From: Zoogloea sp. | GTDB lineage: Bacteria > Pseudomonadota > Gammaproteobacteria > Burkholderiales > Rhodocyclaceae | DNA length: 64,000 bases | Assembly: GCF_030157465.1 (NCBI RefSeq) | Contig: NZ_JAOAUU010000058.1 | Coordinates: forward strand, 1-64,000 | Direction of reading: 5' to 3' | Part shown: piece by piece, positions 1-64,000 of the stretch | Layout of the letters: each line of letters starts with the position of its first letter | Position numbering within the stretch: position 1 is the stretch's first letter | Translations under genes and position numbers: made by a program | Notes under the pieces: generated by a model | What the model saw: only the letters and a program-made list of their open reading frames with translations | Told to the model about the DNA's origin: nothing | Databases searched by the model: none

Positions 1-926
1 GCGTCGCGCATTTCCTTCAGCCCGAGGGCGCCGTCGTCGCCCATGCCGGTCATGACGATGCCCAGCGCGTTGCTGCCGGCCATGCGGGCCACCGAGCGGA
101 ACAGCACATCCACCGAAGGCTTGTGACGGTTGATCAGCGGGCCATCGACCACGCCCACGAAATAGCCCCGGCCATCGCGGGCCAGCTGCAGGTGGCGCCC
201 GCCCGGCGCGATCAGGGCCAGGCCGGGCTCGACCCGGTCGCCGTGCTGCGCCTCGCGCACGCGGATGCTGGCAAGGCCGTCGAGGCGGCGGGCAAACATG
301 TCGGTAAAGCCGGCCGGCATGTGCTGCACCACCACGATGCCCGGCACCTCCGCAGGCAGCATCGTGAGCACGGCCTCCAGGGCCTGGGTGCCACCGGTGG
401 AGGTGCCGATGGCCACCACCCGGGTGCGGTCGCCCGCCGCGGGCACGTTCGGCCCGCGCGGCAGGCTGTCGAGGGTGATCTTGGGACGCGGCGCCGCCGC
501 CTGCTGCCGGGGGCGCAGACGGGCGCCGGCAGCGGCCCGGACGGCAGCGACCAGGTTGTCGCTTTCATCCTGCAGAAACTGTTTGACGCCCACCTTGGGC
601 TTGCTCACCAGGCTCACCGCCCCGGCCGCCAGCGCATCGAAGCTGGCCCGGGCGCCCCGCCCCACCAGCGACGAGCAGATCACCACCGGCGTCGGCCGCT
701 CGGCCATCAGCTTGCGCAGGAAGGTCAGCCCGTCCATGCGCGGCATCTCGATGTCGAGGACGATCACGTCCGGCCACTCCTTGCGCATCTTTTCGATGGC
801 AAAGAGCGGGTCGGCGGCAGTGGCCAGCACCCGCATGTCGGGCTGGGCGGCAATGGCCTCGCTGGCCACCTGGCGCACGATGGCCGAGTCGTCGACGATC
901 ATCACGCGGATCGGCGCGGACGCCAT
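1..926 (-). CDS. cheB: CheB chemotaxis protein-glutamate methylesterase (3' end outside window)
   Basis: Reading from the ATG at 926-924 the frame stays open to the window edge, giving 308 residues of a protein that is usually about 350. It begins with a receiver domain ([15 protein letters not shown], phosphoacceptor in [13 protein letters not shown]), followed by a linker and a methylesterase domain. The catalytic elements are visible: Ser in GTSTGGTQ, His in [10 protein letters not shown], and Asp in [10 protein letters not shown]. It removes methyl groups from, or deamidates, receptor glutamates/glutamines when phosphorylated by CheA. The start overlaps the stop of the upstream cheD by one base (TGATG), indicating translational coupling at the distal end of the chemosensory operon. 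Confidence 0.95.
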
Positions 927-1429
927 CAGGCCGCGGTGCCCAGGGGCCGATGGGCCAGCCACACATGGCCGGTCCACAGATCGAAGATCAGCTTGCGATG
1001 GCCCTTGCCGCCGCAGTGGGCGAGGGCCGCCGGCCGGTAGCCGTGGCGGGCCAGCAAGGCATAAGCCGATTCGACGTTGCGGGCGGCAATGTCCATCACT
1101 TCGGAACTGTCGTCCGGGCGGGTCAGCATGTTGCCGCCGCCGAAGACCTTGACCTGGTAGTCGGCCGGACGACTGGCCAGCCTCGCCACCTCCCGGTCGA
1201 ACAGTTCAAGGGCCTCGTCGGCGTAGCGTCCGTCGGGCGCGGCACCGGCAACCCGGCCGCGGGAGGGCAGCATGAAGTGGCACATCCCGCCGACGAGCCG
1301 GGCCGGATGCCACAGGGTGATGGAAATGCACGAGCCGAGCAGCGTCGAGATCCGCGTGCGACCGCCGCCGAAATGGAAACCGCCGGGCTGCAGGAAGACT
1401 TCGCGGATGTCGTCGCCAAACTCGATCAT
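926..1429 (-). CDS. cheD: CheD receptor glutamine deamidase (second copy in operon)
   Basis: This 167-residue protein belongs to the CheD family, which deamidates receptor glutamines and in many bacteria partners with CheC. The catalytic Cys is in [13 protein letters not shown] and the His in CHFMLPSRG; further family elements are VKVFGGGNM and [17 protein letters not shown]. Its start overlaps the cheR stop by four bases and its stop overlaps the cheB start. A second, diverged CheD lies upstream in the same operon (2276-2866), so the two may serve different receptors; no cheC is visible in the window. Confidence 0.93.
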
Positions 1430-2268
1430 GGCTTGCGATAGATGGTCGCCCGCACCGGCTCCAGGCCTTGCTGGATGCCGTTGAGGGTTTCCGAGTGGCC
1501 GATGATCAGGTGCCCGCCCGACTTGAGCCGCGGCAGCAGGTGGCCGATCACCTTGCGCTTGGTTTCGGTGTCGAAATAAATCATCACGTTGCGCAGGAAG
1601 ATGACCTCGAACTCACCCAGGCTCGTATCCACCGGCAGGGTCAGGTTAACCTGGTGGAAGCGCGTCCGGCGCTTGAGTTCCGGTGTGATGAGGAAAGTGC
1701 CGCTGTGGGAGCGCACACCCTTGAGGCAATACTTGCTCAGGTAGGCCGGCGGAATGCCCTCGTGGCGGCCGAGGGGATAATGGCCGGCCTCGGCCTTGGC
1801 CAGTACCTGGGTGCTGATGTCCGAGCCGACCACCTCCCAGGGCGAATTGGACAGGGTGTCGTCGAGCAGCATGGCGAGGGTGTAGACCTCCTCGCCGCTG
1901 GAGCAGGCCGCGCTCCACACCCGGAAGGGCGCCGAGCTGCGCCGCGGTTTGAGGATTTCGTCGCGCAGAAAATGAAAGTGGCCCGGCTCGCGGAAAAAAT
2001 AGGTTTCGTTGGTGGTGAGCAGATCCACCATCACCTGCATTTCCTCGGGGTGGTGCCCCCCCGCCAGCATCCGGTAATACTGGGAAAAGGTGCCGAAGTT
2101 GTAATGCTTGAGCCGCTTGGCCAGGCGCCCGACGAGCAGCACCTTCTTGGCATCGGAGAGGCTGATGCCGGCAATCTTGTAGATCAGGCGCTGGAAGAGG
2201 GCGAACTCCTGGTCGGTGATCGCGGAGTCCATTGAGCTTCCGGTGGCGGCACTGGCCCGGTGGTTCAT
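1426..2268 (-). CDS. cheR: CheR chemotaxis protein-glutamate O-methyltransferase
   Basis: The 280-residue protein methylates receptor glutamates using SAM. It has the N-terminal CheR helical domain (about residues 15-75, ITDQEFALFQRLIYKIAGI) and a SAM-binding methyltransferase domain with VWSAACSSGEEVYTLAM and the conserved RNVMIYFD. Conserved TNETYFFRE precedes the SAM fold. It sits between the two cheD genes. The upstream receptor (3489-5951) ends in DFEKF, which fits the aromatic-x-x-aromatic pattern of CheR-docking C-terminal pentapeptides, so tethered methylation is plausible. An alternative start at the internal Met13 (MDSAITDQ) is possible. Confidence 0.95.
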   Translation of the reverse strand: MNHRASAATGSSMDSAITDQEFALFQRLIYKIAGISLSDAKKVLLVGRLAKRLKHYNFGTFSQYYRMLAGGHHPEEMQVMVDLLTTNETYFFREPGHFHFLRDEILKPRRSSAPFRVWSAACSSGEEVYTLAMLLDDTLSNSPWEVVGSDISTQVLAKAEAGHYPLGRHEGIPPAYLSKYCLKGVRSHSGTFLITPELKRRTRFHQVNLTLPVDTSLGEFEVIFLRNVMIYFDTETKRKVIGHLLPRLKSGGHLIIGHSETLNGIQQGLEPVRATIYRKP

Positions 2269-2275
2269 GACAGCC

Positions 2276-2866
2276 TCAGAACAGTTCGACGTTGTTGGCC
2301 GGCGGCTTGGGCGCGGCGAGCGTGGCGGCGTAGGCGCGCTCTTCCCGGGCGATCACCTCGGCGGTGGCGTGGGAGGTCACGATGCGCTTGCACCAGGCGT
2401 CACCGGTGCCCGGCACAAAAAGCACCTTGCGCGACCAGGGGCCGAGAAAATCCGAGGCGATGATCGGGATGCCCTCCCGCTGCAGCCAGTCCCGCGCAAA
2501 CTTGGCGTTGCGCTGGCCGATGGCAAACGACTGCCCCGAGGTTTCGATGATCGTGCCACCGCCGAAGGCCTTGGCCTGGATGCGCGCCTTGCGGGCGCCC
2601 TGGGCCAGCAGGGCATTGAGCAGCGCCTCCATCGCGTAGTCGCCTGAAAGCAGCGAATCCACCTCGCTGTTGGCGCTGCGCTGCATGTTGGGCAGCATGA
2701 AATGGTTGATGCCGCCAACCCGCGCCTGGGTGTCGAACATGCACACCGCCACGCAGGAACCCAGCAAGGTGGAGAGGGGCCGCTCCCGCTCCACCGCCCA
2801 CGCGCCGGGTGCCACGTTGCGGGACAGGCGCTCGATCTCGCGGGCGGGCAGGCTGGCGTAGTCCAT
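2276..2866 (-). CDS. cheD: CheD receptor glutamine deamidase (first copy, with VELF tail)
   Basis: A 196-residue CheD homologue with the Cys in LSTLLGSCVAVCMF and the His in NHFMLPNMQ, plus AFGGGTIIE and GPWSRKVLFVP. It differs from the second CheD by an N-terminal extension (about 25 residues) and a Pro/Ala-rich C-terminal extension ending NNVELF. The receptor-like protein at 8475-9749 ends GPAVELF, and the shared tail suggests a common docking partner. It lies seven bases upstream of cheR and 23 bases downstream of cheW on the same strand, inside the operon. Confidence 0.9.
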   Translation of the reverse strand: MDYASLPAREIERLSRNVAPGAWAVERERPLSTLLGSCVAVCMFDTQARVGGINHFMLPNMQRSANSEVDSLLSGDYAMEALLNALLAQGARKARIQAKAFGGGTIIETSGQSFAIGQRNAKFARDWLQREGIPIIASDFLGPWSRKVLFVPGTGDAWCKRIVTSHATAEVIAREERAYAATLAAPKPPANNVELF

Positions 2867-2889
2867 GGAGATCGCCCCGTGTGCGGCGC

Positions 2890-3474
2890 TCAGGCCGACG
2901 GCACGCCTCCGGCCGCAAGCTCCACGGCGCCTTCGGTCGCCAGGTGCGACAACGAAGCGATTTCATCCACCGACAGCACCTTGTCCACTTCGAGGAGGAT
3001 GACGAACTTGCCATTCACCTTGCCCATGCCCTTGATGAAGTCGGCCCGGATGCGGGCACCGAAGGACGGCGGCGGCTCGATTTCGGCGGCCGGGATTTCC
3101 AGCACTTCCGACACCGCGTCCACCACCACGCCGATATCCTGGCGCTCGTCGTTCTCGGTGAGTTCGATGATGACGATGCAGGTGCGCCGGGATATCTCGG
3201 AGCGCTTGCCGCCGAAGCGGCTGGCCAGGTCGATCACCGGCACCACCGCGCCGCGCAGGTTGATCACCCCCCGGATGAAGGGCGGCACCATCGGAATCTC
3301 GGTGACGGCGCCGTACTCGATGATCTCTTTGATGTTGAGAATGCCGACGGCGAACATCTCGCCGCCGAGGACAAAGGTGAGGTACTGGGCCGGGCTGGAC
3401 TCGACCGCCACCGGGGCCTTGGCCCCGGCAACGGAAAAGCTGGCCGGCGAAGCGGGCTGCGGGGACATGTTCAT
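2890..3474 (-). CDS. cheW: CheW coupling protein
   Basis: The 194-residue protein is a single CheW domain of about 140 residues (QYLTFVLGGEMFAVGILNIKE, then IRGVINLRGAVVPVIDLASR and FIKGMGKVNGKFVILLEVDK), preceded by a 28-residue Ala/Pro/Ser-rich leader and followed by a short tail. CheW links receptors to the P5 domain of CheA. The gene sits directly downstream of the poly-HAMP receptor gene (14 bases). ATG choice is between Met1 and Met3; both give the same domain. Confidence 0.95.
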   Translation of the reverse strand: MNMSPQPASPASFSVAGAKAPVAVESSPAQYLTFVLGGEMFAVGILNIKEIIEYGAVTEIPMVPPFIRGVINLRGAVVPVIDLASRFGGKRSEISRRTCIVIIELTENDERQDIGVVVDAVSEVLEIPAAEIEPPPSFGARIRADFIKGMGKVNGKFVILLEVDKVLSVDEIASLSHLATEGAVELAAGGVPSA

Positions 3475-3488
3475 GCTCCTTTCGCCGC

Positions 3489-5951
3489 TCAGAACTTCTC
3501 GAAGTCATTCTCGTTGAACGCGAAGCCCGCCACCCGCGCCCCCGCCTGCGGCCGGCTAGCAGCAGTGCTGCGCATGGCCGCCACCGGGGCGGCACGCATC
3601 ATGCCGCGCCCCATGTTGCGCTCGTCGATGGTGAAGAACTGCATCAACTGCTGAAGCTGTTCGGCCTGGCCGCCCAGTTCTTCGGCGGTCGCGGCCAGCT
3701 CTTCGGAAGCCGAGGCGTTTTGCTGGGTGGCCTGGTTGAGCTGGTTCATGGCGTTGTTGATCTGGGCCACGCCGGACGACTGCTCCTGGGATGCCGAGGC
3801 AATTTCCTGAACCAGGTCGGAGGTTTTGCGGATTGACGGGACGATCTCGTCGAGCAGGTGACCGGCACGTTCGGCAAGCCCCACCGAATCCCCGGCCAGC
3901 CCGCCGATTTCCTGGGCTGCCACCTGCGAGCGTTCGGCCAGCTTGCGCACTTCGGCCGCCACCACCGCGAAGCCCTTGCCGTGCTCGCCGGCACGGGCAG
4001 CCTCGATGGCCGCGTTAAGCGCGAGCAGGTTGGTCTGGTAGGCGATGTCGTCGATGATTCCGATCTTCTGGGCGATCTTCTTCATCGCATCCACGGTGTT
4101 CTTCACCGCACCGCCGCCTTCGGTGGCTTCCACCGCGGTCTTGGAGGCGAGGTTGTCGGTCACCTTGGCGTTCTCGGCGTTCTGGTTGATGGAGGCCGAC
4201 ATCTGTTCGACCGAAGCCGACGACTCTTCCACGCTGGCCGCCTGTTCCGACGAAGACTGGGACAGGGACTGGGCGGTGGCCGAAACCTGGCCGGAGGCGT
4301 TGGTCAGCGCATCGGCGGCGGTACGCACCTGGGTGATGGTGTCGGAGAGCTTGCCGACGGTGTTGTTCACCGCTTCCTTCAGGGCCTTGAAATCACCCTG
4401 GTAATCCTGCGTGATGTTCTGGGTCAGATCGCCCTGCTCGATGGCGGTCATGATCCGGCGCACTTCGTTGATCGGGCCGACGATGGCGTCCAGCGTGCCA
4501 TTGACACCATCCACGATCTTGCGGAAATCGCCCTGGTGCTGGCTGCCGTCGGCACGGGTTTCGAGCCGGCCGGCAATGGCCGCGGCGGACAGAAGGTTCG
4601 CGTCGGCCACCAGCTTGTTCACCGCTTCGATACAGGTGTTGAGGTTGTTCTTGATGGTGTTGAAGTCACCGTTGTAGGTGTCGGTGATCTTGGCCGGAAT
4701 ATCGCCCTTGGAGATGCGGTCGACGTAGTTGGCGGCCACGTTGAGCGGGCCGATCACCGAGTCGAGGGTGGCATTGACGCCTTCGACCACCTTGCGGAAA
4801 TCACCCTGGTGCTGGGTCGCATCGGCGCGGGTGGCGAGACGCCCATCCACAGCCGCCTTCGACAGCACCACGGCATCGGCCACCAGCTTGTTCACTGCGT
4901 CGATACAGGTGTTGAGGTTGTTCTTGATGGTGTTGAAGTCACCGTTGTAGATGTCGGTGATCTTGGCCGGAATGTCGCCCTTGGAGATGCGGTCGACGTA
5001 GTTGGCGGCCACGTTGAGCGGACCGATCACGGAGTCGAGGGTTTCATTGACGCCTTCGACAATATTGCGGAAATCGCCCTGGTGCTTGCTGGCATCGGCG
5101 CGAGTAGCCAGACGGCCGTCGATCGCCGCGCTGGCCAGCAGCGTCGTGTCGGCGGACATGGCCTGGACGGCATGCTGGATCGCCTCAACGGCCTGCACCA
5201 GCTGTCCGACCTCGTCCTTGGCTTCGCTCTTGAGGGTGAAGTCGAAGTCGCCGACCGCCATCTTCTTGGCGGCGCCGACAACCTCGTTGATCGGGCGGGT
5301 GATGCTGCGGGTCAGCCACAGGGCAAACAGGGCCGCCAGCACGAAGGCCACCGAGGCCAGGGTGATGACCAGGGTTCTGGACGAGCTGGCCAGCTCGACC
5401 GCGTGGGTTCCGGCCTTGCGCGCGCCGTCGATCTGGAAGGCCGCGAACTCGTTGAGCGCCGTCACATACACGCCGGCTGCCTCGGTGTACTCACCGAACA
5501 GCAGCTGGGTGGCCTTGTCCTGGTTGTACTGGGGCGACGAGGTATCGGCGAGGCTCAGCAGCCTGTCGGTCACCACGTCGTACTTGGTGCGCGCATCGGT
5601 GGCCTTGGCGAGCAGGGCCTTGCCCTTTTCGGTCAGGATCAGCGGCGTCATCTTTTCGTAGATCTCGGTGTTGCGGCTGCGGGCCTTGGCGATCGCTTCG
5701 GCTTGCTGCTTCTCGACCGTCTTGTCACTGGCCATGATCATGTTGCGCACGCCACGGCCAACCAGCTGGACGTTCAGGGAAAGCTCGTCGGCCATGATGA
5801 TCTTGGGGATCCGACCCTCCGCCAGTTCGTCGATCCCGGCGTTGAGTTCGTTGATGCGGGTGATCGACAGGATCGAGATCGCGGCCAGCATCAGCAGCAC
5901 GAAGGCGAAGCCTAGCCCCAGGCGCACACCGATCTTTAGATTGTTGAACAT
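3489..5951 (-). CDS. Methyl-accepting chemotaxis protein with tandem HAMP-like repeats
   Basis: An 820-residue transmembrane receptor. TM1 is at residues 8-30, a periplasmic helical sensor at 31-192, TM2 at 193-215 and HAMP at 215-268. A run of about 91-residue HAMP-type repeats then starts at 292, 383 and 474 ([20 protein letters not shown] and close copies). The signalling domain spans about 545-775, with the hairpin tip [20 protein letters not shown]. The C-terminus, DFEKF, fits the CheR/CheB docking pentapeptide pattern (x-aromatic-x-x-aromatic). It lies between cheA and cheW in the operon, so it probably feeds this CheA. The ligand cannot be inferred. Confidence 0.95.
4533..5078 (-). repeat. 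Two tandem 273-bp coding repeats in the receptor gene
   Basis: The HAMP-like units of the receptor are repeated almost exactly at the DNA level with a period of 273 bp (91 codons). Copy one covers 5078-4806 and copy two 4805-4533. A more diverged third copy begins at 4532. Both near-identical copies encode [20 protein letters not shown] and [15 protein letters not shown]. The conservation between copies suggests recent duplication or gene conversion, and the array could expand or contract by recombination. Confidence 0.85.
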
Positions 5952-5979
5952 GATTAATCTCCGGGTAATACAAAAAATG

Positions 5980-8148
5980 TCAGGCGTTACGTAATTCAGG
6001 ACGTGCGATCAGGCGCTGCTCGAGCTGACCCGAAATCTTGATGAGTGCGGAAATATCCAGGATCAGGGCCACTTCGCCGCTGCCAAGAATGGTTGAGCCA
6101 CCGATGCCCTGCAGGTGGCGGAAGATCACCCCGAGGGGCTTGATCACCGCCTGCAGTTCGCCGGCCAGCCGGTCCACGACAATGCCGGCACGCAGCCCGG
6201 CGTACTGCACGACAACCACGCTTTCGCGGGCCGGACGTTCGCCCGGCAGGTTGAAAATTTCGCGCAGGCATACGGCCGGCAGAACCTGGCCGCGCAGGTT
6301 GAAGTAATTGCGCTCGTGCTCGGATTCGGGCCGCTCGATGCACTCCACCACGGCATCGAGGGGAATCACGTAGGAGCGGTTGCCCGACACGACCAGAAAG
6401 CCGTCGATGATCGCCAGCGTAAGCGGCAGGCGCAGGGTCAGGCGGGTGCCCTGGCCGGACTGGCTATCCACGTTGATGGTGCCGCGCAGGGCCTGCAGGT
6501 TGCGTCGCACCACGTCCATGCCTACGCCGCGGCCCGAGAGGTTGGTCACCTGATCGGCGGTGGACAGGCCGGGGGCGAAGATCAGGTCGAACACTTCCCG
6601 GTCGGAAAGATGAGCCTCGGCATCCACCAGGCCGCGCTCGACGGCCTTGGCCAGAATCTTGTTGCGGTTGAGGCCGGCGCCGTCGTCGCTCACTTCGATG
6701 ACGATGTTGCCGGCGTCGTGGAAGGCATTGAGAAAGAGCGTGCCCTGCGGATCCTTGCCGGCGGCCTCGCGCACGGCCGGGGCTTCGATGCCGTGGTCGA
6801 GGGAGTTGCGCACCAGGTGCATCAGCGGGTCGCCGATCTTCTCGACAATGGACTTGTCGAGTTCGGTCTCGCCGCCGTTGATCACGAGCTGCACATCCTT
6901 GCCCAGATCCTTGCAGGCATCGCGCACCAGGCGGTGGAATCGGTTGAAGGTTTCGCCGATCTGCACCGTGCGCAGCTGCAGCGAGGCATCGCGGATTTCC
7001 TCCACCAGCCGGGTCAGCAGGGACGACGCTTCGATCAGTTCGCCGTCGCGGCGGGTGTGGGCGAGCAGGCTGGTGGCCGCACCGGCAATCACCAGCTCGC
7101 CGACCAGGTTGATGAGGTGGTCGAGCTTGTCGGCCGGCACCCGGATCAGTTTGGCGTCCTGGGCCTTTTTCTCGCTGACCTGGGCCTGCTTGGCCACCGC
7201 GGCCACGACCAGCTCCGGCTGGACGACCTGCTGGGCGACCAGGATTTCGCCGATCTGCCTGGCCTCCGGCTCCGGTTCATCGACGGGCGCCGATTGGGCC
7301 CGCAGCCCTTCGGCCAGTTCATCGGCGGTCAGCGCGCCCACCTGCACCAGAATTTCGCCGAGCCTCAGGGTGTCCTCGGGCAAATTCCGGATCAGGTCGA
7401 GGTAATCCGCGACCTTGCTGTTGGGGGGCAGGATGGACAGCTGGCATTCGTCGCGAACGAAGGCAAAGATGTCTTCGATGGCCTGCTTGTCGGCGCTGGA
7501 TTCGAGGGTGATTTCAAAACCCAGGTAGCACACTTCCGGGTCCATCTCGGCCGCCGCCGGCATGGCGTCGGCCAGCGTTTCCAGGTGCCGGATATCGCCC
7601 AGGGTTTCCAGGAAACGCAAAAAGTTTTCCGGGTCCATGCCCTGGCGCAGCACTTCAGGCCCGAAGCGCACCGAAATGTGCCAGCAGTTCTGGGCCGAAC
7701 CGCTTGAGGGAATCCGCTCGACACCGGATTCGACGGTCTTGGGGCTGGCGGAAACCTGCCCGCCCGGGCCGTATTCGCCCAGCTGCTTGAGCAGGCGGGC
7801 GCCCTGCGCCTCGATCTCTTCGCCCGCCATCTGCGCCACCCCGGCTTCGTTGGCAACCAGCACCCGGAGGTGGTCGGTGCATCCGAGCATCAGGGCCGCC
7901 AGCTTGGTGCTGACCGCGATTTCGTGGTTGCGCAGGCGGTCAAGCACGTTCTCGACCACGTGGGCAAAGGATTCGACGGCCGCGCACTCGACCATTCCCG
8001 CCGCGCCCTTGATGGTATGTGCGGCGCGGAAGATGCCGTTGAGCGTGGTTTCGTCGTCGGGCCGGTTTTCCAGCTCGAGGAGCAGGGACTCGAGGGCATC
8101 GAGCTGCTCGAAGCTCTCCTGCAAGAAAACTTGTTTCAGTTCGTCCAT
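5980..8148 (-). CDS. cheA: CheA sensor kinase with MshEN-like motifs in the linker
   Basis: A 722-residue kinase. The P1/HPt domain (1-125) has phosphoacceptor His44 in [11 protein letters not shown]. Residues 153-243 form an unusual P2-position domain. P3 dimerisation is at about 325-395, the P4 ATPase at 395-575 ([28 protein letters not shown]) and P5/CheW-like at 585-710. Between P2 and P3, residues 262-285 match the 24-residue MshEN pattern (RLGxxLVxxGxL...Q). A degenerate second copy occupies 298-321. MshEN domains are known c-di-GMP receptors in type II/IV secretion ATPases. The gene lies between a STAS gene and the receptor gene. Confidence 0.93.
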
Positions 8149-8164
8149 GATGGATTTGCCGGAG

Positions 8165-8458
8165 CTATGCCGCGGGCACGACGAGGGGATCGCCGAACCA
8201 GGCTGCCAGGTTGTAGAACTCGATCAGGGATTGCACGGCCCGGCTGTGGGCGACGATCGCCAGCGTCTTGCCGGCAGCACCGGCCTCGCGCTTGGCGAAG
8301 ATCAGCAACTGGCAGCCGGCCGAATCCATGTGCTCGACACCGGACAGGTCCAGCTCGATGTGCTCGCCCTCCTGAATCACGGCGAGCAGGACCGGCTTGA
8401 GTTCGGCCACCCGGTAAATCGTGAAATCCTCGGTAAAAGCCCGGCGGATCGCGCTCAT
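8165..8458 (-). CDS. STAS-domain protein (anti-anti-sigma-factor-like)
   Basis: A 97-residue single STAS domain: beta-strand FTIYRVAELKPVLLAVIQ, then IELDLSGVEHMDSAGCQLLIF, which holds the Ser in the position phosphorylated in SpoIIAA-type proteins (MDSAG), and a C-terminal IEFYNLAAWFG. In such proteins phosphorylation at this Ser by a GHKL kinase switches partner binding. It sits 16 bases upstream of cheA, in the operon, and no anti-sigma kinase is encoded nearby, so CheA itself or a receptor may be the partner. That is inference. Confidence 0.88.
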   Translation of the reverse strand: MSAIRRAFTEDFTIYRVAELKPVLLAVIQEGEHIELDLSGVEHMDSAGCQLLIFAKREAGAAGKTLAIVAHSRAVQSLIEFYNLAAWFGDPLVVPAA

Positions 8459-8474
8459 TCGCTTCTCCTGGTAT

Positions 8475-9749
8475 TCAGAACAGTTCGACGGCCGGGCCGG
8501 CGCCCGAAGCCGCCGGGGCGCGATCGCCGCTGTAGCGTACGTGCTCGTCGCGCTGGCTCTGCATCACGTAACTTTCAAACAGGCGGTCGATCTGCTCGGT
8601 CATGGCCGGAACATCGGCCACCGCGGCCTTGTCGGTCAGGCAGTCGGCGAGCTTGAGTACGTGTTCGTCGAGGCGTTGCAGCGCCTCGATGACATGGCCG
8701 ACCTGCTGGCGGGTCACGTCCTGGAACTGCACGCTGGCCATGGTTTCCATGAACATCTCGGCGAGCGTGGCGCTGGATTCCCGAAACGCCGCGAGAATCC
8801 GGCTCTCGTGCTCGATGAGCCGGGTATAGCTCTGGCTCACTTCGTCGAATTCGTCGGCCACGGTACGCAGGGCCTGGTCTTCCGCGTCGCTGCTCGACTG
8901 GTCGAGCTGTTCGCGGAACTGGGCTTCGATGGTGCTCACCACCCGACCGATGCCTTCGCTTATCTTCAGCACGGCCTGGTCGGTCTGCCCGGCCAGCTTG
9001 CGGACTTCGTCGGCCACCACCGCAAAACCGCGTCCGGCTTCACCGGCCCTGGCGGCCTCAATGGCGGCGTTGAGGGCCAGCAGATTGGTCTGGCTGGAAA
9101 TGTCGTGCACCAGCTTGACGAACTGGCCCAGCGACTTGGCCTCGTTCAGGGCCGACATCACGTGCTGCCGGTCTTCGCCCAGGTTTTCGAGGCGGCGATG
9201 AATGTAGCCCTGCAAGGCCACCAGCGTTTGCTGGTTGCGAACGGCGCGGGCACTGGCCGCATCGACGATCTCGCCGGATTCCTGCGAAAAAGTCTGGACA
9301 CAGCGGTCAAGCCCCTGCACCACGGAATCGACGGCCTGCAGGCGCTCCACCATGCTGAAGGCCGCGCTTTCGGTCTGGGTGGTAACGGCGCTGAGCTGGC
9401 CGACGAGAATGTTGTTGAGGTGCGGCACCTGGGCCAGGGAGTGGCTCACTTCGGTGGCCACATCCAGCCGCCTGGCGGTCTCGTCACGCGCATGCTGCAA
9501 GGCGTTTTCGGCGCCGTAAGAGGGGTCGCGGTAGCGGGCGACGGACAGCATCTGCTGGGCCAGGAAGCTCACCAGCACCGCTGCCGCCGCACCCAGCGCA
9601 TCGACCAGCGCCTGACTCAGCCCCACCTTGTCGAGCAACAGCTCGTGATAGGTCGCATTGGCGAAATAAACGACGACAAAGGCGCCCACGGCCGTCACAC
9701 AGGCCAGCAACAGCCGGCGCCGCCGTGATTTATCCCGGATGGCCGTCAT
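8475..9749 (-). CDS. Membrane receptor-like signalling protein with CheZ-type motif
   Basis: A 424-residue protein with two predicted membrane helices (13-31 and 45-70), almost no periplasmic domain and no HAMP. A receptor signalling hairpin follows ([19 protein letters not shown] at about 218-236, then [13 protein letters not shown]). Downstream, residues 333-360 contain QFQDVTRQQ, with Asp344 and Gln348 spaced as in the CheZ active site (FQDLTGQ). The C-terminus is VELF, shared with CheD at 2276-2866. It lies three bases from cheY. It may be a receptor, a CheY-P phosphatase, or both. It would normally be annotated simply as a methyl-accepting protein. Confidence 0.85.
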
Positions 9750-9752
9750 GAC

Positions 9753-10118
9753 TCAACGCACCACAAGCTTGATCGTGCTGAGCAGGGTTTCCGCAGTCGC
9801 GGGCTTGACGATCCAGCCGGAAGCACCGGCGGCCTTCGCCTCGGCACGCTTGCTCTGCTGCGATTCGGTGGTGAGAAACAGGATGGGCATGAAACGCAGT
9901 TCGGCCCGCTGCCTGACCACCTTGATGAACTCGATACCGTTCATGCCCGGCATGTTCAGATCGGTGATGAGCAGGTCGGGCTTGGTGCCGGCAGCAAGTT
10001 TCCGCTGCCCGTCTTCGGCACTGTTGGCGGTCACCACGTTGAAACCGGCCTTGGCCAGGATGCCCGAGATGGAAAGCAGAACAGTGGCGGAATCATCCAC
10101 CAGCATGATGGTTTTCAA
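9753..10118 (-). CDS. cheY: CheY-type single-domain response regulator
   Basis: A 121-residue stand-alone receiver domain with acidic pair DD8-9 (MLVDDSAT), phosphoacceptor Asp53 (LLITDLNMPGMNG), conserved Thr84 (LFLTTES) and Lys in VKPAT. It is the first gene of the ten-gene minus-strand chemosensory operon; the next gene begins three bases after its stop. It is probably the output of the CheA encoded downstream. There are no flagellar genes in the window, so motor control cannot be distinguished from pilus or second-messenger output. Confidence 0.95.
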   Translation of the reverse strand: MKTIMLVDDSATVLLSISGILAKAGFNVVTANSAEDGQRKLAAGTKPDLLITDLNMPGMNGIEFIKVVRQRAELRFMPILFLTTESQQSKRAEAKAAGASGWIVKPATAETLLSTIKLVVR

Positions 10119-10567
10119 TTTTCAACTCCTGACCCCGAGCAGAAAGCCTTTCAAACCGGGGCCGACAACATGGCTGGATTGTTGAAGCTCCCGAAAAGCG
10201 CGACGGATGCAACTGCCGCCCAAAACATGGAGCCTTTGTATTGCAAGGCTTTACGGCCCTCCAGATTCGAACTTGAGAAACCGCGGAGGAAAATTGTTCA
10301 ATGCAACAATCGAAAAATCCTATTGTCTGGCCCCACCCTGCCCACCTCACCGCCAGGCCTGCAGCCCCTGTTATCCACCGTGCATGGCCCCATTTGGCCG
10401 CCGGGTGACGAAAGTACCGTCTCCGGCTATCCGAACGATTCGAACTCCGCTGGTAAGCCGTTGTAAATCCGCCGTTTTTCGCCGCCTACCCGGATTGCGG
10501 CGCTGTATTTTTGCAGCGCAAGGTCGTATCATTCTGCTCCCCCGATTCACCTTCCTCCGGTCTCCCA
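10119..10567. other. 449-bp divergent intergenic region between cheY and mnmG
   Basis: No convincing gene is present. The region must hold the promoters for the leftward chemosensory operon and for mnmG. It contains one DnaA-box-like 9-mer, TTATCCACC, at 10371-10379, and a small inverted repeat, ATTGTT/AACAAT, at 10293-10310. A TAAAG on the minus strand (complement of 10249-10253) is followed after 15 bases by a poor match to the sigma-28 -10 box, which is too weak to call. The mnmG-rsmG-parAB block is often close to the replication origin, but a single box does not make an origin. Confidence 0.6.
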
Positions 10568-12468
<1,901 letters not shown>

Positions 12469-12472
<4 letters not shown>

Positions 12473-13113
12473 GCATGGCCACCACGCTCGAAAAGGGCAT
12501 CGTCGCCCTCGGCCTCGACCTGCCCGCAGAAGCGCAGGAAAAACTCCTTGCCTTCGCCCGGCTGCTGATCAAGTGGAACAAGGTGTACAACCTCACCGCC
12601 ATCCGCGACGAGGCTCAGGTCGTCACCCACCATTTGCTCGATTCGCTGTCGGTGCTGCCGCAACTGGCAGGCATCACCCGGCTGGTGGATGTGGGTTCCG
12701 GCGGTGGCCTGCCCGGCGTCGTGCTGGCCATCTGCCGGCCCGAGCTGCAGGTGGATTCGGTCGAAACGGTGCAAAAGAAGGCCACGTTCCAGAACCAGGC
12801 GCGAATCGAACTCAAGCTCGCCAACTTCCGCGCCCACCACGCCCGCATCGAAAACTGGCAGCCCGCCTATTTTGCCGAGCAGCCGGTGGATGGCATCGTC
12901 TCGCGCGCCTTCGCCGACCTGGCCGACTTCGTCAACCTTACCGCCCACCTCGCAGGCCCCGAGACTCGCATCCTTGCCATGAAAGGCGTCTATCCTGCCG
13001 ACGAGATCGCCCGCATTCCGGCCGGTTTCGCGCTGGAGCGCAGCACACCCCTGACGGTGCCCGGCCTTGACGCCGAACGTCACCTCATCATCGTGAAACG
13101 AACCAAAAACTAA
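12469..13113 (+). CDS. rsmG: RsmG 16S rRNA (guanine527-N7)-methyltransferase
   Basis: A 214-residue SAM-dependent methyltransferase (GidB) of 16S rRNA G527. The SAM motif is [17 protein letters not shown], followed by the family SRAFADL. The ATG at 12469 overlaps the mnmG stop (ATGA) and is preceded by GAGGAG at 12455-12460 with eight bases between, which decides this start over an in-frame GTG at 12421. It is coupled to parA by a TAATG overlap. Confidence 0.96.
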
Positions 13114-13883
13114 TGGCCCGCATTTTCTGTATCGCAAACCAGAAGGGCGGCGTCGGCAAGACGACCACCTGTGTCAACCTCGCCGCCGGTCTCGCCGCCT
13201 CCGGCCAGCGCGTGCTGCTGGTCGACCTCGATCCCCAGGGCAATGCCACGATGGGCAGCGGCATCGACAAGCGCACCCTTGGCAAGTCGGTCTATCACCT
13301 GCTGGTGGGCCTGTGCACGGTGGCCGAAGCCCGCGTCCACTCTGAAACCGGCAAGTACGACATCATCCCCGCCAACCGCGACCTGGCCGGTGCCGAAGTC
13401 GAACTGGTCGGCCTCGAGCGCCGCGAAAACCGCATGCGCGACGCCCTCGCGCTGCACACCGAAGAATACGATTTCATCCTCATCGACTGCCCGCCGTCCC
13501 TGTCGCTGCTCACGCTCAACGGCCTGTGCGTCGCCCACGGCGTGATCATCCCGATGCAGTGCGAGTACTACGCGCTGGAAGGCCTGTCCGACCTGGTCAA
13601 CTCGATCAAGAAGGTGCACGCCAACCTCAACCGCGACCTTTCCATCATCGGCCTCCTGCGGGTCATGTTCGACCCGCGCGTCACCCTCCAGCAGCAGGTA
13701 TCCGCCCAGCTCGAAGCCCACTTCGGCGACAAGGTTTTCAAGGCTGTCGTGCCGCGCAACGTGCGCCTCGCCGAAGCCCCCAGCCACGGCATCCCCGGCG
13801 TCGTCTTCGACCGCAGCGCCAAGGGCGCCCAGGCCTACCTGTCCTTCGCCAAAGAAATGATCGAGCGCGTCAAGACCCTCTGA
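13113..13883 (+). CDS. parA: ParA chromosome-partitioning ATPase
   Basis: A 256-residue ParA/Soj ATPase with deviant Walker A motif KGGVGKTT near the N-terminus, Walker A' element LLVDLDPQGN, and Walker B FILIDCPPSL. It works with ParB to segregate chromosomal origins. The ATG shares a base with the rsmG stop codon. A 100-bp spacer then separates it from parB; the spacer contains two GCGATCG words (13899-13906, 13916-13922) but no canonical parS. Confidence 0.97.
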   Translation: MARIFCIANQKGGVGKTTTCVNLAAGLAASGQRVLLVDLDPQGNATMGSGIDKRTLGKSVYHLLVGLCTVAEARVHSETGKYDIIPANRDLAGAEVELVGLERRENRMRDALALHTEEYDFILIDCPPSLSLLTLNGLCVAHGVIIPMQCEYYALEGLSDLVNSIKKVHANLNRDLSIIGLLRVMFDPRVTLQQQVSAQLEAHFGDKVFKAVVPRNVRLAEAPSHGIPGVVFDRSAKGAQAYLSFAKEMIERVKTL

Positions 13884-13983
13884 GTCATAACCGCCCCCGC
13901 GATCGCCACCCTTCAGCGATCGTGCCCCCGGGGGGGCCTCAAGGCATCTTGGGGCGGCCCGGCGATTCCCTGAGAGATACACC

Positions 13984-14850
13984 ATGGCAACTCCCAAACT
14001 CAAAGGCCTCGGCCGCGGCCTCGATGCCCTCCTCGCCGCCAACACCGACGACGCCGACAAGAACGAAGGCGAACTCCAGCAACTGCCGGCCAGCGAACTG
14101 CAGCCCGGAAAATATCAGCCGCGCACGCGGATGGACCCGGGCTCGCTGGAAGAACTGGCCGCCTCGATCAAGTCACAGGGCGTCATGCAGCCGATTCTCG
14201 TGCGCCAGATCGGCGGCCTGTTCGACGCCAAACGCTACGAGATCATCGCCGGCGAACGACGCTGGCGCGCCGCCCAGATCGCCGGCCTGAGCCAGGTGCC
14301 CTGCCTTGTGCGGGAGATTCCGGACGAAGCCGCACTGGCGATGTCGCTCATCGAGAACATCCAGCGCGAAGACCTCAATCCGCTTGAAGAAGCCGGCGGC
14401 ATCCAGCGGCTCATCGACGAATTCGGCATGACCCACCAGGCAGCAGCCGACGCCGTGGGGCGCTCCCGCCCGGCGGCGTCCAACCTGCTTCGCCTGCTGC
14501 AACTGGCCCCGCAGGTGCAGGAACTGCTCATGGCCGGCGACATCGACATGGGCCACGCCCGCGCGCTGCTCCCCCTCGATGGCGCCGCCCAGGTCGGCCT
14601 CGCCAACCTGATCGCCGCCCGCGGGCTATCTGTGCGCGAGGCGGAACGCCTCGTCCACCAGGAACTGAACCCGAAGACACACCTGCCCGCCCCCCAGCCC
14701 GACCGGGACATCCTGCGTCTTGAAGAGGAAATCGCCGACCGCCTCGGCGCAACGGTGAAAATCAAGGCCAACAAGAAAGGCGCCGGCGCGGTAACAATCC
14801 AGTTTGGCGATCTTGACCAACTGGACGGCTTGCTGGAAAAGCTCCGCTAA
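13984..14850 (+). CDS. parB: ParB chromosome-partitioning DNA-binding protein
   Basis: A 288-residue ParB/Spo0J protein. It has the N-terminal leader KLKGLGRGLDALL, the ParB CTPase fold (ELQPGKYQPRT, then AGERRWRAAQIAGL, with the arginine-rich GERRWRA patch), a helix-turn-helix (MTHQAAADAVGRSRPAASNL) and a C-terminal dimerisation domain. It loads on parS as a CTP-dependent clamp and partners with ParA encoded just upstream. No sequence close to the parS consensus was seen in the window, so the sites must lie elsewhere. Confidence 0.96.
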   Translation: MATPKLKGLGRGLDALLAANTDDADKNEGELQQLPASELQPGKYQPRTRMDPGSLEELAASIKSQGVMQPILVRQIGGLFDAKRYEIIAGERRWRAAQIAGLSQVPCLVREIPDEAALAMSLIENIQREDLNPLEEAGGIQRLIDEFGMTHQAAADAVGRSRPAASNLLRLLQLAPQVQELLMAGDIDMGHARALLPLDGAAQVGLANLIAARGLSVREAERLVHQELNPKTHLPAPQPDRDILRLEEEIADRLGATVKIKANKKGAGAVTIQFGDLDQLDGLLEKLR

Positions 14851-15074
14851 GCGTTTTTCGGCGACACGCCCGGAAGCTTTTGCAGCAACCGGGCTGTTTC
14901 CCGCTTCTCGTCCTGTCGCTTTCCACCCGGCGTTTTTTCATGAGGGCCGGCCTTGCGCTGCAGCAGAGGCACCACGAACGGGTTCCGTGGGGCCTTCGCA
15001 GCACCACCGCCCGGCCCTTTTGCCGGCCCGCGGAACACCAGTTTCTGGCGTGTTCCCAGCGTGCGGTTGGCCAC
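14847..15074 (-). CDS. Small basic protein of unknown function, coupled to Cys-rich gene
   Basis: A GTG-initiated, 75-residue, strongly basic frame starting MANRTLGTRQKLVF, rich in Lys, Arg, Gly and Pro, with RNPFVVPLLQRKAGPHEK in the middle. Codon use in this frame (ctg, gtg, cag, aag, gag dominating) looks like a real gene. The GTG is only four bases after the stop of the upstream Cys-rich gene, suggesting translational coupling. Its stop lies inside the last codons of convergent parB. I do not recognise the family; a nucleic-acid or ribosome-binding role is possible from composition only. Confidence 0.55.
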   Translation of the reverse strand: MANRTLGTRQKLVFRGPAKGPGGGAAKAPRNPFVVPLLQRKAGPHEKTPGGKRQDEKRETARLLQKLPGVSPKNA

Positions 15075-15078
15075 GACT

Positions 15079-15291
15079 TCAGGCTCTGTGATGAGCAGCT
15101 TCGGCAGCGGCAAGCTGCTCCAGCGTGGCCGCTTCGGTGATACCGGAAATCTCGGCGAAACAGCCATCCAGCGGGCAATTACGGCCCGGCGGGCAGCCAT
15201 GTTCAAGGGCACACTCACGCTGGGTCTGATCAGTCAGAACCATTTCGCGAACGGCGTTGCAACTGCTGATGGGCGAATCGATGAAGCTCAT
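15079..15291 (-). CDS. Small Cys-rich protein of unknown function
   Basis: A 70-residue protein starting MSFIDSPISSCNAVREM. Cysteines at 11, 27, 33, 39 and 44 (REC-x5-C-x5-C-x4-C spacing in the middle) suggest a metal or Fe-S site, and the C-terminal third is an Ala/Glu-rich helix. The ATG at 15291 is chosen because GGGAG lies about eight bases upstream; a longer frame from 15330 would run through the promoter and a palindrome. It is followed by the coupled basic gene. I cannot assign a family. Confidence 0.7.
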   Translation of the reverse strand: MSFIDSPISSCNAVREMVLTDQTQRECALEHGCPPGRNCPLDGCFAEISGITEAATLEQLAAAEAAHHRA

Positions 15292-15304
15292 GATTTTTCT
15301 CCCT

Positions 15305-15327
15305 TTGTCTGTACTGAGTATAGACAA
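15305..15327. promoter_or_regulatory. 23-bp near-perfect palindrome upstream of the Cys-rich gene (putative operator)
   Basis: The arms TTGTCTGTACT and AGTATAGACAA flank a single central G; ten of eleven base pairs are symmetric. On the minus strand it contains TATACT, a plausible -10 element for the Cys-rich gene whose ATG lies 14 bases downstream of the palindrome. Dyad, length and position are typical of a dimeric repressor or redox regulator site. The symmetry does not match the LexA, Fur or FNR consensus. Confidence 0.6.
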
Positions 15328-15449
15328 CAAGTGAAAAATTTCCTTGATGGTAGAAGGGTTTTATGCGTGTTGCTTTTTCGCAACATTTTGGTGGCGCAGC
15401 AACGGGCGCCCCACGCCGAAAAAACCCTAAGGCATCGAGCCCGGCAGCG

Positions 15450-16496
15450 TCAGCGCTGCACTACAAAAGGCCTGAGCTTGAGCGTGCCGGCAATCCGCTC
15501 GGCAATCGACCGGGCCTCCATGGCGGAGGCGAACGGCCCCACGTGAAGGCGATACTTGCCTTCCGAGGCCAGCACCGACACCGATTCCTTGAGCCACTTG
15601 AGTTCGTGCTCCACCAGGCCCTTGAACTGCTCGGCCGTCACAAAAGTGGCGAAGGCGCCGAGCTGCAGGAAAACCTCGCCTGCCGCCTTGTTGTCGGCCA
15701 CACGCTCGGCCACCTTTTCGGTGGGCCGGGAGACTGGCGCCGCAGCCGCAACCTGCGGCAGCACCGGCTCGACGACCGTGCGGGACGGAACTTCGAGCGG
15801 CGCAGCGGCCGGACGTGCCGCCACCACGACGGGCGCAGCCGCGGGAGCCTTCAATCTGCGGACGGGCGGCACCGGGCGGCCCGGCCGGACCAGCGACACT
15901 TCTTCCGGCAGCACCAGCGCCACTTCAACCCTGGCGTGACCCTGGTCTGTATAGCCGAGCTTGTAGGCAGCCGCATACGACAGATCGATGATGCGCCCCG
16001 GATGGAAAGGGCCGCGATCGTTCACGCGCACCACGGCGGAGCGGCCGTTGGCCAGGTTGGTCACCCGCACGTAGCTTGGAATAGGCAGGGTCGGATGCGC
16101 CGCCGTCATCGCGTACATGTCGTACGGATCGCCGCTGGACGTCTTGCGGCCGTGGAACATCTTGCCGTACCAGCTAGCCACTCCCTTCTCGAGGGTGAGC
16201 CCACCGCCGGACGACATGCTGCCCTGGAGTGAATAATCGTTCTTGTCGACGCGCGGCGTGGCGACGGCCTCCTCATCCGCTTCGGCGGAAGATTCGTCGG
16301 ACTGGGCATCGAACTTGAAAACGCCGCCTTTGAATCGGGCGGGCAAGGCAGCCTTGAGGCCGGTGCGGGGGCCTGCGTCGGAAGCGGCTTCGATCGACGA
16401 ATCCGGGGCCGCATGGACAGGGCCGACCAGCAGGAGGGTGCTACAGAGAGGCGCCAGCAACAAGCGGGCGCGACGGGATATCGCTACAGGGGTCAT
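15450..16496 (-). CDS. rlpA: RlpA septal ring lytic transglycosylase with SPOR domain
   Basis: A 348-residue secreted protein with a signal peptide (1-29, ending PVHA). A double-psi beta-barrel domain follows at about 100-205 (GVASWYGKMFHGRKTSSGD, then VRVNDRGPFHPGRIIDLS with the catalytic Asp region). A Pro/Ala-rich linker leads to a C-terminal SPOR domain (about 270-345) that binds denuded glycan at the septum. No lipobox cysteine is evident, unlike E. coli RlpA. It is the last gene of the mreB-to-rodA cluster, 40 bases after rodA. Confidence 0.93.
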   Translation of the reverse strand: MTPVAISRRARLLLAPLCSTLLLVGPVHAAPDSSIEAASDAGPRTGLKAALPARFKGGVFKFDAQSDESSAEADEEAVATPRVDKNDYSLQGSMSSGGGLTLEKGVASWYGKMFHGRKTSSGDPYDMYAMTAAHPTLPIPSYVRVTNLANGRSAVVRVNDRGPFHPGRIIDLSYAAAYKLGYTDQGHARVEVALVLPEEVSLVRPGRPVPPVRRLKAPAAAPVVVAARPAAAPLEVPSRTVVEPVLPQVAAAAPVSRPTEKVAERVADNKAAGEVFLQLGAFATFVTAEQFKGLVEHELKWLKESVSVLASEGKYRLHVGPFASAMEARSIAERIAGTLKLRPFVVQR

Positions 16497-16536
16497 GACG
16501 CTCTTTCCTGTTCGGGCGCGCGCTAGGCGCGCGGGT

Positions 16537-17679
16537 TCAGGTACCTACCCGACGTCGATGGCGCTGGATGCTCATGAGCATGCCGACGCCAAGACAAAGG
16601 GTAACGAGTGCAGTGCCGCCGTAACTGACGAAGGGTAAGGGCACCCCGACAACGGGGAGAATTCCGCTCACCATGCCCATGTTCACAAACGCGTAGGTAA
16701 AGAAGATCAGCGTGAGGGCGCCAGCAAGAAGGCGCGAGAACAGGGTCGGGGCACCAGCGGCAATGAAAAGGCCGCGAAAAATCAACAGGATATACATTAC
16801 CACGAGAAACAGGGCGCCGACCAGCCCAAATTCCTCGGTCAGCACCGCAAAGATGAAGTCGGTGTGTCGCTCGGGGAGGAAGTCCAGATGGGTCTGGGTG
16901 CCGCTGCCCCAGCCCTTGCCAAGAATGCCGCCGGAACCGATGGCGATGGTGGACTGGATGATGTGAAAGCCCTTGCCGAGCGGATCGGAGGTCGGATCGA
17001 GCAGGGTGCACACGCGGTGTTTCTGGTACTCCCGCATGCCTGGCCACTCGACGCCCGGCTGGCAGATGGTGTCGCCCATGGCCACGATCGTCACGATACC
17101 GACGATCCCGACCACGGCAAAAGGCAGGATGAGGCGCCAGGCGAGGCCGGCAAAGAACAGCACGTAGAAGCCCGCCGCAGCCACGAGGACTGCGGTGCCG
17201 AGATCGGGCTGCTTGGCGATCAGCCCGACCGGCACCAGCAGCAAACCGGCGGCGACGAAGAAATCGCGCACCCGGAGCATGCCTTCACGGCACTGGAAGT
17301 ACCAGGCGAGCATCAGCGGCATGGCGATCTTCATCAGTTCGGACGGCTGGATTCGCGCCACCCCGATGTTGAGCCAGCGCCGGGCGCCCTTCGACACGTC
17401 GCCAAACAGGGCCACGCCAACGAGCAGCAGCACCCCCAGGATGTAAATCGGCAGCGCAATGCTCATCATCCGCTGGGGCGGAAGACTGGCGGCAACCCAC
17501 ATCACCGCGAAGGCCACCGCGATGTTCAGCCCGAGGGTGCCCAGGCGTTCGGGCGAAGCGCTCACCATGACCACCGTGGCAAAGCCGAGGATGGCGAGAA
17601 CGATCAGCATCAGCGGCCCATCCAGCGGCGCCAGGATGTAGGCCACCCACTTGCGCGGATCGAAGCGGGAATTAGTCAC
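16537..17679 (-). CDS. rodA: RodA SEDS-family peptidoglycan glycosyltransferase
   Basis: A 380-residue, roughly ten-helix SEDS protein that polymerises lipid II for cell elongation with its partner PBP2. Family signatures are seen in GSGTQTHLDFLPERHTDFIF and the C-terminal PFVSYGGTAL. The GTG start at 17679 (MTNSRFDPRKW) lies within the last codons of mrdA, overlapping by eight bases. It is preferred over an upstream ATG because the additional leader would be low-complexity and read through mrdA. Confidence 0.94.
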   Translation of the reverse strand: MTNSRFDPRKWVAYILAPLDGPLMLIVLAILGFATVVMVSASPERLGTLGLNIAVAFAVMWVAASLPPQRMMSIALPIYILGVLLLVGVALFGDVSKGARRWLNIGVARIQPSELMKIAMPLMLAWYFQCREGMLRVRDFFVAAGLLLVPVGLIAKQPDLGTAVLVAAAGFYVLFFAGLAWRLILPFAVVGIVGIVTIVAMGDTICQPGVEWPGMREYQKHRVCTLLDPTSDPLGKGFHIIQSTIAIGSGGILGKGWGSGTQTHLDFLPERHTDFIFAVLTEEFGLVGALFLVVMYILLIFRGLFIAAGAPTLFSRLLAGALTLIFFTYAFVNMGMVSGILPVVGVPLPFVSYGGTALVTLCLGVGMLMSIQRHRRRVGT

Positions 17680-19576
17680 CAGTGCTTTCCTCCGCCGAGC
17701 CTTCGGCGCCCGGATCTTCCGGCGCGACACCGGCCGGCAACTTGCCGAGCAGGTAGTAGTCGAGCACCTGACGGGCGATCGGCGCGGCCGACTGGGCGCC
17801 AAAGCCGCCGTTCTCGACGAGCACGGCCAGCGCGATCGTCGGCTTGTCGGCTGGTGCAAAGGCAATGAAGAGAGCGTGGTCGCGCAGGCGCTCGGCGATC
17901 TTCGCCGAATATTTTGCGCCCTTCAGGGAGTACACCTGGGCCGTGCCGGTCTTGCCGGCCGAAACGTAGGGGGCGCCCGCGAAGGCGCGGGCTCCGGTCC
18001 CTTCCCGGTTCACGCCTATCATTCCACGGCGGATGGTTTCCAGGTGCTCAGGCTTGATCGGGATGGTCTTGATCGGCTGGGGTTCGATCATTCGCCGGCT
18101 GCTGTCCTTGGCGCTCTCGATGTATTTCACCAGGTGCGGCTTGAACATCACGCCGCCGGCAGCCACGGTTGCCGTGGCGTGGGCGAGCTGGAGCATGGTG
18201 TAGGCGTTGTAGCCCTGGCCGATGCCGATGGAGATGGTTTCGCCGCCAAACCATTTTTGCTGCTCGGGCTTCTTGAAGCGGCGCTTCTTCCATTCGGGCG
18301 AAGGCAGCACGCCGGAGCTTTCGCCTTCGATGTCGATTCCGGTCCGGCTGCCAAAACCGAACACGCCCATCGTGGACGCGATCAGGTCGATCCCCATGTC
18401 GTTGGCAAGGCGGTAATAGTAGGTGTCGCACGATTGCACGATGGACTTGTACATATCCACGGTGCCGTGGCCGCCAGCCTTGTCGTCGCGGAAGTGGTGG
18501 CCGCCGAAATCAAAGAAGCCAGGATCGGAAATCGCCTGCCCGGGCGTGCGCTTGCCGCTCATCAGCGCTGCCAGCGCCATGAAGGGCTTGAAGGTGGAGC
18601 CCGGCGGATAGGCGCCGTTGAGGGCGCGGTTCACCATCGGGTGATCGGGCGAGGTGTTGAGCTCGTCCCAGTCCTGGGGGGCAATGCCATCGACAAACAG
18701 GTTGGGGTCGAAGGTAGGCAGCGACACCAGCGCCAGCACGCCGCCGCTCCCCGGCTCAATGGCCACAAGGGCACCGCGACGGTTGCCGAAGGCCTTCTCG
18801 ACGACCTCCTGCAGCTTGAGATCGATGGTCAGCACAAGGTTGTTGCCGGGCGTGGCCGGGGTGCGGCGCAGGGCCCGCACGGCACGCCCGCCGGAGTCCA
18901 CCTCGACCTCTTCGAAGCCGGTCAGGCCGTGGAGTTCTCGCTCGTAGCTCTTTTCGAGGCCGGCCTTGCCGATGTGGTCGGTGCCGCGGTAATTGGCGGA
19001 ATCTTCGTTTTCCTCGATACGCTCGAGGTCGCGATCGTTGATGCGGCCGATGTAGCCGATGATGTGGGAGCCGAAGCTGCCCATCGGATAGTCACGAAAC
19101 AGCCGCGCCTTGAGTTCCACGCCGGGAAAGCGGTAACGCTGGGCGATGAAGCGGGCAACCTCCTCGTCGGAGAGCCGGTTGCGGATCGGCAGCGACTCGA
19201 AGCTCTTGCTCTCGTCCATGAGCTTCTTGAGACGCTTGCGGTCCTTGGGCTGGATATCCACCAGCGTCGACAGCGCCTCGATCGTGGCTTCGAGATCGGC
19301 CACCCGCGAAGGGGTGATTTCAAGCGTGTAGGCCGAGTAATTACGCGCCAGCACCGTACCGTTGCGGTCCATGATCAGGCCGCGGTTGGGCACGATGGGC
19401 ACCAGCGAGATGCGGTTGTCCTCGGCGCGCGTCGAGTAATAATCGTAGCGCAGCACCTGAAGATAGAAAAACCGCGCCGCCAGCAGACCGAAACACACCA
19501 GCGCAACAGCGCCCGCCACCGCCAGCCGGCCGCGGAAACGGGCAAGTTCCTGCTCGGGAGTACGCATGACGCTCAT
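17672..19576 (-). CDS. mrdA: Penicillin-binding protein 2 (elongation transpeptidase)
   Basis: About 634 residues from MSVMRTPEQ: one N-terminal membrane helix, a pedestal domain, and a class B transpeptidase with SxxK in GSTFKPF, SCD at the SxN position (QSCDTYYY) and KTG in SAGKTGTAQV. It crosslinks peptidoglycan in the rod complex with RodA, MreB, MreC and MreD. The start could also be Met at 19567; further upstream codons read into mreD's tail region. It couples to rodA by overlap. Confidence 0.95.
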   Translation of the reverse strand: MSVMRTPEQELARFRGRLAVAGAVALVCFGLLAARFFYLQVLRYDYYSTRAEDNRISLVPIVPNRGLIMDRNGTVLARNYSAYTLEITPSRVADLEATIEALSTLVDIQPKDRKRLKKLMDESKSFESLPIRNRLSDEEVARFIAQRYRFPGVELKARLFRDYPMGSFGSHIIGYIGRINDRDLERIEENEDSANYRGTDHIGKAGLEKSYERELHGLTGFEEVEVDSGGRAVRALRRTPATPGNNLVLTIDLKLQEVVEKAFGNRRGALVAIEPGSGGVLALVSLPTFDPNLFVDGIAPQDWDELNTSPDHPMVNRALNGAYPPGSTFKPFMALAALMSGKRTPGQAISDPGFFDFGGHHFRDDKAGGHGTVDMYKSIVQSCDTYYYRLANDMGIDLIASTMGVFGFGSRTGIDIEGESSGVLPSPEWKKRRFKKPEQQKWFGGETISIGIGQGYNAYTMLQLAHATATVAAGGVMFKPHLVKYIESAKDSSRRMIEPQPIKTIPIKPEHLETIRRGMIGVNREGTGARAFAGAPYVSAGKTGTAQVYSLKGAKYSAKIAERLRDHALFIAFAPADKPTIALAVLVENGGFGAQSAAPIARQVLDYYLLGKLPAGVAPEDPGAEGSAEESTGD

Positions 19577-19709
19577 GTCGGGTTGAAGGCTGAAGCGTGA
19601 AGCATGAGAGGGCACGACTGACGCGCCACAAAGCACATCGAAACGGGCTCGCGCGGGTCGAGCACAAGCACGAACGGCTCAGCCTTCAACGAACACCCTT
19701 CGCCGCTCA

Positions 19710-20231
19710 CTAGATCGGCCTGTTCTCGTCCCGCTCCACGGGCCGGTACTGGGGTAGCAGCAGCACGTAATGCAGCGGAATCCACAGCAGCGCTGCAACG
19801 AAGCATCCGAAGAACATCCACCAGCCGGGAAACTCGGCGCCGGCCATCAGGCGCACGACAACCATCAGCACCTGGGACATGAAGAGCAAGGGCAGCACGT
19901 GGAGCGCCTGCTCGACCGGGGTGAACCACATGACCCGACGCGACAGTTCGTTGGCCGCATAAGTGAGCAGCACATAGGCAAAGGCATGCTGCCCCATCGC
20001 CGCTCCGACGCCGATATCGACCAGCAGCCCGAACACGAAGCCCGCGCCGATGCCGATCTTGAGCGGCTCGCGCACGCACCAGAAGGCCAGCACGAGGGCG
20101 ACGAAATCAGGCACCGCCGGCAGGTGGCCGGTGGGAATGTAGTTCAGGAACAGGGCGACGAAGAGGGTCAGATAAACAAACCACATCTTCACCGGGAGCA
20201 GGATGCGGCTCGAGCGGTTGGTCGGTTGCAT
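19710..20231 (-). CDS. mreD: MreD rod-shape-determining membrane protein
   Basis: A 173-residue hydrophobic protein with about five predicted membrane helices, consistent with MreD length. Typical features are the N-terminal helix after a short basic leader and the GLLVDIGVGAAMGQHAFAYV segment. It links MreC and the PBP2/RodA machinery. It begins three bases after mreC ends. About 130 bases separate its stop from mrdA. Confidence 0.92.
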   Translation of the reverse strand: MQPTNRSSRILLPVKMWFVYLTLFVALFLNYIPTGHLPAVPDFVALVLAFWCVREPLKIGIGAGFVFGLLVDIGVGAAMGQHAFAYVLLTYAANELSRRVMWFTPVEQALHVLPLLFMSQVLMVVVRLMAGAEFPGWWMFFGCFVAALLWIPLHYVLLLPQYRPVERDENRPI

Positions 20232-20234
20232 GGC

Positions 20235-21158
20235 TTACTCCTTGCCGGCTCTGGCCTTGCGGCCCTTGCCCGACTTGCCCTTGTTGATCAGCTCGGGCTC
20301 GGGCGGCCGCGGCGGCAGGCTTTCCCGCTGCCCCAGCACCAGCACGTGGCTGAACTGCTCGACACCTGCGGCCGGCAGGCAGGGGATGCGGGCGAAGGTC
20401 TGGGCCTGATCGCGCTCCACCCGGGCCACGGTCGCCACCGGCAGGCCGGCCAGGAAGACACCATCGAGGCCGGAGGTGACGACCTTGTCGCCAGGCTGGA
20501 TGTCGGCGTTGGCCGCGAGATAACGCAGCTCCATCAGGCCGTTGCCGGAGCCGAACAGCACCGCCCGCAGGCCGCTGCGCACGATCATCACCGGAATGGC
20601 CTGGTCCTTGTCGGTCAGGAGGGTCAGCTCGGACTGCATCGGGAAGACCCGGGTGATCTGGCCGATCACGCCAGCGTCATCCACCACGGCCTGCCCGGCC
20701 TCGATGCCGGCCTGGGCGCCCTTGTCGAGGATGACCGTGCGCGAGAACGGATCCTTGGCGGTGTACATGATTTCGGCCACCACCGACTTCACCGCCTGCC
20801 GCTCCCGCGCGTCGAGCAGCGCCCGCAGGTGACGGTTCTCCTGCTCGATCTGGTCGAGGCGCAGCAGGCGCTCGGCGCCCTGGAGCTGGCGGGCCTTGAG
20901 ATCCTTGTTCTCGATCTGCAGGCGGACCAGCGAGGCGAAATAATTGGACGCGTTGCGAACGAAATCCGCCGGCGTGGCGGCCGCCATCTGCAGCGGATAG
21001 GCAAGCACCGACAACCCCTGGCGAAAGGCATCCAGGTAGCGCAGGTTCAGGTCGCTCACCAGCAGCCCGAGGGAGACGATCACGAAAAAGACGAGCTTGG
21101 CCAGCGGCGCAGGCCCGCGTTTGAAGAAGGGAGGAGTCGAATGGCCGACCATTGGCAC
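20235..21158 (-). CDS. mreC: MreC rod-shape-determining protein
   Basis: A 307-residue protein with one N-terminal membrane helix (LVFFVIVSLGLLV), a coiled coil at about 65-110 and the periplasmic beta-domain pair (VILDKGAQAGIEAGQAVVDD, then GDKVVTSGLDGVFLAGLPVA). A Pro-rich, Lys-rich tail (about 275-307) extends past the usual end. MreC activates PBP2 in the elongasome. Confidence 0.94.
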   Translation of the reverse strand: MPMVGHSTPPFFKRGPAPLAKLVFFVIVSLGLLVSDLNLRYLDAFRQGLSVLAYPLQMAAATPADFVRNASNYFASLVRLQIENKDLKARQLQGAERLLRLDQIEQENRHLRALLDARERQAVKSVVAEIMYTAKDPFSRTVILDKGAQAGIEAGQAVVDDAGVIGQITRVFPMQSELTLLTDKDQAIPVMIVRSGLRAVLFGSGNGLMELRYLAANADIQPGDKVVTSGLDGVFLAGLPVATVARVERDQAQTFARIPCLPAAGVEQFSHVLVLGQRESLPPRPPEPELINKGKSGKGRKARAGKE

Positions 21159-21264
21159 GCCGATCAGCTACGGTAAACGACCGCGCCCGGGACAAGCCCG
21201 GGTCGCTGGCGTACGCGATGGAACGGAAGGTTCAACGCGTGCGCCCTGGCCGTAAAGCCGACGC

Positions 21265-22377
<1,113 letters not shown>

Positions 22378-22416
22378 CTACAAACCTTTGTCGTTTAAGC
22401 AACTTTGTAAATTGCC

Positions 22417-22704
22417 ATGTCACTTTCCCTCGACGAAGTCCGCCATATCGCCAAGCTCTCCCGCCTCGAACTCGCCGACGGAGAGCTTGATGCAACGCTG
22501 GCCAAACTCAACGGAATTTTCGGCCTGATCGAAGAAATGCAGGCGGTCGATACCGACGGGGTCGAGCCGATGAGCCACCCCCAGGAACTCGCCCAGCGCC
22601 TGCGCGCCGACGTGGTCGGCGAAACCGACCGCCGCGCCGCTTACCAGGCCATCGCCCCGCAGACCGAAGCCGGCTTGTACCTCGTACCCAAGGTCATCGA
22701 GTAA
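22417..22704 (+). CDS. gatC: GatC subunit of Asp-tRNA(Asn)/Glu-tRNA(Gln) amidotransferase
   Basis: A 95-residue Gat[15 protein letters not shown] at the N-terminus and the C-terminal LYLVPKVIE. It stabilises the GatA-GatB complex that amidates misacylated tRNAs. It is the first of gatC-gatA-gatB on the plus strand, 76 bases before gatA. Confidence 0.95.
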
Positions 22705-22780
22705 GCCGCAGCCCTCGCTTTGCCATTCCGGCGCCGGCCCCGGCGGGCGCCTCCGTCCCGCTCAATTCGCCTCCTGCACC

Positions 22781-24232
22781 ATGATCGACTCAAGCCTTAA
22801 AGACATCGCTGCCGCCCTCCGCGCGAAAACCGTCTCCGCCGTCGAACTCGCCACCGAGAGCCTGGCCCGCATCGAAGCCGGCAACCCCAGGATCAACGCC
22901 TTCGTCACCGTCGACCGCGATGGCGCCCTGGCCGCCGCCCGGGCCGCCGACACGCGCATCGCCGCCGGCGACGCCGGCCCGCTCACCGGCATTCCGCTGG
23001 CCCACAAGGACGTGTTCTGCACCGAAGGCGTGCTCACCACCTGTGGCTCGAAGATGCTCGCCAACTTCGTGAGCCCCTACGACGCCCACGTGGTCAGCCT
23101 GCTCAAGAACGCCGGCGCGGTGATGGTCGGCAAGACCAACATGGACGAGTTCGCAATGGGCTCCTCCAACGAAAGCTCCCACTTCGGCCCGACCCGCAAC
23201 CCCTGGAACACCACCAAGGTGCCCGGCGGCTCGTCCGGCGGCTCGGCCGCCGCGGTGGCCGCGCGCATGGTGCCGATCGCCACCGGCTCCGACACCGGCG
23301 GCTCGGTGCGCCAGCCGGCATCGCTGTGCGGCATCACGGGCATCAAACCCACCTATGGCACGGTGTCGCGCTTTGGCATGATCGCCTACGCCTCGTCGCT
23401 CGATCAGGGCGGCGCCTTTGCCCGCACGGCCGAAGACTGCGCACAGCTGCTCTCGGCCATGACCGGCCACGATCCGCGCGACTCCACCAGCCTCGAGCGC
23501 AGCTACGATCACTACGGCGCCGATCTCGCCCGCCCGCTGGCCGGCCTGCGCATCGGCCTGCCGAAGGAGTTTTTCGCCGAAGGCATGTCCGACGACGTGC
23601 GCCTTGCCGTGGAGGCGGCCCTTGCCGAATACCGCAAGCTCGGCGCAACCACCGTGGAGGTCAGCCTGCCCAACGCCCGGCTGGCGATTCCCGCCTATTA
23701 CGTGATCGCCCCCGCCGAAGCCAGTTCCAACCTCAGCCGCTTCGACGGCGTGCGCTACGGCCACCGCGCCGCCGAGTACACCGATCTCAACGACATGTAC
23801 TGCAAGAGCCGCAGCCAGGGCTTCGGCGCCGAAGTGCAGCGCCGCATCCTGGTGGGCACTTACGTGCTCTCGCATGGCTACTACGACGCCTACTACATCA
23901 AGGCCCAAAAGCTGCGCCGCCTGATCGCCCAGGATTTTGCCGCCGCCCTCGAGCAATGCGACGTGATCGCCGGCCCGACCAACCCGACCGTGGCCTACGG
24001 CATCGGCGAAAAGAGCAGCGATCCGGTCCAGATGTATCTGGGCGACATCTACACCGTGGCGGTAAACCTCGCCGGCCTGCCCGGCCTGTCGCACCCGGCC
24101 GGTTTCGGCAAGGACGGCCTGCCGGTCGGCCTGCAGCTCATCGGAAACTACTTCACCGAAGCCCGCCTGCTGAACACCGCCCACCAGTTCCAGCAGGCCA
24201 CCGACTGGCACAGCCGGGCACCGGTCTTCTGA
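22781..24232 (+). CDS. gatA: GatA amidase subunit of aminoacyl-tRNA amidotransferase
   Basis: A 483-residue amidase-signature enzyme with the Ser-cisSer-Lys triad: Lys in LAHKDVF, cis-Ser/Ser in the glycine/serine-rich [15 protein letters not shown] and [12 protein letters not shown]. It releases ammonia from glutamine for tRNA amidation. A small lipoprotein gene is inserted between it and gatB, beginning five bases after its stop. Confidence 0.97.
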
Positions 24233-24237
24233 GCGCC

Positions 24238-24744
24238 ATGAAGCACGTACTTCGCATCGGCCTGGCCACGGCGCTGCTCGCCCTTTCCGGCTGTTCGGTC
24301 GTCGACACGATCCGCCCCGCCACCCGCGAGGGCGGCATCATCGAGCGCCCGGCCGGCAGCCCGGCCAGCAGTCCGAGCGGCCGCCTCAAACCCATGCCGC
24401 TGCGCACCTTTTCGCTGAGCACCCAGTGCCGCTTCAAGGACGAAGCCGGCAATTTCGGTTCGGCCACCGTGGATGTCGTCAATTCGAAGGTGAATGCCTT
24501 CAAGGCCGAACTCACCATGCCCAAACGCGGCACCTGCCGCTTTGATCTCGCCCAGTTCCGCCAGACCCAGGCCCTGCCGTCCATCGAACTCACCGGCGCC
24601 CGCGACTGCCGCGTGCACATGTGGGATCAGGGCGAGCAGGTCACCGTAGCCTTCGCCAACTGCCACCATTTGTGCTCCCCCGCCAGCGCCCAGGATTACG
24701 TCTGGCCCCTGCTGATCGACAAGGCCACCGGCCAGTGCGACTGA
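24238..24744 (+). CDS. Putative lipoprotein of unknown function inside gatCAB
   Basis: A 168-residue protein with a signal peptide and lipobox (LLALSGC, Cys19). The mature region has a Pro/Ser-rich spacer and then about 110 residues with several cysteines (STQCRFKDEAGNFG, KRGTCRFDL, ARDCRVHMWD, NCHHLC, ATGQCD) that could form disulfides in the periplasm. I do not recognise the family. It is tightly spaced between gatA and gatB (5 and 25 bases), so it is co-transcribed with a cytoplasmic tRNA amidotransferase for no obvious functional reason. Confidence 0.8.
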   Translation: MKHVLRIGLATALLALSGCSVVDTIRPATREGGIIERPAGSPASSPSGRLKPMPLRTFSLSTQCRFKDEAGNFGSATVDVVNSKVNAFKAELTMPKRGTCRFDLAQFRQTQALPSIELTGARDCRVHMWDQGEQVTVAFANCHHLCSPASAQDYVWPLLIDKATGQCD

Positions 24745-24769
24745 TCGCCCCAACATCTAGAGAACAACC

Positions 24770-26230
24770 ATGAGCAGAACCGACTGGGAAGTCGTCATCG
24801 GGCTGGAAGTACATACCCAGCTCAATACGCAATCCAAAATTTTCTCCAGCGCCAGCATCGCCTTCGGCGCCGAACCCAACGTGCAGGCCTGCGGCGTGGA
24901 TATCGCGCTGCCCGGCGTGCTGCCGGTGCTCAACAAGGGCGCCGTCGAGCGGGCCATCCGCTTCGGCCTCTCGGTGGGTGCAAGCATCGCGCCGAAGAGC
25001 GTCTTCGCCCGCAAGAACTACTTCTACCCCGACCTCCCCAAGGGCTACCAGATCAGCCAGTTCGAACTGCCCGTCGTGGTCGGCGGCGCGCTGAACCTGC
25101 TGGTGCCGGACGGCAAGGGCGGCGCCTACGAAAAGCGCGTCAACCTCACCCGCGCCCACCTCGAAGAGGACGCCGGCAAGAGCCTGCACGAGGATTTCCA
25201 CGGCATGACCGGCATCGACCTCAACCGCGCCGGCACGCCGCTGCTCGAGATCGTCTCCGAGCCCGACATGCGCTCGTCCGCCGAGGCCGTGGCCTACGCC
25301 AAGCAGCTGCATTCGCTGGTGCGCTGGATCGACATCTGCGATGGCAACATGCAGGAAGGCTCCTTCCGCTGCGACGCCAACGTGTCCGTGCGCCCGCGCG
25401 GCCAGGAACAATTCGGCACCCGCCGCGAGATCAAGAACCTCAACAGCTTCCGCTTCCTGCAGCAGGCCATCGACTACGAAATCCAGTGGCAGATCGACCT
25501 CATCGAAGATGGCGGCAAGGTTCAGCAGGCCACCGTGCTGTTCGACCCCGACAGCGGCGAAACCCGCGCCATGCGCAGCAAGGAAGACGCCCACGACTAC
25601 CGCTACTTCCCCGACCCCGACCTGCTGCCGCTGGTGATCTCGGACGAGTGGGTGGAACGCGTGCGGGGCGAGCTGCCAGAGCTGCCGGTGGCGCTGTCGG
25701 CGCGCTTCCAGGGTGAATACGGCCTGTCGGCCTACGACGCCACCACCCTCACCGCCAGCCGCGACATGGCCCGCTTCTACCTCGACACCGTGGCCGCCAC
25801 CGGCACCGCCAACGCCAAGACCTGCGCCAACTGGGTCATGGGCGATCTGGCCGGCCGGCTCAACAAGGCCGAACTCGACATCACCGCCTCGCCGGTCAGC
25901 GCCGTGCAACTGGCCGGGCTGGTGGCGCGCATCGCCGACAACACCATCTCCAACGCCATCGCCAAGAAGGTTTTCGAGGCGCTCTGGAACGGCGAGGGTG
26001 AATCCGCCGACGCGATCATCGAAGCCCAGGGCCTCAAGCAGGTCACCGACAGCGGTGCCATCGAGGCGATCATCGACGAAGTCCTGGCGGCCAACCAGAA
26101 GTCGGTCGAGGAATTCCGCGCCGGCAAGGAAAAGGCCTTCAACGCCCTGGTCGGCCAGTGCATGAAGGCCTCGAAGGGCAAGGCCAACCCGGCGCAGGTC
26201 AACGAGATCCTGAAGAAGAAGCTGGGCTGA
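24770..26230 (+). CDS. gatB: GatB subunit of Asp-tRNA(Asn)/Glu-tRNA(Gln) amidotransferase
   Basis: A 486-residue GatB: N-terminal [18 protein letters not shown], the kinase-like core with [16 protein letters not shown] and [27 protein letters not shown], and a C-terminal helical YqeY-like tail ending NEILKKKLG. It activates and transamidates the tRNA-bound residue. It is followed by a strong terminator hairpin. Confidence 0.98.
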
Positions 26231-26239
26231 GGCCTTCAG

Positions 26240-26273
26240 AAACGGTTCATGCCGACGCCGGCATGGACCGTTT
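26240..26273. terminator. Strong hairpin terminator between gatB and the hybrid kinase
   Basis: Arms AAACGGTTCATGCCG and CGGCATGGACCGTTT pair over 15 positions (one G-T wobble) around a four-base loop, followed by TTT on the plus strand and preceded by AAA, so it can act in both directions between the convergent genes. Confidence 0.85.
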
Positions 26274-26309
26274 CGTTCCTGACGCGCCGGATCAACGCCG
26301 GCCCGCCCA

Positions 26310-31505
<5,196 letters not shown>

Positions 31506-31699
31506 CTATCCAGCGGATACGAAAATGCAATAAACAAGAGGAAAGATGTTAAGCCCAAGCGGCCGGCTTTCCAGTGCTTTGTATCGCCGCAACCACAATA
31601 CGGTATCGAATGGCGCGCACATTTTCGTTCGCGCCCCCTTGCCAAACGGGTTGCGGGTTTCCATGATGAAGGAACAACATGAATAAAGGAGACACCACC

Positions 31700-31834
31700 A
31701 TGATGCGCAGGATCGCTTTTGTTTTCGCTCTTTCCCTCGGCTTCGCCGCAGGCGCCCAGGCCTGTGGTGAAAATGGTGCCAAGAACGGCAAGCCGGACAT
31801 CAGCAAGCCAGCCAGCCCGAAGCCCGCCGTCTGA
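31700..31834 (+). CDS. 44-residue secreted peptide of unknown function
   Basis: The frame MMRRIAFVFALSLGFAAGAQ is a clear Sec signal peptide with cleavage likely after AQA, leaving a mature peptide of about 22 residues with one Cys (CGENGAKNGK) and a Lys/Pro/Ser tail ending KPASPKPAV. AAAGGAGA at 31685-31692, seven bases upstream, is an excellent ribosome site and decides this start over an ATG at 31679. A hairpin follows the stop. No family recognised. Confidence 0.65.
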   Translation: MMRRIAFVFALSLGFAAGAQACGENGAKNGKPDISKPASPKPAV

Positions 31835-31836
31835 TC

Positions 31837-31881
31837 CACAAAAAGGGGCGCTGCAGCGCCCGTGCAGTGATCGCTTTTGTG
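31837..31881 (+). terminator. Nested hairpin after the secreted peptide gene
   Basis: A 16-bp perfect palindrome, GGGCGCTGCAGCGCCC (31846-31861), lies within outer arms CACAAAA (31837-31843) and TTTTGTG (31875-31881). It starts three bases after the stop codon and ends 35 bases before the CBS gene. It lacks a clean U-tract, so partial termination or mRNA stabilisation is as likely as full termination. Confidence 0.45.
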
Positions 31882-31915
31882 CTCCATCCATCAGAAAAGC
31901 CTCAAGGAGATACCG

Positions 31916-32350
31916 ATGCCCAACAGAACCCTGCGCCAGGTCGTTGAAGGCCAGACCGTCGTTTCCGCCCTGGCCGATACCACCGTACGTGCTGCCGCCA
32001 TCACGATGGCCAGGCACAAGATCGGGGCCATTCTCGTCGTGGACGACCAGGGCCGGCTCGCCGGCCTGTTCACCGAGCGCGACGTGCTCAACCGGGTCGT
32101 CGCCCAAGGCCTCGACCCTGACAGCACGCAACTCTCGACCGTCATGACCGCCGACCTGCAGACCGCCAGCCCCGACAAGCCCCTGGCGCATGCTCTGCAC
32201 ATGATGTTCGAGGGCGGCTTCCGCCACGTGCCGGTGGTGGAAGACGGCCGGCCGGTCGGCATGGTGTCGGCGCGCAACGCTCTCGGCCTTGAAATCCAGC
32301 AGTTCGAAAAGGAACTCGAGGACCGCGACCACATCGCCGAAATTCTTTGA
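31916..32350 (+). CDS. CBS-domain-pair protein
   Basis: A 144-residue protein made of two CBS motifs (VRAAAITMARHKIGAILVVD...GLFTERDVLNRVV and ALHMMFEGGFRHVPVVEDGR...MVSARNAL), probably an adenosine-nucleotide sensor; such stand-alone CBS proteins have varied or unknown roles. The start at 31916 has AAGGAGA at 31904-31910. It is separated from ribE by a terminator. Confidence 0.9.
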   Translation: MPNRTLRQVVEGQTVVSALADTTVRAAAITMARHKIGAILVVDDQGRLAGLFTERDVLNRVVAQGLDPDSTQLSTVMTADLQTASPDKPLAHALHMMFEGGFRHVPVVEDGRPVGMVSARNALGLEIQQFEKELEDRDHIAEIL

Positions 32351-32372
32351 TCCACCGCCTCCACAGCACAGC

Positions 32373-32397
32373 GGAAAGCCCCCTCGCGGGGCTTTCC
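32373..32397 (+). terminator. Terminator hairpin after the CBS gene
   Basis: GGAAAGCCCC and GGGGCTTTCC form a perfect 10-bp stem around CTCGC, 22 bases after the CBS gene stop, followed by CGCTTT. The U-tract is short. Confidence 0.7.
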
Positions 32398-32492
32398 CGC
32401 TTTACGGCAGCGGCCCGCCTGCCCCGCACAAACCGCCAGCCGCAGGCCGAAATCGCCTAAAATCGCGTTTTCCCTCGATAAGCCCCCATCCC

Positions 32493-33113
32493 ATGTTCTC
32501 CGGAATCGTTGCCGCTACCGGCCGCATCCTGAGCGTGACGCCCCTTGAAGACGGTGTGCGCCTCGCAGTGGATGTCGGCACCCTTGATCTCGACGACGTC
32601 CAGCTCGGTGACAGCATCGCCAACAACGGCGTGTGCCTCACCGTCATCGCCCGCGATGGCAACACCGTCCATTTCGACGTCTCGCGCGAAACCCTCAACT
32701 GCACCGTCGGCCTTGCCGAGCCCGGCGAGGTCAACCTCGAAAAAGCCCTGCGCCTGGCCGACCGGCTCGGCGGCCACCTGGTCACCGGCCACGTGGACGG
32801 CATCGGCGAAGTCCGGAAATTCGATGCCATCGGCGAAAGCCACGAACTCGTCATCCGCGCCCCCGCCGCGCTGGCCGGCTACATTGCCCGCAAAGGCTCG
32901 GTCACCATCGACGGCGTCAGCCTCACCGTCAACCGGGTCGACGGCCGCGACTTCTCCATCAACCTGATCCCCCACACCGTCCAGGTCACCACGCTCAAGC
33001 GCCTTGCCGCCGGCAGCACCGTGAACCTCGAAATCGACCTCATCGCCCGCTACGTCGAGCGCATGCAGGCCTGGCGCAACGACGCCACCCGCAACGAAGG
33101 AAGCCCCGCATGA
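32493..33113 (+). CDS. ribE: Riboflavin synthase alpha chain
   Basis: A 206-residue enzyme with two homologous lumazine-binding halves (MFSGIVAATGRI..., then the second repeat from about residue 97, GGHLVTGHVDGIGEV...), as in E. coli RibC. It dismutates two 6,7-dimethyl-8-ribityllumazine molecules to riboflavin. ATGA overlap couples it to ribBA. There is no room for an FMN riboswitch between the CBS terminator and this start. Confidence 0.96.
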   Translation: MFSGIVAATGRILSVTPLEDGVRLAVDVGTLDLDDVQLGDSIANNGVCLTVIARDGNTVHFDVSRETLNCTVGLAEPGEVNLEKALRLADRLGGHLVTGHVDGIGEVRKFDAIGESHELVIRAPAALAGYIARKGSVTIDGVSLTVNRVDGRDFSINLIPHTVQVTTLKRLAAGSTVNLEIDLIARYVERMQAWRNDATRNEGSPA

Positions 33114-34213
33114 GCGCACTGGCCCCGATCCAGGAAATCATCGCCGACATCAAGGCCGGCAAAATGGTCGTGCTGGTTGACGAGGAAGACCGCGAAAACG
33201 AAGGCGACATCGTCATCGCCGCCGAGCACATCACGCCCGAAGCCATCAACTTCATGGCCAAGCACGCTCGCGGCCTGATCTGCCTCACGCTCACCGAAGA
33301 GCGCTGCCGCCAGCTCGGCATCAACCAGATGGCGCGCGACAACCGCAGCCAGTTCAGCACCGCCTTCACGGTGTCGATCGAAGCCGCCGAAGGCGTCACC
33401 ACCGGCATCTCGGCCGCCGACCGCGCCCGCACCGTGCAGGCCGCCGTGGCCCGCCACGCCAAGGCCACCGACATCGTCCAGCCCGGCCACATCTTCCCGA
33501 TCATGGCCAAGCCGGGCGGCGTGCTGATCCGCGCCGGCCACACCGAAGCCGGCTGCGATCTCTCCGGCATCGCCGGGCTCGAACCCGCCGCAGTGATCTG
33601 CGAGATCATGAACGACGACGGCACCATGTCGCGCCTGCCCGAACTGGTCGAGTTCAGCAAAACCCACGGCCTCAAGATCGGCGCCATCCGCGACCTCATC
33701 GAATACCGCGCCCGCACCGAGAAGCTCGTCGAAAAAGTCAGCGAAAAAGCCGTCACCACCCCGCACGGCGACTTCCGCCTGTCGGCCTTCGAAGACACCA
33801 CTTCCGGTGACGTGCACCTGGCCATGGCCTACGGCGACATCGACCCGGAAGTCGAAACCCTGGTCCGCGTCCACGAACCCGTCTCGGTACTCGACTTCCT
33901 CGACCCCGCCAGCGGCCGCCACAGCTTCCCGGTCGACGCGGCCCTCAAGCGCATCGCCGAGCACGGCCACGGCGTCATCGTGCTGCTCTACCACCCGCAA
34001 AGCGGCCAGGAACTCCTCGCCCAGCTCAGCGGCAGCGACACCGCCGCCCCCAAGCCCGCCCAGAAATGGGATCCGCGCCTCTTCGGCATCGGCGCCCAGA
34101 TCCTGCGCGAACTGCAAGTCGGCAAGATGCGGATCATGGCCAGCCCGCGCAAGATTCCCAGCATGGCCGGTTTCGGCCTCACGGTCGTCGGCCACGCCGC
34201 GCCCGAAGCCTGA
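33110..34213 (+). CDS. ribBA: RibBA: DHBP synthase with degenerate GTP cyclohydrolase II half
   Basis: A 367-residue fusion. The N-terminal 3,4-dihydroxy-2-butanone-4-phosphate synthase (1-200) is intact (DEEDRENEGDIVIAAE, RAGHTEAGCDLSGIAG). The C-terminal RibA-like half (about 205-367) keeps the fold (YGDI...VRVHEP, LLYHPQSGQ, YGIGAQ-like FGIGAQIL). It lacks the Cys triplet that binds zinc in GTP cyclohydrolase II: the region after RVH reads EPVSVLDFLDPASGR. It therefore probably provides only the DHBP step. A separate ribA should exist outside the window. It is coupled to ribE. Confidence 0.93.
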   Translation: MSALAPIQEIIADIKAGKMVVLVDEEDRENEGDIVIAAEHITPEAINFMAKHARGLICLTLTEERCRQLGINQMARDNRSQFSTAFTVSIEAAEGVTTGISAADRARTVQAAVARHAKATDIVQPGHIFPIMAKPGGVLIRAGHTEAGCDLSGIAGLEPAAVICEIMNDDGTMSRLPELVEFSKTHGLKIGAIRDLIEYRARTEKLVEKVSEKAVTTPHGDFRLSAFEDTTSGDVHLAMAYGDIDPEVETLVRVHEPVSVLDFLDPASGRHSFPVDAALKRIAEHGHGVIVLLYHPQSGQELLAQLSGSDTAAPKPAQKWDPRLFGIGAQILRELQVGKMRIMASPRKIPSMAGFGLTVVGHAAPEA

Positions 34214-34243
34214 AGCCCGGCCCAATATTTCCCAGGTAACCCC

Positions 34244-34714
34244 ATGCCCCGCTACGACAACATTCCCGAAATCGCCCCGAACCTGGACGGCTCCGGCCTC
34301 AGGGTCGGCGTCGTCATGTGCCGCTTCAACCTCGACGTCTGCGAAGGCCTGCTGTCGGCCTGCACCGCCGAACTGCTGCGCCTCGGCGTCGCCGCCGACG
34401 CGATCACCATCGCCACCGTGCCCGGCGCCCTCGAAGCCCCGCTCACGCTGCAGGTCATGGCCAAAAGCGGCCGCTTCGACGCACTGGTCGCCCTCGGCGC
34501 AGTGATCCGCGGCGAAACCTACCACTTCGAACTCGTCTCCAACGAGCAGGGCGCCGGCATCAACCGCGTCAGCCTCGACACCGGCGTGCCCATCGCCAAC
34601 GGCATTCTCACCACCGAAGACGACGATCAGGCCCTCTCCCGCATGCAGGTCAAGGGTGCCGACTGCGCCCAGGCCGCTGTCGAGATGGCCCGCCTGCTGA
34701 AGGCACTGGCATGA
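34244..34714 (+). CDS. ribH: 6,7-dimethyl-8-ribityllumazine synthase
   Basis: A 156-residue lumazine synthase with [24 protein letters not shown] and [15 protein letters not shown], where His in TYHFE is the conserved catalytic residue. It condenses the DHBP from RibB with the ribitylaminopyrimidine. It overlaps nusB by four bases (ATGA), the usual ribH-nusB coupling. Confidence 0.97.
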
Positions 34715-35190
34715 GCGGCGCCCCCAAATCCCCCCGCCGCCGCGCCCGCGAATTCGCCCTGCAGGGCGTGTACCACTGGCTCCTGAACCAATCAGCCCTC
34801 ACCGCCATTGAAAGCCAGATGGCCGAGGTCGGCGGCTTCGACAAATGCGACCGCGACCTCTTCGTCGGCCTGCTGCGCGGAACCGTCACCAATGCGGCCG
34901 AACTCCAGGTGGCGTTCGCCCCCTACATCGAACGCCCGCTCAAGGAGATCTCGCCGGTCGAGCGCGGCATCCTGCTGATTTCCACCTTCGAACTGGTGCA
35001 TCGCCCCGAAACCCCCTACCGGGTCATCATCAACGAAGCCATCGAACTCGCCAAAGGCTATGGCGGCACCGACGGCCACAAGTTCGTGAACGGCGTGCTC
35101 GACAAGCTGGCGGCCCGGTTGCGCCCCGACGAAGTCGAGGCCAACGCCCGTGAACGGCGTGCCGCCCGCGGTGGCGACAAGCCGGCCTGA
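34711..35190 (+). CDS. nusB: NusB transcription antitermination factor
   Basis: A 159-residue all-helical NusB ([19 protein letters not shown], then [17 protein letters not shown] and the C-terminal [18 protein letters not shown]). It binds boxA RNA with S10/NusE in rRNA antitermination. The C-terminal Arg-rich tail is short. It starts inside the ribH stop codon. Confidence 0.96.
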
Positions 35191-35222
35191 GCCTTCACTC
35201 CACGCAGCACACGCGTCGCGCG

Positions 35223-36191
35223 ATGCCCTCCGAGTTCGCCCTGATCCGCCGGCACTTCACCCGGCCGGCGCGTCACACCGACCTCGCGGTGGGCGACGAC
35301 GCGGCGCTGATCCGGCCCGCTGCCGGCATGCAGCTGGCCATCTCCACCGACATGCTGGTGGCCGGCACGCATTTCTTCGCCGACACCGATCCGGCCGACC
35401 TCGGCTGGAAGACCCTCGCCGTCAACGTCTCCGACCTCGCCGCGATGGGCGCAGCACCACGCTGGGTGGTGCTTGCGGCCAGCCTGCCGGCCGCCGACGA
35501 AAACTGGATTGCCGCCTTCGCCAGCGGCTTCTTCGCCTGCTCCGAAGCCTTCGGTATCGACGTCATCGGCGGTGACACCACCCGCGGCCCCCTCAACCTG
35601 TGCCCGACGATCTTCGGCGAAGTGCCCGTCGGTCAGGCCATCACCCGCGCGGGCGCCCGTCCGGGAGACGACCTGTGGGTGTCAGGCTCACCCGGACGGG
35701 CCGCCCTGGGCCTTGCCCATCTGCGCGGCGAAGTCCGGCTCGCCCCTGCCGATCGCGACGACTGCCTCGCCGCCCTGCACCGCCCGCAACCGCGGGTTGA
35801 ACTCGGCCTCGCCCTGCGCGGCCTGGCCAGCGCCATGCTCGACGTCTCCGACGGCCTCCTTGGCGATCTCGATCACATCCTCGAACAATCCGGCGTCGGT
35901 GCACAAATCGAGGAAGCCACCCTGCCGCTTGATCCGCTGATCGCTGCCTGCGGCGACTCCGCGCGGGCTTTCCGGGCCTGTACCGCGGGCGGCGACGACT
36001 ACGAACTGCTGTTCACCACCCCCCTTGAGCACCGCGCCGAAATCGGCGCCCTGGCGGCCCGGCTCGCACTGCCGCTGCATCGCATCGGCGCCATCACCGG
36101 CCCCGAGCACGGCCTCCAGCTCCACGAACGGGACGGCCGCCTCCGCCTTCTCTCGGCCAGCGGCTACGACCACTTCGGCAGCCGCCCATGA
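35223..36191 (+). CDS. thiL: ThiL thiamine-monophosphate kinase
   Basis: A 322-residue ThiL of the PurM-like ATP-binding fold (SEFALIRRHF at the N-terminus, VGDDAALI, ISTDMLVAGTHF, and GGDTTRGP). It phosphorylates thiamine monophosphate to the active diphosphate. The ATG at 35223 lacks a strong Shine-Dalgarno but gives the canonical N-terminus. It overlaps pgpA by four bases. Confidence 0.95.
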   Translation: MPSEFALIRRHFTRPARHTDLAVGDDAALIRPAAGMQLAISTDMLVAGTHFFADTDPADLGWKTLAVNVSDLAAMGAAPRWVVLAASLPAADENWIAAFASGFFACSEAFGIDVIGGDTTRGPLNLCPTIFGEVPVGQAITRAGARPGDDLWVSGSPGRAALGLAHLRGEVRLAPADRDDCLAALHRPQPRVELGLALRGLASAMLDVSDGLLGDLDHILEQSGVGAQIEEATLPLDPLIAACGDSARAFRACTAGGDDYELLFTTPLEHRAEIGALAARLALPLHRIGAITGPEHGLQLHERDGRLRLLSASGYDHFGSRP

Positions 36192-36667
36192 AACCCAATC
36201 TCCGCTTCCTGCTCTCCGACCCGACCCATTTCGTCGCCCTCGGCTTCGGGTCCGGCCTGTTTCCCAAGGGGCCCGGCACTGCCGGCACGCTGCTCGGCTG
36301 GATACTCTTTCCGCTCGTCTACGCGCCTCTTTCAGACACCCTCTTCGGCGCCCTGCTCGTCGCCTGCTTCCTGTTTGGCATCATCGCCTGCGAACGCACC
36401 GGGCGCGCCCTCGGCGTAGCCGATCACGGCGCCGTGGTATGGGACGAAATCGTCGCCATCTGGCTGGTCCTGTGGCTCACGCCCGCCACGCTGGCCTGGC
36501 AGGCCACGGCCTTCGTCGTCTTCCGTTTCTTCGACATCGTCAAGCCGCCCCCCATCGGCTGGGTGGACGAACGCACCCGCGGCGGCTTTGGCGTCATGCT
36601 CGACGACCTCCTCGCCGCCGGCTATACGCTGGTGGTGCTGGCCATTATCATGAGGCTCACCGCTTGA
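36188..36667 (+). CDS. pgpA: PgpA phosphatidylglycerophosphatase A
   Basis: A 159-residue membrane phosphatase with GSGLFPKGPGTAGTLLG near the N-terminus and VWDEIVAIWL, the conserved family Asp/Glu motif, plus FRFFDIVKPPPIGW. It makes phosphatidylglycerol. It lies in the classical nusB-thiL-pgpA order and shares TTGA with the next gene. Confidence 0.95.
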   Translation: MKPNLRFLLSDPTHFVALGFGSGLFPKGPGTAGTLLGWILFPLVYAPLSDTLFGALLVACFLFGIIACERTGRALGVADHGAVVWDEIVAIWLVLWLTPATLAWQATAFVVFRFFDIVKPPPIGWVDERTRGGFGVMLDDLLAAGYTLVVLAIIMRLTA

Positions 36668-37152
36668 TAGACATCGAATTCGCAACGCTCTCGCGCCTGG
36701 TCGGCGAGCACCTTGCCGCCCGTGGCTGGCGCCTCGCCACGGCAGAATCCTGCACCGGCGGCTGGGTCGCCGAAGTCGTCACCGCCACCGCCGGCAGCTC
36801 CGGCTGGTTCGACTGCGGCTTCATCACCTACTCCAACGACGCCAAGTGCGCCCTCCTCGGCGTCTCGCCGATGACCCTCGCACGCTACGGCGCGGTCAGC
36901 GAACAAACCACCGCAGCGATGGCCCGTGGCACCCTCGAGCGTTCCGAAGCCGACCTCGCCCTGTCCATCTCCGGCGTCGCCGGCCCGACCGGCGGCTCAC
37001 CCTCCAAACCGGTCGGCACCGTCTGCTTTGGCTGGGCCAGAAACGCTGAAACACCCCAGACGGCCACCTGCCATTTCGATGGCGACCGGGAGGCCGTAAG
37101 GCGCCAGGCCGTCCTCTTCGCACTCACCGAACTCCTCCGCCGCTACACCTGA
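36664..37152 (+). CDS. pncC: PncC nicotinamide-nucleotide amidase (stand-alone CinA C-terminal domain)
   Basis: A 162-residue protein of the CinA C-terminal family (LATAESCTGGWVAEVVTATAG, FITYSNDAKCALLGV, SISGVAGPTGGSPSKPVGTV), which deamidates NMN to NaMN. There is no N-terminal COG1058 domain. The TTG at 36664 overlaps the pgpA stop and is the best start: it begins just before the conserved domain and gives translational coupling. It is followed by the 176-bp recA promoter region. Confidence 0.9.
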   Translation: MIDIEFATLSRLVGEHLAARGWRLATAESCTGGWVAEVVTATAGSSGWFDCGFITYSNDAKCALLGVSPMTLARYGAVSEQTTAAMARGTLERSEADLALSISGVAGPTGGSPSKPVGTVCFGWARNAETPQTATCHFDGDREAVRRQAVLFALTELLRRYT

Positions 37153-37203
37153 AACGCCTCTTGCAACAAGGGCTTGGCGATTCTGCTGGACTCGCCGCGA
37201 GAG

Positions 37204-37219
37204 CTGTATAAAATAACAG
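37204..37219. promoter_or_regulatory. LexA (SOS) box upstream of recA
   Basis: CTGTATAAAATAACAG matches the CTGT-N8-ACAG LexA consensus with an AT-rich centre, 109 bases before the recA ATG. TATAAA within it could serve as the -10 hexamer, so LexA would block polymerase directly. Confidence 0.85.
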
Positions 37220-37328
37220 CTACCGCCGTGTCACGTCTGCTCCGAAACGAGCCGTCACGACAGGCGATCACCTGCACGCAAACTCTGTGCCATAATCTCC
37301 AAAACCCTTTTTCAAAGGATCACGACAG

Positions 37329-38372
<1,044 letters not shown>

Positions 38373-38398
38373 CGCATCCGCCCCGCGAACGAAAGCCC

Positions 38399-38834
38399 AT
38401 GACCATGAGCTTGCATGAGCGGGCGCTGCGCTGCCTCGCGCAGCGCGAGCACTCCCGCACCGAGCTGGCCCGCAAACTGGGCAAGCTCGGCAGCGAAGAA
38501 GAAGTCGACGCCGAACTCGATCGCCTCACCGAGCTCGGACTGCTCTCCGACGCACGCTTTGCCGATGCCTATGTGCGGGCCAAGGCGGCCCGCTTTGGCG
38601 CCTCGCGCCTGCGTCTGGAGCTGTCACGCCGCGGCGTCGGCGCCGAGCAGATCGTCTCTGCCATTGAAGAAAACTGCAGCGATAGCGAACTCGAACGTGC
38701 CCGCGACATCACCCGCCGAAAATTCGCCGCAGCACCAGCGGACGCGCGAGAATGGGCGCGTCAGGCCAGATTCCTTCAAGGTCGCGGATTTTCGACCGAA
38801 ATCATACGTAGAGTCCTGAAAGAACATCCCGGCG

Positions 38835-38848
<14 letters not shown>
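38399..38848 (+). CDS. recX: RecX regulatory protein
   Basis: A 149-residue three-repeat helical RecX ([23 protein letters not shown], then [23 protein letters not shown], and the C-terminal [21 protein letters not shown]). It inhibits RecA filament extension. Its end overlaps the lptB start by 14 bases, so it is likely co-transcribed with recA and lptB. Confidence 0.95.
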
Positions 38849-39557
<709 letters not shown>

Positions 39558-39572
39558 GGCAACATCAGACTC

Positions 39573-41030
39573 ATGAAGCCCAGCCTCCAGCTCAAACTCT
39601 CCCAGCACCTCGCGCTCACCCCGCAGTTGCAGCAGTCCATCAAGCTGCTCCAGCTGTCGACCCTCGAACTCAACCAGGAAATCGAAAAAGTCCTGCTCGA
39701 GAATCCGATGATCGAACGGGACGAACCCGAGGCAGAACTCGGCTCCAGCCGCATCGAGGCTCCCGGCCCCGTGGCGCAGGCGGGCAGCGAGGCCGCCCAT
39801 GAGCGTGAGCAGGAGCAGGCACGGGAATCCGAGCGTGAGCGCGAACCCGACCGCGATTTCGACCTCGGCAGCGAAGGCGGCGACTGGCAGGGCTCAGGCA
39901 GCGGCCAGCGCGACGACGATGACGACTCCGACTTCCAGGAGCTCCAGGCCTCCGTTCCCTCACTGCGCGACCATCTGGACAGCCAGATCGCCCTCACGCC
40001 CCTCAGCGATCGCGACCGGGCCCTGGTCCGCTTCATGATCGAAGCCCTCGATGACGACGGCTATCTCAGTCAGACCCTCGAAGAGCTGCTTCCCCTGCTG
40101 CCGCCCGAATTGGAAGTCGACCTGGACGATCTCACCATCGCCCTGCGTCAGATCCAGAGCCTCGACCCATCCGGCATCGGCGCCACCACCGTCAGCGAAT
40201 GCCTAGCCCTGCAACTGCGCCCCCTGCCCCCCAGCCGGGAGCGCGAGCTGGCCCTCGCCCTCGTGGCAGAACACCTGGAACTCCTGGCTGCGCGTGATTT
40301 CCTCAAGCTCAAGCGCGCCCTGCGCTGCAACGACGACGAACTGCGCGAGGCCCACGCCTTGATCCTCGGCCTGGACCCCAAACCCGGCGCCCGCTTCTCC
40401 CAGTCCGACGTCCGCTACGTGGTGCCCGACGTGGTGGTGCGCAAGGTCCGCAACACCTGGGTGGTCAACCTGAACCCCGACGCGATGCCGCGTCTGCGCA
40501 TCAACCAGCTCTACGCCCAGATCCTGCGTGACAACCGCGGCGCCAGCGGATCTCTCTCCAGCCACCTCCAGGAGGCACGCTGGCTGATCAAGAATGTACA
40601 GCAGCGATTCGACACCATTCAGCGGGTTTCGCAAGCGATCGTTGACCGCCAGCGCCAGTTCTTCGATTATGGCGATGTGGCAATGCGCCCGCTTACCCTG
40701 CGGGAAATCGCCGAGCAGCTGGAACTACACGAATCCACCGTCTCGCGTGTGACCACCCAAAAGTACATGGCCACGCCACGAGGCATTTTCGAATTCAAAC
40801 ATTTTTTCGGCAGTCACGTCGCCACCGACAGTGGTGGGGCGGCTTCCTCAACGGCGATTCGGGCGCTGATTCGCCAGTTGGTCGCCGCCGAAGACAAGAA
40901 AAAACCCTTGTCCGACGCGAGGATTGCCGAGTTGTTGGGCCAGCAGGGTATCGTTGTCGCTCGACGGACGATCGCAAAGTACCGCGAGTCCCTCGATATC
41001 CCGCCGGTCAGTCTGCGCAAATCCATCTGA
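39573..41030 (+). CDS. rpoN: RpoN sigma-54 factor
   Basis: A 485-residue sigma-54. Region I is Gln/Leu-rich (LKLSQHLALTPQLQQSIKLLQLS), region II acidic (EREREPDRDFDLGSEGGDW, then DDDDDSDF), followed by the core-binding domain, the HTH (REIAEQLELHESTVSRVT) and the RpoN box region (ARRTIAKYRESLDIPPVSLRKS). It directs activator-dependent promoters, commonly nitrogen, pilus and flagellar genes in this group. Confidence 0.98.
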   Translation: MKPSLQLKLSQHLALTPQLQQSIKLLQLSTLELNQEIEKVLLENPMIERDEPEAELGSSRIEAPGPVAQAGSEAAHEREQEQARESEREREPDRDFDLGSEGGDWQGSGSGQRDDDDDSDFQELQASVPSLRDHLDSQIALTPLSDRDRALVRFMIEALDDDGYLSQTLEELLPLLPPELEVDLDDLTIALRQIQSLDPSGIGATTVSECLALQLRPLPPSRERELALALVAEHLELLAARDFLKLKRALRCNDDELREAHALILGLDPKPGARFSQSDVRYVVPDVVVRKVRNTWVVNLNPDAMPRLRINQLYAQILRDNRGASGSLSSHLQEARWLIKNVQQRFDTIQRVSQAIVDRQRQFFDYGDVAMRPLTLREIAEQLELHESTVSRVTTQKYMATPRGIFEFKHFFGSHVATDSGGAASSTAIRALIRQLVAAEDKKKPLSDARIAELLGQQGIVVARRTIAKYRESLDIPPVSLRKSI

Positions 41031-41046
41031 CAGAAAGGCAAGAATC

Positions 41047-41370
41047 ATGAACCTCAACATCACGGGACATCACGTCGAAGTTACGCCGGCGATCCGCGAA
41101 TACATTTCCTCCAAGCTCGATCGCGTGATCCGCCATTTCGACAACGTCACCAGCGTTGGCGTGATCCTCTCGGTGGAAAAGCTGCGCCAGAAGGCTGAGG
41201 TCACCGTGCACGTGCGCGGCAAGGATATCCACGTCGAAAGCGAAGACGCCGACCTGTACGCCGCCATCGACGCACTGACCGACAAGCTTGACCGTCAGGT
41301 TCTGAAGTACAAGGACAAGACCTCCGATCACGGCCATGACTCGCTCAAGCAGCACCTCGCCGAATCCTGA
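41047..41370 (+). CDS. hpf: Hibernation-promoting factor (HPF, short type)
   Basis: A 107-residue short-form HPF/YfiA domain (MNLNITGHHVEVTPAIREYI) with a basic helix. It dimerises 70S ribosomes to 100S in stationary phase. The ATG at 41047 follows AAAGGCAAG. It sits directly after rpoN, the typical position. Confidence 0.94.
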   Translation: MNLNITGHHVEVTPAIREYISSKLDRVIRHFDNVTSVGVILSVEKLRQKAEVTVHVRGKDIHVESEDADLYAAIDALTDKLDRQVLKYKDKTSDHGHDSLKQHLAES

Positions 41371-41403
41371 TCGACGGCACAAGTAATACCGTTTTCCCCG
41401 GGA

Positions 41404-41440
41404 CCGTTGTGGCTATAATGCGCCCCAACTGACACAACGG
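41404..41440. promoter_or_regulatory. Putative ptsN promoter inside an inverted repeat
   Basis: Perfect -10 hexamer TATAAT at 41414-41419 lies in the loop of the inverted repeat CCGTTGTG (41404-41411) / CACAACGG (41433-41440). The -35 region, around 41391-41396, is poor. ptsN starts 88 bases after the second arm. The arms could be an operator or a hairpin at the 5' end of the mRNA. Confidence 0.45.
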
Positions 41441-41527
41441 CCCCGGCGGCATCTGCCTCCGGATCTTCCCGCATTGCCCCTCACCGGAAACCTGTCCCGC
41501 CCCCACAGCGCGCAGGAGAGTCCACGC

Positions 41528-42013
41528 ATGAACCTCATCGCCAAATTATTACCCACGGCCAATGTGGTCGTTGGACTCGAGGCGAGCAGCAAGAAGCGCG
41601 CTTTCGAGCAAGCCGGCCTGCTGTTCGAGAACAATCACGGCATCGCCCGCAGCACGGTCTTCGACAGCCTGTTTGCGCGCGAAAAGCTCGGCTCCACCGG
41701 CCTTGGCCAAGGCATCGCCATCCCCCACGGGCGCATCAAGACCCTCAAGGACGCCCTCGGCGCCTTCATCCGCCTGGCAGAACCCGTTCCCTTCGACGCG
41801 CCCGACGGCAAGCCGGTCTCGATGCTGTTCGTGCTGCTGGTTCCCGAACAAGCCAACGAACACCACCTGCAACTGCTCTCCGAACTCGCCCAGATGTTCA
41901 GCGACCGCGCTTTTCGCGAGCAGCTCCTGAACGCGCCCGACGCCTTGGCGGCCCATGCCCTTTTCGCCCAGTGGGGCAGCGATGCGCCAGACAACAGTAG
42001 CGCGGCTGTTTGA
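41528..42013 (+). CDS. ptsN: PtsN, PTS IIA-Ntr protein
   Basis: A 161-residue EIIA domain with phosphoacceptor His67 in QGIAIPHGRI. It is the terminal phosphocarrier of the nitrogen PTS. The start at 41528 is set by the family N-terminus and by CAGGAG about 12 bases upstream. It overlaps hprK by 32 bases; rpoN-hpf-ptsN-hprK is a classic betaproteobacterial order. Confidence 0.95.
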   Translation: MNLIAKLLPTANVVVGLEASSKKRAFEQAGLLFENNHGIARSTVFDSLFAREKLGSTGLGQGIAIPHGRIKTLKDALGAFIRLAEPVPFDAPDGKPVSMLFVLLVPEQANEHHLQLLSELAQMFSDRAFREQLLNAPDALAAHALFAQWGSDAPDNSSAAV

Positions 42014-42917
42014 CGACAACCTCGAACGCCTGAGGCTGCGGCATATCTGCGGCAGCCTCGAGACCCGCATTTCGGTCTCCGAAGACCGCATCTGGCCCGC
42101 CGACATGGTCGGCCACCTCAACCTGATCCACCCCGACCGCCTGCAGATCCTCGGCTCGTCGGAACTCGCCTGGGCACGCCGCCAAACTCGCGAGAAGGTC
42201 ATCCACCACATCCGCGACATCCTGTCCTACGGCCCGCCGGCCATCATCATCGCCGACGACGAGGACATCCCGAGCATGGTGCGCACCCTGTGCGCCAACG
42301 AAGACGTGGCCCTGTTTGCGAGCCCTTTGCCGGCCGCCAACGTCATCGACCTGCTGCGCAGCTACCTGTCGCGCAAGCTGGCAGAACGGGTCGCGCTGCA
42401 CGGCGTGCTGATGGACGTGCTGGGCCTTGGCGTGTTCATCACCGGCGACTCGGGTGCCGGCAAGTCGGAGCTCGCTCTGGAACTCATCTCCCGCGGCCAC
42501 GGGCTGGTGGCCGACGACATCGTCGAATTCTCCCGGATCGCCCCGACCGTCCTCGAAGGACGCTGCCCGGCGCTGCTCCAGGACGTTATCGAGGTGCGCG
42601 GCCTGGGCATCCTCAACATCCGCACCATCTTTGGCGAAACGGCCTGCCGCCGGAAGATGAAGCTCAAGCTCGTCGTGCACCTTCAGCGCCGTCAGCCGGG
42701 CCAGGAAGACCCCCTCCGCCTGACGCTGGAGGGTGAGCAGCAGTCGATCCTCGGCGTGTCCCTGCGGCGCGTGGTGCTGCCAGTGGCGGCAGGGCGCAAC
42801 CTAGCCGTGCTGCTCGAAGCCGCGGTTCGTTCGACAATCCTGCTGCTACGCGGAATCGACTCGACCCAGGATTTCGTCGACCGCCAGCAGCGTGCGATGG
42901 AAGAAGGCGGCGGCTAG
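41982..42917 (+). CDS. hprK: HprK HPr kinase/phosphorylase
   Basis: A 311-residue bifunctional Ser-kinase/phosphorylase with Walker A GVFITGDSGAGKSELALELI, the HprK signature from IEVRGLGILNIR and the C-terminal GVSLRRVVLPVAAGRNLAVL. It phosphorylates HPr/NPr at the regulatory Ser. The start MRQTTVARLF lies inside ptsN. The 124 bases after its stop hold no gene. Confidence 0.95.
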   Translation: MRQTTVARLFDDNLERLRLRHICGSLETRISVSEDRIWPADMVGHLNLIHPDRLQILGSSELAWARRQTREKVIHHIRDILSYGPPAIIIADDEDIPSMVRTLCANEDVALFASPLPAANVIDLLRSYLSRKLAERVALHGVLMDVLGLGVFITGDSGAGKSELALELISRGHGLVADDIVEFSRIAPTVLEGRCPALLQDVIEVRGLGILNIRTIFGETACRRKMKLKLVVHLQRRQPGQEDPLRLTLEGEQQSILGVSLRRVVLPVAAGRNLAVLLEAAVRSTILLLRGIDSTQDFVDRQQRAMEEGGG

Positions 42918-43041
42918 AAATCCCGTAAAAATGTGTCCCCGGACGCCGTCCAGGCAGCCCGGCCGTCAACGGATCGACTCGTGCACCGTTTATGATGCTG
43001 TCGCAGTTCCGAAAAATCGCCTATCCGAGGAGAGTGGCCCG

Positions 43042-43335
43042 ATGAAAAAACTGATCCTGAGCATCGCCGTTTCCGTATTTGCCGCCAGCCTGGCACCCGC
43101 GGCCTTTGCGGCCACGACCCAGCAGAACAAGATGAAGGAATGCAACGCGTCTGCCACCGACAAAAAGGGCGACGAGCGCAAGGCCTTCATGAAGGAGTGC
43201 CTGTCCGCCAAGCCGGCCGCCAAGGGCACGACCCAGCAGGAGAAGATGAAGTCCTGTAACAAGGACGCCGGTGAAAAGGCGCTGAAGGGCGACGATCGCA
43301 AGAAGTTCATGAGCGAGTGCCTGAAGGGAGGCTGA
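43042..43335 (+). CDS. psiF: PsiF-repeat periplasmic protein
   Basis: A 97-residue protein with a signal peptide (MKKLILSIAVSVFAAS..., cleavage after AFA) and two PsiF repeats (KMKECNAS...RKAFMKECL and KMKSCNKD...RKKFMSECL), each with two Cys. E. coli psiF is phosphate-starvation-induced but the function is unknown. AGGAGAG at 43028-43034 precedes the start. A strong bidirectional terminator follows. Confidence 0.88.
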   Translation: MKKLILSIAVSVFAASLAPAAFAATTQQNKMKECNASATDKKGDERKAFMKECLSAKPAAKGTTQQEKMKSCNKDAGEKALKGDDRKKFMSECLKGG

Positions 43336-43360
43336 GCCCTTCCACTCCGCAGAAATTGAA

Positions 43361-43380
43361 AAGAGCCCCGCGGGGCTCTT
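43361..43380. terminator. Bidirectional terminator between psiF and the FHA gene
   Basis: The 20-bp perfect palindrome AAGAGCCCCGCGGGGCTCTT is followed by TTT on the plus strand and preceded by AA on the minus side; it lies between the convergent genes. Confidence 0.85.
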
Positions 43381-43404
43381 TTTCATTTGCAGATCCGGAT
43401 TCGA

Positions 43405-44268
43405 TCAATCGATGGCAAAAGCCACCGCGTCCAGCATGTTGTCGGCCACCGAGAAGCCGCAGCCGATGTGCCCTTTCTCCGAGAGCGCGAACTCTTCCCG
43501 CTTGACGCAATGCTCGGCAGAGCCTTCCTCCAGCAGATAGGTGCCGTTGGTGCTCGAATCCGCGAGGTAGAACAGCCCGGCGCGCAGTTCGATACGGGCA
43601 TGCTGCCTCGACACGCGAGGATCGGAGACGACGATATCGTTGCCGGTTTCACGCCCGAAAAGCAGGGTTGGATGCGCCGCATCGATCAGCCAGATCTGGC
43701 CGCGAAAACTCACCCGCAGCTGCTTTTGTGCCTGCAGCGCGTCCAGGCGCAATTCGGCGGGCGTCGGCGGTGGCGCTTCGCCCAGTTCGAGCACCGGGAA
43801 CGGCACCGCACTGCTTGACTCATCCAGCCGGCCGAGCAAACGACGCATGGATGGCGACAGGAGCGGACTCAGGTTTTCGGAGACGGCGATCGTATCGGGG
43901 TTGTGACTTTCGACCAGGCGCGCCGCCAGCTTCTCGGGATCCTCCTCCATGTCCTCGCCTTCCGGGTCGGGCACCACACCGGCACGCAGGACCAGCTTGA
44001 TGCCGCTCATCGGTGGCAACGCCCTCACCCGCTCGCGCATTTCGCGGGCCGCCAGGAGGGCTGAGTCCGCATCCGGAAAATGCGCCACGAGCACATCCGA
44101 ACGCAGCTCGAGCCCGCTGGCCGAATAGGCCTCGGCGCAGCGCGACATGCGGTTCAGGCAGCGCTCGACGGCATACCCCGCCTCGGCCTCGCCCAGCTTG
44201 ACTGCGAGCCGCACGCCACCGGCGACATCCGCAAACAGCAGGCAGCGGGTGGAAGCACGCTCAGTCAT
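43405..44268 (-). CDS. Cyclase-homology plus FHA domain protein
   Basis: A 287-residue protein. The N-terminal 150 residues resemble a class III nucleotidyl cyclase (CLLFADVAGGVRL, then SDVLVAHFPDADSAL in the place of the second metal/turn motif), but the full set of catalytic residues is not clear. The C-terminal 80 residues are an FHA domain (LLFGRETGNDIVVSDPR, VSRQHARIEL, STNGTYL) that should bind phosphothreonine. A Ser/Thr kinase partner is not in the window. It is distal to ttcA in a minus-strand operon. Confidence 0.83.
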   Translation of the reverse strand: MTERASTRCLLFADVAGGVRLAVKLGEAEAGYAVERCLNRMSRCAEAYSASGLELRSDVLVAHFPDADSALLAAREMRERVRALPPMSGIKLVLRAGVVPDPEGEDMEEDPEKLAARLVESHNPDTIAVSENLSPLLSPSMRRLLGRLDESSSAVPFPVLELGEAPPPTPAELRLDALQAQKQLRVSFRGQIWLIDAAHPTLLFGRETGNDIVVSDPRVSRQHARIELRAGLFYLADSSTNGTYLLEEGSAEHCVKREEFALSEKGHIGCGFSVADNMLDAVAFAID

Positions 44269-44364
44269 TGTCGCGGACTCCGGTGCACCCCGAATGCAGG
44301 CACGACACCCACGCGGAATGCGCTGCAGGCTTTCGGGAAAGGCTGGGGGATGGATCCATGGATG

Positions 44365-45300
44365 CTAGGTTCTCCAGATCCCGATCGGGATGGCTGAGGC
44401 GTTTTCATGCGAAACCGGCAGGTCGGGCGCATCGAAAACAATGTCTCCCTCTTCCACTTTCATCGCACTCGAAACATTGAGGAAGTCGAACAGATTGCCA
44501 TCGGCAAGATGGGATGGCACGACATTTTTGAGCGCCGTCGAGATGGACACGATACGGCCCGGGAAACGGCTGTCCCAGTCGCGCAGCATGGCCTTGATCT
44601 GCTTGCGCTGGGCATTTTCCTGGCTGCCACACAGATTGCACGGGATGATCGGATATTCCATGCCGCGGGCAAAGCGTTCGATGTCCTTCTCGGCGCAGTA
44701 GGCGAGGGGACGGATCACCACGTTCTGACCGTCGTCGCTGACCAGCTTGGGCGGCATGGATTTCATCTTGCCGCCGAAGAACATGTTCAGGAAAAGGGTT
44801 TCGATCATGTCGTCGCGATGGTGGCCAAGGGCGATCTTGGTGGCGCCAAGCTCTTTCGCAGTGCGGTAGATGATGCCCCGGCGCAGGCGCGAGCACAGCG
44901 AACAGGTGGTCTTGCCCTCGGGGATCTTGTCCTTGACGATCTTGTAGGTGTTTTCGGTGACGATCTTGTATTCGACCCCGATCGACTCGAAGTAGGCCGG
45001 CAGGATATGGTCGGGGAAGCCCGGCTGCTTCTGGTCGAGGTTCATCGCCACGATGCGGAAGTCGATGGGCGCCCTTTCGCGCAGGGCCAGCAGCATCGAC
45101 AGCAGCGTGAACGAATCCTTGCCGCCGGAGACGCAGACCATCACCACGTCGCCTTCGACGATCATGCCGTAATCCACAATAGCCTCGCCCGTTTTGCGCA
45201 TCAGCTGCTTCTTGAGGCGCAGAAAGGTATTCGAGAAACGGGACTCCGTTTCGGGGAGGTCGGTCGCCAGGGGCGCGGGAGATACCACTACGTCTTCCAT
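44365..45300 (-). CDS. ttcA: TtcA tRNA 2-thiocytidine synthetase
   Basis: A 311-residue PP-loop enzyme with [12 protein letters not shown], and two CxxC pairs ([12 protein letters not shown] and [10 protein letters not shown]) that hold the 4Fe-4S cluster. It thiolates C32 of tRNAs. The start MEDVVVSP at 45300 is preferred; an in-frame ATG 14 codons upstream would extend into the gap after the reductase. A conserved neighbour of the pteridine reductase upstream. Confidence 0.93.
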
Positions 45301-45368
45301 TTCACCAGATGTCCAATGATTATAAGCCGCCCGAAAATCCATCGGACCGACATAAAATGTTAAATACG

Positions 45369-46118
45369 TTATAAATGGGCGCTACGCCCGCCATCAACAG
45401 GAATGATCTGGCCTGTGATGTAGGGCGCATCAAACAGCAAAAAACGCACCGTGCGAGCGATATCCGACGGCGTTCCGACCCGGCCGAGCAGGGTGTGGGC
45501 CACGATGGCATCCCTCTCGGCCGGAGCCAGCTGACCATCGTCGGGCCACTCGATCGGCCCCGGCGCAACCCCATTCACCCGCACCCGCGGCGCCAGCTCC
45601 AGCGCCAGCGCGCGGGTCAGGCCAAGCAAACCGGCCTTCGCCGCGCAATAGAGGGGATAGCCCTTGAGCGGACGCTCGGCGTGGATGTCGATGATATTGA
45701 CGATTGCGCCGCCGCTCTCCTGCAGCCACGGCGCTGCGGCCTGAGAGAGGAACAGCGGCGCCTTGAGATTGGAGCCGATAAGATCCACCCAGGCGGCTTC
45801 GCCGATCTGGCCGATGGCCGTGGGGAAGAAGCTGGAGGCGTTGTTCACCAGCCCGTCAAGCCGGCCGAAATGCCCGACCACGGCCTCCACCAGCGCCGGC
45901 AGGCTGTCACCATCGAGCAGGTCGGCCTGCAACACCAGCGCCGAGTCGGGGCGAAGCGCATTGAAATCAGCGGCGAGTCGATCCGCATCGTCCCGCGAAT
46001 GACGGCAATGCAGCGCAAGCCGCGCACCGGCGGCATGCAGCTGACGGGCGATTTCGGCGCCGACGCGCTTGGCGCCGCCAGTCACGAGGACCACGGGCGC
46101 CATTGCCTGTTGATTCAT
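45369..46118 (-). CDS. Pteridine reductase-type short-chain dehydrogenase
   Basis: A 249-residue SDR with the TGGAKRVG nucleotide motif (Arg in place of the usual Gly, typical of PTR1/FolM-type reductases), NNAS, and catalytic Tyr-x3-Lys in YCAAKAG. It probably reduces dihydropteridines or dihydromonapterin. The start at 46118 ([15 protein letters not shown]) places the nucleotide motif normally; Met6 at 46103 is an alternative. It precedes ttcA by 68 bases. Confidence 0.85.
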
Positions 46119-46319
46119 GAGGGCCTGGGGCTTCTGAATATGGAGGGCGTAATCATACGGTGCCGACAGGTAATTCGCCCATGTTTTGAAGCCCTTGCCT
46201 CTGCCCGCCCCCACCTTCACGGCTTCCGGATTATTCCAAAGACATGCCCCCTGGCGCATCACTCCCGACGTAACGCGGCAGGCAGGTAAAATGGCCGCTT
46301 TTATTCGTCCGTGGCCACC

Positions 46320-47480
46320 ATGAACCTGCCCCAGCCCTCCCCCGAAGCCCTTGAACAGAGCGGGCACCTCGTCGCCCATCTGCGCCGCGTGATCGAAGGC
46401 CAGGGCGGCTGGATTTCGTTCGCCACCTACATGGCCGAAGCGCTGTACACCCCCGGCCTGGGCTACTACAGCGGCGGCGCCCGCAAGTTCGGCCCCGGCG
46501 GCGACTTCATCACCGCACCGGAACTCACGCCCCTGTTCGGCCAGGCGATCGCCTCCCAGGTGCAGCAGATCATGGACCTCTCAGCACCGCACATCATCGA
46601 GGCCGGCGCCGGCACCGGCCTGCTGGCTGCCGACCTGCTGCTCGAACTCGAACTGCGCGGTTCGCTGCCCGAGAGCTACGCCATCCTCGAAGTCTCGGGG
46701 GATCTGCGCGAGCGCCAGTTCGACACCATCGCCAGCAAAGTGCCCCACCTGGCATCCCGCGTGAGCTGGCTGGAAGGCCTGCCCGAGCACTTTTCGGGCG
46801 CCCTTGTGGCCAACGAGGTGCTCGACGTCATGCCGGTTCACCTCATCGCCTGGCGGCCGGAAGGCATCTTCGAACGGGGCGTGGCCTTGGGCGACGAAGG
46901 GCAGTTCGTGTGGGCCGACCGCCCGGTGAGCGGCAAGGTGGCCGACGCCGCCGCAGCGCTGGATCGCCCGCTGCCCAGCGAAGGCGAATACGTGAGCGAA
47001 CTCAACCTCGCCGGCCGCGCGTGGATCGCCGAATGGGCCGAGCGCCTTGAAAAGGGCGCCATGCTGCTGGTCGATTACGGTTATCCGCGCGCCGAGTATT
47101 ACCTCGACAGCCGCAGCACCGGCACGCTGCTGTGCTATTTCCGCCACCATGCTCACGGCGACCCCTTCCTGTGGCCGGGGCTGAACGACATCACCGCCTT
47201 CGTCGACTTCACCGCCGCCGCCGAAGCCGGCTTCGCAGCCGGGCTGGACATCCTCGGCTACACCGACCAGGCCAACCTGCTGTTCAACTGTGGCGTGCTG
47301 GCCTGCCTGGCTCGCCGGGCACCGGAAGACAGTGTCGACTACATCCGTGCGGCGAAGGCCGTGCAACGTCTCACCGGCCCCCATGAGATGGGTGAACTCT
47401 TCAAGGTCATCGCGATGGGCCGTGGCATCGAGCAGCCGCTGATCGGCTTCCTGCGCGGCGACCGGCTGCACGCGCTGTAA
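46320..47480 (+). CDS. SAM-dependent methyltransferase of the NDUFAF7/COG1565 family
   Basis: A 386-residue protein (ALYTPGLGYYSGG, FGPGGDFITAPELTPLFG, IIEAGAGTGLLAADLL, GALVANEVLDVMPVHL), matching the family whose mitochondrial member NDUFAF7 dimethylates an arginine of complex I. The bacterial target is unknown. The ATG at 46320 is chosen; a GTG nine bases upstream is also possible. It is divergent from the pteridine reductase, with 201 bp between, and ends at a strong terminator. Confidence 0.9.
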   Translation: MNLPQPSPEALEQSGHLVAHLRRVIEGQGGWISFATYMAEALYTPGLGYYSGGARKFGPGGDFITAPELTPLFGQAIASQVQQIMDLSAPHIIEAGAGTGLLAADLLLELELRGSLPESYAILEVSGDLRERQFDTIASKVPHLASRVSWLEGLPEHFSGALVANEVLDVMPVHLIAWRPEGIFERGVALGDEGQFVWADRPVSGKVADAAAALDRPLPSEGEYVSELNLAGRAWIAEWAERLEKGAMLLVDYGYPRAEYYLDSRSTGTLLCYFRHHAHGDPFLWPGLNDITAFVDFTAAAEAGFAAGLDILGYTDQANLLFNCGVLACLARRAPEDSVDYIRAAKAVQRLTGPHEMGELFKVIAMGRGIEQPLIGFLRGDRLHAL

Positions 47481-47500
47481 AACCCGGGCGGCTGAAATAA

Positions 47501-47532
47501 AAAAGCTTGCCGGATCACTCCGGCAAGCTTTT
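47501..47532. terminator. Strong bidirectional terminator after the methyltransferase
   Basis: AAAAGCTTGCCGG and CCGGCAAGCTTTT form a 13-bp perfect stem around ATCACT, followed by TT, and mirrored by AA on the other side. It lies between the convergent methyltransferase and the small acidic gene. Confidence 0.92.
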
Positions 47533-47564
47533 TTGCGCCATTCAGGAAACCTGTTTGCGGAAAT

Positions 47565-47783
47565 TTACTCCTGGAAGCGATAGACCGCGCTCAGGAAGGC
47601 ATCCACATCCGTGGGCACCGGATGCTGTCCGTGGCTCGCCAGCGGGATTTCCTGCAGGCCCAAGGCCAGCTCCGGTGGCAACAGGTTGGCGTTCAGGACT
47701 TCGTCATCGTATGCCGGGACGACATCGTTTTCCGGCTCGAGGTAACTCCGTTCGCCGCTTTCCATGCTCATGCAGATCACCAT
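47565..47783 (-). CDS. Small acidic protein of unknown function
   Basis: A 72-residue acidic protein (MVICMSMESGERSYLEPEND, then ALGLQEIPLASHGQ and a C-terminal FLSAVYRFQE). GGAGG about seven bases before the ATG at 47783 decides the start over Met5. It has no membrane segments or recognisable fold. It stands alone, ending at the shared terminator. Codon use resembles its neighbours. Confidence 0.65.
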   Translation of the reverse strand: MVICMSMESGERSYLEPENDVVPAYDDEVLNANLLPPELALGLQEIPLASHGQHPVPTDVDAFLSAVYRFQE

Positions 47784-47987
47784 TTCGGCCTCCGTTCCGG
47801 GGCAAGGAAACCAACCCCTTGTTGTTCTTAACGGCTGCGGCCCCCAAAGGTTGAAGGAATCCCGGCTGAAGGCTCGGAAAGATCCCTTTCCATTGTTGCC
47901 CGCGGCCAGTCGCATGATTCAACAATGGACCACCATCCCGCTGCTCGCAATGACGAAGTTCACGGGCACCCGGTTTTGGAGCGGGTT

Positions 47988-48791
47988 TTACAAGCCTTCA
48001 CTTTGAAGCCAGCTCAGGATCGGATCGGCGGCAATGCGCCAGTCCGTCTCGAGCATCATGCCGTGACCGAGTTCGGGCAGGATCATGGCCTCGACATCGT
48101 AACGGCGGGCCGTCATCTGCACCTGGTCGGGCGGAATCAGTACGTCGTGCTCGGCGCCCAGCACCAGCAGGGGCGGACGATGGATGCGCGAGATGGAGGG
48201 CAGATCGAACAGCGACATGTCCCAGATGGCCCGGTGCGACTCGGGCTGGCACAGGTGGTAATAACGCTGCAGGCGCTCGATTTCCATGGTTTCGTGGAAC
48301 ATCGCGTCACGCAGGGTTTCCATCTGCGGCCGGCCGCCACCCATGATGCGGTTCAGGTCGCCGAGCAGATGGGGCTTGGCGAAGGCCAGACCGAAAGCCG
48401 AACCGAGCAGGCCTTGCGGCGGCACCGACGACATCAGCACGACGCCGGGGGCCGAATGCCGCTCAAGGTACTTCTGCACCACCATGCCGCCCATCGAATG
48501 GCCGATCAGCACCGGCGCGGTGGGCAGCTTGGCGACCACTTCCGCCACATCATCCACGTAATCGGAAATCGAGAAGCTGTCGAGGTAGGCTCGCCCGCGG
48601 CTGCGACCATGGCCGGAAAGGGACAGGGCATAGCAGGAATAGCCCTGCTCGGCAAACCACGGCATGAAGCACTCATCCCAGCACCAGGCGCCGGTATAAG
48701 CACCGTGAATGAATAGCAGCGGGGTTTCGTGGGCAACGCCAGCCGGCGTATGGCAGAGGACTTCCAGGTCACCGAAACGGGAATTGTTCAT
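47988..48791 (-). CDS. Alpha/beta hydrolase
   Basis: A 267-residue alpha/beta hydrolase with oxyanion-side FIHGAYTGAW, nucleophile Ser in IGHSMGG, Asp in LGAEHDVLI and His in LPELGHGMML. The substrate cannot be inferred. It is flanked by intergenic stretches of 204 and 260 bp without genes, so it is probably monocistronic. Confidence 0.88.
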   Translation of the reverse strand: MNNSRFGDLEVLCHTPAGVAHETPLLFIHGAYTGAWCWDECFMPWFAEQGYSCYALSLSGHGRSRGRAYLDSFSISDYVDDVAEVVAKLPTAPVLIGHSMGGMVVQKYLERHSAPGVVLMSSVPPQGLLGSAFGLAFAKPHLLGDLNRIMGGGRPQMETLRDAMFHETMEIERLQRYYHLCQPESHRAIWDMSLFDLPSISRIHRPPLLVLGAEHDVLIPPDQVQMTARRYDVEAMILPELGHGMMLETDWRIAADPILSWLQSEGL

Positions 48792-49051
48792 GCGCAGACT
48801 CCGCGGAGGGAGGCAGAGCTGCGCACAGGAACTGAGCGGAGGATCATGGGCTGTTCTTGATAATTGTTTTGTTGTAGGCGCAGAACTTACAGCAGGCAGA
48901 CGAAGGAAGAAAGCTAAAACACGCGAGCCTCCAGCGCTACCTGAGATCGACCACCGACAAGCCCGATACCGGGGTGCCCGACACCCTGAACTTCACGGCA
49001 TGCCGAAATAGGGTTAAATCCCTTTTTTCAGACAATAGCAGGTGAAGACGG

Positions 49052-49249
49052 ATGCTCAAGTGGTTGCTGGCGATCGTGGTGCTGGCGCTGGTTTCAGGGC
49101 TGGGATCGAGCCTGTCGCTGCGGCGCTGGCGGCTCGGGCATCTGCCCGGCGACCTGCATTTCGATGTTTTCGGGCGGCATATCCACATTCCGCTGACCAG
49201 CACCCTGCTGCTGTCCTTGCTGGTGGGGCTAGTGATCCGCTGGCTGTGA
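49052..49249 (+). CDS. DUF2905 small membrane protein
   Basis: A 65-residue protein with two membrane helices flanking LGHLPGDLHFDVFGRHIHIP, the DUF2905 signature. Function is unknown. The 260 bases upstream contain no other gene that I can support. Its 3' end overlaps pbpC, convergent on the other strand, by about 20 bases. Confidence 0.85.
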   Translation: MLKWLLAIVVLALVSGLGSSLSLRRWRLGHLPGDLHFDVFGRHIHIPLTSTLLLSLLVGLVIRWL

Positions 49250-51277
49250 GTCGTCGACCGGCGCGCGCACCGCGAAGGTCACGCTGTCGAGAACCTGCCC
49301 CTCGGCCGACATCAGATCGAGCACATGACGGCCAGCCACCGGACGCCATGCCGTCCGGCTGGCCGAGCTGGAGTTTCCGCCGTTGCCGATGCGCTCGCCA
49401 TTGAGCCGCCACCAGGCGCCGGGCGCGGTGCGCAGCGCTTCGAAATGGATCCGGAAATTGCTGTCGTCGGCCAGGGGCATCCCGTCAACGATCGTGCCGC
49501 CGGCGGGATAGGCGATGCGCGGGAGGCTGCGCGGCACCATCACCCGCTCAAGCTCGGTGCCGCGGATGAACCACTCGCGGCGTGCGCTTTCGACAGGCGG
49601 CTCGAAGACCACGAGGCTGGACACCACCCCCGGCGGCGGCGCCGGCCTGACCGGGGGCTGGCTGCGGTGCAGGCCGCGCAGGATCTCGTGCCAGGCAGCG
49701 CCGGCCTGGGCCGGCATGCCGCGGTTGCCCGCAGCCCACAGCGCAATGCTGAAACGCTCGGAGAAGCCGATCATCAGCGCTTCGCGCCCGTCGGGTACGT
49801 ACTGGCGAAAGGCAAACGCCTGCGGATTGCCGTCGGCATCGGGCTCGGCCAGCATGTCGCCGACAATGAAGCCGGCCTCGGCCCGCAGCACGCGGCGGGG
49901 CGTGCGCTCCGGCCCTGCGACAAGGCGCGGCGCCAGCCACTGGCCGCCGCTGGCGAGGCTGCGATAGAGGCCGGCGAGTTGCACCAGGCCCACGTCAGCC
50001 CCGCCACCACGGGCCATGTCCACTTCGGCCTGGCGCAGGCGTTCGGGCAGTTGCTCGCCGGCCATCCGCAACACGGTCTGGGCCGGTTCGGTGAGGCTCT
50101 CGGTCAGCGCCCGCCGGACGCTCACCCACATGCGATCGTCCGGCTGGGTCGGCGCGTGATTGGCCAGCGATTCTTCGAGCAGGCTGGCTGCCGTCAGCTG
50201 GCGGCGCTCCAACGCCACGCCGTAGGCAAAGGGCAGCAGCAGGTTGCCGGCGCTGCGCAGCAGGACAGCCTGGTCCGGCAAGGCGGCTTCCGGCGCCCCC
50301 ACATAGGCGAGCACGTCGCCGCTGGCGTTATCGACGACCACCGCAGCGGCCTCGCCGCTGCCGAGCCGGCGCACCACCTGCAGCACAAGTCGCTGGGCAT
50401 CCGCGTCGAAGGTGGTGACAAGGCGTTCGCCGGCGTGTTGCAGCAGATGACGGGCGGTGTGGGGGGCGAGATCCCAGCGTGAGCCGAGCTGCTGGCGATC
50501 AAGGCTGGTGTCGGCGAGACGCTGGGCCGGCCCGCAGGCCGACGGGGCACCGATACGCTCGGCCAGCACGCAGGCGCGGCGCGCCACCGTGTCGGCCCGG
50601 GCGTTGGGGCCGCGCAGCAGCACCGCAAGAACCAGCGCCTCCGGCCTGCCGATTTCGGTTGGCGGCTTGCCGAAGAAGGCCCGGGATGCGGCATGCACGC
50701 CCTGCAGGTCGCCGCGAAAGGGCGCCAGATTGAGGTAGGCCTCGAGGATCTGTTCCTTGGTCCAGCGGGCTTCCAGGGCCTGGGCGGCGAGGGCCTGATC
50801 CCATTTCTGGCCGATGGAGCGGCGCGGCATGCCGGCATAGCCGAGGGCCAGCTCCGGGTCGAGAAGTCCCGCCAGTTGCATCGACAGGGTGGAGGCCCCC
50901 CGCTTCCGGTCGTACCAGAGGTTGTGCCACAGCGAGCCGGCGAAGGCCCGCCAGTCCACCCCGGAATGTTCGAAGAAGCGCTTGTCCTCGGCCGCCAGCA
51001 GGGCCTCCTTGAGGGATGGCGAGAGGCTGGACAGCCCCACCCATTCGAGGCGGCGCACGCGCGTGTCGATGCGCCGCTCGGCCAGCGGCGTGCCGTCGCG
51101 GGCGAGCAGAACGGCCACCGAGGGCTTCGCCCCGGCCTTGACCTCGGCGAAGGCCGGAATCGGCTGGGTGGCGTGGGCCGTGGAGGCTGCGCCGGCAACA
51201 AGCACAAGCGCGGCGAACCGCCGGATCAGCGGAAAAAAGTAAGGGAGCTGGCGGATCGCTGGCATGGCTGGCGGCAT
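49229..51277 (-). CDS. pbpC: PBP1C-type protein: glycosyltransferase intact, transpeptidase degenerate
   Basis: A 682-residue protein. The GT51 domain is complete (AEDKRFFEHSG with catalytic Glu97, RGASTLSMQL, ALEARWTKEQILEAYLN). In the transpeptidase region the SxxK of PBP1C (GSTLKPF) is replaced by GNLLLPF (345-351), SxN by SLT, and no KTG is found before MIGFSERFSIALW. A C-terminal BiPBP_C-like beta domain follows. It is therefore probably a glycan polymerase without crosslinking activity. The signal/membrane anchor is residues 18-36. No alpha-2-macroglobulin gene is adjacent. Confidence 0.88.
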   Translation of the reverse strand: MPPAMPAIRQLPYFFPLIRRFAALVLVAGAASTAHATQPIPAFAEVKAGAKPSVAVLLARDGTPLAERRIDTRVRRLEWVGLSSLSPSLKEALLAAEDKRFFEHSGVDWRAFAGSLWHNLWYDRKRGASTLSMQLAGLLDPELALGYAGMPRRSIGQKWDQALAAQALEARWTKEQILEAYLNLAPFRGDLQGVHAASRAFFGKPPTEIGRPEALVLAVLLRGPNARADTVARRACVLAERIGAPSACGPAQRLADTSLDRQQLGSRWDLAPHTARHLLQHAGERLVTTFDADAQRLVLQVVRRLGSGEAAAVVVDNASGDVLAYVGAPEAALPDQAVLLRSAGNLLLPFAYGVALERRQLTAASLLEESLANHAPTQPDDRMWVSVRRALTESLTEPAQTVLRMAGEQLPERLRQAEVDMARGGGADVGLVQLAGLYRSLASGGQWLAPRLVAGPERTPRRVLRAEAGFIVGDMLAEPDADGNPQAFAFRQYVPDGREALMIGFSERFSIALWAAGNRGMPAQAGAAWHEILRGLHRSQPPVRPAPPPGVVSSLVVFEPPVESARREWFIRGTELERVMVPRSLPRIAYPAGGTIVDGMPLADDSNFRIHFEALRTAPGAWWRLNGERIGNGGNSSSASRTAWRPVAGRHVLDLMSAEGQVLDSVTFAVRAPVDDSQPADH

Positions 51278-51331
51278 TGTAAGCCGCCTCCCGGTGGGCC
51301 GGATGCGGGATTTCTGGCGCGCGCCGGCAAG

Positions 51332-52576
51332 CTAAGTGTCACAAATCGTGTCGTCGGTGTCGGCGGCCAGGCCAAGGGTTTTGACTGCCGCGACACGGGC
51401 GGCATGCACTTCGGCGGGAATCCGTGATTTGTCCTCGAGACGCCGGGCGATCGCGCCGGCATCCACGCCGCGCACCGCCGCCAGCACGGCGAGCAGGCGT
51501 TCGCGCTGGGGGTAGGCGCGCCCGGCGTAGCCTTCACGCCCGTGAAAATCGCAGGCGCAGGCATCGAGCAGCGCGGCGAAGCGTTCCGGGCGGCGCAGAC
51601 CGTCGCAACGCTCGACCAGCTTGACCGCGGTCGCCGCACGCAGCACCAGCGCCTGATGCACGATGCCGTGCTCGCGGGCCATCATCAGGGCCAGGTCGCG
51701 ACAGTCGGCCGGGCACTTGAGGCGCTCGCACACCTCGCGGGCCAGCGCCTCGCTGGCGGCCTCATGGCCGTAATGGTGGGGCAGCATGTCGGGCGACGTT
51801 GTGCCCTTGCCAAGATCGTGGAGCAAACAGGCGAAGCGCACCGCCAGCGGCTGGCCCGTGGCCGCGGCCTGGTCGAGCACCAGCAGCAGGTGCGCGCCGC
51901 AGTCGACTTCCGGGTGGTATTCGGGCGGCTGGGGCACACCAAACAGGCGATCGACTTCGGGCAGCAGGCGGGCCAGCGCGCCGCAGTCGCGCAGCACCTC
52001 GATCATGCGGGACGGCCGGGCTTCCATCAGGCCACGGGCGATTTCCTGCCACACCCGCTCGGCCACCAGCGCATCCACCTCGCCGGCCGCCACCATGCCG
52101 CGCATCAGCGCGAGGGTTTCCGGTGCCACCGAAAAATCGGCAAAGCGCGCTGCAAAGCGTGCCAGACGCAAAATGCGCACCGGATCTTCGGCAAAGGCCG
52201 GGCTCACATGGCGAAAAACCCGTTCGGCCAGATCGCGCTGTCCGCCGTAGGGGTCGGCCAGCGTGCCATCGGCGCCGCGGGCGATGGCGTTGATGGTGAG
52301 GTCGCGGCGCGCCAGATCTTCTTCGAGTGTCACGGCCGGATCGGTGTGAAAAACGAAGCCAGCGTAGCCCGGCGCCGTCTTGCGCTCGGTGCGGGCCAGC
52401 GCGTATTCCTCGTGGGTGCGCGGGTGGAGGAAGACCGGAAAATCCTTGCCGACCGGCTTGTAGCCCTGGGCCAGCAGCATTTCCGGGGTGGCGCCCACCA
52501 CCACCCAGTCGTGATCCTTGACCGGCAGGCCAAGGAGTTCGTCGCGGATTGCACCGCCAACGCAGTAAATCTTCAT
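51332..52576 (-). CDS. cca: CCA-adding tRNA nucleotidyltransferase with HD domain
   Basis: A 414-residue enzyme of E. coli type: [20 protein letters not shown], the DxD-containing [18 protein letters not shown], and an HD phosphohydrolase domain ([11 protein letters not shown]). It adds or repairs tRNA 3' CCA. The start at 52576 is two bases after the stop of the gene upstream. An in-frame ATG at 52762 would extend into that gene and is rejected. Confidence 0.95.
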
Positions 52577-52578
52577 CT

Positions 52579-53535
52579 TTACTCTCGACGCAGTTGCCAC
52601 GCGGCAAAACGGGCGCGCTTGTTGGCCGAGCCCAGGTAGCCCGGCGCAATGGTTTCGAGGGACGTCGGTTCGCGGCCCCAGGGCTGAGGTGCGCCGCTGG
52701 CAACATTGTCGGCGCGCATCGAGCGCACGTTGTCGCGGCTCATCAGCGGGCCGGGCAGGCATTCGAGCAAGCCGGCCTGGAGCATGGCCAGGCCTTCGGG
52801 CAGGGGCACCACCGGGCGCCGGTGGCCGGTGACGTCGCCAACGTATTCGACCAGCTGTTTAAGCGTGTAGACCTGCGGGCCGGCCACCTCGAAAACCTGG
52901 CCGGCGGCATCGCCGCGGGTCAGGGCTTCGGCGACGATGTCCGCCACGTCAGCCACGTAAACCGGCTGAAAGCGCGCCCGGGCGCCGCCCAGCGGCATGA
53001 CGGGGAAGCGCTTGAGCAGCTCGGCGAAGAGATTGAGGAAGCTGTCGCCCGGCCCGAAGATCACCGAGGGGCGCAGGATCGTCCATTCGACGTCGGGCGA
53101 CGCGGCTCGGATCGCGACCTCACCGGCGGCCTTGGAGCGCTGGTATTCGGATGGCCCGGCGGCATCGGCGCCCAGGGCGCTCACATGCACGATGCGACGC
53201 ACACCGGCCTTGCGCGCAGCGGCGACGAGGCGGGTCGGCAGTTCGACGTGGGCCCGGGCGAAATCCGGGCCGTAGGGTGATCCGGAACGGGAATGCAGCA
53301 CACCGACAAGGCTGACGACGGCGTCGACGCCCGTCATCAGGCGATCCAGCGTGGCCGGGTCGAAGACGTCGGCCTCGACCAGTTCGACGGTGGGCAGTGG
53401 CAAAAGGTGGCGCACGCGATCGCGGCGACGGGTCGGCACGACAAGTGTGACGCCGTCACGGGCCAGCCGGCCGGCAATGGCCGTGCCGACGAAACCGCTG
53501 CCGCCGACGATGAGGATTTTGCGGGGTGATGTCAT
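52579..53535 (-). CDS. NDUFA9-like NAD(P)-binding protein
   Basis: A 318-residue atypical SDR ([68 protein letters not shown]), close to the complex I accessory NDUFA9 family and to NAD(P)H-binding epimerase-like proteins. The substrate is unknown. It is just upstream of cca, forming an slt-NDUFA9-cca run. Confidence 0.87.
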
Positions 53536-53671
53536 GGCGAATCTCCGGTGGGGTACGAGCTATGACGTATTGATCGTCGCGGCCACCGGGAATTCCCGCC
53601 CGGCCCGGCTGTTGCGAAGAAATCCGCAGATACCGCGCTGCCGGGGGGCGAACAGATCGCGCCCCGGAAAA

Positions 53672-55639
53672 TCATTCGTCGCCCAGCCCGGCGCCCGGAG
53701 CGGGGCTGCCCAGTCCGGCGGTGCTGCCGTCGCTGGCGGAGATGGTGCCCAGGCGCGCCTTCAGCGAGGGCGCCCGGCCGTCGAGCAGCGCGGCATAGAC
53801 GATGGAGTTGGCCATCACCTTTTTCACGTAGTCGCGGGTTTCACCGAAGGGAATGCTTTCGGCGTAGATCGCGCCCTCGAGGGGCTTCACGTCCTTCCAG
53901 CGCTTGGCCCGGCCGGGGCCGGCGTTGTAGGCGGCCGAGGCCAGGACCGGATGGTTGTCGAGGCCTTCGAGCACCATGCGCATGTAGGTGGTGCCGAGCA
54001 TGACGTTGGTGTCCGGATCCTGCAGCCAGCCCACGTTGTAGCCCTTCATGCCGAGCTTGCCGGCCACCCACTGGCCGGTAGCGGGCATGATCTGCATCAG
54101 CCCCTGAGCCCCCACGCCGGAGCGGGCAGCGGTGACGAAGCGGCTTTCCTGGCGCATCAGGCCGTACACCCAGCCGGTGTCGAGATCGCGCTGGCGGGCA
54201 TTGGGTTCGATGCGGTCGCGGTAGGGCGCCAGATAGCGCAGGCTGTAGTCGTGCTCGCTGCGGGTGCGGTCGGCGGCGTTGATGGCCCGATCATAGACCC
54301 CGAGCTGCTGGGCAAGCTGGGCGGCGGCGATGAGGAAGCGGTCGTCCCGGTTGCGCATCGTCCAGTTCCACTCGCGGGCGGCTTCGGTGCGCATGTCGAG
54401 GCGAAACAGCGCCAGGGCGCGCTGGATGCCGGGCGCCTGGCGGGTCTGCTCGAATTCGTCGGAGCTGATGGCGCGGGCTTTCTTGGGCAGCGTGAAAGTG
54501 CGGCCAAGCTCCTCGTCAGCCAGGATGCTGTAGAAAGTGGGGTGGCCGGCGATGCGCTCAAAGGCCTTGCGCGAAACCTCGCGGTTGCCCAGGGCGGCCT
54601 CGGCACGGCCGAGCCAGTAGGTCCAGTCGGGCTGGTTGCGCAGCTCGGCAGGCATGGCTTCGACCGCTGCCTTGACGGTTTTCCAGTCGCCGGCGCGCAG
54701 CGCCGCGCGCACGCGCCAGGCGGCCTGTTCTTCGGACATGGGCGTATCGCCGGCGGCCCTGAACCAGGCGTTGGCATCGGGCATCAGCTTGGTGGCGGCC
54801 TGCCACGCAATCTGGCCAAGGGCGTAGCCGCGATCCGGGGTGGTCAGGCGTTCGTTGAGGCCAAGGTAACGGGCGTAGGCGCCCTGCGGGTCGTCGCGGG
54901 CCAGGCGGGCCAGGGCAACCAGGGCCAGTTCGCGGCCCTGGCGGCTGGCCGCAAAGTTGGCGGGCATGCGGTCCAGCCAGGTGGACGGGTTGGCCGCGGC
55001 CTTGTCGAGGTCAGACGCGGCCGGCTGCTGATCCGCCGGCAGCCAGTTGGCCACGGCGCGGGCGCCCGCATTGCGCTTGGCTTCCATCAGGCGGCGCACG
55101 CGCCCCCAGGTTTCATCGGGGCTGATCAGCCCCTCGCTGACCAGCGCCTGCAGCACCGGGATACAGCTTGCCGGCGTGTCGACCAGCGAGAACCAGAGCG
55201 GGCGGATTTCTTCAAGCAGGGCCGGATCGCCGCTGTAGAGGCGCGCCTGGTAGTGGTAACACTTGATGTCCTGCTCGGGCTGCTCGAGCTTGGAGTATTC
55301 GGCCAGCAGCGGGCCGAACTCGCCGCGCTTGCCCAGGCTGCGCAGCCATTCGGAGCGCAGTTTCTCGGCCGCCCAGCTGCCGGCGTTGCGCTGCAAAAAA
55401 TCGCGGATGCGCTCGAAATCCACATCGCCGGCACGGGCGATCTGGTTGGACAAGGCCCAGTATTCGGGATAGGGATCGAGGACGTGGCCGGTGGGCGGCG
55501 CATTCAGGGCGAGCCTGTGGCGGTCGCCCGTTCGCGCTGCGTCCTTTGCCAGCAGGATCCGCTCGTCGCCGGGGTCACCGCCGGCGGGCATGGCCATCCA
55601 CAACACTGCCGCCAGAACGGCCCACGCGCTATTCTTCAT
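53672..55639 (-). CDS. slt: Soluble lytic murein transglycosylase
   Basis: A 655-residue periplasmic enzyme with an N-terminal signal (MKNSAWAVLAAVLWMAMPAG), a large TPR-like superhelix, and a C-terminal SLT domain with catalytic Glu in YGLMRQESRFV and AQGLMQIMPATGQWVA. It cleaves glycan strands to anhydro-muropeptides. It is divergent from the 5-formyl-THF gene with a gap of about 40 bp. Confidence 0.93.
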   Translation of the reverse strand: MKNSAWAVLAAVLWMAMPAGGDPGDERILLAKDAARTGDRHRLALNAPPTGHVLDPYPEYWALSNQIARAGDVDFERIRDFLQRNAGSWAAEKLRSEWLRSLGKRGEFGPLLAEYSKLEQPEQDIKCYHYQARLYSGDPALLEEIRPLWFSLVDTPASCIPVLQALVSEGLISPDETWGRVRRLMEAKRNAGARAVANWLPADQQPAASDLDKAAANPSTWLDRMPANFAASRQGRELALVALARLARDDPQGAYARYLGLNERLTTPDRGYALGQIAWQAATKLMPDANAWFRAAGDTPMSEEQAAWRVRAALRAGDWKTVKAAVEAMPAELRNQPDWTYWLGRAEAALGNREVSRKAFERIAGHPTFYSILADEELGRTFTLPKKARAISSDEFEQTRQAPGIQRALALFRLDMRTEAAREWNWTMRNRDDRFLIAAAQLAQQLGVYDRAINAADRTRSEHDYSLRYLAPYRDRIEPNARQRDLDTGWVYGLMRQESRFVTAARSGVGAQGLMQIMPATGQWVAGKLGMKGYNVGWLQDPDTNVMLGTTYMRMVLEGLDNHPVLASAAYNAGPGRAKRWKDVKPLEGAIYAESIPFGETRDYVKKVMANSIVYAALLDGRAPSLKARLGTISASDGSTAGLGSPAPGAGLGDE

Positions 55640-55679
55640 TGCTCTACGTCCCGCCAAAATGCCGCCGGAGAATAGCACA

Positions 55680-56330
55680 GTGACCTCGTCCTTCCCCTTT
55701 CCTGAAGCCCCCGCCCGAGCCAAATCGGAGGCCGATATTGCTGCAGCGCGAAAAAAACTCCGCAATGCCCGCATCGCCGCCCGCGAGGCCCTGCCGGAAG
55801 CCTTGCGCCAGGCCCTGACGGCGCGCATCGAAACCCATCTCGACGCGCTCCTGGACCAGCTCTCGCCAGCCCGGATTGCCTTCTGCTGGCCGTGGCGCGG
55901 CGAGGTGGACCTGGTGCCCTGGGCGCACCGCTGGCTGGCCGCCGATCCGGCGCGTCGGGCGGCGCTGCCGATCGTGCGCAAGCCGGGGCAGCCGATGGAG
56001 TTCCTGCGCTGGCAACCCGGCGTGGCGATGGAAACCGACCACCACGGGATTCCGGTACCGACCGGCGCCGAAGCGCTCGAACCGGATCTCATCCTCGTTC
56101 CGCTCAATGTCTTCGACGCGGCGGGTTTTCGGCTGGGCTACGGTGGCGGCTATTTCGACCGCACGCTGGCTGCGCTCGATCCGGCGCCACTCACCGTCGG
56201 GGTCGCTTTCGAGCTGGCCCGGGCAGACACCACCTGGCCCCAGCCCCACGACCATCCGATGCGCTGGATCGTCACCGAGGCCGGCGCGCACAAGGCCGCG
56301 CAGGCCGCCGGCACCCTCAGCGGGGATTGA
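55680..56330 (+). CDS. 5-formyltetrahydrofolate cyclo-ligase
   Basis: A 216-residue enzyme (ARKKLRNARIAAREALPE at the N-terminus, and RLGYGGGYFDRTLA, the ATP/Mg signature). It converts 5-formyl-THF to methenyl-THF. The GTG at 55680 is preferred because GGAG lies nine bases upstream, while the ATG at 55659 has no ribosome site; the difference is seven residues. It ends inside convergent oxyR. Confidence 0.88.
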   Translation: MTSSFPFPEAPARAKSEADIAAARKKLRNARIAAREALPEALRQALTARIETHLDALLDQLSPARIAFCWPWRGEVDLVPWAHRWLAADPARRAALPIVRKPGQPMEFLRWQPGVAMETDHHGIPVPTGAEALEPDLILVPLNVFDAAGFRLGYGGGYFDRTLAALDPAPLTVGVAFELARADTTWPQPHDHPMRWIVTEAGAHKAAQAAGTLSGD

Positions 56331-57237
56331 TGGGTTTCACGCCCTGCAGCGGGCTGGCGAGAATCGCCGAGCGGATCACGTCGATGGCGCCGCTCCGCGG
56401 ATAGGTGACGCGCCAGGCGAGCGCGATGCGACGGAAGGGTTCAGGCGCCTCGAAGGGCCGCACGGCAAGCAGCGAGTTGCTGCCCGACATCGGCGCCGCC
56501 GCGGCGCTGGGCAGCACGGTGATGCCGGCGCCGGTGGCCACCATGTGGCGGATGGTTTCCAGCGAGCTGCCTTCCAGCGTGCGCTGCAGGCCCTCGCCGG
56601 GGCGGCACATGGGGCAGACTTCCAGCACCTGATCGCGAAAACAGTTGCCGGCCCCCAGCAGGAGCAGCGGCGCGTCGGCCAGGCGGCTGGCGGGAATCGC
56701 CTCGTCCTGCTCCCACGGATGGCCAGCGGGCAGCAGCACACGGAAGGGCTCGTCGTATACCGCCTGGGTGACGATGCCGGGCTCCTCGAAGGGCAGCGCG
56801 ATGACGATCACGTCGAGGTCGCCGCGCTTGAGCGATTCGGCCAGGCGGGCGGTGTAGTTTTCCTGGATCAGCAGCGGCATCGACGGCGCCGCGGCATGCA
56901 CCCGCGGGATCAGGTGCGGCAGCAGGTAGGGCCCGATGGTGTAGATCACGCCGAGCTTGAGCGGGCCCGACAGCGGGTCGCGGCCGGCGGTGGCGAGCTC
57001 CTTGATCTGGCCGGCTTCGAGCAGCACCTTTTCGGCCTGGGAAACAATGCGGGCGCCGATGTCGGTGATCTTGACGTCGGCCGCGCTGCGTTCGAACAGC
57101 GTGACCGCCAGCTCCTCCTCGAGCTTCTTGATGGCGACCGAGAGCGTCGGCTGGCTGACATTGCAGCGTTCCGCCGCGTGGCCAAAATGACGCTCGCGGG
57201 CAAGCGCAACGAGATAGCGAAGATCGGTAAGCGTCAT
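56317..57237 (-). CDS. oxyR: OxyR peroxide-sensing LysR-type regulator
   Basis: A 306-residue LysR regulator. The HTH is at the N-terminus (ERHFGHAAERCNVSQPTLSVAIKKLE) and the peroxidatic/resolving Cys pair is in GAGNCFRDQVLEVC, aligned with Cys199 and Cys208 of E. coli OxyR. It activates catalase and peroxiredoxin genes under H2O2. It is divergent from the protease gene, with 200 bp between. Confidence 0.92.
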   Translation of the reverse strand: MTLTDLRYLVALARERHFGHAAERCNVSQPTLSVAIKKLEEELAVTLFERSAADVKITDIGARIVSQAEKVLLEAGQIKELATAGRDPLSGPLKLGVIYTIGPYLLPHLIPRVHAAAPSMPLLIQENYTARLAESLKRGDLDVIVIALPFEEPGIVTQAVYDEPFRVLLPAGHPWEQDEAIPASRLADAPLLLLGAGNCFRDQVLEVCPMCRPGEGLQRTLEGSSLETIRHMVATGAGITVLPSAAAAPMSGSNSLLAVRPFEAPEPFRRIALAWRVTYPRSGAIDVIRSAILASPLQGVKPINPR

Positions 57238-57437
57238 GAGTCACCCCGGCTGCAGTAGCGATAGTGAATAACTATACAACGCTGGCAGCCGAGAGGGCAT
57301 TTTCTTGCCGTCGGCGGGCTGCGCATCTGCGGCTTGTCCTGGCCGGAAGCGCCCCCACATTTGTAATCGTTTGTTCAAACAGGGAACACGGCGCCGCAGC
57401 TGGCGTCCACTTGCCCGTGAAAATACAGGAGCACTTC

Positions 57438-58967
57438 ATGAAGCCTGCCGTGGTTCGATCCACCCTGGCCGTTTCGGCCATCGCCCTTGCGCTCGCCGGC
57501 TGCCTGCAGGAGGGCGGCGCGATTTCTCCGTCCCACGCCGCCAACGGCGCGCCGACGCAAGCCACTGCACCGGCCCTGACGCCCCCGGTGGCGCCGCTCG
57601 CCCAGTCCGGGCGCTACGGCCTGCCGGACTTTTCCGCACTGGTCGAGCAGGTTGGCCCGGCGGTGGTGAATATCAGCGTCACCCAGAAGCTGGCCCGCGG
57701 CAATGGCGCAACGAGCGGCGACGACCCCTTCGCCGGCGACCCGTTCTACGATTTCCTGCGCCGCTTCGGGGTGCCGGTTCCGGGCATGCCCGGCAATGGC
57801 GGCAACGGCGGCGGGCGCATGCCGGAGCAGATCCAGCAGGGCGTCGGCTCCGGCTTCATCGTCAGCGCAGACGGCTTTGTCCTGACCAACGCCCACGTGG
57901 TCGATGGCGCCACCGAGGTCACCGTCAAGCTCACCGACAAGCGCGACTTCAAGGCCCGGGTGGTGGGCGTGGACAAGCGCACCGACGTGGCCCTCCTGAA
58001 GATCGACGCCTCCGGCCTGCCCTTCGTCAGGACCGGCGACGCCGAGCGCACCAAGGTGGGCGAATGGGTCATCGCGATGGGCTCGCCCTTCGGCTTCGAG
58101 AACACGGTCACCGCCGGCATCATCAGCGCCAAGGCGCGCCGCCTGCCCGACGAGAACTACGTGCCCTTCATCCAGACCGACGTGGCCATCAACCCCGGCA
58201 ACTCGGGCGGGCCGCTGTTCAACCTGGCCGGCGAGGTGATCGGCATCAACTCGCAGATCTACTCCCGCTCGGGCGGCTTCATGGGCATCTCGTTTGCGAT
58301 TCCCATCGACGTGGCGATGAAGGTGAAGGACCAGCTGCAGAAATACGGCAAGGTTTCCCGCGGCCGGCTTGGCGTCTCGATCCAGGGCCTCGATGCGGAC
58401 CTGGCCCAGAACTTCGGCCTCGACAAGCCCAACGGGGCCCTCGTCGCCAACGTGGAAAGCGGCTCACCCGCCGAAAAGGCCGGCCTGCAGCCCGGTGACG
58501 TGGTGCTCGGCGTCAATGGCCAGAAGGTGGACAACTCCGCCGACCTGCCGCGCATCATCGGCGACCAGAAGCCCGGCTCCGTGGTCCGCCTGTCGATCTG
58601 GCGCGACCGCAAAGCCCGCGAGCTGAGCGTCACGCTCGGCGAACAGCTTGGCGAGAAAGTCGCCGCGGCAGCCGGTGCCGAGAAGAAGAACGACGGCGCC
58701 AGCAGCAAGCTGGGCCTCGCCGGTCGCGCCCTGACGGCCCAGGAAACCGCGCGCCTCGGCGTGCCGGGCGGCGTGGTGGTGGAAGCCGCCAGCGGCCCGG
58801 CCGCCAAGGCCGGCTTGCAGGCGGGCGACGTGATCGTCGGCATCAACAACCAGCCGATCACCGGTATCGAGCAATTCCGCAAGCTGCTCGATGCCGCCGG
58901 AAACCGCTTCGCACTGCTTGTCCAGCGCGGCGGAAACCGCATCTTCATGCCGGTCCGGATCTCCTGA
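57438..58967 (+). CDS. DegP/MucD-type periplasmic serine protease with two PDZ domains
   Basis: A 509-residue trypsin-fold protease. A signal with a lipobox-like LALAGC (Cys near residue 22) is followed by His in TNAHVVDG, Asp in RTDVALLKI, Ser in NPGNSGGPLF, and two PDZ domains (VESGSPAEKAGLQPGDVVLG; GPAAKAGLQAGDVIVGINN). It degrades misfolded envelope proteins. AGGAG at 57427-57431 precedes the ATG. A long hairpin follows. Confidence 0.94.
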   Translation: MKPAVVRSTLAVSAIALALAGCLQEGGAISPSHAANGAPTQATAPALTPPVAPLAQSGRYGLPDFSALVEQVGPAVVNISVTQKLARGNGATSGDDPFAGDPFYDFLRRFGVPVPGMPGNGGNGGGRMPEQIQQGVGSGFIVSADGFVLTNAHVVDGATEVTVKLTDKRDFKARVVGVDKRTDVALLKIDASGLPFVRTGDAERTKVGEWVIAMGSPFGFENTVTAGIISAKARRLPDENYVPFIQTDVAINPGNSGGPLFNLAGEVIGINSQIYSRSGGFMGISFAIPIDVAMKVKDQLQKYGKVSRGRLGVSIQGLDADLAQNFGLDKPNGALVANVESGSPAEKAGLQPGDVVLGVNGQKVDNSADLPRIIGDQKPGSVVRLSIWRDRKARELSVTLGEQLGEKVAAAAGAEKKNDGASSKLGLAGRALTAQETARLGVPGGVVVEAASGPAAKAGLQAGDVIVGINNQPITGIEQFRKLLDAAGNRFALLVQRGGNRIFMPVRIS

Positions 58968-58971
58968 AAAC

Positions 58972-59009
58972 CACAAAGCCTGTAGGCGCCATGCCCTGCA
59001 GGCTTTGTG
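58972..59009 (+). terminator. Long hairpin after the DegP-type protease
   Basis: Fifteen base pairs (one T-G) between 58972-58986 and 58995-59009 around an 8-base loop; arms begin CACAAAGCCTG and end CAGGCTTTGTG. The stem starts five bases after the stop codon. No U-tract follows, so it may terminate inefficiently or protect the mRNA end. Confidence 0.6.
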
Positions 59010-59147
59010 CACCCAGGGCGCAACAAGTCACACTGCAAGCGGCAAGATTACGCAGACCATCCCGGATGGGCTGGATATAATCGGAAAAAAACGGGGGAAG
59101 CTGGTCTCAGGGAGCCCTCCGGTTCCGCTTATAACAAAAGTCACCCG

Positions 59148-61190
59148 ATGCCCTTGCTGCCGCTCCGACGGACCCTGCTTGCCACCCTCGCGGGTGTGCT
59201 GCCGCTGCAGCTTGCCCTTGCCGCAGACTCCCTGCGCGGGGCGGGCGCAGAACTGCCGTTTTTCGAAGAGCTGCCAACCGTCCTGTCGGCCTCGCGCCTG
59301 CCCCAGGCGCTCAACGAAGCACCGGGCTCCGTCACCATCCTCGACCGCGAGTTCATCCGCGCCACCGGCTACCGGGACGTGGCCCGCCTGCTCCGGCTGG
59401 TTCCCGGCATGCAGGTCGGCCAGGAACGCGGACACAGCCAGTGGGTCACCTACCACGGCCTCGGCAGCGACTATCCGACCGAAATCCAGGTGTTGATCGA
59501 CGGGCGCTCGGTGTATGCCCCAAGCAGCTTTGGCGGCGTCGATTGGTCAGCCCTGCCCCTCACGATCCAGGAAATCGAGCGCATCGAGGTTGTCCGCGGC
59601 ACCAACTCCAACGCCTACGGGGCCAACGCGTTTCTTGGCGTGATCAACATCATCACCCGCCACAGCCACCAGGACCGGGGCGCCTCGGGCCAGATCAATG
59701 TCGGCAATCATGGCATCACCGACACCCACGCCAGCTGGACCGGTGGCAGCGACGGACTCGGCGTACGCCTCTCTGCCGCCCAGACCCGCGACAACGGATT
59801 CACCGGCGTGCGCGACTCGCGCCACAGCCAGACCCTCAGCCTGCGCAGCGATTACCGCATCAACGCCCGTGACGAACTCACCGTTCGCGCGGGCTACAAC
59901 CATACCGAGCGCGACCAGGGCTACCCGGACTCGACCTTCGGCAACAATGCCGAGCGCGCCACGGGCACCGAGGGCAGCACCATTCACCTCACCTGGCGCC
60001 GCACGGTTGCCGACGACGAGGAGTGGCTGGTCAGCCTCTATCGCAACCACGAATCCGGCATCGACCGCTGGCTGGCAGCCGGACTCGGCTACACCGACGT
60101 TCCCCTGAACCGCAATCGATCGGCCGACCGGACCAACGTCGAATTGCAGCACCGCTTCGCCCTAAATCCGCAGGCCCGGCTGGTGTGGGGCCTGGAGAGC
60201 CGGCGCGACCAGACCACCGCGCCCTTCCTGTTCGCCGGCGGCAACCCGCCGGCCATGAACCTGTACCGGGCCTTTTCCAACCTCGACTGGCGCATCACGC
60301 CCGACTGGGCGCTCAACCTCGGCGGCCTGCTCGAGAAGAACGGCAGCGTGGCGGCGCAATTCATCCCGCGGGCCTTCATCAACTGGCAGGCCAGCCCCAC
60401 CGACACCTTCCGTGCCGGCTACGCGCGGGCCTGGCAGCAGCGCAACCTGTTCGACCTTTACGGCGACGTGCGCGCCTACAGTGCCAACAGCAATCCAAAG
60501 ACCGACCGGCCCATCGCGTGGCCCTATGTGGCAAACCCGGATCTGCGCACACCCCGCGTCGACACCTTCGAAATCGGCTACCTGGGCCGCTTCCCGGCCA
60601 TCGACGGCACCCTGGACGTGCGGATCTTCAACGAGCGAATCAACGATTTCGTGATCCGCCACATCGTCCCGTCCCCGATCGGCCCGCTGAGCCTGCCGCT
60701 GCCCACATCCCAGTTCATCAACCTGTCCTCGCCCGTCGTGCTGCGCGGCATCGAATACCAGTTCCGCACCAAGCCGCGGGCCGGCACCGAATTCCTGCTC
60801 AGCCACACGATCATCGACCGGCGCACCGACGATCCGGAAGTCGCCAAGCGCACCGCCCCGTATTCGGCCAGCCTCACCTGGCTGCAGGACTACGGCCACG
60901 GCTGGACGAGCACCGCCAGCGTGCTGCGCATGGGCCCGCTGGCCGGCGGCTATGGCTACGTGCCCGGCTGCGACTACAGCGCGCGCCCCTACACCAGCCT
61001 CGACCTGCGCATCGCCCGGGCCTTCCGGCTCGATGGCCGCAAGATCGAAGTGGCCTTGAACGGCATCAACCTGGGCAGCAGCCACCAGGAAATCGCCGAC
61101 CGCTCGGAGCAGTGCCTGCAGGCCAACCCGGCGAAGCCGGTCAACCCGGCCTCCAGCATGGGCTGGCTGTCGCTGGCGGTGGAGCTTTAG
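59148..61190 (+). CDS. TonB-dependent outer-membrane receptor
   Basis: A 680-residue receptor with a signal peptide ending LALAADS, the plug domain from residue 40 (ALNEAPGSVTILDREFIRATG, VLIDGRSVYAP, IERIEVVRGTNSNAYGANAF) and a 22-strand-type barrel. The substrate is unknown; there is no adjacent transporter. TATAAT at 59076-59081 is a possible -10 with a roughly 60-base leader. A strong hairpin terminates it. Confidence 0.9.
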   Translation: MPLLPLRRTLLATLAGVLPLQLALAADSLRGAGAELPFFEELPTVLSASRLPQALNEAPGSVTILDREFIRATGYRDVARLLRLVPGMQVGQERGHSQWVTYHGLGSDYPTEIQVLIDGRSVYAPSSFGGVDWSALPLTIQEIERIEVVRGTNSNAYGANAFLGVINIITRHSHQDRGASGQINVGNHGITDTHASWTGGSDGLGVRLSAAQTRDNGFTGVRDSRHSQTLSLRSDYRINARDELTVRAGYNHTERDQGYPDSTFGNNAERATGTEGSTIHLTWRRTVADDEEWLVSLYRNHESGIDRWLAAGLGYTDVPLNRNRSADRTNVELQHRFALNPQARLVWGLESRRDQTTAPFLFAGGNPPAMNLYRAFSNLDWRITPDWALNLGGLLEKNGSVAAQFIPRAFINWQASPTDTFRAGYARAWQQRNLFDLYGDVRAYSANSNPKTDRPIAWPYVANPDLRTPRVDTFEIGYLGRFPAIDGTLDVRIFNERINDFVIRHIVPSPIGPLSLPLPTSQFINLSSPVVLRGIEYQFRTKPRAGTEFLLSHTIIDRRTDDPEVAKRTAPYSASLTWLQDYGHGWTSTASVLRMGPLAGGYGYVPGCDYSARPYTSLDLRIARAFRLDGRKIEVALNGINLGSSHQEIADRSEQCLQANPAKPVNPASSMGWLSLAVEL

Positions 61191-61222
61191 AGCAAAGCAC
61201 TCTTGAACGGAGAAAGAAAAAA

Positions 61223-61260
61223 CGAGGGGGCGTGACTGGAATTCCAGCCACGCCCCCTCG
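61223..61260. terminator. Strong bidirectional terminator
   Basis: CGAGGGGGCGTG and CACGCCCCCTCG form a 12-bp perfect stem, with inner CTGGA/TCCAG pairing extending it. AAAAAA precedes it. It lies between the convergent receptor and PII-like genes. Confidence 0.88.
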
Positions 61261-61280
61261 CTGTTTCAACTTCGGCAGCT

Positions 61281-61622
61281 TCAGTCGCTGCCCGAACTCA
61301 CCGTTTTGCGGATGAACACGGCCCGCTGCACCTCGGTCACCCATACCAGGCCATCACCGGTCTGGCCCGTCGTGGCCACCTGGACGATGTGATCGACCAG
61401 CACGTCGGCCAGTTCATCCGGCGCAATGATCTCGACCCGCAACTTCTCGGTAAAGTCGGTCAGTTCCTCCTTGATGCTGTTGGGCGTGTGGCGGATTGTT
61501 GATCCGCAGCCCGCCGCCTTGCTGATGGTCATGCCCGGAAAACCCGGCACGGCGCGGAGCACCTCGCGCAGCCGGGGCAGTTTCTGCGGGCGGATAACGG
61601 CGTGGATTTCCTTCATTTTCAT
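61281..61622 (-). CDS. PII-like protein associated with a metal-efflux RND pump
   Basis: A 113-residue PII fold (MKMKEIHAVIRPQKLPRLREVL, GMTISKAAGCG, KLRVEIIAPDELADVLVDHIV and TGQTGDGLVWVTEV). The T-loop lacks the Tyr51 (YRGAEY) of GlnB/GlnK and reads HTPNSIKEELTDF instead, so it is not a classical uridylylated nitrogen sensor. It is 44 bases downstream of the CzcA/CusA pump gene on the same strand, so it may sense metal or adenylates for the pump. Confidence 0.87.
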   Translation of the reverse strand: MKMKEIHAVIRPQKLPRLREVLRAVPGFPGMTISKAAGCGSTIRHTPNSIKEELTDFTEKLRVEIIAPDELADVLVDHIVQVATTGQTGDGLVWVTEVQRAVFIRKTVSSGSD

Positions 61623-61666
61623 CTCCTTGCGTCAGGCACGGGCCGCACTCGGGCGGCCCGCCTCGA

Positions 61667-64000
61667 TCAGGCTTCGTAGGGGGTATCGTCAAACCACTTG
61701 TAAAGGGTGGGCAGCACCACGAGGGTCAGCAGCGTCGAGGTGATCAGGCCGCCGATCACCACGATGGCGAGCGGCCGCTGCACTTCCGAACCCGGCCCGG
61801 TGGCGAACAGGAAAGGAATCAGCGCCAGCAGGGCCACGGTGGCGGTCATCATCACCGGGCGGAAACGCTGGGTTGCCCCCTGCACCACCGCGATGGCCAG
61901 CGGAATCCCCTCGGTGCGCAGGCTGCGGATGTAGCTCACCAGCACCACCCCGTTGAGCACCGCGATACCCCACAGGGCGATGAAGCCCACCGAGGCCGGC
62001 ACCGACAGGTATTCGCCCGTCACCAGCAACCCGAGCACCCCGCCCACACTGGCAAACGGCAGCACCAGGATGATCAGGCTGGCCAGCTTGAGCGAGCCGA
62101 AGAGCAGGAACAGCAGGAAGAAGATCGCTCCCACCGTGACCGGGATGATGATGGTCAGGTGGCCCATCGCGCGCTCCAGGTTCTGGAACTGGCCGCCCCA
62201 TTCCAGGTAATAGCCTTCCTTCAGCTCGACCTTGGCACCCACGGTTTTCTGCAGTTCGGCCACGAAGCCGCCGAGGTCGCGGTCCTTGACGTTGATCGCC
62301 ACCACCACCCGGCGTTTGGCCAGCTCGCGCGAGATCTGCGCCGGGCCATCGACCACATGGATACGGGCCAGGTTTTCCAGCGCCACCTGCACGCCGCCCG
62401 GCGCACTCACCAGGATGTCGCCGATCTTCTCGAGGTTGTCCCGGAAGCTCTCGGGCAGACGCACCACCGAGGCAAAACGCCGTTCGCCCTCGTAGATCTC
62501 GGTGGCCTGCTTGCCACCGATGGCCGCCTCGATCACGTCATTCACGTCCGACACGTTGAGGCCGTGGCGGGCAATGGCAACGCGGTCGATCTCGATGGAA
62601 AGGTACTGCTGGCCGGTCACCCGCTCGACGCGGATGTCGGTGGCACCGGTAATGCTGCCCGCCACCCGGGCGATTTCGTCGGCCTTTTTCTTCAGCACGT
62701 CGAGATCGTCACCGAACACCTTGATCGCCACGTCCGAACGCACGCCAGTGACCATCTCGTCCACCCGGTCGGAAATCGGCTGGGCCATCACCACCTGGGC
62801 GCCCGGCAACACCTTGAGCTTTTCGCGCATGGCGTCGGCGATGTCGTCCTGGGTCCAGCCTGCGGGCCATTCGTCGCGGGGCTTGAGGCTGACAATGGGC
62901 GTCGATTCGTTCTGGCCCTGCGGATCCGCCGGCGATTCGCCACGGCCGACGCCGGAAATGGCGGACTTGACGCCCGGCACTTCCATCACCAGCTTCATCG
63001 CCTGCATTTCCATCTTGATCGACTCTTCGAGGGAAATATTGGGCACCCGGTTGATACCCGGCACCACCGAGCCTTCCTTCATCTCGGGGATGAAGGCGGT
63101 GCCCAGCAGCGGAAACGCCGCCAACGTGGCCACCAGCAGCCCGATGCCGCCCACCACCACCTTGCGGCTGTTGGCCACGGCCCATTTCAGCATCCGCAGA
63201 TAAGGCGCCTTGAGCCGGGCGATCAGCCAGGTGTCATGCTCGGCGCCGCCCTTGAGCAGGTAGGACGACAGCACCGGCGTGAGGGTCAGCGACAGGAACA
63301 GCGACACCGCCAGCGCGATGGCGATGGTGTAGGCCAGCGGCGCAAACATCTTGCCCTCCATGCCCTGCAGCGTCATCAGCGGCAGGAACACCAGGATGAT
63401 GATGCCGACGCCGAAAATCACCGGCGTGGCCACTTCCTGCACCGCGTCAAAAATGATGCGCGCCTTGCTCTCGCCCTCGTTGGCCCGGCCGAGACGCTCG
63501 AAGGCGTTTTCAACCACCACCACCGAACCGTCCACCATCAGGCCGATGGCGATGGCGAGGCCGCCCAGCGACATCAGGTTGGCCGAGATGCCGTAATGGT
63601 TCATCGCCATGAAGGTGATCAGCGGTGTCAGCACCAGCGTGGCCACCACGATCAGGCTGGAGCGCACGTCGCCCAGGAACAGCAGCAACACCACCACGAC
63701 CAGCACGATGCCTTCCATCAGCACCTTGGTCACCGTCCACAAGGCCGCGTCCACCAGCTCGGAGCGGTCGTAGTAGGGCACGATCTTCAGGCCGTCGGGC
63801 AGCATGCCTTTATCGTTGATCTCGGCCACCCGCGCCTTGATGCGGCCGACCACCTCCTTGGCGTTGCCGCCGCGCAGCATCATCACCACGCCGCCCACCG
63901 ATTCGGTGACGCCGTTCTTCACCACTGCGCCCTGACGCACCTCGTGGCCAAAGGCCACTTCGGCCACGTCACGCACGAAAACCGGCGTTCCCCCCACCTC
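61667..64000 (-). CDS. CzcA/CusA-family heavy-metal RND efflux permease (5' end outside window)
   Basis: At least 777 residues of the C-terminal part of a HME-type RND permease, open at the right edge. The TM4 motif is GGLAIAIGLMVDGSVVVVEN, which keeps Asp-Gly and Glu-Asn but has Ala where CzcA has the first Asp, nearer the monovalent/CusA-like or HME3 subgroup. The periplasmic porter domains and second set of six helices (FFLLFLLFGSLKLASLIILV, GVVLVSYIRSLR) are complete. It is in the same operon as the PII-like gene; the membrane-fusion and outer-membrane partners must lie to the right. Confidence 0.93.
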   Translation of the reverse strand, partial: EVGGTPVFVRDVAEVAFGHEVRQGAVVKNGVTESVGGVVMMLRGGNAKEVVGRIKARVAEINDKGMLPDGLKIVPYYDRSELVDAALWTVTKVLMEGIVLVVVVLLLFLGDVRSSLIVVATLVLTPLITFMAMNHYGISANLMSLGGLAIAIGLMVDGSVVVVENAFERLGRANEGESKARIIFDAVQEVATPVIFGVGIIILVFLPLMTLQGMEGKMFAPLAYTIAIALAVSLFLSLTLTPVLSSYLLKGGAEHDTWLIARLKAPYLRMLKWAVANSRKVVVGGIGLLVATLAAFPLLGTAFIPEMKEGSVVPGINRVPNISLEESIKMEMQAMKLVMEVPGVKSAISGVGRGESPADPQGQNESTPIVSLKPRDEWPAGWTQDDIADAMREKLKVLPGAQVVMAQPISDRVDEMVTGVRSDVAIKVFGDDLDVLKKKADEIARVAGSITGATDIRVERVTGQQYLSIEIDRVAIARHGLNVSDVNDVIEAAIGGKQATEIYEGERRFASVVRLPESFRDNLEKIGDILVSAPGGVQVALENLARIHVVDGPAQISRELAKRRVVVAINVKDRDLGGFVAELQKTVGAKVELKEGYYLEWGGQFQNLERAMGHLTIIIPVTVGAIFFLLFLLFGSLKLASLIILVLPFASVGGVLGLLVTGEYLSVPASVGFIALWGIAVLNGVVLVSYIRSLRTEGIPLAIAVVQGATQRFRPVMMTATVALLALIPFLFATGPGSEVQRPLAIVVIGGLITSTLLTLVVLPTLYKWFDDTPYEA

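Follow-up and report, generated by a model that had tools for sequence, protein, structure and literature searches.

A receptor-like protein encoded beside cheY in Zoogloea sp. carries a CheZ-like C-terminal module and is a candidate array-resident CheY-P phosphatase

Chemoreceptors and CheZ both dimerise into four-helix bundles built of hairpins, so that the receptor bundle could itself carry a CheZ-like site. A chemotaxis operon of Zoogloea sp. raises the question of whether such an arrangement exists. The operon lies in a stretch of 64,000 nucleotides from contig NZ_JAOAUU010000058.1 (hereafter the window, meaning the whole stretch of DNA that was analysed), and one of its genes, adjacent to cheY, encodes a receptor-like protein that we termed P0001. 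A first-pass annotation, made from the letters of the sequence alone, had noticed a receptor-type signalling hairpin followed by an FQD-x3-Q motif in this protein, and had suggested that the receptor could act as a phosphatase of CheY-P.

The receptor P0001 and its operon

Both parts of that description were recovered in P0001 (Table 1). The reading frame is open, Pfam MCPsignal (PF00015) matches with 97.1 bits compared with a cut-off of 34.6 and includes the conserved tip, and the heptapeptide FQDVTRQ follows the hairpin. No sensor domain was found in P0001 above the Pfam cut-off, and the protein has no methylation consensus site, whereas the operon's other receptor has three. Throughout the family of receptors that carry the FQD motif, which is described below, a methylation consensus is present in 7 of 93 members, compared with 15 of 27 other receptors. 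A sequence search of the PDB with P0001 returned chemoreceptors only, and the C-terminal part alone yielded nothing relevant.

The operon is located on the minus strand and contains, in this order, cheY, the P0001 receptor gene, a STAS-domain gene, cheA, the second receptor gene, cheW, cheD, cheR, another cheD and cheB. The P0001 gene had been placed three bases from cheY, and this is correct: cheY ends at 9753 and the P0001 gene starts three bases on. The apparent absence of CheZ, CheC and CheX was likewise confirmed for the nine operon proteins compared with Pfam, none of which reaches the respective cut-offs. The second receptor (3489-5951, minus strand) contains several HAMP_2 domains in series, and its FEKF end is a likely CheR tether. 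The presence of two cheD copies in one operon, with a VELF-type tail on one of them only, was also recorded.

Table 1. Positions of the operon genes and of the parts of P0001 within the window
Feature	Position	Strand	Basis or remark
cheB, runs off the window	1..926	-	named by look of translation (receiver, then esterase motifs)
cheD, second copy, without VELF-type tail	926..1429	-	Pfam
cheR	1426..2268	-	Pfam
cheD, first copy; C-terminal ...NNVELF, same tail as P0001	2276..2866	-	Pfam
cheW	2890..3474	-	Pfam
Second receptor, with a four-helix sensor, several successive HAMP domains, three sites of the methylation consensus and an FEKF end	3489..5951	-	
cheA	5980..8148	-	Pfam
STAS-domain protein	8165..8458	-	Pfam
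Chemoreceptor with CheZ-like C-terminal module (P0001, 424 aa)	8475..9749	-	open ORF, Pfam
C-terminal peptide VELF, proposed CheY-docking tail	8478..8489	-	family tails and CheZ tails
CheZ-like region, residues 278-400	8550..8918	-	sub-cut-off Pfam CheZ match and gapless CheZ alignment
FQDVTRQ, residues 342-348; Asp344 and Gln348 are counterparts of the CheZ catalytic pair	8706..8726	-	
MCP signalling hairpin, residues 200-331, canonical tip	8757..9152	-	Pfam MCPsignal
Hydrophobic segment 2, residues 42-71, probable membrane helix	9537..9626	-	Kyte-Doolittle, window 19
Hydrophobic segment 1, residues 11-33, probable membrane helix	9651..9719	-	Kyte-Doolittle, window 19
cheY, proposed substrate	9753..10118	-	Pfam Response_reg E 3.8e-24

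Elsewhere in the same genome, a canonical cheZ is present on contig C43 (266.6 bits, Pfam). In the cluster on that contig, another FQD receptor is encoded next to a cheY and a cheA of its own, and a set of cheY, cheZ and cheA follows at a greater distance. This arrangement rules out the simple account in which P0001 replaces a missing CheZ in this genome. Because a true cheZ exists on C43, the FQD module would be an addition to CheZ here and not a replacement. In addition, a 224-residue frame on contig C145 lies just at the CheX cut-off (27.0 bits) and above that of CheC (25.2 versus 22). On the window's own contig, a 637-residue frame (L214, G000:C55:187137-187367) weakly matches the FQD profile with an E-value of 8.5e-5 and is not among the PF00015 matches listed.

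Conservation of the motif and its likeness to CheZ

Because 82 of 20,000 shuffled versions of the last 184 residues of P0001 contained FQD-x3-Q, the motif by itself is only slightly out of the ordinary, and the real evidence is the family. The initial proposal had been made to depend on Asp344 and Gln348 being conserved in close homologues, and they are: the equivalents of both residues are kept in 12 of 12 same-genus orthologues (69-99% identity) and in all five relatives read of the eight listed at 37-44% identity. One close orthologue, L003 (and L013, perhaps from the same genome), contains an 11-residue tandem duplication before the motif, which is thereby located at position 122 after the tip.

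A profile of the C-terminal regions of 15 relatives (A2), motif columns included, matched in 160 of 396 Pseudomonadota genomes, and some of these matches are CheZ genes. Both residues are kept in 76 of the 78 frames with a receptor hairpin found with this unmasked profile; of the two exceptions, L135 has the Asp without the Gln, whereas L136 does not belong to the family. A conservation count on sequences chosen by the motif was set aside as circular, and motif-masked counts were used instead. Because A2 contains the motif, its eight motif columns were masked before 232 Gammaproteobacteria genomes were searched, resulting in 50 matches in 37 genomes, including the window and the C43 paralogue. 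All 50 were read, and 44 of them keep [FY]xD-x3-Q together with a Phe end (29 of the 30 loci read first and 15 of the 20 read later; L196 is a truncated frame). The remaining six are two ordinary receptors (L208 and L221), three sequences without a hairpin tip or a motif in place (L227, L231 and L233), and L229, a short protein that contains FADRLKQ and lacks a Phe-type tail. The motif is located 104-111 residues past the hairpin tip in the motif-masked matches wherever the tip could be placed, and the residues at the three intervening positions of Asp-x3-Gln differ among members. Judged by sequence, P0001 belongs to a broad receptor family that is present in many proteobacteria.

The Pfam CheZ family (PF04344) matched residues 278-400 of full-length P0001 with an E-value of 5.6e-4 and 20.3 bits and the C-terminal region alone with 25.0 bits, both below the cut-off of 30.7, and the match begins at position 65 (full length) or 90 (C-terminal region) of the 203 profile positions. 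A CheZ profile made from 30 sequences aligned to P0001 over a gapless stretch of 60 residues, placing Asp on Asp and Gln on Gln, in agreement with the proposed correspondence between the motif and the CheZ active site. The same profile scored 18.1 bits on the C-terminal part of P0001, compared with a maximum of 11.3 bits in 2,000 shuffles. Its median score was 6.6 bits for 78 family receptors (range -4.5 to 26.5) and -2.0 bits for 28 other receptors, one of which reached 10.0 bits.

We also used hhalign to compare CheZ with 46 non-redundant family C-termini, which had been selected for carrying the motif at its expected position (as did 75 of 78), and obtained a match with Prob 73.7, an E-value of 2.9e-5, and a score of 35.9 over 63 gapless columns. 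The controls were much lower, with Prob 1.5 and a score of 20.0 for ordinary receptors, Prob 0.2 and a score of 12.5 for reversed CheZ, and scores of at most 16.9 for 20 column shuffles. Because masking the motif lowered the hhalign match to Prob 0.7 (not significant, with the same register chosen), most of the CheZ signal resides in the motif; the motif-masked sequence gave no CheZ match with the CheZ profile. Hydropathy flanking the motif, with the motif itself excluded, correlates with that of CheZ (r=0.635), none of 56 shifted registers being as good, and in CheZ as in the receptor family Asp and Gln lie off the hydrophobic face. Pfam CheZ matched 9 of 15 family C-termini at an E-value of at most 0.1, compared with two or fewer for every other Pfam family; the family members L155 and L179 had no Pfam CheZ match at this threshold. 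The receptor-only profile in turn matched loci of Pfam CheZ in the same places (G157, G244, G270, G369, G389 and G378).

CheZ is helical at its active-site motif, and its Gln is needed for catalysis. Hydropathy around the P0001 motif agrees with a helix; the AlphaFold models of full-length P0001 and of the C-terminal fragment, which are of low confidence (pLDDT 47 and 60), contain a helix break at the motif. By the Pfam criterion P0001 is not a member of the CheZ family, but it likely works like CheZ.

The concentration of the CheZ similarity within the motif could also be accommodated if P0001 were an ordinary receptor, the C-terminus of which resembles CheZ only through its helical bundle and a shared heptad pattern, and the McpA-like receptor of P. 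aeruginosa is stated to be involved in taxis to trichloroethylene (PMC7534058). We consider this quite unlikely, because the spacing between motif and tip is nearly fixed even in very divergent members, because other receptors, which are helical too, match CheZ much more weakly, because free-standing relatives exist beside cheY (see below), and because P0001 lacks a Pfam sensor domain and a methylation site.

The C-terminal tail and the linkage to cheY

All 93 distinct motif-bearing receptors end in Phe, and 92 of them end in [IVL]x[LFM]F, mostly VELF, ITFF or IELF, compared with none of 27 other receptors. The C-terminal peptide of E. coli CheZ docks CheY, and 29 of the 30 CheZ proteins read end in DDLLxSLGF. 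In a group of shorter proteins with FQDITGQR (L105, L108, L111, L112 and L116), the end is IDALF or IDKLF followed by one or two residues.

A terminal aromatic peptide on a linker might instead represent a variant of the NWETF-type tether for CheR or CheB, in which case the C-terminus would serve adaptation rather than CheY, and other receptors of this genome do end in WEEF or FEKF. Position 2 of the tail, however, is usually occupied by Ile or Val, and Val at this position of the usual tether prevents binding of any of four CheR proteins in P. aeruginosa McpA (PMC7184735). The AVELF end of P0001 does not match x-[HFYW]-x2-[HFYW] and has Val at position 2, as described in that paper. Moreover, the same kind of tail is found on free-standing proteins that are not receptors, which leaves a tether function highly improbable.

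The tail is not restricted to receptors. Four of the seven CheD proteins read carry it, namely the first copy in the window, L160 and L169 (VELF or IELF) and L210 (DVELFG), and each of these four is encoded near an FQD receptor; the second copy in the window, L162 and L165 are without it. The likeness between the tails of CheD and of the FQD receptors suggests a shared binding partner.

With regard to gene linkage, a cheY-like gene in the same orientation lies no more than 150 bp from 69 of 93 FQD receptor genes (duplicates dropped by their last 110 residues; not independent, as Zoogloea orthologues are included) compared with 3 of 50 other receptor-like frames (found by tip pattern and possibly including cut or chance frames), and one of these three is L135, the member that lost the Gln. 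Some of the 24 non-adjacent FQD receptor genes have short flanks. When receptors under 60% identity were considered, 47 of 66 genes were adjacent to cheY, and so were 42 of 48 with at least 600 bp on both sides. In 20 longer neighbourhoods, hand-picked among the matches, 20 of 21 FQD receptors adjoin cheY, the exception being L169. On two plasmids, one from Pseudomonas sp. HR96 and one from Aeromonas sp. BC14, the gene order is receptor, response regulator, STAS protein and CheA, and both plasmid receptors contain FQDRVSQ.

Free-standing proteins that combine Asp-x3-Gln with the tail and have no receptor part were taken from 12 short loci, hand-picked among short frames matched by the unmasked profile (L062 included), and in 7 of these the gene is a neighbour of cheY. 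In the case of L062, the free-standing protein occupies the slot of the receptor before cheY, STAS and cheA. Six frames of approximately 190-230 residues (L099, L100, L103, L104, L106 and L109) contain FQD or FYD-x3-Q and have DDIELF ends. Of these six, L099 matched Pfam CheZ below the cut-off, and the other five had sub-cut-off matches to unrelated Pfam families or none; among 10 free-standing proteins, L099 was the only one with a Pfam CheZ match at an E-value of at most 0.1. It is possible that the free-standing FQD and FYD proteins are uncharacterised relatives of CheZ.

The same motif, tail and linkage to cheY would also suit a docking or sink platform, in which the FQD helix and the tail keep CheY-P close to the array and catalyse little or nothing. 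Because four of the seven CheD proteins read carry the same tail, the tail alone need not mean phosphatase activity. We nevertheless regard such a platform as unlikely, because the Gln is kept in 44 of the 50 motif-masked matches while the three residues that separate it from the Asp vary.

Proposed function and comparison with known systems

In our assessment, the best explanation, and a probable one, is that P0001 acts as an array-resident CheZ-like phosphatase for CheY-P. P0001 would constitute a membrane-anchored receptor shell without a recognisable sensor domain or methylation consensus, and would be expected to join a CheA/CheW array through its canonical hairpin tip. The four-helix bundle of the P0001 dimer would then carry the CheZ-like site (Asp344 and Gln348) approximately 110 residues beyond the tip, where it is predicted to dephosphorylate CheY-P made by the neighbouring CheA, and the VELF peptide on its flexible linker may dock CheY in the manner of the CheZ C-terminal peptide. 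For a CheZ-like module in a receptor beside cheY, this proposal singles out two residues and one tail as testable, and it would imply that the receptor dimer and the CheZ dimer can share one enzymatic design.

The P0001 family probably corresponds to the McpA-like or 24H receptors, to which it was matched by published description. According to PMC7184735, McpA-like receptors are encoded in F7 clusters, form an uncategorised class, are not essential to the F7 array and are instead reported in association with that of F6; the array of the module and its immediate neighbours may therefore not be those of its own operon. The same source describes the C-terminus of McpA-like receptors as conserved and of unclear role, and assigns cheZ to F6 systems only. 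The 24H outliers VCA1088 and VC1394 are described as receptors about which little is known (PMC7534058). We suggest, as a tentative generalisation that we find plausible without calling it probable, that the McpA-like/24H class consists of array-resident CheY-P phosphatases rather than sensors, and that the CheD of their operons also bears the CheY-docking tail. If this is true, F7 systems of stages 1 and 2, which reportedly possess cheY and no cheZ, gain their missing phosphatase, and phosphatase action sits inside a receptor array. No report joining such receptors to CheZ was found in the part of the open-access literature that was searched, to which our claim of novelty is limited.

Compared with P. 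aeruginosa McpA (PA0180) and V. cholerae VCA1088 and VC1394, P0001 shares a membrane region and a signalling domain without a ligand-binding domain, a cluster that contains CheD, and a conserved C-terminus with Val at position 2 and no CheR tether. It differs in that the accessible parts of the two papers leave the function of these receptors open and mention no CheZ motif for them (PMC7184735, PMC7534058).

With respect to other phosphatases, no CheC, CheX or FliY was detected among the operon proteins scanned, and one borderline match was detected elsewhere in the genome. CheC, CheX and FliY dephosphorylate CheY-P, and their fold and motif differ from the CheZ-like module. For Helicobacter, Lertsethtakarn and Ottemann reportedly described in 2010, to go by the title, a remote CheZ orthologue that retains phosphatase function (cited in PMC9321776); that protein is not known to be a receptor.

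The comparison with CheZ itself (PF04344; NCBIfam NF041271 and NF008368) comprises both likenesses and differences. P0001 and CheZ have in common Asp-x3-Gln in register, the hydropathy pattern, the gapless 63-column alignment, a linker with a C-terminal peptide that ends in Phe, and a gene beside cheY. In contrast to CheZ, the module of P0001 is fused to a receptor hairpin and a membrane anchor, the first third of CheZ is unmatched and the scores are below curated cut-offs, and the tail of the P0001 family is VELF or ITFF in place of the DDLLxSLGF of CheZ.
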